Positions 1 through 64,000 of a stretch of 64,000 nt of DNA are shown here, piece after piece. Position 1 is the stretch's first letter. Each line of letters begins with the position of its first letter. Both the position numbers and the translations under genes were made by a program. This stretch comes from Chaetoderma sp. LZ-2023a (lineage: Eukaryota; Mollusca; Caudofoveata; Chaetodermatida; Chaetodermatidae), in the NCBI GenBank assembly GCA_034401795.1, contig CM067374.1, forward strand, positions 133,198,300 through 133,262,299. Reading direction: 5' to 3'. The notes beneath the pieces were generated by a model, which saw nothing but the letters and a program-made list of their open reading frames with translations, was not told the origin of the DNA and did no database searches.

Positions 1-639
1 TGCTCACATTCAGTGAAAGTGGGGATATCAGCGGGGGGGGGTGATCTGTATCACTAAGACTCTAGCTTAATTTAGTGATATATGTTTAAATGTTAATTTC
101 GGCATTGTTGCGATTCTTCGGCTTCCAGGTTGATTGGTTGGGGACAGATCAGAAGAGGCGTGACCGTGAAGCCGGATCAAGAGGTGTGACAGTGAGGCTG
201 GATGACTAGATATAGATCAACATCTAGAAATCATGAATAGGAATTGTGGGAGAGTTATCATCAGGATCATTATTGCGTTCTCTAATAAAATGTCACACTT
301 ATTTAAATTACATCTGGATTTGATTGTACTTGCTATACAGCGAATCATGTAAAAACTCAACCACCCGTGAACTGGACAAAGAATTTGTATGTTTTGGAAA
401 CGTTTTCTTGTTACAAAATTTGAAAATTGTAACTGAAAGAACCTTGTTTACGAGATGTTTTGTTTAACCCTTGAATGATCAAGAAGCATTATAAATTACG
501 CGCTTTGTACAAACAGAAGATATCAACTACCTGCCAACTTTAACTCTTCAACCTCTCTTGTGTCAACTTAACCCTCTAAACTTCAAACCGTCTAGTTCAA
601 ACCAACCCAAATCAGCTCTGTAGTGGTCTTGAGGCATAT
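1..639. other. intergenic, nothing recognised
   Basis: AT-rich sequence with a short G run near base 32. No exon, transposon end or tandem repeat was recognised here. Confidence 0.4.
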
Positions 640-766
640 CTATTTGCAGGCCAAGATAAGAGTATTTTTGAATATTTACCACTGGAATGACTGGCTCGGT
701 AACCGAGCCAGTCATTCCAGTGTTAAATTTTCAAAAATACACTTTTCTTGCCCTTCAAATGGACAG
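640..766. repeat. HP-A hairpin repeat (copy 1)
   Basis: Near-perfect inverted repeat centred near 700. The arms read 'atttgcaggccaag...tttaccactgg' then 'aatgactggctcgg', and the complement follows, with almost no loop. About a dozen copies lie in the window: 640, 5930, 7310, 9300, 9655, 10805, 13567, 33285, 39285, 63325, and degenerate ones near 900 and 10160. No protein is encoded. It behaves like a foldback or MITE-type repeat; the family is not named here. Confidence 0.75.
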
Positions 767-1094
767 TGGCTGACCAAAAACTAATTTTCTTTAATGTTGC
801 CATTTTGATGGTCAAGCCGGTAAAATTCCAGTGGTAAATTTATAAAAAAGTCTAAAATTAAAATTACGTGAAAAATTTTGACCGTTTAAAATGATTAATT
901 GACAGGAATGGCTGGCTCGATGTATAATTGAAGCAGACATTCCACTGATAAGGTTTCAAGAATTGTCATCTTCTGGTTTGTAAATAGATATTCACTAAGC
1001 AAGTGTTGTTGCTTCACCACTGATCTTGAGCAGTAGAGGGTTAAATTATTCAGCTTTCTGACAAACTAGTGTCGAACCAGACATTAATGTCAAT

Positions 1095-1205
1095 GGGCAA
1101 TAACTCTGGAATGCCTGAACATTTTGAAAACAATTTGACTGAAAGTTGTTGGTGGCTAAGCCACCAACAATTTTCAGTCAAATTGTTTTCAAAATATTCA
1201 GCATC
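1095..1205. repeat. HP-B hairpin repeat (subfamily 2)
   Basis: Inverted repeat with arms running from 'cattttgaaaacaatttgac' to 'gttgttggtggct' and then the complement, ending in 'caaaatattcagc'. This subfamily has a GTTGGTGGC stem tip. Similar copies occur near 42200 and, degraded, at 52010-52262. Confidence 0.7.
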
Positions 1206-1275
1206 TCCAGAGATAAACCCCATGGAACATGTATTCTGGAGACATTCGGTAAGCAGGCAGTTAAGATCGGACTTT

Positions 1276-2017
1276 TTAGCTCACCTGGCCTGAAAGGTTA
1301 AGTGAGCTTATGCTGTGGCAACTGTCCATCCATCATGTCTGTCTGTTGCCTGCAGTTCGTCCATCCTTTTTCTTTAAACAACCTTAATAACCACTGGGCT
1401 GAATTCAATTATTAGCTCATGCTTATGCCATGGCGACCATCCATCCGGTTGTCCGTAAATTTGTGTTTAAAAATGCTACTCATTACCAATTGGCAGATTT
1501 TAACCTAATATGGCTGGAAGGCCCGATGGGGACAGGCTTCAGAACCTGTATACATAATTTTAATTGGTCAATTTTTGGGGTGTAGTTCTTAGATATTATG
1601 AAAGATTTACCAGAAATTGTCAAAACACTACTCATTAACCGTCTGGCGGATTTCAACCTAATTTGGCTGGAAGGACCCTATCGGTGTAGGCTTCAGTACA
1701 TGAATTTAATGGGTCAATTTTTGGAGTGAAATTTTTTGATTTTATGAAAGATTTACTGGAAAATGTCTACTCATTAACCGCTTGGAAAAAGATCCACAAT
1801 GGCCGCCAAACCGTTTATCCGACAGTTCCAAAAACCTATAGAAAACCAATTTCAGCTTCAAAATCCATCAAATAAAAATATCCAATATGGCCGCCAAACA
1901 CGCAAAATTTTGATTGGTCCATGACAGACATTTTTTTTTACGTATCAACTTCCCTTGAACAAACTTTAAAGGCCCTTAGTCCCTAATCATATCTACCTTT
2001 CAGACCAGGTGAGCTAA
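1276..2017. mobile_element. 742-bp non-autonomous TIR element
   Basis: The ends are 22-base terminal inverted repeats beginning TTAGCTCACCTGG (1276-1297 and 1996-2017) that differ at one position. The interior is non-coding and contains phrases such as 'cccttgaacaaactt' and 'ggcccttagtccctaatcat', which recur in the 14.2-16.3 kb repeat block. No clear target-site duplication was seen. The superfamily is not assigned. I associate TGAGCTAA-ended repeats with bivalve genomes, but only from memory. Confidence 0.6.
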
Positions 2018-2402
2018 CAAGGACAACAAGAGCAATCAGCCATTGCAAACCCTCGCCCCTTTTGTCATGCTGTAAAAGGCTTTGCTGGGACGCATCAGCC
2101 CACAGTCAGTTTTAAAATATTCAACAGCTTTAGATGCGCTGAAAATTCAGGTTTCAAATCAATTTCAACAAGGGTAAAAATTTGGCGGAGCAAAGGTAAA
2201 AATGGATCTCTCCAATCATTGCCTTTATTCGGACACCATGACGTTTTGTCACCAAAATTAAATGACCTTCCGACAGCCAAGATGCAGATTTTGGTGGAGC
2301 TGTATAGGGATCTGTACACCAGAATGGAGCTAAGCTGCACTTAGCCCATGCTGCGATCGATTGATCCCGGAGTATCAATTTCCAGAAAACTATACAGGTA
2401 AG

Positions 2403-2500
2403 ATGTTGAATATTTTGAAACTAATCTGACTGGGTTCTGTTGCTGCCTATGGCAACAACAGCACCCAGTCAAATTAGTTTCAAAATATTCAACAGCATGC
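2403..2500. repeat. HP-B hairpin repeat
   Basis: Inverted repeat from 'gttgaatattttgaaactaa' through a stem tip GGTGCTGTTGCTG-like segment and back to 'gtttcaaaatattcaacag'. The flanks 'cagaaaactataca' (left) and 'cttattaaatagaca' (right) recur at the copies near 8285 and 35895, so the mobile or duplicated unit is larger than the hairpin. Confidence 0.75.
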
Positions 2501-2681
2501 TTATTAAATAGACATAGAATTCGTACAACAACACTTATGGCCATTTGCACACCTATGGCTCAGGTAAGCCTGAGTTACGAGGTGAGCAGGGGATCATGTA
2601 ATCGCAGATTAAAGCTGATTTGAGCGGAGATCGACGGTGAGACTTCGCTTGCAGAACTTCACTTCTGATTCAGTCATTTTC

Positions 2682-2766
2682 GCCATGTCTTCTAAAGCAA
2701 ACTCCCAGTTTTACAGAACAAACATGTACGGAGATGAGGAAGACGTTATAGATGACGTAAACTAGT
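2682..2766 (+). other. possible short coding exon or processed fragment
   Basis: An ATG in a reasonable context at 2684 opens 26 codons rich in acidic residues (MSSKANSQFYR..., then GDEEDVIDD) before a TAG. Codon-like sequence seems to continue in another frame to about 2970. It resembles a 5' UTR plus the start of a coding sequence, but the protein was not recognised and no donor or acceptor was convincing. It could be a processed pseudogene fragment or chance. Confidence 0.2.
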
Positions 2767-3179
2767 TAAATGCAAGATGACACTGAAACCTTTGATGCCG
2801 GAAATCAGAGGATTTCACTCAACAGATACGATCACACCAGATCCACTTGCAAAAAGCATATGATGATGATGTGTTTGCATGCGGATGACGGGATAAGTTA
2901 TGTCTTTGATGCAGGCCTGCTTGCATGTTGTGGGTGGGATCGGTGCTGGTCGTGTTCTCGGCCACTATAAAGAATTATTTAAAAGTAGCAGCAGCAGTCA
3001 TTTGGAATTAACAACATTGATTTGGTCTGTGGGTATAGCAGGTTCAGATTTTCCAACAATCTGAGCGGAATTTACGTAACCCAAGTTGCTGTGCAAGCGG
3101 ACGCAAAAAGGGAGCTGCGCTTAAACCCGGAATCATATTGAGTGTGGCTTGAGCTTTACGTGAGCAATCAGCCATTAGT

Positions 3180-3740
3180 CCGTCATCAAGTAAGTGTTCG
3201 TTACGAACTTAGCTATGTCAATGAGTGACGTAAGTGATTATGACATCATCTGATTGATGGATAAACTGGAATCCTCCATTGGCTCATGTCCCTCTTCCGT
3301 AGAACTGAAGCGTCATCTGTAAATGCACTGAAATTTCCATAATAGGTAGATCCACTTCCAGCTAAGCTCCACACACTTCGTAGCAATAACTCGGTCAAAT
3401 TTATTAAATTGTATAGTCCTCATCACAGATGTACAATTCGTACACTTCAATTCAACCAAATTTGGCTGAAATGATCCTATGATTATAGGCTCCAGAGATT
3501 TTATTCAGAATTTTGACTGGTCAATTTTTCCGGTGGCCATCTTGTTTAATGTATTGAATCATGTATATTTACATGCACATGTTTCAAATGCTAAAGGTCC
3601 AGGCGAGCGTCACAGACCCTTGTGACTTTAGTTGTGATGAGCTACGTAATTTTAATTGTGACCTCGGCTAACTAGTGATGTATTTCATTATGACATCACA
3701 TACTTGAGTGACAGATCAGGCAGACAGCATTCCTCCACTA
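3180..3740. repeat. dispersed 'tgacatcat' module repeats
   Basis: The stretch holds two copies of a dispersed module. Its signature is a pair of TGACATCA/TGATGTCA-like motifs about 30-40 bases apart, followed by 'gattgatggataaactgga' and 'cctccatt'. Further copies lie near 4620, 8440, 10330, 16390 and 39105, and an amplified tandem form at 29697-29930. No coding sequence was seen. Confidence 0.55.
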
Positions 3741-3965
3741 AGTCACCTTCAGCTTTTGACTGAAAAATCAATAATCTGTTCAGTAGAATCTGAGATCATC
3801 CGGAAACACAGCACACAAAGTAACCCTTAATTAGATAACATTGGGCTCACTGCAACCTTGGCTTTGAACACAAAGTCAATCTAGGACTCTTTATAACCTC
3901 AAGGTATGTAACACACCCTATTTGGGTTCAGATCTATCCAGTAAAATTTGGAACCTCCCGGTGAC

Positions 3966-4036
3966 ACGCACACACATAGGTACACTCACACCCACCCGCA
4001 CGCGCGCGCACACGCACACACAGATGCAAGCACACA
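3966..4036. repeat. CA-rich microsatellite
   Basis: Imperfect (CA)n with GC interruptions ('cacgcgcgcgcacacgcaca'). Confidence 0.8.
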
Positions 4037-4139
4037 GACACTCAGAAAGTATGTTACACATATATTCCCTTCATCTTTATATGTGCTGTGCATAATAATC
4101 CAGGTCACGCTACAGAAATCTGTATGTGAAGCTTCTTAG

Positions 4140-4794
4140 TATAAAATCAATTCATAATTCGCTAAAAACAGTAGGGCACAACTGAATAACAAACACTATT
4201 GAAATATAAAGTATATACATTTATGTCATACGACAGAATAACGTAAAACAATAAATACAGAATAGATATAATTATTCAGATATTCACAAAATATGGGCGA
4301 AAGATCGATACAAGACTTATACTCTGAAGATATAGAATTTATATTTACAAGCAGGAATAACGAATAGTCATAATTTACATAATCCTATTTAGAACCAGTA
4401 GAATTAAAACTTCACCATCTGACAGAAGCCTATTCGAAAATTAAATCTATTTTCTGGTGTTCACGTGACTGAAATAACAAATTGGATGAATATTTTCAGA
4501 GCAGATTGATTGAGTCATTGCTACCTGTAAGTAAGCAGTCAAATTGTTCTCAAAATAATCGGCATACAGTTAAAGCTGGTCGCATCCTGTGTTTCACCGG
4601 GTGACTGAAGTAACAATACCTGTTCATAACAGAGGGATGTGATCTGTCAGTCATGTTTCTGACATAATCAATTAGGCCACATGTTAGCTGACATCACAAT
4701 CAAAATGACGTCGCTCCGTCAGAAAAATTGTAAGACAGTCTAAAAAATGTATGAATTGTACGTCTTTCATGACTACAATTTAATACACATTTTG
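4140..4794. other. intergenic, only degenerate repeats
   Basis: AT-rich sequence with a decayed HP-B copy near 4505-4562 and a TGACATCA-type module near 4620-4720. No exon was recognised. Confidence 0.4.
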
Positions 4795-4890
4795 AATATC
4801 GAATATTTTTAAAAGTAATTTGACTGGGAGCTGCTGCTGCCATAGGCAGCAACAGCACCCAGTAAAATTACTTTCAAAATATTCAACAGT
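4795..4890. repeat. HP-B hairpin repeat
   Basis: Inverted repeat 'gaatatttttaaaagtaatt' to 'gggagctgctgctgc', then the complement. The loop is close to zero. Confidence 0.75.
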
Positions 4891-5081
4891 TTACCTGTGT
4901 AGGTACCTCGAAATTTAGATTCTAGAAATTCAGGCTTCAAAGTTTGAAATCGATTCCAAGACGCATAAACACGTGGGTAGAGTTTAGTCAGAAATTGGCG
5001 GGGCATAGCTAGAAATGGGGCCCCCCCCCTTTTGCTAATCACAGACACGGGAATGCAATACATTACTGATGTTTCATGTTG

Positions 5082-5620
5082 TTCCGATTAATCAATTTGA
5101 TCGATGATTGATTGGTTTGCATGTTCAACCAACAGATCGATCATGATTTCAGAAATCGATTTTGGTTGTTTATAAATTGACTTTATTAATATAGTTTAAC
5201 TGGTCAAGCTAGAAAACGAATACTTTTTGTTAAAGAATTTAAATTTAATTGTTAGAACTATATAGTATTACTCCTTAGTCCAAGACATTAATTCTCTCAG
5301 CACTGAAATAGAATGTTAATTTCAAAGCAACCATACCAATAACATGTTGAATATTTTGAAACTTAATTGAGCTGTTGCTTCCAGTCAAATTAGTTTCAAA
5401 ATATTCAATCTTAAATTATTAAGAATCTGTCATACCTGAAAGGGGTAGTTATCCTTGAACATGCTATAATCATGCTTGATGAAGTCACTCTCATGTATGT
5501 ATAATTACTGCATTCAAAATGGGTAAAAAATGAGAACCAGTTATGATCAATCATTAATTGATCATCGTTTGGTATATAAAACCATCGATCACAAAAATAG
5601 AACCAATTCCCAAATCAGCT
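5082..5620. mobile_element. hAT-like MITE, diverged copy
   Basis: About 540 bases similar along the whole length to 39682-40220. Both copies start with 'gttccg' and share 'gattgattggtttgcatgtt' and 'cgattttggtt', an HP-B hairpin at the same internal place (5344-5408 here), and 'tatataaaacca' near the far end. The terminal bases are less well kept than in the other copy and no target duplication was seen. It is non-coding. Confidence 0.6.
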
Positions 5621-5924
5621 TTAACAATATTGAATAGTATAATCGCAATGATATATTGATTTTTTTTTAGCACAGTGTGTCTGTCTGCTTTAACAATAAC
5701 GAGTACATCTATGATGATACTGTGCTATATCCAGCAATTTTAACCTTATTGCATTCAAATTCCACATTGAAAAACATGACGGTGCCTAGACAGTCGGGCC
5801 AACTGCTGTCGAAAGCACATATTACCCACAAGGGAAAATATAAATACAATACATAGCTAGCTATACAAAATTATGATAGCTTTAATGGTCAGATTTGGTC
5901 AAGAAAAATTCCAATACTCTCCTT

Positions 5925-6030
5925 AAAGATTCCATTTGCAGGATGATAAGAGAAGACTATTTTTGAAGATTTACCAGTAATGACTAGCTTGGTTATCGAG
6001 TCATTTCGGCGGTAAATTTTCAACTAGAGG
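5925..6030. repeat. HP-A hairpin repeat, degraded
   Basis: Contains 'ccatttgcagg', 'gagaagactatttttgaaga' and an imperfect inverted partner ending 'ggtaaattttcaa'. Confidence 0.5.
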
Positions 6031-6039
6031 GTAGGCTGT

Positions 6040-7160
6040 GCCTTTTTCAGGCCTTTTTGAAAAACTTATTATTCTTTTAATTCTTGGTGGAAAAAACAGT
6101 CCACACCACGTAAAAATATGGAAAAAAATTGTAAGATCATTTTCCGTATGATAGACAATGTAATGATTATATGGAACAAATCAGTCAAGTTTTATCATGA
6201 GGTTGGTTAAGTCCTTGATAAAGTAAATGTTCATTGAAAAAAACCAAAGTCCAACCAAACAAATTTTGAAAATCATTTTCATTAGGATACAGACTGCAAG
6301 CAATGATGACATGTAGCAAACATATCTGTAGTTTAATATAAAAAAATAGCTATTAGATAAGCCCTTGATGAATTAAATGACTAATGAAAACTAACATTTA
6401 CCTAATTGTTGGTGGATGCTAGACATTGGACGACAAATGCCATTTGTATCGCTATATTGTGCCATTCTCAGTTTTGCTAACAGCTCGACAAAAATAGTCT
6501 TCTCTTGGTCTGCAAATGGACATTTCTCAAAAGCCATACAGGTTAATATCTACACATATACAAACATAAATAATGAAATGGGATAAACAAAACAGTCTGA
6601 ATTCACATTGTTTGATATCTCGTTAGCACTTCTGATTTAACTAGCACTTAATATTTAGCCACTAAGCGGTCACAAATGTTCATTCTCTATCAAAGCTAAA
6701 TTCAACAGCACAACACACAATTTGCTGGCTATTTTTTAAAACAGTTTGACTGAAGCTAATGACAAATGTAGCTGCCGAGACAACAATAATATAAATAAAA
6801 TTGGTCAATGGTTCTGTAGAGCCAAGTAATCAGAAATATAAACTGTTTGTTAATCGCTGTTGATTAAACGCATAATTACGACGTACCATTAACACTTGTT
6901 ATTATTTTAACAAAAATACAGAAAACTTAAATAACTGAAATCATAAACAATAATACTTAACAAGTATGTGATGAAAAATTCCATTAAACAAAATCACTGA
7001 AATCTTACAAAAGTTGCACTCAAGTATACTTTGGTGAATGTCTGCTGTAGACTAGGTTGCACCAATATACCAAGCGTTGTGACCACTTGTAGATAACGGT
7101 TGAAATTTCAGGCCAATCAAATATTTCCTACGATGTTCAATGTACTGTGAAAAGTAGACA
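6040..7160. other. intergenic, nothing recognised
   Basis: AT-rich sequence. It includes the phrase 'aatagtcttctcttggtctg' near 6496, which is half of an HP-A arm. No exon, RNA gene or complete element was seen. Confidence 0.4.
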
Positions 7161-7162
7161 TA

Positions 7163-7250
7163 CTAGGCTTGTGCGATTATTGCTTTGAGTGATCACGATA
7201 ATTTATTATTTAAGAATAATCGTGATTACTCGATTAATCAGCTTGGGTAA
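7163..7250. mobile_element. hAT-like terminal fragment
   Basis: Starts TAGGCTTGTGCGATTATTGC, close to the terminal inverted repeat of the complete hAT element at 37041-38100 (TAGGCTTGCACGATTTTTGC). A related fragment in the opposite orientation lies at 16268-16315. No matching opposite end was found nearby. Confidence 0.4.
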
Positions 7251-7309
7251 AAATGACCAAGACATAACAACAAAAGCATATCAATATGGAAAGCTGCAAT
7301 GGTGTTTAG

Positions 7310-7425
7310 AAAAGTCTATTTGCAGACCAAGAGAAGACTATTTTTTTTAATGTATCACTGGAATGGCTGGCTCGATTCTCGAGCCAGTCATTCCAGTGAT
7401 ATATTTTCAAAAAACGTGAATATTT
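7310..7425. repeat. HP-A hairpin repeat
   Basis: Inverted repeat with stem tip 'ggctggctcg' and arms carrying 'ttgcagaccaagagaagact' on the left. Confidence 0.7.
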
Positions 7426-7799
7426 TATGCAGTAGAAATTATTCACAATTATTCAATTATATAATTGTTAATCATATAAATTCACGATTTAGAAACTAAT
7501 CGAGATTTTCGAGTTAATTACGTAAGTTTAAGACCTATATCATAAATACCAGACCATTACCCAAAGATGTATTCACACATTGATGGACAGACAGACAAAC
7601 TGATACTAATATTTATTGGAAATTTGTATACAAAATATTTGTATAAATATCAATTTTGGGAAGGTCCTACTTTTTTCTTTGACTGGCTGTGAAGACTCCT
7701 CAATTAAAACCTTGTCTGAACTGAGATGAATAGTTTTCAACTGCATAAACATTGCTACGTCTTAAGCTTGTCATGCAAAAAATGACCACATGCACGCCC

Positions 7800-7838
7800 A
7801 CACGCACGCACGCACACACACACACACACACACCCACC
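7800..7838. repeat. CA microsatellite
   Basis: An 'acgcacgcacgca' run leads into (CA)n. Confidence 0.85.
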
Positions 7839-8284
7839 CGTGTTTATTTGTGAAATTTTTAGCAGCATTAGAAAAATATAAAAATATAATACTGTATTTT
7901 AGAACAAGGGACCTTTATAACTTTGTAACCAAGGAGTCAAACCATGAAAGATTTGATAATTGATGAAATGGAATAATTTAACAATCTTCATATTTATTAA
8001 TTGTAATTTTTTTAAACCCTTTCATTCCCATGATACCAATATCTGAATTTAAAGTGAATTAGGCAAAAAATATGATGAAGTTTTAAAACTATCTCCCTCC
8101 ATGCCCCCCCCCCCACCCACATGCCCCTCCTTTCTAATAGTAGGAAGCATCTAAATGGAGGAATCCAGTTTTAGCTATGCCCTGCCCATCTCTAGCTAAG
8201 GACCACCCATGCTTTTGCCATGTGTCACGATCGATCCATGGCCCATGCTCTCTCCGAATCTGAATTTCCAGAAAACTATACAGT

Positions 8285-8390
8285 TAAGCTGTTGAATATT
8301 TTGAAACTAATTTAACTGTGTGCTGGTGCTGTCTATGACAGCAACAGCGCCCAGTCAAATTAGTTTCAAAATATTCAACAGCATGATTAT
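8285..8390. repeat. HP-B hairpin repeat
   Basis: Same arms and flanks as the copy at 2403. The right flank carries 'attattaaacaataaagaca'. Confidence 0.75.
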
Positions 8391-8737
8391 TAAACAATAA
8401 AGACATACAATTCATTCAACCTAGCAGACTATTAAGCATTTTCAAGGACGAAATCGAGTCACTCATGAAGCAATTGATTATGATGTCATCCTACACATCA
8501 CGTAGTTGATTATGATGTCATATGATTGATGGAAAAACTGGACTTCTCCATTCATAAGCTCAATAACATTCTACTGGATGATACTACAGATAAAAACATT
8601 TATTTTGCATTTATACCACTTCTATATATTTTATCATGCCATAAATTGTGACTGACACACACACACACACCGATGGACACCCACACAGAGCATGCTTCTA
8701 TATCCCTAACCCAATCTACCATTGTGATAAAGTGCCA

Positions 8738-9131
8738 CAGGGTTTGTACACATTTCTGCTTTTGAAATTCCATGACTTCATGACCAAAATTAACAAATTC
8801 CATGATCTCCAAGAATTAACATCTAGGAGATGTGTTTATGACGTAGCTCCAAAAATAAAATCCAAATTATGCAAAATGTCTGAATATTGCAACAACCAAC
8901 CAACAGCCTTGATTTGATCAGCTGTTGCTATAATTTTTATTGCATAGCGGTGATTTATGCCAACATATTTCTTTTTTAGTTCACCTGATTAGCATTTTCC
9001 ATGACTTTTCTATCACCTATGATAAAAAAAACCACACTGATTTTCCATGACTTTCTAGCCATGCCAAGACTGAAATTTAAATTTTCAAATTCCATGCCTT
9101 TCCAGGATTTCCATGACCAATACAAACCCTG
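8738..9131. mobile_element. hAT-like MITE with CAGGGTTTGTA ends
   Basis: The ends are inverted: CAGGGTTTGTACA at 8738 and the complement of CAGGGTTTGTATTG at 9131. The interior repeats 'ccatgacttt'-like phrases and has no transposase. The flanks are similar to each other ('agcatgcttctatatcccta' occurs at about 8690 and 9160), so a local duplication is also present. No 8-base target duplication was visible. Similar inner sequence with a 'gtacgaaccctg' end occurs near 38890-39085. Confidence 0.5.
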
Positions 9132-9299
9132 TTGACAGACACATAGACACCCCCACAGAGCATGCTTCTATATCCCTATCCCAATCTACCATTGTGATAA
9201 AGTGCCGCAGTATATAATTACATATAATTCACAAACTAGATCAGCAGACAATGCACCACCCATTTTAACCCTTTAACCCTCAAATTCTTTCAAGAAAAT

Positions 9300-9445
9300 T
9301 TTTCTCAGAAACTCCATTTGCAGACCAAGTGAATACTATTTTTGAAATTTTACAACTGGATTGACTGGTTCGGTTATCGAGCCAGTTATTAGTGGTAAAT
9401 TTTCAAAAATAGTTTTCACTTGGTCTGCAGATGGCCATTTCTCAA
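9300..9445. repeat. HP-A hairpin repeat
   Basis: 'ccatttgcagaccaag' on the left and 'cacttggtctgcagatggcc' on the right, with imperfect stem tip 'actggttcgg'. Confidence 0.65.
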
Positions 9446-9654
9446 GACCATTGCAGAAGCTACTTTTGGCTATGACTGTTAAATCCTCCAACACTTGTGG
9501 CAATGTTAACCCCCTGATCCACGAGTTCTAAGAAGATCAGATGCATGGTAATTCGACAGTCAAATTAGCATCAAAATATTCACCAGGCAATTGTAGATTA
9601 TTTTTAACATTTGTCATTTCAGCCTCAAGAAATTTTTCAAGTTTGTCATTAATT

Positions 9655-9755
9655 AATACGCAGACGAAGAGATTATTTTTGATAATTTATCACTGGCTAT
9701 CGAGCCAGTCATTCCAGTGACAAATTTTCAAAAATAATCTCGGTCAGCAAATGGA
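9655..9755. repeat. HP-A hairpin repeat, one arm shortened
   Basis: The left arm 'cgcagacgaagagattattt' and the right arm 'cattccagtgacaaattttc' pair around 'ctatcgagcc'. A few bases of the left stem tip are missing. Confidence 0.55.
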
Positions 9756-10464
9756 CATTGCTCAAGACTACTTGAAGAATAAATTTTTCGCAGGTCAGGC
9801 TTGACGCGTCGAGAAAAACAAAAATAACACAACAGCAATGAAATGGAAATAAGTTTGACAGTACCAGTAAGAAATCATACAATTTCAGCTTTCACAAACT
9901 TATAGACCTGAGAAAATGCAATATGTGAGCAAATAGGACCCATTCAACATTACTACACAACTAGTGTAAGTGATGTCTTTACATTGCTTCATGGAACAAC
10001 AGGTTTCAAAATATATCACGACACCAAATTATTTTATTGACAACAGGTTTAGAATTTTTATTCACAGAATTCTATTTGAAACCCTTTAACAGTCGACAAT
10101 TTTCTATAAATAAATTGTTAATTTTTTTTTAACAAAACCAGATTAAACGGTTAACTAAGAAATGTTGCCAGTCATTCTAGTCATAAATTTTCAAAATTAG
10201 TCTTCTCTTGGCCGGCAAGTGAACATTCAATGAGCAAAGATTTAAATTTCTTGACCAAATTTAGTTAGTAAAGGATTAAGGTTCTATACTCAAAGGACCA
10301 ACATCATAATGGAGAGATCTGATCTGTTGCTCAAGTAGTATGATGTCATAATCAATTACGTGACTAGTTATCCGACATCACAATCAAAAGGATGTAGTTC
10401 CGTCATTAAAGTCGAAAAGTCTGTCACAAAAGGTGAGTGAGTAAACAATTTAATAAACATTATG

Positions 10465-10540
10465 TTCTCTGTTTTGAAAGTAATTTGACTGGGAGCTGTT
10501 GCTGTCATAGGTAAATTAGTTTCAAAATATTCAACAGCTT
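10465..10540. repeat. HP-B hairpin repeat, shortened
   Basis: 'tttgactgggagctgttgct' then a truncated partner arm 'tagtttcaaaatattcaaca'. Confidence 0.55.
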
Positions 10541-10804
10541 ACCTAAAGGTACCTTGAAATTGGGATTCTGCGAAGTCAGGGTTTAAAGTACATACAAGTA
10601 AATTGATTCCAAAATGTGTACAAAGTGGCCAGAATCCAGCTAGAAATTGGGTGTGGCATAGTTATGAATGGATCCCTGGATACCTCCATTCATTTACATC
10701 ATGTATTTATCTATTTATTCAGCATTAACTGTGTTTTAACCCGGCTTGTGTCAACTTAACCCTTTAATGGTCAAGTTTGTTAAAAACAACCTCTGCAGTG
10801 ATCT

Positions 10805-10935
10805 TGAGAACTGTCCATTTGCAGGCTAAGAGAATATTTTTGAAAATGTACCACTAATGACCGGTTCGGTAACCGAGCCAGGCATTCCAGTGGTAAATTT
10901 TCAAAAATACTCTTCTTGGTCTTCAATTGGACACT
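10805..10935. repeat. HP-A hairpin repeat
   Basis: The stem tip 'ccggttcggtaaccgagcc' is complete. The left arm begins 'gtccatttgcaggctaagag'. Confidence 0.65.
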
Positions 10936-10939
10936 GGCT

Positions 10940-11472
10940 AAGCAGAAATTTTAATTTTCTTGACCATTACACTTTTGAGGATTGTCCATTTGAAGGATAG
11001 CAGAAATCTATTTTTTTGTAAATTTCTTTGAAAAGTATTGGCAATTAAATATTTAATTGAAATAAATAGTATTTTGAGTGCTTTAACGCACAGTTGACAC
11101 AAGAGAGGCTAAACCATTTATCACATAGCACCAACACAATTACAACCCGACTCAAGAATTCACAAATACACAATAGATCAGAAAATATGATTATTAGAAA
11201 TCTTTCTATAAAATAAAATTCCTTTCAAAATTATTCATTAACATCGCTTAAAATATTCATTTTTAAACTTAATTAATTGTACAAAAACAGAGTTAGCACC
11301 AACACTTGCTCACACAGACATAAGTGTCATTTAGACACCTGTAACAGTATATAGTCAATGCTCTCTGCTCTATTCAGTTCACTGGTCAGCATAAAAGCAG
11401 AATTTCATAGGTGTGAGTGTGTGAATATTTGTACGAATCAGGCATATGTGTCTCAGTGGTCATTATTATATA
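10940..11472. other. intergenic, low complexity
   Basis: AT-rich sequence without recognised genes. Bases 11401-11450 resemble the left shoulder of the minisatellite at about 13011-13060, on the other side of the Tc1 element. Confidence 0.35.
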
Positions 11473-12932
11473 CTGAATCAAAAAAGTTTAGCTATTCTGA
11501 TAAACCACTAAATTAATATAATTTTGTAAAAAGAACGATTTAATTCGAAAATATTTAATTGGTGGGCCAATTTCCAATTTAAAAAACAGTTCATTGTCGC
11601 CGTAATGTCAGCATCCTGCCTCTAACGCACCGTCAATCAAGGTAGGGGTCCAGGTAGAAAAATGTTCTAGGGGTGTCAATAGCGGATGTCGCTCTGCGCG
11701 CATTGATGACTGCTGTACACCGTTTTCTCATGCTTCGAATTGAGAGGAATAGCATCGCATTCTTGAAATAATCCTGCATGTTGTGAATATGCGGATAGTT
11801 CTGTTTAACCCTGCAGCCCAGAATATCCCGCATGTGCGCAATAGGGGATAGGCCCGGAGAGCTTGCGGGCCAGTCCAGCATCTGAATATTGTTCGCCTGA
11901 AGGACATCAGTAATGACGCTTGCCGAACGTGGCCGTGCATTGTCCTGTTAGAATAAGAATTCTGGATGCTGCTCCATAAATGTAATCACAACAGAGGGGA
12001 TAACCACGTCACAGTAACGCCGAGCCGTCAAGTTCTGTTTTGCCCGTTCCGTCAATTCCAGCCCACACCATGACGCTGCCACCACCAAACCCGTCATGCT
12101 GAATGATGTCTGCATCATACCATTCTCCAGATCTTCTCCATACATGATGCCTAGTGTCTGCAACATCCCCACAGAATCTAGACTCATCAGTAAATAAAGT
12201 CAGGTTCCAGTGTCTAACTGCTGATGAATTCAAGCCCACCTAAAGCGGTTCTCAATGTGACATTCAGTTAGCGGAACAGCAATGACTGGACAGCGTGCAC
12301 TCAGTACAACAGCATGGAGGCGATTACAAACATTTTGTGAATGCACTCTTGCCAGTAGCATTCTGCAAATCGCGAGCCAATTGCATCAGTTTCGAACCTG
12401 TGACATCGTGATGACGTCACTAAGTAACAATCTTCTCTTTGCGTTGTTGCTCGCAGCCTACCAGAACGCGGTCAATCTTGAACACGCCCAGTTTGCTGCA
12501 CACGTTGGCGGAGACGGGAAATGGTAGAGGAATGAACATTGAAGTGTCAAGCAACCGCACGAACGCTCTAGTCATCGGCAAGTCTTCCCATTTCTTCATG
12601 GCGGTGATTTTTTGATAACCCTGTGGTTCGGGCCATGCTAGCAGGTGTAAACTTTATTAACATTTTCAGTTCACGTTGGTTACCTGCTTTAGAATGTGGT
12701 GGAAGCAGTTTGGAATGTTACCTATGCGACGTGCAAATTTTGATCAGTTCATGCAAAATGCATTTTCACTTGCAGTAAGCGCACCAGCATGAAACACAAG
12801 ACATGATTTTGTTTTCAATACAGACAGCGAGGCACTGTGTTAAGAAAATTACTTGCAAATTTGATTACAATAGGGTGCAGTGTTTTAATACAACAGGCAA
12901 AAATTTGAAGTTGCTAAACTTTTTTGGCTCAG
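11473..12932 (-). mobile_element. Tc1/mariner-family DNA transposon, decayed
   Basis: About 1.46 kb between inverted ends CTGAATCAAAAAAGTTTAGC at 11473 and the complement of CTGAGCCAAAAAAGTTTAGC at 12932. The left end follows a TA, as expected for Tc1 elements. The right side has TC where TA is expected. The transposase reads on the minus strand. It lies downstream of the SFT2D2 gene. Confidence 0.75.
11640..12245 (-). pseudogene. Tc1-like transposase remnant
   Basis: A Tc1 transposase cuts and pastes its element through a DDE-type catalytic core. Minus-strand translation shows the DDE-domain phrases FTDESRFCGDVAD (first Asp region), HVWRRSGEWYDAD, then GGGSVMVWAGI in one frame. After a frame change come EQHPEFLF and, further on, DWPASSPGLSPIAHM (the family's DWPARSPDLNPIEH motif, with Asn-Pro-Ile changed to Ser-Pro-Ile) and SMRKRCTAVINAR near the C-terminus. 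The N-terminal helix-turn-helix region toward 12700 is too decayed to outline. At least two frame changes make it inactive. Confidence 0.8.
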
Positions 12933-13020
12933 TCTAGTTCATAATAGGTGAGCGGTAACTCTAAACACAAGATTATACGGCATATGAATAGTTGCTTTAA
13001 AAAGGAATTAAATTTCATAG

Positions 13021-13330
13021 ATGTGGGTGTGTGTATGTATGCATCAGGTGTGTGTATGTATGCATCAGGTGTGTGTGTATGTATGCATCAGGTGTGTGTA
13101 TGTATGCATCAGGTGTGTGTGTATGTATGCATCAGGTGTGTATGTATGCATCAGGTGTGTGTATGTATGCATCAGGTGTGTGTGTATGTATGCATCAGGT
13201 GTGTGTGTGTGTGTGTATGTATGCATCAGGTGTGTGTGTGTATGTATGCATCAGGTGTGTGTATGTATGCATCAGGTGTGTGTATGTATGCATCAGGTGT
13301 GTGTGTGTATGTATGCATCAGGTGTGTGTT
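13021..13330 (+). repeat. minisatellite, 13 copies of a 19-27 base unit
   Basis: The motif ATGTATGCATCAGG occurs 13 times, separated by (GT)n spacers of variable length. All three forward frames stay open for over 100 codons, because the unit contains no stop in any frame and its length variation shuffles the frames. This is a repeat artefact, not a gene. Confidence 0.9.
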
Positions 13331-13566
13331 TCAGTGGGAGTGTTATAGTTGTGTGGTGATTCTATACGCAAGGAGCTAAATGCGTTTATTCACTAATTGC
13401 ATGCAGTAAAATACATGCTGACATGATTTCAGTTTCAAATTCGTTCACATTGTCTCGGACTATGTATACTCAGTAGACTTGGCTTACCATTATTACTATT
13501 ATCATAGTTATCAAGTACTCCAGACGATGTCCTCAAATTTATTCAAGAAAAATATTAATTTTCTCA

Positions 13567-13710
13567 TAGAAAGTGTCCATTTGCAGACCAAGAGAAGACA
13601 ATTTTTTGAAAATTTATCACTGGAATGACTGGCTCGGTTAGCGAGCCAGTCATTCCAGTACTAAATTTTCAAAAATTGTCTTCTCTTGATCTGCAAACGG
13701 ATATTTCTCA
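13567..13710. repeat. HP-A hairpin repeat, best preserved copy
   Basis: The arms from 'gtccatttgcagaccaagag' to 'gactggctcggtta' are mirrored by the complement ending 'tctgcaaacgga'. Only a few mismatches occur over about 60-base arms. Confidence 0.75.
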
Positions 13711-13911
13711 GAACCACTGCAGAAGCTGTTTTAGAACAACTTGAGAGTTAAAGGGTTAATATTAACCCCTCTAGTGCATGCTCGCTGTTCATTGCGTGCT
13801 CCGACACTAACATGACACTTCATTCAGTCCAGTCTCACTATGCCCGTGTAAAATGTATGGTCCATTGTTCCATTAACAGTTGAAATGATGAATGAGTAAT
13901 CTCTTGTTCAT

Positions 13912-46345
<32,434 letters not shown>

Positions 46346-47269
46346 GTCTGGCTGCTGTCTAACGTCTTTCACTAGTTCTTCAAATATTGAGACGCAGTTT
46401 GTATGGCACAACCTGTCATCAGATGAAAGCAACTGTCTATGACATGTGTAATGTAGATATTGTATGACGATGACTAAATACGCTTGTGGGAAAATATGTT
46501 ATGTGTTCCCGGGAAAACCCTATTTTTGTATAGTTACTTCCCTTGGTGATCACAAGACTTATTGGTCACCATCATCATCATCATCATCATAAAATACAGG
46601 ACAAGCCACTGGCTTGTTATTGACCCGTTCATATGGATTCGGTTTTGCGTGGGCTTTTTAAACATAGTTGTTTATGTAGGCCATACACCTACTCTGGAAT
46701 GTTGTTGTTGTTCGTATATCCCTCCTCTTGATAGGAGCACCCACATGTGTGGTTACGTAAACTACAGTTTGATTTGTGAACATTATATAATTTTAATTTT
46801 AGTCCGCAATTATAGATTAGCTAGATATGTTGTCCGAATACAGTTCAATAATAATAACACAAACACTGTTCAACACCAGAGTGCATGGACAATTATATAT
46901 AAATACAGTTCTGATTCAGGATATCAGTTAACAGCAGTTACTTTTGATTAATGTTGTTGTGGAAGCTGGTTAAAGAGGAAGCTTCTACCGCAATGCAGGT
47001 TGTAACATATTTTTATAGTTATACATTCCAATTCACATAATAATGAGAAGTTGTTAGGTAGTAATCCAGCCCTGACTAGACTTGTACAGTCGATAATAAG
47101 TTTTACGAGGTGATCTTCTATACTGGAGATATATTTCCAGGAATTCTCGCCATGATGGTTTTCTTGAGTAGTGATAAATATTGATTTATATACTGGTGGA
47201 GTGCACCACAGTGTAGCAAGAAGTGTTGAATGTTCAACACAGATATGTTTTAATCAAATAAGAATTTCA
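46346..47269. promoter_or_regulatory. upstream region of SFT2D2
   Basis: Sequence 5' of the SFT2D2 start codon. It should include the promoter and 5' UTR, but no TATA box or other core element was convincing. A reversed LINE tail with (ATC)n lies at 46568-46640, about 220 bases from the ATG. Confidence 0.35.
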
Positions 47270-47465
47270 TGCCTCTAAAATGTATGTCCAATTTGGTTTT
47301 GAATGTGTCAAGAGTTGATGCCTCAGCAACTATAGGGTTGGCAATGAGTTCCAAGATCTGTTCTATTCGAAAAAAGTTTTTGTGCGGATATCTTTATTGT
47401 TATGATTTGGGCTGAGTTTGTGCCCCCTGGTGTGTGTAATTGGGGAGATTTCAAAGAAGATATTT
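47270..47465 (-). pseudogene. truncated LINE C-terminus
   Basis: Minus-strand translation shows NKDIRTKTFF, WNSLP and DTFKTKLDIHF, the conserved C-terminal landmarks, in broken frames. It lies directly against CR1 copy b on the other strand. Confidence 0.6.
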
Positions 47466-47477
47466 TTGTCTGTTATA

Positions 47478-48081
47478 TTCATCATATACCTACAAAAACT
47501 CCGAAAAAAATCAAACAAACCTCAATGGATAGACCGCCTGGCACTGAAAAAGGTACGTACAAAATACAAAAAGTGGAAACAATTTTCAAACAACAGAGGG
47601 CCAATAACTTATCAGATGTACAGAAAGTCCCTCGATGAGGCAACAACAGCATGCCGAAATGCAAAAAGAATGTTTTAAAGGAAACTATCAGACAAAATTA
47701 AACAAGACAGCAAGAGTTTTTATGCTTATGTAAGGAAAAAACAAAAAATCAAAACATAGGGTAGGACCACTAAAAGATAATGAAGGAAATATCCTTATAG
47801 ATACATTTGAGAATGCTGAGCTATTAAATGAATACTTTTCATCAGTATTTACGACTGAAGACTTAAGCAGCATCCCAATTCCAAAGCAAACCAATATACA
47901 AACCAGACTGTGCAACATAGAAATATCAGCCATCCTTGTCGAGGAAGCCCTTGCTAACTTAAAGCCAGATAATGGAGCGGGACCAGACAATATACACCCT
48001 AGGGTGCTGAGAGAAGCCTCAAAAGAAATTGCTGACCCTATATCCAAGATTATGATCAAATCGATTAGATCTGGAAAAGTC
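47478..48081 (+). pseudogene. CR1-type LINE copy b, upstream part
   Basis: The linker between endonuclease and RT: PTKTPKK, PQWIDRLALKKVRTKYKKWK, DSKSFYAYVRKKQK, AELLNEYFSSVFT and DNGAGPDNIHPRVLREASKE, in several frames. It stops abruptly after 'gattagatctggaaaagt'. In copy a this is followed by 'tcctgtggattgg', and here that sequence resumes at 57458. The 9.4 kb between is an insertion. Confidence 0.85.
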
Positions 48082-48883
48082 CAAAACAATACATGATCAA
48101 TGGGTTCGTGCCGGTAGACCTTCAAATCCAAAACAAGATCATGAATGCCATACCCTCAGATCAGTCACTGTTTGCACAGCTAATACGAACTCAGAGAAAA
48201 ACATCACAGAAAATTCTGTCAACAGAAATATTGCATGCGAATGATAAGGAGTATCATGGAAATGATATAATATAGAAGGATGGGCAACTTACTCTGAAGA
48301 GCTAGGAACACCAAAGGAAAACCCCACATTTAATAAGGCATATTAAAGATCAGGTTGAGGATGATATAACCAACATTAAATCTATCTGTGGTGATGATCG
48401 GTCCAGTCCAGATCCCTTCACGTGGGATAATGTAAACAGTGCTGTGAATGAGCTACACCTGAAAAACGCCTCAGATTCTGATGGACTCTCATCAGAGCAT
48501 CTAAAACATGGTGGTGTCTTATTAATCCACACTCTTCTGATATTGTATATAATAAGATCATAGCTGAAGGAATATATCCAGATTGATTTAAAACTGGTCT
48601 GATTACATCAATCCATAAGAAGGCAGGAAAGCCGTTGACGATCCCAGATAATTACCGGAAAATCTCGGTGACATCCATAGTGGGAAAAGTCTTTGAGAAG
48701 CTTTACCTTAAACGCATTAGACCATTGATTTCAGAAAGCCAAAGTAATCTACAATTTGGTATCACACCTGGAAAATCACCATCAGTTGCAGCAGTACTAA
48801 TGACTGAAGTTATAGCGGAATGCAGAGAAAATAAAGTGCCCTGCTATGTTGGCTTTATGGATACACAGAAAGCCTTTGATGTT
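48082..48883 (+). pseudogene. LINE-N reverse transcriptase, N-terminal half
   Basis: Several frames give KASDSDGLSSEHLKHGG-like sequence (NASDSDGLSSEHLKHGG), then from about 48560 FKTGLITSIHKKAGKP, DNYRKISVTSIVGKVFEKL, QFGITPGKSP and the start of motif A, FMDTQKAFDV, ending at GTT 48881-48883 where DIRS-2 begins. Stops and frame changes occur upstream of 48630. From 48635 the frame is open to the insertion. Confidence 0.85.
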
Positions 48884-49163
48884 GTTATTACACCACAAAA
48901 ACATCCATTACCGTTCAATCACTACTTGCTAAATCAATTACCTGCATTTAGCTATCAGAATAAAAAATGTATGCCTGCATACACACCTCCCCATGCCTAT
49001 TCCTATTAATATGGACCCTTAACCAGGCAAATGGTTAAGTCCATCTCCAGCATAATGACAGATATAGACTGGCACCAGTCTATAATCCCTCATAGTGACG
49101 CTTGTCACTAAGCGCACTCGCGCATGCGCACTGGAGCCCAAATAGGAAACAGATTCACTTTTC
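48884..49163. repeat. DIRS-2 left inverted terminal repeat
   Basis: Complement of 55204-55537 over about 260 bases. Shared blocks include 'accgttcaatcactacttgc', 'ctccccatgcctattcctat' and 'gactggcaccagtctata'. Confidence 0.9.
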
Positions 49164-49673
49164 AATTATTCTGCAAGCAGAACAACTGCTAAAATATTCT
49201 CTAAGAGTTTTTTATGCTTTGCGCTGTGTCAGCTACACTATTGTCTTCTATATTACCAAGGAATATGCCTAATATGAATTCAATCCTCCCTAAGTTTTGT
49301 TTAGGAAGTTTATTAGTGGTTATATTGTATTTTATAACTATGTTCATATTGTTACCGGTTTTCATGAAAGATCGATTTCTCGTTTCGTGGTAACTTAATT
49401 ACTATGCCTATATCATCATCATCATTCTCTAGCGTTCGACCAAGAGCCCTTATCAATTTGCTTCTAGTGCATTATAAAGATTTCCATCTATTCCTATGCA
49501 GGTTTGTTTTTTTGTCGGTAGGGATTTTGATTTCTAATTTGAACTTTTTTGCTTTTTTTAGAAGTGCGTTTTATGTTTCTAGTCTCCTTTTTACGATTTT
49601 CTAAGCAGTAGCTATCATTGTTACGCTTTTTTCGTTTTAGGAGTTTGGTAAATCGTCAGATAGGATTTAATGT
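49164..49673. other. DIRS-2 5' region
   Basis: AT-rich, non-coding sequence between the left terminal repeat and the gag-like start. Confidence 0.45.
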
Positions 49674-50620
49674 ATGTCATCGATTTGTGATCGCCATCAC
49701 TCAGCTGAATTTGCCGGACATGTCTGTGTGAAATGTCCTTTTTTGTACCCTCATACCGGTCGTTACGGAGGGGGAATTTTCTTTGCCGAATTCAGTTGCC
49801 GTACTAGTTCTATTGCGAGATTTGAGTTATTCGCGTCGGTCTTGATCAAATCTCTGGACGAAAGGATATCTTCTGATTTAAGGAAACTAAGAAACAGAAT
49901 GTTTCTTCCAGTTCTGACGATAGCCCGAGGACTAGCGGGCATTCCCGCAAATGGGGGAAACGATCCCTCTAACCTATGCAGGTTAATAAGTTTCCTTAGC
50001 AAAAGTCTAGAGTGACCAAGCTCTCGAAGGTGGGCTCATGTAGTGCACCAGGTCAAACCCACCTACGATTTAAGGGTGACGGGCATAACTCACAAGCAGT
50101 GGTGGCGGAGGCTGAGGCTGACGTCCATAAGGCTGGTCCTTATGCTAATGCCAATTTTTCGTTTATACCGGTCGTCAAGGTACTTTGTAGATTGCCCATT
50201 GCCAAGAATCCTAGTTTTGCTAGTTCTTCCGGTTCCGTTGTGGTGGACTCAGGTTCTCTGGATTCACGTTTATTTCCTTTTTTCGCTTCTTCCACTCCAT
50301 CAGATTCCATTTTAATTTCCGGTTTAGCAAGACATCCGGGTCGTCAGGATCTGGTTCTTTCTTCGGTTGCGTCTGTTTCCGGTAGGACTTCCGGTTTTGT
50401 AGGAAATCCAGGTCTTCAAGATCCGGTTATTACTTCCGTTCCATCCGTTTCCGGTATGGCTTCCTTTTTTGTAGGAAATCCGGGTCTTCAAGATCTGGTT
50501 CCTAGTTCCGTTTCCGGTTTCATGTGCGCTTCCGGAAGATGCATATCCGGGTCTGTTGGACCCGGCATTGCATTGTTCATCAATTTCCGGTTCCGGTTTT
50601 TCAGCTTCCTCTTCCGGTAA
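49674..50620 (+). pseudogene. DIRS-2 gag-like ORF1 region
   Basis: The ATG at 49674 leads to MSSICDRHHSAEFAGHVCVK and C. This resembles the DIRS-1 cluster (C-x-R...FAGHHCVAC) but has lost the later cysteines. A helical segment (LIKSLDERISSDLRKLRNRM) follows, and after a frame change a Ser/Gly/Pro-rich part built on repeats of VGNPGLQD. It is probably a decayed ORF1. Confidence 0.5.
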
Positions 50621-51110
50621 TTCTGTACATCCGGGTTGTAGGATCTTGAGCAGTTTCCGGTAGTCTACTTCCGGTTTATGCATTTCCGTTTCCTTTTTTC
50701 CATATCCGGATTTCGTACAGCCGGGGATAGGGTCATTTCCGGTTTTACCCGGCATTGCATTGTTCATCCATTTCCGGTTCCGGTTTTTCAGCTTCCTCTT
50801 CCGGTAATTCTGTAAATCCAGGTTGTAGGATTTTGATCAGTTTGATCAGTATACTTCCGGTTTATGCATTTCCGTTTCCTTTTTTCCACATCTGGATAGG
50901 GTCATTTCCGGTTTTACCCGGCATTGCATTGTTCATCCATTTCCGGTTCCGGTTTTTCAGCTTCCTCTTCCGGTAATTCTGTAAATCCAGGTTGTAGGAT
51001 TTTGATCAGTTTGATCAGTATACTTCCGGTTTATGCATTTCCGTTTCCTTTTTTCCACATCCGGATTTCGTACAGCAGGGGATAGGGTCATTTCCGGTTT
51101 TTCATGGATC
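50325..51110. repeat. tandem repeats rich in TTCCGG inside DIRS-2
   Basis: Three units of about 70 bases ('aaatccaggtcttcaagatc' type, at 50330, 50400 and 50470) are followed by about three units of 169-187 bases starting with 'cccggcattgcattgttcat' (50561, 50748, 50917). TTCCGG occurs very often through the whole stretch. Confidence 0.85.
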
Positions 51111-53317
51111 TTTCTGGTGTTCTAGGATTATCTTCCGGGTCTGTCTTCCTGTTTTGGATTTCAGGTGATAGAGAACTTCCTGGGGTCCAGTTTTTTTCTT
51201 CAGGTACTGTTTACATGTTCGCTTTCCTAGAATCTAGTCATCTTCTTGCCTAAGAATTAGTCTTATTTCCGTATTTGCTTAATATTGGAAATGTTTAATG
51301 GCTGAATTTATTCATACCGAGTCATTGCCAGTCTTGTAGTCTTTCTTAGAAGTGTAGTCTATTCAGACATTTATTCGTTTATCAGTGACAATTTTCAACG
51401 TAATTAAACTCTTCTGACTGGTTGCCGGATATGGGTTTTTTGTTGCAGATTATTTTATATGCGCATTTCATCAGCTGATAAGTCAGTTTGTATTCTACGC
51501 ATTATTTTGAGATACAATTTTTTCTTTCATCCAACTTTAGATGGCCAGTTGTCTTCGGGCCATTCAGCCTTTTTTCTCGCTCCTTTTACCTCTTATTGTC
51601 GGCAGGTTGACATATTTATTTAACCAAAGGGAGTTCATTTGTGAATGGGATAACCCTGATTCTTGCGTAAATCGTAGTCTAATTTTGTCAGTCGCTGAAA
51701 AGAATTAGATTCAGTAAGGGTTTCATAGGGATCATTATGAGTACAGGTTTAATGTCTACAAGAACAATATTCGCTTAGAAAAGATAATCAATCGGATAAG
51801 GGGCAGGAAGGAGGAATATAAGCCGAATTCTTCTTCTTCTGCGTTGATATAGTTTCGGTGAGTTCGTTTTGTTTTCATTTCTTTCACCCAGATTTTTGTT
51901 TGTTTTCCCTTTTCTAGCGTAATTTTTGTTCTATTTTGTCTGGGTTGCTGCGGGCCTTCGGATGGTGGTTTCGGGGGGGGGGGGGACTCGGGATTTGCTG
52001 GGTATTTTTGGGGCAGTTTGGCTGAGGGTTGTTGGTGAAGCCACCGACAATTTTCAGTCGGATTATTCCCGGACTATTCGGTGGGTCTTGGGTTTTTGCC
52101 CATTGAGGTTGTTGTCTGGGGGCTGGCGGTGGGCCAGTTGGAGTGAGGTGGGGGGGGGGGGGGGGGGGGTTGCGCTGGAGGGGGGAAGAGTGGCCGAGAA
52201 TCTTTGGATTTAAGCAGCCACCATCTATTTTCGGTCAAAATGTTTTCAAAATATTTTGCAAGTCCAGAGATATTACAGTTGTAATATGTCGTCTGCAAAA
52301 CTCAGTATTCACACATTCAGTGTTCTATCTTTCCTTTTATTGAGATTTCTAACACAATGTCATTTGTTATTACAAAGATGAAATTATTGATGCTAAGACT
52401 ATAAATATAAGAATCAATTAATATATTAAAATCTTTTAAGTTTTCTGCCTCTTGGCATAAATATCGAATTGTTTAGGATATCTAATTTATCAGCAAGCCT
52501 GAGCGGCTAGGCAACCGTTGATGTATTCAATACATTTTTTTTATTAAATCTCCTCCATTATTATACGATTTTTTAATTAGATAGTCTAATGTTTGCCATA
52601 GTTCTCTTAACAGGACATTGTCATGCATTCTATTCATAGAATTGTGATGACGGTCATCACAAATAAGTTTCCCTTAGTTCATGGAGATCTCAGGCTCATG
52701 ATTTGGCTATATCTTGACTCTAAGCACTCCCATAGACTTACTATGAGTTTTTGGTTTGCCACGATATCTGGTTAAATCTATATAAATAAAATTATCTATA
52801 GTTTTTGCAGAGTCTTTAGCATTTTTAATAAGTTAGGCTATACTGATATGAGCCTTTTCTGTCTCCATTCAGAGTAAGCGGTATTATTAAAATTTCCATA
52901 ATAAACGTGAGTTACCTCTTTAGTGAGGGCTAAGCATTATGATATAGCCCAGGATTTTTGGTTGGAGCATCATGGCATATGTAATCTATGTGTTTTCTAT
53001 GAGCAGTCCTCTTTAGCATATAGTAAGTTTGCCACTTATTTAAGGGCGGCCCTTATCAAAAGGGCTAGATATTCTTGGATCTAGAACCCTTCTCTGTAGT
53101 CTCTTATTCCAAAATGGTCTTCTGTTTCTTCTTATTAGAAGCTATTAGCTTAGAGGGGTTGTTGTTTTCTATGATTGTCAAGGAGTCTATAGAAGAACCT
53201 CTTCTTTGGAAAGTAGATCCAGGCTTCTGTTCATCGGTTGGATTGTCTGATAGGCTTCTAAATCTCGATTCGTTCAGTCATTGCCATGGGGTTTTCTTTC
53301 ATTTTTAGAAGGGGGAA
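51111..53317. other. DIRS-2 decayed middle region
   Basis: This is where RT is expected, but no RT motif was recognised on either strand. It contains an inserted G-rich segment with HP-B-like pieces (about 51930-52265; 'gttgttggtgaagccacc', 'caagtccagagatatt') and poly-G runs at 51969-51984 and 52150-52169. Confidence 0.5.
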
Positions 53318-53780
53318 TGAGGTTTAGTCGTATGGATCGTCCTCTAGTAGATCTGTTCGTGGCCTCTCTGAATGCTCAGATCTTCTCTTACATGTCTCCT
53401 TTTCTGGTCAGTCAAGCCTTGGCAGTGGATGCTCTGTCTCGGTAGTGGTCAGGAATGTTCGCCTATGCCTTCCCTCTAACGATTTTGATTCAGTTAGTCT
53501 TGAAGAAGGTCAAGGATCAGGTTTGCGAAATTCTTCTGATAGCTCCCTATTGGCCAAAGAGGTTTTTAGACCTTCTAGATTTTCTGGTAGATTTACCTCT
53601 TCTTCTTCCAGTATCCCAGGATCTGCTATCTCAAGTAAGAGGTCTTTGTGTGCATCCAAATCCAAAAATTTTAGTCTGTGTGTCTGGAGAATCTCGAGTC
53701 TGAGGTCCTCGAGAATAAGGTTTCTTCTGATCTCAGGAAATTATTGACTATGCCAGAAGGGATTCGACCCGTCGAGTCTA
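53318..53780 (+). pseudogene. DIRS-2 RNase H-methyltransferase-like remnant
   Basis: Reads VDLFVASLNAQIFSYMSPF, ALAVDALS, a TAG, then GMFAYAFPLTILI, VCEILLIAPYWPKR and LLDFLVDLPLLLP. This parallels DIRS-1 residue for residue in many places (VDLFAMKLNAK, MYAYAYPPTILI, VLLIAPHWPG). It is broken by the stop near 53443 and by later frame changes. Confidence 0.8.
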
Positions 53781-53879
53781 CAAGGGTCGACTTAAAATTT
53801 TTGGTGAATGATTTTCAGACCAAGGTTTCGTGCTCGATTCTGTTTCTATACCCCAAGTATTAGATTTTTTTATCTTATC

Positions 53880-54728
53880 TGTTTGATTATTTTCATTTGT
53901 CAGTTATTACGGTCATGGAGTATAGATTTTCTCTGGTGTCATCCCTTCCTTGTCTTCTCTATGCCGATGTAAAGGATACTAAGACTCTTAATAGCTTTAT
54001 TAGAGGTCTAAGTAATATTCGTCCTCCGATTGCTAAGCCTTTACCTTCCTGGAGTTTGGCTTTGGTTCTTCAAGTTTTGGCAGGTCGCCATTTTGAACCT
54101 ATTTCTTCTATCAGTATTAAGTTTTGTTTTGTTTTTAACTGTCAAAGCTGTTTTTCTTGTTGCTATAGCCTCTGCTAGAAGGTGTTCAAGAGATTCATGC
54201 TCTTTCTGCTGAAAAGGAGAGATTTATAGTTTCAGGAGACGGTTTGGTTTTATATCCCAGAAGGATTTTTTAAATCTAAAACTCAATCTAACCGCTTTCC
54301 TGCTCGTCTGATCATTTTAAAATCTTTTTCGTTTTTCGCCATCCGATAAATTTTGGTGTCCTGTTAGAGCATTAAGAACCTTCAATTACCGATCAGATTT
54401 TATAAGAGTCGTTCCATCTCATTTATGGTTTTCCTACACAGAAGAGTTATCTAAGCCGGTCTCAAATTCTTCGATTGCCAGATAGATTTGTGAGACAATA
54501 ATTAAGCTTTGTTATGAGATAGCCTCACTGGATCAAATTAATCTCTCCCTTATTAAAGCCGATGACGTTAGAGGTATGGCTACTTCTTTCGCTCTTTTTG
54601 ACGGTTTGTCTTTAGATGAGGTCATGCAGGTGGCAGGATGGAAATCTGAATCCACCTTTACATCCTTTTATCTCAAAGACCAGAGTGCAGCAGCTTCCTT
54701 CTTTCGTAACGTTACCATTTTTAACTAA
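53880..54728 (+). pseudogene. DIRS-2 tyrosine recombinase
   Basis: In three or more frames: EYRFSLVSSLPCL, TLNSFIRGLSNIRPPIAKPL, LVLQVLAG, AIASARRCS (box I arginine), IKADDVRGMATSFALFDGLS (box II; aspartate where DIRS-1 has the HxxR histidine) and AGWKSESTFTSFYLKDQS with the nucleophilic tyrosine present, ending FRNVTIFN and a stop at 54728. It has lost the box II histidine, whereas DIRS-1 has lost the tyrosine. Confidence 0.85.
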
Positions 54729-55008
54729 AAACGCCGAAGACTATTTACCAAGCACTTCCCACAATTTTCGTTAGGACTCTGCGTCTGTGAGAAATGGTGA
54801 GAGTCTTCTTTTGGTTTTTATTTATTTCTTTAAGTTCAAGTTTTCCTTATTTGCTAATCACGGTGTGATTGAGCTAAATCCACTATTATGTTATGTTATT
54901 AACATTTGGATAAGATTGGTTTAATTTTTATCCTTGTTTGTTGATTCTCAAATCTCCTCCCACCTAATGTTTAAATGGGGCACTGACCAAATCTACGGGT
55001 TTAGCAAG
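54729..55008. other. DIRS-2 3' non-coding region
   Basis: AT-rich sequence between the recombinase stop and the internal complementary region. Nothing else was recognised. Confidence 0.5.
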
Positions 55009-55009
55009 T

Positions 55010-55140
55010 AGTGATTGAACGGTAATGGAAGTTTTTGTGGTGTAATAACAACCCCCACAGACACCCCCCCCCCCCTGTGGGTTGGTCTGTTGTTTTATTA
55101 ACCACTATAAAAACATACTTACCGTTCAATCACTACGACC
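55010..55140. repeat. DIRS-2 internal complementary region
   Basis: The left half, 'tagcaagtagtgattgaacg' to 'gtggtgtaataac', is the complement of the element's left edge. The right half, 'ggtctgttgttttattaacc' to 'ttaccgttcaatcac', is the complement of the right edge. The centre contains the complement of GGGGGTTGTTATT, which is the circle junction. Confidence 0.88.
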
Positions 55141-55203
55141 CGGTCTCAACCACCCCGCGTGGTAAGATGTGAGAATTGGAATTTAATATTTAGCACTTAA
55201 ATT

Positions 55204-55537
55204 TAGAAAAGTTAATCCGTTTCCTATTTGGGCTCCAGTGCGCATTCGCGAGCATGCTTAGTGACAAGCGTCACTATGGGGGATTATAGACTGGTGCCAG
55301 TCTATATCTGTCATTATGCTGGAGATGGACTTAACCATTAGCCTGGTTAAGGGTCCATATTAATAGGAATAGGCATGGGGAGGTGTGTATGCAGGCATAA
55401 CAATTGTATTCTGATAGCTAAATGCAGATAATTGATTTAGCAAGTAGTGATTGAACGGTAAGTATGTTTTTATTGTGGTTAATAAAACAACAGACCAACC
55501 TACAAGGGGGGGGGGGGGTCTGTGGGGGGTGGGGGTT
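55204..55537. repeat. DIRS-2 right inverted terminal repeat
   Basis: Complement of the left terminal repeat, ending in a G-rich stretch and GGGTT next to the LINE-N codon ATC. Confidence 0.88.
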
Positions 55538-56581
55538 ATCTGGCATTCTTCATTATTGCGTCGTCTTTACCTCCTAGGTATAACAGGGAAGCTATGGTTG
55601 ATTGCAAATGAAAAGTACAGAAACATGTCAGCACAAGTCAAGTGGGAGGGACATAGAAGTAGAAAGTTTGCTGTCAAACAAGGCCTTCTACAAGGTGGGG
55701 TCACATCTCCTGATTTTCATAAACCATATGAGGATCCGCTACTAAAATTACTTGAGCAAACAGCAACTGGTCTACATATTGGTTCAATATATCTGGGCTC
55801 AATAACACTATGTGATGATAAGACAGTCCTAGATACATCCCCAGATGGGTTACAGGTGGGACTGAATGCTGCAACAATGCATGCAAATAAAGAACGGTAT
55901 GTTAATGGCATTGCCAAAAGCCAAGTGATGGTTTTCAATCAAGGCAAAGAAACAGAATATGAGTGGACGCTAAACGAAGAAAAGATGGACGTGGTAAAGG
56001 AATATAAACATCTGGGACTAATAAGAACAGACGACAAAAGTGGCCTAGGCAAAGAAATTTTAAGAAAAGCTCATGCAACAGCTTATTCATTGATGGGTGC
56101 TGGCTTTCATGGAATTAATGGACTACGCCCAATTGTCAGTATAAAACTATGGTCAACATATGTAATACCACGATGTATGTATGGACTGGATGCATTAATT
56201 ATACCAAAGAAGAAAATGAGTCAGATCACTACACATGAAAGGAAAACCTTGCCGCAATTGCAATCACTTCCAAATAGTTGTGCAAATTCACTGGCATATT
56301 TACTTCTCGGTGCACTGTCGATAGAGGTGCAAATTGAAAAGAAGAAGCTGACATTACTTGGTGCAATACTAAGGAGTGAAGGCGCTGTCGAACAACAGTT
56401 AGCAATTCGGCAGCTCGTTATGAAAAGAGAAGGCAGACACAGTTGGTTTCAAGATGTTGAATTGATTTTACAAAAATATCAATTACCATCAACCCACCTG
56501 CTGCTACAAGACCCATCACCTAAATGTGTATGGAAGCGCCATGTCCAAAAGGCTGTAAACACAGTAGTCCAGAGATGCTAA
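55538..56581 (+). pseudogene. LINE-N reverse transcriptase, C-terminal half
   Basis: Begins at IWHSSLLRRLYLLGITGKLW, which continues motif A of the piece ending at 48883. Then come FAVKQGLLQGGVTSPDF (motif B; RQGG reads LQGG), LCDDKTVLDTSP (motif C with Cys before the Asp pair), VKEYKHLGLI and thumb-like sequence (SIKLWSTYVIPRCMYGLDAL). The frame is open to a stop at 56581. Protein similarity moves to another frame near 56530-56580. Confidence 0.88.
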
Positions 56582-57093
56582 AGGAAGACATTAAGCAGAA
56601 ATCATCAGCCCGGTTTGTGAATGTTGACATCCTTGATATCGGAAGGCCACATCCGATCTGGTCAACAGTGACAGCAAATACATATGATGTAAAACGTGCT
56701 GTCATCAAGGCAAGGTTACTAACTGGTACATACTATCTGCAAGCACACAGATCCAAATTTAATCAATATGAGAATGATGCCTGTCCTTTTTGTAAGAACA
56801 TTCTAGAAGACCATATGAATTTCCTAGTTCAGTATCCAGAAATTGCAGATATCAGAAGCATCTATATAGCGGAAATCGAGCATCTAGTGGCGGCAGATAG
56901 CTGGGAATTAATAAGCAAGGATGAGAATCTTATTCTCCAGATGTTACTCGACACAACTCTTTTGTTTGGCCTGATTGGAAGCGATTCAATGTTGAAAATT
57001 GAATCCATCTCCAGGAAACTCTGCTATAAACTTCATATCAGACGTAATCATCTCTTAAATGAAATGAATTACCTAACAAAGCTTGCATTGTAA
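56540..57093 (+). pseudogene. LINE-N C-terminal domain with C2HC-type cluster
   Basis: Continues the protein after a one-base frame change: KQKSSARFVNVDILDIGRPH, ARLLTGTYYLQAHRSKF, then CPFCKNILEDHMNFLVQYP, where the last cysteine expected in this RT-type cluster (C-x2-C...H...C) reads tyrosine or glutamine. It ends at a TAA (57093) after HLLNEMNYLTKLAL. Confidence 0.8.
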
Positions 57094-57457
57094 AATATCA
57101 AGTTAGTATAATTAAAGTCAATTGCACATAGAAAAATACGGTGCACTTTATGCTTTCTGGATGCTCCTACATGTATTTCAATAACAATGAACTCATTTAC
57201 GCGTCTGGTGAACATAAATTTACTCGTCTATGAACTGTGACCATTTACCTATATACAGATAGGAAAATCACTTGCGTGTGTACATGCATGTACATAAATG
57301 TCAGATTTAATGATTGTTTGCGTGTGTGTATAAAATATAATATATAATTAATGGAACTCCAGTAATTTGCGGATTCTAGAGATTCCCGGATAATACACCG
57401 AAAGGTGGTGCGCCAGACATTGGTGGAAACTCCAAGAACAGAACAGAACAGAACAGT
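57094..57457 (+). other. LINE-N 3' untranslated region and tail
   Basis: Non-coding. It ends with about four 'aacag' repeats directly before CR1 copy b resumes. Confidence 0.65.
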
Positions 57458-58760
57458 GCCTGTGGATTGGAAACTAGCCAACATCACGCCAATCTTTAAA
57501 AAAGGGGAAAGGACCAGCCAAGTAACTACAGGCCGATCAGTCTCACCTCATGTATAGGAAAATTCTTAGAAACATTACTTAGAAATCAAATCGTTGCCCA
57601 CCTAGAGAGCAACTACTTAATAAGCCATTCACAACATGGGTTTAGGAAAGGCCTATCAAACCTACATTGCTTTTTTGATAAAGTTACTACCCAATTAGAC
57701 AATGGACACCCAGTTGACATAATATACTTAGACTTTGCAAAGGCATTTGACAAAGTCCCGCATCAGAGGCTGTGCAAGAAAATTAAATCTCATGGGATAG
57801 ATGGGGAGATACTCCAATGGATTACAAATTGGTTATCAGATAGGAAACAGTGTGTCGTAATAAATGGACAGAAATCTAACTGGACAAGCGTAAAGAGTGG
57901 AATGCCCCAGGGATCGATCCTTGGGCCAATTTTATTTCTGATCTACATAAACGACATAGACGAAAACATTACAAGCCAAATTGGTAAATTTGCTGATGAT
58001 ACTAAATTAGGTAAAGAAATTCTGAACAAAGAAAGTACACTTAAACTCCAAGCAGATCTCCACAGAAGAAAAAGATTTGGGAATAACGATTCAGCAATCA
58101 ATGAAAGTGTCAAGACAATGTGAAGTAGCATCAAGAAAAGCAAACCAAGCCCTAGGCCTGATATATCGTACAATAAAATATAAATCCCGACCTGTTATTC
58201 TCCATGTTTACAAATCCCTCGTAAGTCCTCACTTAGACTACTGTATCCCCTTTTGGTGCCCACACCTACAAAAAGACATAGACTTACTGGAGCGGGTACA
58301 ACACAGGATGACACGCATGATCCCAGGTTTAGCAAGTATACCTTATGAAACACGTCTCCAGAAACTAAATCTTACAACATTGAAAACCAGGAGAATCCGA
58401 GCTGACATGATAGAAGTCTATAAAAGAATTTCTAACCAGGACCACATTAAGCCAAATGAATTCTTCACAATGGCATCTACACACACTAGGGGACATGCAC
58501 TTAAACTTTACAAACAACCCTGTCGACTTGATCTACACAAGTATTTCTTCACAAATAGCGTTGTTAATGTATGGAATTCTCTACCAACAGAAGCAATTAA
58601 CGCTCCAACATTAAATACATTCAAAAACAACCTAGACTCATTCTTCAAGTAACAGGGTTTTATATAGACCTAAGGTCGTCTAACTCCCAAAAATTGCAGT
58701 CACTTCTTCTACACTGAAGTATTTGACTACAATCACTGGTAAATCACTGGTAAATCATTA
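57458..58760 (+). pseudogene. CR1-type LINE copy b, downstream part
   Basis: Resumes at 'gcctgtggattgg' (VDWKLANITPIFKK). It shows QHGFRKG, YLDFAKAFDKVPHQ (motif A), SGMPQGSILGPILF (motif B) and FADDTKLG (motif C), all intact at the active site. It is broken by a one-base loss near 57505 and a deletion of about 132 bases at 58063 compared with copy a. The C-terminal part from 58077 is open: HLDYCIPFWCPHLQKDIDLL, MIPGLASIPYETRLQ, VWNSLPTEAINAP, DSFFK and a stop at 58652. The 3' end carries 'actggtaaatc' repeats. Confidence 0.9.
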
Positions 58761-59356
58761 ATAAACTTATATGTTTCTATTAGATCACCACGGAGTCGTC
58801 TATATTTCAATGACATTAAATTAAGCTTTTCAAGCCTCACTAGGTATGTATAGTTTTTGATTTGGGGAACTAATTTTGTTGCCCAACGCTGAACCCGTTC
58901 TATCAGTTTTGATTGCCTTTTGTAACACACAGTTACAATATTCGAGGATCGGTCTCACAAGAGACTTGTATAACAATGTGAATGTGCCTGGATCTAACTG
59001 TGTAAAGGTTCGTTTGATTATTCCCACAGTTTGATTTGCCTTCGACACTATGGAATTTATATGTTTATCAAAAGTAAGTGTGTCATCAATATGGACTCCT
59101 AGGTATTTTTTCACTTCTGATGTCGATACTGTATATGTTTGAGAGGAATCTGGCTGTCATAGTGTACTCCTTTCACAGATTAGTATTACCAAAGTGCATA
59201 ACATGAGTTTTGTTTGCATTAAATGACAGTTGCCATGTTTTACACCAGTTGCATACTGTATTTATATTATCCTGAATGTCATATTCGGTGGGATTTCCAT
59301 AGATCTTACTATCATCTGTAAAGATTTTGAAATAACAGCTTAATTTTTCTGATAGG

Positions 59357-59452
<96 letters not shown>

Positions 59453-59545
59453 CAGGAAAAGAGTAGGTCCAAGTAGACTACCCTGCGGTACACCACTAAT
59501 AACGTCCACCCAGTCTGATTGAGTGTCATTGATTTTACCCGTTGT
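58761..59545 (-). pseudogene. truncated LINE with a (TA)n expansion in the RT domain
   Basis: A minus-strand CR1-like RT piece: [19 protein letters not shown] and LFLLY (motif B), then the microsatellite, then [20 protein letters not shown] (motif C, FADD changed to FTDD), WCKTWQLSFNANKTHVMHFG, GVHIDDTLTFDKHI, LYKSLVRPILEYC, RVQRWATKLVPQIKN and SLKYRRLRGDLIETYKF. At least two frame changes occur. The C-terminus is cut by the end of CR1 copy b. Confidence 0.85.
59359..59451. repeat. (AT)n microsatellite, about 46 units
   Basis: Uninterrupted. On the minus strand it sits exactly in the codons TTA TAT ATA AAT of the LLYIND motif of the LINE. Confidence 0.98.
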
Positions 59546-59756
59546 TTTCTATTAGTTTAAAAAATTTCTGTCCACTTTACAATTTTTCTCCTATTCCATA
59601 TTTCCTCATTTTACTGGTGATCTCGCCCCTGCACCATCTCGCCCGGTAGTATCAATATAACAAATCTCGGGACATAAGCCAAGGCTTCTTTTTGCCCCTG
59701 TAGTATCAGTTGTATCTTACTTACTTATGTTTACTCATGTTGTTTCTGATCTTCCT
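59546..59756. other. spacer between LINE fragments
   Basis: No feature recognised. Confidence 0.4.
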
Positions 59757-60105
59757 CTATGGTAAGATCTTCATTTTCATACTGATGTCATGTACACTGC
59801 TGTGACTCCCAGTCTCCAGTGGTGCAGTATAATTATACATCAGTGGCTGATTCCTCCAATATTTATCAAGCCTGCCCTTAAAGGCATTCACTGATAAGGT
59901 GATAACAAGGGGCGATGGCAAGCTGTTCCATGTTTTCACCACTGTAACTGAAAATGGGTTCTTCCGGATCTCCAACCTAGCTCTAGACATAAACAGCATT
60001 TTGCTATGGCCTCTAGCCTCTCCTCTCTGAGATGCAACCACATCCTTCCATAGCCTGAAGATTTTACCAGTTCTGGTGTCATACGCACCATACATACTTA
60101 CTTCA
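59757..60105 (-). pseudogene. truncated LINE C-terminus
   Basis: An open stretch of about 112 codons with LRLWKD-like and RARLEIRKNPFSVTVVKTWN-SLPSPLV sequence, then NAFKGRLDKYW, the C-terminal landmarks of CR1-like RT proteins. It belongs to a different family from copies a and b. The 5' part is absent. Confidence 0.75.
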
Positions 60106-60300
60106 AAGTCTTAACATACTTACTTTCAGCTTTCAGCTAGGCAGAACGGATTATTTACACTATGCAGAAATAATACAATCTATATTTACATGTGCACAAT
60201 TGTTTTACTTTATAGAGTTGAAAAAATAAGTTGTGTCTGGTTTTAGGTTAGTTATTTAACCCTTATGTGACTTAGTTTATGTTTTCAAGATTCGAGATTA
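60106..60300. other. spacer between LINE fragments
   Basis: AT-rich sequence with no feature recognised. Confidence 0.4.
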
Positions 60301-61247
60301 TTTATTTTCATATTTGCTCATCACAATTACCACTGGATCCGATATATTCCTGTTTGCAGACGGCACCAAACTATTTAAATCAATATTTGATCAAACAGAT
60401 TGTATTTCCTTGCAAACTGATATAGACGCTATGTGTGCATGGACAAAAAAACTCATTATTACAGCTACATCCTGACAAGTGTAAAAGTATGCGTATTTCT
60501 ACCCACAGGACAATCCCGCACAAATACACAATGGACCCAAATAACCATAGTATAGACACCTCATCAACTGAAAAGGATATTGGGGTCGTGATTGACAAAC
60601 GATTATGTTTTGATTATCATATAAATGAAGAAATAAACAAATCCAACCAAATTATGGGACTGATTTTAGCCACATTTAGCCACATAGACAAAGAAAGCTT
60701 TAAACATCTATACAAATCCCTTGTCAGACCGCATATCGAGTATGCCAATGTAGTATGAGCACCATATTTGAAAAAACACATAAATGCAATAGAAAATGTA
60801 CAGAGGCGAGCCACCAAGCTTATCCCTGGCATGCAAAACCTTCCATACAGTAAACGCCTACACATATTGAATCTACCAACCTTCGCATTCAGACGACTGC
60901 ATGGGGATATGCTTGAAACATACACAATTTTACACAACCATTATGACATTCCCACATCCAAATGTATCCAACTTTATGGTGAAAGCAGTGTTGCGCGGGG
61001 TCATGGCATGAAAATCAAGAAAATCAGAGCTAGAATAAATCTAAGAAAATTTTATTTCCCGCTATGGTGCACAGACCATTGGAACAGTCTAGATGAAAGC
61101 ACTGTCACTGCACCATTCATAAATACATTCAAAAACAGACTTGATAAACTATGGAAAGACCATCCACTGCATTTCAATTTTGAATCTGTAGCAGACTTCA
61201 CCACTGTTTATGACACAGAAGTAGACCTGACGTTAGAGGTTTGCTAA
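60301..61247 (+). pseudogene. truncated CR1-like LINE, RT palm to C-terminus
   Basis: Starts ITTGSDIFLFADGTKLFK, where motif C has lost its second Asp (FADD to FADG). Then come LHPDKCKSMRISTHRTIPHK, EKDIGVVIDKRLCFDYHI, LYKSLVRPHIEYANVV, a TGA at 60758, RRATKLIPGMQNLPYSKRLH, RRLHGDMLETYTI, HWNSLDESTVTAP and FKNRLDKLWKDHP, ending at 61247. There is one frame change near 60460. It is inactive. Confidence 0.88.
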
Positions 61248-61250
61248 AGG

Positions 61251-62247
61251 CCTACAGTCAGTAGAATTTCGTGTTTCATCAGAATTTACAACAGGCATTC
61301 AACCACAGGCAAGCCTATGAAGTGGTGAGCTCATAACATATAAACATTAATTACAAAATATAGTATGACATATATAATATGATGTAACATAAATAGACAT
61401 ATATTATGTGAGATTATATGAACAGTAGGTACATATATGTATGATACAAACAGTAAAACAGGACAATTACAATGTTCCTAGCTATTTTGTCATGAGCAAT
61501 ATTTTAGCATTGTTATTGCTGATTTATGGGCGTCATGATTGAAGTGTAAGCTGTGCTAAGTTTTGGTGGTGTGCCACGGACAATACTGGACCAGTGGTCT
61601 AAGACAAACCACAGCCTCCACAAGTCAGCATGCAAACAAATGCTAGGCGCAGCATGGTGTAACCATTACAAGTCAACGGCGTATGCCTCGTAAAATGATG
61701 ATGATTATGATGATAAACATTAGCTGCGGTGTGCCACCTACACTTAGAACAGTTTGCACTCCACCCTTCATAGCTATTTGTTAGATGACTGATTTACTGT
61801 GTTTTGTGTGGCTGATTTAGGAATTGCTATTTTGCAAAGTTAGATTTGGTTTGGCTGTGGTTGATAGTCTTTCCTAGTCTAAGTTATGCCTTATGTCAAT
61901 TTGTGTATATGTGATTTCGGAGTCTGTAATAATAGCATTGGACAATATTGGTTGAGTACCTTTAGTAGTAGATTTATAAATTATATTTTGTATTTATGAG
62001 GTGGCCATGTTTTGTTTTGGGGGGGGGGGGGCGGGGTCCAAAACCGATAGCCGCTGTGTGTTGCCTACAGTCATGTGCCACTACTCTGAACATTAGTGTG
62101 CCGCCTACATTCAGAGCAGCTTGCACCCTTCCCTGTTGTTGCTTGCCTAATTATATCTAAAGCATGATGTAGTGTGTGATGTATACATGTACCGCATAGC
62201 TTTGTGATCACTACAATTATTTGTTGGCTGTTGGTTGGTAATCATCT
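61251..62247. other. LINE 3' regions and spacer
   Basis: Contains 'agcatgcaaacaaatgctag' at about 61628, which is also present at 43979; a 'gtatgcctcgtaaaatgatg' tail near 61680; and 'tagctgcggtgtgccacc', whose complement occurs near 44020. A G run lies at 62020-62033. There is no gene. Confidence 0.5.
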
Positions 62248-62860
62248 CTAGTAGAAGTTGTACATTATGTCATTGAAGAGTTTGTCTATTTCGAGTTTGA
62301 AAGTCGCTATGTTCTTGGCATTTGCAATTCTGGCTGGCAGAGAATTCCATGGGGTGATTACTCTGTTTGAAAAGACGTGTTTGCGAATGTCTTTGCTAAA
62401 CTGCTGCTTATGTAGCTTGTATGTGTGGCCGCATGTGGACTCCACGTGGGACTTCCTTAGTAACTTACTTGCTTCAATGTTGTAGTAGTCATTGAGTATT
62501 GTGTATGTCTCTATAAGATCACCTCTGAAGCATCTATATTTTAGAGACATCAGTCCGAGTGATGTTAATCTGTCCTTGTACTGGAGTGCCTTAAGTTGTG
62601 GGATACACTTCATTGCTCGCCACTGTATGCCCTCTAGTTTCTTAGACTGTCTCATTAGGTGAGGTGCCATACAGTATTGCAGTACTCCACGATTGGTCAG
62701 ACTATGGTCTTGAATAATGTAGTAAACATGGTTTGGTACATATATGTGAATGTTCTTTTGATCGCCCCAAGTATTCTATTCGCTTTTGTAATGATTGTAT
62801 TGATGTGGGTGTCAAATGATAGCCTGTCATCAATGTATACACCAGGCGTGGGTCCAAGTG
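62248..62860 (-). pseudogene. truncated LINE C-terminus
   Basis: Minus-strand: GVYIDDRLSFDTHINTIITK, a stop in the FKTIV-PIVEYC segment, then KLEGIQWRAMKCIPQLKALQ, SLKYRCFRGDLIETYTIL, KDIRKHVFSNRVITPWNSLP and FKLEIDKLFN to a stop at 62248. This is a CR1-like C-terminus that is truncated upstream. Confidence 0.85.
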
Positions 62861-62869
62861 CAGGGTATT

Positions 62870-63010
62870 GCATTTACATGCTAATGCAAATGTTTGTAAA
62901 TGATTCAAGTGCAAATGCAAGTGAAAATGTAGTCTAGCTCCTTTGCATTTAAATGCAAATGTTTGCAACTTATTCAAATGGAAGTAGAAATGCAAATGCA
63001 TTTACAAATG
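62870..63010. repeat. cluster of ATGCAAAT octamers
   Basis: ATGCAAAT occurs at about 62884, 62954 and 62991, with several one-off variants. An 18-base perfect palindrome TTTGCATTTAAATGCAAA lies at 62942-62959. It could be a decayed tandem repeat at the cut end of the neighbouring LINE. Confidence 0.6.
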
Positions 63011-63324
63011 CATTTGGATATTTGGTATGATACCCGGTATTGAAATTCAGAAACACAGTATACATCTGTCAACTATACATTTGCTGGTAATGAGTATCTT
63101 TGGGAAAATATATTGTAGTTTAAAGATGTAATTGGTTATAATTTATGAGCAATGATTTGACTGTAGTTTTTCATAGTCAGTGTTGGACATCACAGCGACG
63201 CATTTCTTTTAGATCATCAGATTATTAAAGCATGATAAACATTACATGTACTATAGAATATGAATAATAGAATAGCATATTATTATTAATCCAGGTATGG
63301 CCAAACAAGGCCTCTGTATTGGTC
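63011..63324. other. intergenic, nothing recognised
   Basis: AT-rich sequence with no exon or repeat end recognised. Confidence 0.4.
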
Positions 63325-63485
63325 TTGAAAAATGTCAATTGGAGACCAAGAAAAGATTATTTTCGAAATATTACCACTGGAATAACTGGCTCGCTTATCG
63401 AATCATGACAGGCTGGTTTATCGAACCAGTCATTCCAATGTTAAATTTTCAAAAATAGTCTTCTCTTTGTCTGAAAATGGAACTT
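63325..63485. repeat. HP-A hairpin repeat with a partial duplication at the tip
   Basis: The arms 'ggagaccaagaaaagattat' and 'atagtcttctctttgtctga' are intact. The stem tip 'ctggctcgcttatcga' is partly repeated ('caggctggtttatcga'). Confidence 0.6.
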
Positions 63486-63554
63486 TTCTATGAAAAAAAT
63501 ACTTATTTCACCATTAAAGTGGGTGTGCAACCATTAGAGAATAGAATATTAAGA

Positions 63555-63915
63555 TTCCTATATATGATGTTGATTATTTTGAAGGTAATTTCATGGATAG
63601 CCATTGCTCCCATGGAAGCAACATGTGGCAGTCAAATTACTTTCAAAATGATTATCAAATATTATGTTGAATATTTAAAAGGTAATTTCCTTGATAGCTG
63701 CTGCTCTGCCTATGGCAGCAACAGATTCCAAGTTTCTTTATTACTCCCAGGTCACACAGTGATATATGGGGAAAGTCAAATTACATTCAAAAGAGTTATC
63801 AGCTTATGAAACATCTGTAGGAATTTAATAGATATTCTGCTGACTATGTTGAATGAAATTTGACTGACAGCTGTGGGCAAAGGTTTCCAGTAAAATTTGT
63901 TCCAAAATATTCATC
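63555..63915. repeat. three consecutive HP-B-like hairpins
   Basis: Hairpin-like units at 63558-63655, 63660-63795 and 63843-63915. They share 'gttgaatatttaaaaggtaa' type left arms and 'cagtcaaattactttcaaaa' type right arms. The second also has an insertion in its right arm. Confidence 0.55.
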
Positions 63916-64000
63916 AGCTTATTCAATACCTGAATTACGATTCAGGCACTTCAAGATTCAAATGTTTAAATGTTAATTCCTATGACTGAGATAACCTTAG

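Follow-up and report, generated by a model that had tools for sequence, protein, structure and literature searches.

A DIRS1-like element precisely inserted into a LINE reverse transcriptase of Chaetoderma, and the three-base core at its edges

Introduction

How did a DIRS1-like element come to lie inside the reverse transcriptase of a LINE, and which of the bases at its edges came from the element and which from the target? The locus that raises this question lies in a window of 64,000 nucleotides (the whole stretch of DNA that was analysed) from Chaetoderma sp. LZ-2023a. In the published model of DIRS integration, the circular form and the target overlap by 3 bp (PMC3266345). Since this model is in print, as are families with the start, end and junction GTT/GTT/AAC (GaDIRS1, GaDIRS2 and SkoDIRS2; PMC3266345, Table 3), the basic insertion finding is an ordinary one. 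The replication mechanism of DIRS-1 was described in a 2017 review as proposed, without full proof (PMC5633606), and our literature search, which covered papers outside subscription, found no study of the order in which strands are exchanged in DIRS integration. A high-copy DIRS family with empty sites turns that order into a counting problem: which end retains the bases of the circle.

Results

Structure of the element

The element occupies 48881-55537 on the plus strand (6657 bases including the trinucleotide at both ends), as delimited by its inverted repeats and by empty sites. Its inverted terminal repeats, 48877-49163 and 55206-55492, are 90% complementary. Inverted-repeat comparison gives 48881-49163 (plus) as the left terminus; on the right, this comparison and the letters themselves give 55206-55534 (plus), a repeat prolonged by an extension with a G-tract. 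This extension (55444-55531) pairs only with the right internal region (55049-55136, 94%), and the inverted repeat proper stops at 55492. Note that the right end has extra letters (TGGGGG) relative to its own internal copy.

Two internal complementary regions lie on the minus strand. The left one (55000-55052) is 98% complementary to 48881-48933 and the right one (55050-55136) is 94% complementary to the right terminus. They overlap on AAC at 55050-55052, GTT on the minus strand, which is the core of the 3-bp circular junction. Read on the complementary strand, the internal region gives GTGGGGGTTGTTATTACACC, and it does record the circle junction, as the preliminary description of this DNA had proposed. 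The junction holds a tandem GTTGTT, of which the first GTT is used in the crossover. The second GTT matches the LINE target in more letters (TGTTAT), yet it is unused.

The interior is degraded. Repeat comparison showed a 169-base unit (family D1) standing three times in tandem at 50538-51062 (plus). Using an ORF of the second DIRS in the window (22168-29101, minus strand), tblastn located a broken remnant of the post-RNase H region at 53323-53685 (plus; 48% over 123 amino acids, one internal stop, E 9e-26). With the recombinase ORF of the same element, it located a tyrosine recombinase in broken, frame-shifted pieces at 53867-54258 (plus); through these homologous pieces (E 7e-23) the copy has the tyrosine recombinase that characterizes the DIRS1-like class. 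A probable C-terminal piece of the recombinase lies at 54558-54692 (plus; tblastx, 56% over 45 amino acids, no Pfam match). The recombinase ORF of the second DIRS has a Pfam match, Phage_int_SAM_4, that falls below the curated cut-off (E 9e-5). A Pfam search with the fragments of the present copy alone gave no match, and searching PDB with the sequence of the last fragment returned nothing useful. The reverse transcriptase ORF of the second DIRS had no match in the present copy at E 0.01, only the post-RNase H part being found, and we take this as a probable loss within that copy.

The insertion into the LINE is precise

Both flanks of the element belong to the reverse transcriptase of one older LINE, interrupted at GATGTT|ATCTGG. 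The left part, including the target GTT (48587-48883, plus; ORF 48587-48898), matches the Pfam profile RVT_1 at positions 2-82 (E 7e-10). The right part (55538-56581, plus), delimited also by empty-site alignment, matches positions 82-194 (E 0.023, which falls short of the curated cut-off), so the two halves abut in the profile. The left junction reads GAT, GTT (48881-48883), GTT and then ATTACACC; the right junction reads GGGGGTT, with the GTT at 55535-55537, and then ATCTGG. These letters and coordinates had been read correctly in the preliminary description, and its proposal that removal of 48884-55537 restores the LINE frame held: the deletion in silico yields GATGTTATCTGG, with a single open frame through QKAFDV-IWHSSLLRRLY.

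In support of this, the joined flanks aligned without gaps at the junction to every one of the 39 other LINE copies with the best scores (40 were scored out of 958 first-look candidates), none of which has extra or missing codons there. Some of these copies may duplicate each other; L019 and L020, for instance, seem identical over the printed stretch. The exact 12-mer GATGTTATCTGG is present in 33 of the 39, the other six having substitutions at the junction (L013, L018, L019, L020, L034 and L038), and GATGTT is present in 37. This confirms that the insertion is precise, with neither duplication nor loss of target bases.

Target-site duplication was likewise missing at two other loci. One is L093, described below; the other is copy G, where 35 of 38 other matches run across the joined point with 70-78% identity, a result that concerns alignment spans and not individual letters. 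Copy D was left out as empty-site proof because 57 bases adjoining its right edge are missing from its relatives. Ends of this kind are abundant in the genome (1711 exact left termini, as 53-mers), which would favour an assembly or chimera artefact; as two flanks of a single LINE rejoin exactly and the identical left edge adjoins dozens of unrelated flanks, we regard such an artefact as practically excluded.

In the LINE insertion the target and the circle junction have GTT in common over all 3 bp, as first proposed. Since both read GTT, the switch point within the trinucleotide cannot be placed here.

The left edge is nearly constant and the right edge varies

The edges were compared with those of other copies, the window's own being counted. 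On the left, 66 ends read gave 62 distinct ones and a further 20 gave 19 (L217 was dropped; L065 yielded no left end), 81 in total. On the right, 66 ends gave 62, after removal of three duplicates (L079, L082 and L091) and one truncated end (L196). About half of the surveyed ends were drawn from similarity-ranked lists.

The trinucleotide at the left edge (48881-48883, plus) is GTT in 76 of the 81 left ends, with CTT in two and TTT, TCA and GCT in one each. At the right edge (55535-55537, plus), also read from the letters, it is GTT in 47 of the 62 right ends, GAT in 14 and GTA in one. The preliminary description had expected a constant GTT at both edges, which is ruled out by these 15 right ends and by L093; it had also named copies without GTT at both edges as counter-evidence, and by that wording its idea stands unrefuted, since all 15 paired copies have GTT on the left. 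Of the 28 copies in which the internal junction was found (30 were searched, without naming the core), 27 have GTT there beside the G-tract.

GAT is thus found in 14/62 right ends vs 0/81 left ends (p 3e-6) and, when just the positional samples are taken, in 4/35 vs 0/43 (p 0.04). Any trinucleotide other than GTT is not rarer on the left in the positional samples (4/43 left, 5/35 right, p 0.72), and therefore the asymmetry in these samples is one of GAT only. All these p-values were computed without L196. In the 15 paired copies, the majority of them assigned by position and strand only, the right end is GAT in six and the reverse combination is never seen (sign test, p 0.03).

The target is biased as well: C precedes the core in just 2 of 81 cases, and behind it T occupies the first place in 49 of 62 and the second in 38 of 62. 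This T-rich preference may explain part of a possible subfamily with T-rich right ends. Because the length of the G-tract varies, right ends that start with T have an uncertain register, and TTT may be the true reading in some of them. Several right ends finish in runs of 6-9 T (e.g. L089, L099 and L127), which the crossover model explains poorly.

Target and circle need not share all three bases

The case that separates target from circle is L093, the sole mismatch closed on both sides with letters. Its left end reads CTTCAAG|GTT|GTT and its right end GGGGG|GAT|TTCAAC, while its unoccupied relatives read CTTCAAG|GAT|TTCAAC in 19 of 23 (by script); L173, a relative of this site, likewise reads GAT. 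Here the target was GAT and the circle GTT, and therefore the two need not agree in all three bases. For the A-type right ends, a target core of ATT was given up in favour of GAT because these ends have the same G count as the GTT ends (6 in 10/12) and because in L093 the left edge precedes the G. One-sided empty sites are mostly GTT; those before a left GTT include TTT (L042/L043) and GCT (L053), and three more (L047, L106 and L048, the latter at its first site) are too diverged or stop short of the edge.

These data bear on the possibility that the recombinase requires a GTT target and that the other right ends are later mutations. Such strict identity fits the LINE insertion, the 47 right ends with GTT and most one-sided empty sites. 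However, the unoccupied relatives of L093 themselves read GAT, one case that contradicts it outright, and random mutation would not be expected to place GAT in 14 of 62 right ends and in none of 81 left ends; we consider it very unlikely. Thus, of the crossover at a three-base core first proposed for this locus, the precise insertion and the shared GTT stand, and the simple picture of a full three-base match is corrected.

Discussion

Our results suggest, with a probability of roughly 0.8, that a DIRS1-like retrotransposon entered the LINE by a tyrosine-recombinase crossover at a 3-bp core, in a family whose targets read G(T/A)T. The structure of the element, its internal copy of the circle junction and the exact empty site are direct observations, from which we infer the enzymatic step. 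A circular DNA copy would cross over with the genome through the tyrosine recombinase, the circle core being GTT and the target core G(T/A)T, mostly followed by T and seldom preceded by C. Should the middle bases differ, the left end of the new copy would take its base from the circle and the right end from the target, as seems to be the case in L093. In the simplest reading, the heteroduplexes at the junctions would be resolved with one polarity, for example by one productive strand exchange that replication completes. Integron cassettes may be compared in this respect, and so may the bacterial SE elements described below. The ends of the next copy would be rebuilt from the internal region, and since this region retains GTT, variation at the right end would not be expected to accumulate.

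An alternative without any exchange of a core would be a fixed unit, GTTGTTATT...GTGGGGG(G), that enters preferentially at A|G(T/A)TTT, the shared letters then reflecting target preference only. The near-constant left edge, a right edge that is always that of the target and the marked target bias all agree with it. In Table 3 of PMC3266345, however, DIRS families with a different circle junction show ends that resemble that junction (CTT/CAT, TTT/TGT, ATT/AAT), so that the target follows the circle, and in the present element the overlap between the internal regions consists of the same three bases. We therefore judge the fixed unit improbable.

Polar resolution itself is the more tentative part of the crossover reading, and we rate it at slightly below even odds; it is graded lower because of the positional samples (4/43 vs 5/35). 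Tyrosine recombinases are commonly viewed as exchanging both strands symmetrically. Heteroduplex would then form at both junctions and be resolved at random, and the polarity would be a sampling effect, as the non-GTT left ends (5/81) and the lack of an overall difference in the positional samples (p 0.72) would allow. Against this, the six discordant pairs all point in one direction (p 0.03), GAT is confined to the right ends (14/62 vs 0/81), and in seven of the eight discordant elements of Table 3 the start equals the junction and the end deviates, in six of these seven at the middle base (PMC3266345). Symmetric exchange with random resolution thus appears unlikely, though less so than the fixed unit. 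At odds slightly below even, polar integration in spite of a middle-base mismatch, with the left end from the circle and the right end from the target, may be a rule across animal DIRS families; if true, it could be read in any genome with young DIRS copies.

Comparison with known systems

The closest published counterparts, as entered in Table 3 of PMC3266345, are GaDIRS1, GaDIRS2, SkoDIRS2 and TnDIRS1a, which have inverted ends, internal regions overlapping on AAC and a GTT start, and are alike in size range and in having a tyrosine recombinase. TnDIRS1a (GTT/GAT/AAC) even shares the GAT end of part of the present copies. The likeness is one of table entries, not of letters, and the sequences differ as far as known; moreover, the copy in the window is broken and has no detectable reverse transcriptase, unlike these families. 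Discordant ends occur in that table too, and for this reason we do not take the mismatch between target and circle as excluding the DIRS1-like class.

The founding member, DIRS-1 of Dictyostelium discoideum, is alike in architecture and in its proposed integration by rolling circle and circle junction (PMC3266345, PMC5633606). It differs in its core, TTA/TTA/TAA (PMC3266345, Table 3), and in that its own copies are reported as preferred targets (PMC5633606). Within the window, the second DIRS at 22168-29101 is related to the copy at 48881-55537 in its recombinase and post-RNase H regions and, like it, has inverted ends and internal regions, but its ends are different ones; as a further edge test it was set aside, its edges lying unreadable within a tandem repeat. 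Finally, the strand-biased circularizing integrative elements (SE) of Vibrio are alike in one respect, since the crossover bases of the circle are found mostly at one end and those of the target at the other. They are bacterial DNA elements with a 6-bp region and not retrotransposons, and we claim no common descent (PMC9345347).

A DIRS1-like element divides the reverse transcriptase of a LINE

The stretch 48881-55537 is a DIRS1-like retrotransposon lying within a LINE reverse transcriptase. Its ends are inverted (48877-49163 against 55206-55492, 90%). Of its two internal complementary regions, the left one (55000-55052) is 98% complementary to the left end and the right one (55049-55136) 94% to the right end; they meet at 55050-55052 in the bases AAC. 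On the opposite strand this junction reads GTGGGGGTTGTTATTACACC, in which the right end runs straight into the left. A fragmented tyrosine recombinase and the region downstream of RNase H match the second DIRS of the window (tblastn E 7e-23 and 9e-26, respectively). The reverse transcriptase (RT) ORF of that second DIRS, used as query, detected no RT in 48881-55537 at E 0.01, and this is therefore a defective copy. It also contains a 169-base unit repeated three times in tandem (50538-51062).

The second DIRS (22168-29101, minus strand) is better preserved: it has ORFs for RT, RNase H and the recombinase. It lies within a tandem repeat. In Pfam, its ORFs hit RVT_1 at E 2e-22; the match to the phage-integrase N-terminal domain (E 9e-5) falls below the curated cut-off. 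TTA lies between its internal regions (22488-22490), but neither edge could be assigned to a TTA core. A long tandem repeat, poor in GC and readable in several frames, occupies 16967-19165, 21125-22165 and 29102-29591.

The insertion left the LINE intact except for added sequence

Joining the two flanks gives GATGTTATCTGG and the LINE frame stays open, its halves abutting at RVT_1 profile position 82, with the right half under the cut-off. In the 2.44 Gb host genome (window at G000:C16:133198300-133262299), 40 of 958 candidate LINE copies were scored, and the 39 best-scored copies other than this one all aligned through the joined point without a gap; 33 of the 39 carried the exact 12-mer and 37 carried GATGTT, the remainder differing by substitutions. 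Zero bases were removed, and the element body plus one GTT was added. The preliminary description had quoted these junction letters, the restored frame and the circle junction correctly, and its expectation about uninterrupted copies was borne out. It had also proposed a recombinase crossover at a three-base core: the circle-junction copy and the exact empty sites are present, and a recombinase would be the catalyst. Stretches of another LINE (44244-45675 and 57451-58754, 95-97% mutually identical) flank the interrupted one.

At the crossover the circle has GTTGTT, against GTTATC in the target. The edges, GATGTT-GTTATT on the left and GGGG-GTT-ATC on the right, show that the first GTT of the circle was used, despite the longer match that a crossover at the second would have had (TGTTAT). 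The crossover position therefore seems to be set by the element, and not by the longest match.

GTT is near-constant at left ends, and right ends read G(T/A)T

Left ends of the family were read at 30 similarity-ranked loci (one being the window copy, and one giving no left end) and 11 more from the same list, plus two positional samples, of 24 and then 20, of exact termini whose first trinucleotide was left free. With near-duplicates removed, the core was GTT in 76 of 81, the exceptions being CTT (twice), TTT, TCA and GCT; in the positional samples it was GTT in 39/43. Right ends came from 30 similarity-ranked loci (again including the window copy), 16 from a positional list and 20 more, core position 1 being the last G of the G-tract. 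The 62 distinct usable ends read GTT (47), GAT (14) or GTA (1). Because G-tracts vary in length, part of the 47 may instead be TTT. A near-constant GTT, for which the preliminary description had suggested comparing other junctions, describes the left edge and not the right.

GAT was more frequent on the right (14/62 vs 0/81, p 3e-6), as was any non-GTT core (15/62 vs 5/81, p 0.003); note that about half of the ends in these counts come from similarity-ranked lists. In the positional samples GAT still differed (4/35 vs 0/43, p 0.04), but any non-GTT core showed no difference between the sides (5/35 right vs 4/43 left, p 0.72). The latter agrees with one main rival explanation, in which the core is resolved at random and polarity is a sampling effect; the asymmetry in the least selected data is thus one of GAT only.

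The base before the left core was A in 43, T in 19, G in 17 and C in 2 of the 81, and A was common at -7 (44 copies) and at -6 (40), as was C at -5 (38). The target preference past the core, with A at -7/-6, C at -5, C almost absent at -1 and T after the core, looks like a weak inverted repeat, AAC...GTT. In several right ends a short G-tract runs into 6-9 T (L078, L079, L088, L089, L092, L099, L120, L121, L126, L127 and L131); these adjoin unrelated flanks, fewer Gs accompanying more Ts.

The internal junction was found in 28 of the 30 right-end loci, and beside the G-tract it read GTT in 27 irrespective of the right edge (GCT in L098; in L090, GTT plus six extra bases beyond). The right-end variation is therefore probably not templated by the element, and would arise at integration and be lost when the ends are rebuilt.

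One copy with a mismatched target core, read on both sides

Fifteen copies had both ends: the window copy, L054/L073, L045/L095, L057/L100, L101/L074, L102/L081, L103/L088, L104/L087, six others, and L093 with L179/L195. They were paired by position and strand, with ends about 5.1 to 12.7 kb apart; the window copy was the one read through, and longer pairs may hold nested insertions. All 15 left cores were GTT and six right cores were GAT (L073, L095, L074, L087, L117, L093; sign test on discordant pairs 6:0, p 0.03). Nesting of the family in its own copies was seen at L048, L063 (G000:C12:36575520-36576086), L085 and L076.

The right flank of L093 lies within a high-copy host repeat, whose unoccupied relatives read CTTCAAG|GAT|TTCAAC or a near form in 19/23 (counted by script); in the others, L173 has GAT preceded by a change; L158, L168 and L171 have GAG, GGT and AAC. 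The copy itself reads CTTCAAG|GTT|GTTGTTACACC on the left, plus a single additional difference within the element, and GTGGGGG|GAT|TTCAAC on the right. There was no duplication and no loss of bases. The target had the core GAT, against GTT in the circle; the left end has T, as in the circle, and the right end A, as in the target. At each end the switch falls between the first and second core positions. This pattern would be explained if a heteroduplex formed at the core and were resolved with polarity.

One-sided empty sites, where the element's left core is GTT, agree in part with L093. Relatives read GTT for L052, L066 and L069; GTT, and in others TTT, for the second site of L048; TTT for L042/L043; and GCT for L053 (80-88% identical; a weaker one ACT). 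The L106 relative (76%) reads TAA. In copy G, another paired copy, the joined point was spanned in 35/38 matches besides its own two halves (70-78% identity). For copy D (L101/L074, G000:C9:110825573-110831627), relatives match both flanks and are without 57 bases beside the right edge, which sit between that edge and the remainder of a short host repeat. Copy D, the left exceptions, the homopolymer ambiguity and T-run right ends such as L089, L099 and L127 are weak points of the proposed mechanism, as are the single fully closed mismatch case (L093), the partly similarity-ranked sampling of ends, and the overall non-GTT frequencies in the positional samples, which do not differ.

Comparison with known systems

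As stated, the LINE insertion is a good example of already known DIRS integration. In the published model, a 3-bp circular junction recombines with an identical genomic sequence without duplication (PMC3266345); likewise, nothing was removed here, and GTT is common to circle and target. Table 3 of that paper lists three GTT/GTT/AAC families, and eight elements with a 3-nt junction whose start and end trinucleotides differ (the discordant AmDIRS1 and BfDIRS2, with 2-nt junctions, are left out of this count). In seven of the eight the start agrees with the junction, and it is the end that differs: in the middle base for AcDIRS1 (CAT), AcDIRS2 (TGT), AmDIRS2 (AAT), NveDIRS6b (AAT), TnDIRS1a (GAT) and XtDIRS2 (TAT), and in the third for BmDIRS1 (ATA). 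The exception, AcasDIRS1, has a left extension only. Section 10 of the paper is silent on this pattern. The other main rival, a fixed unit inserted at a preferred site, would suit the target preference around the core, but it is opposed by the Table 3 ends, which track the junction of the family they belong to. In bacterial SE elements, the crossover bases of the circle tend to sit at one end, and the authors describe strand exchange as strictly ordered (PMC9345347); the DIRS family described here would be analogous in that the circle's bases favour one end.
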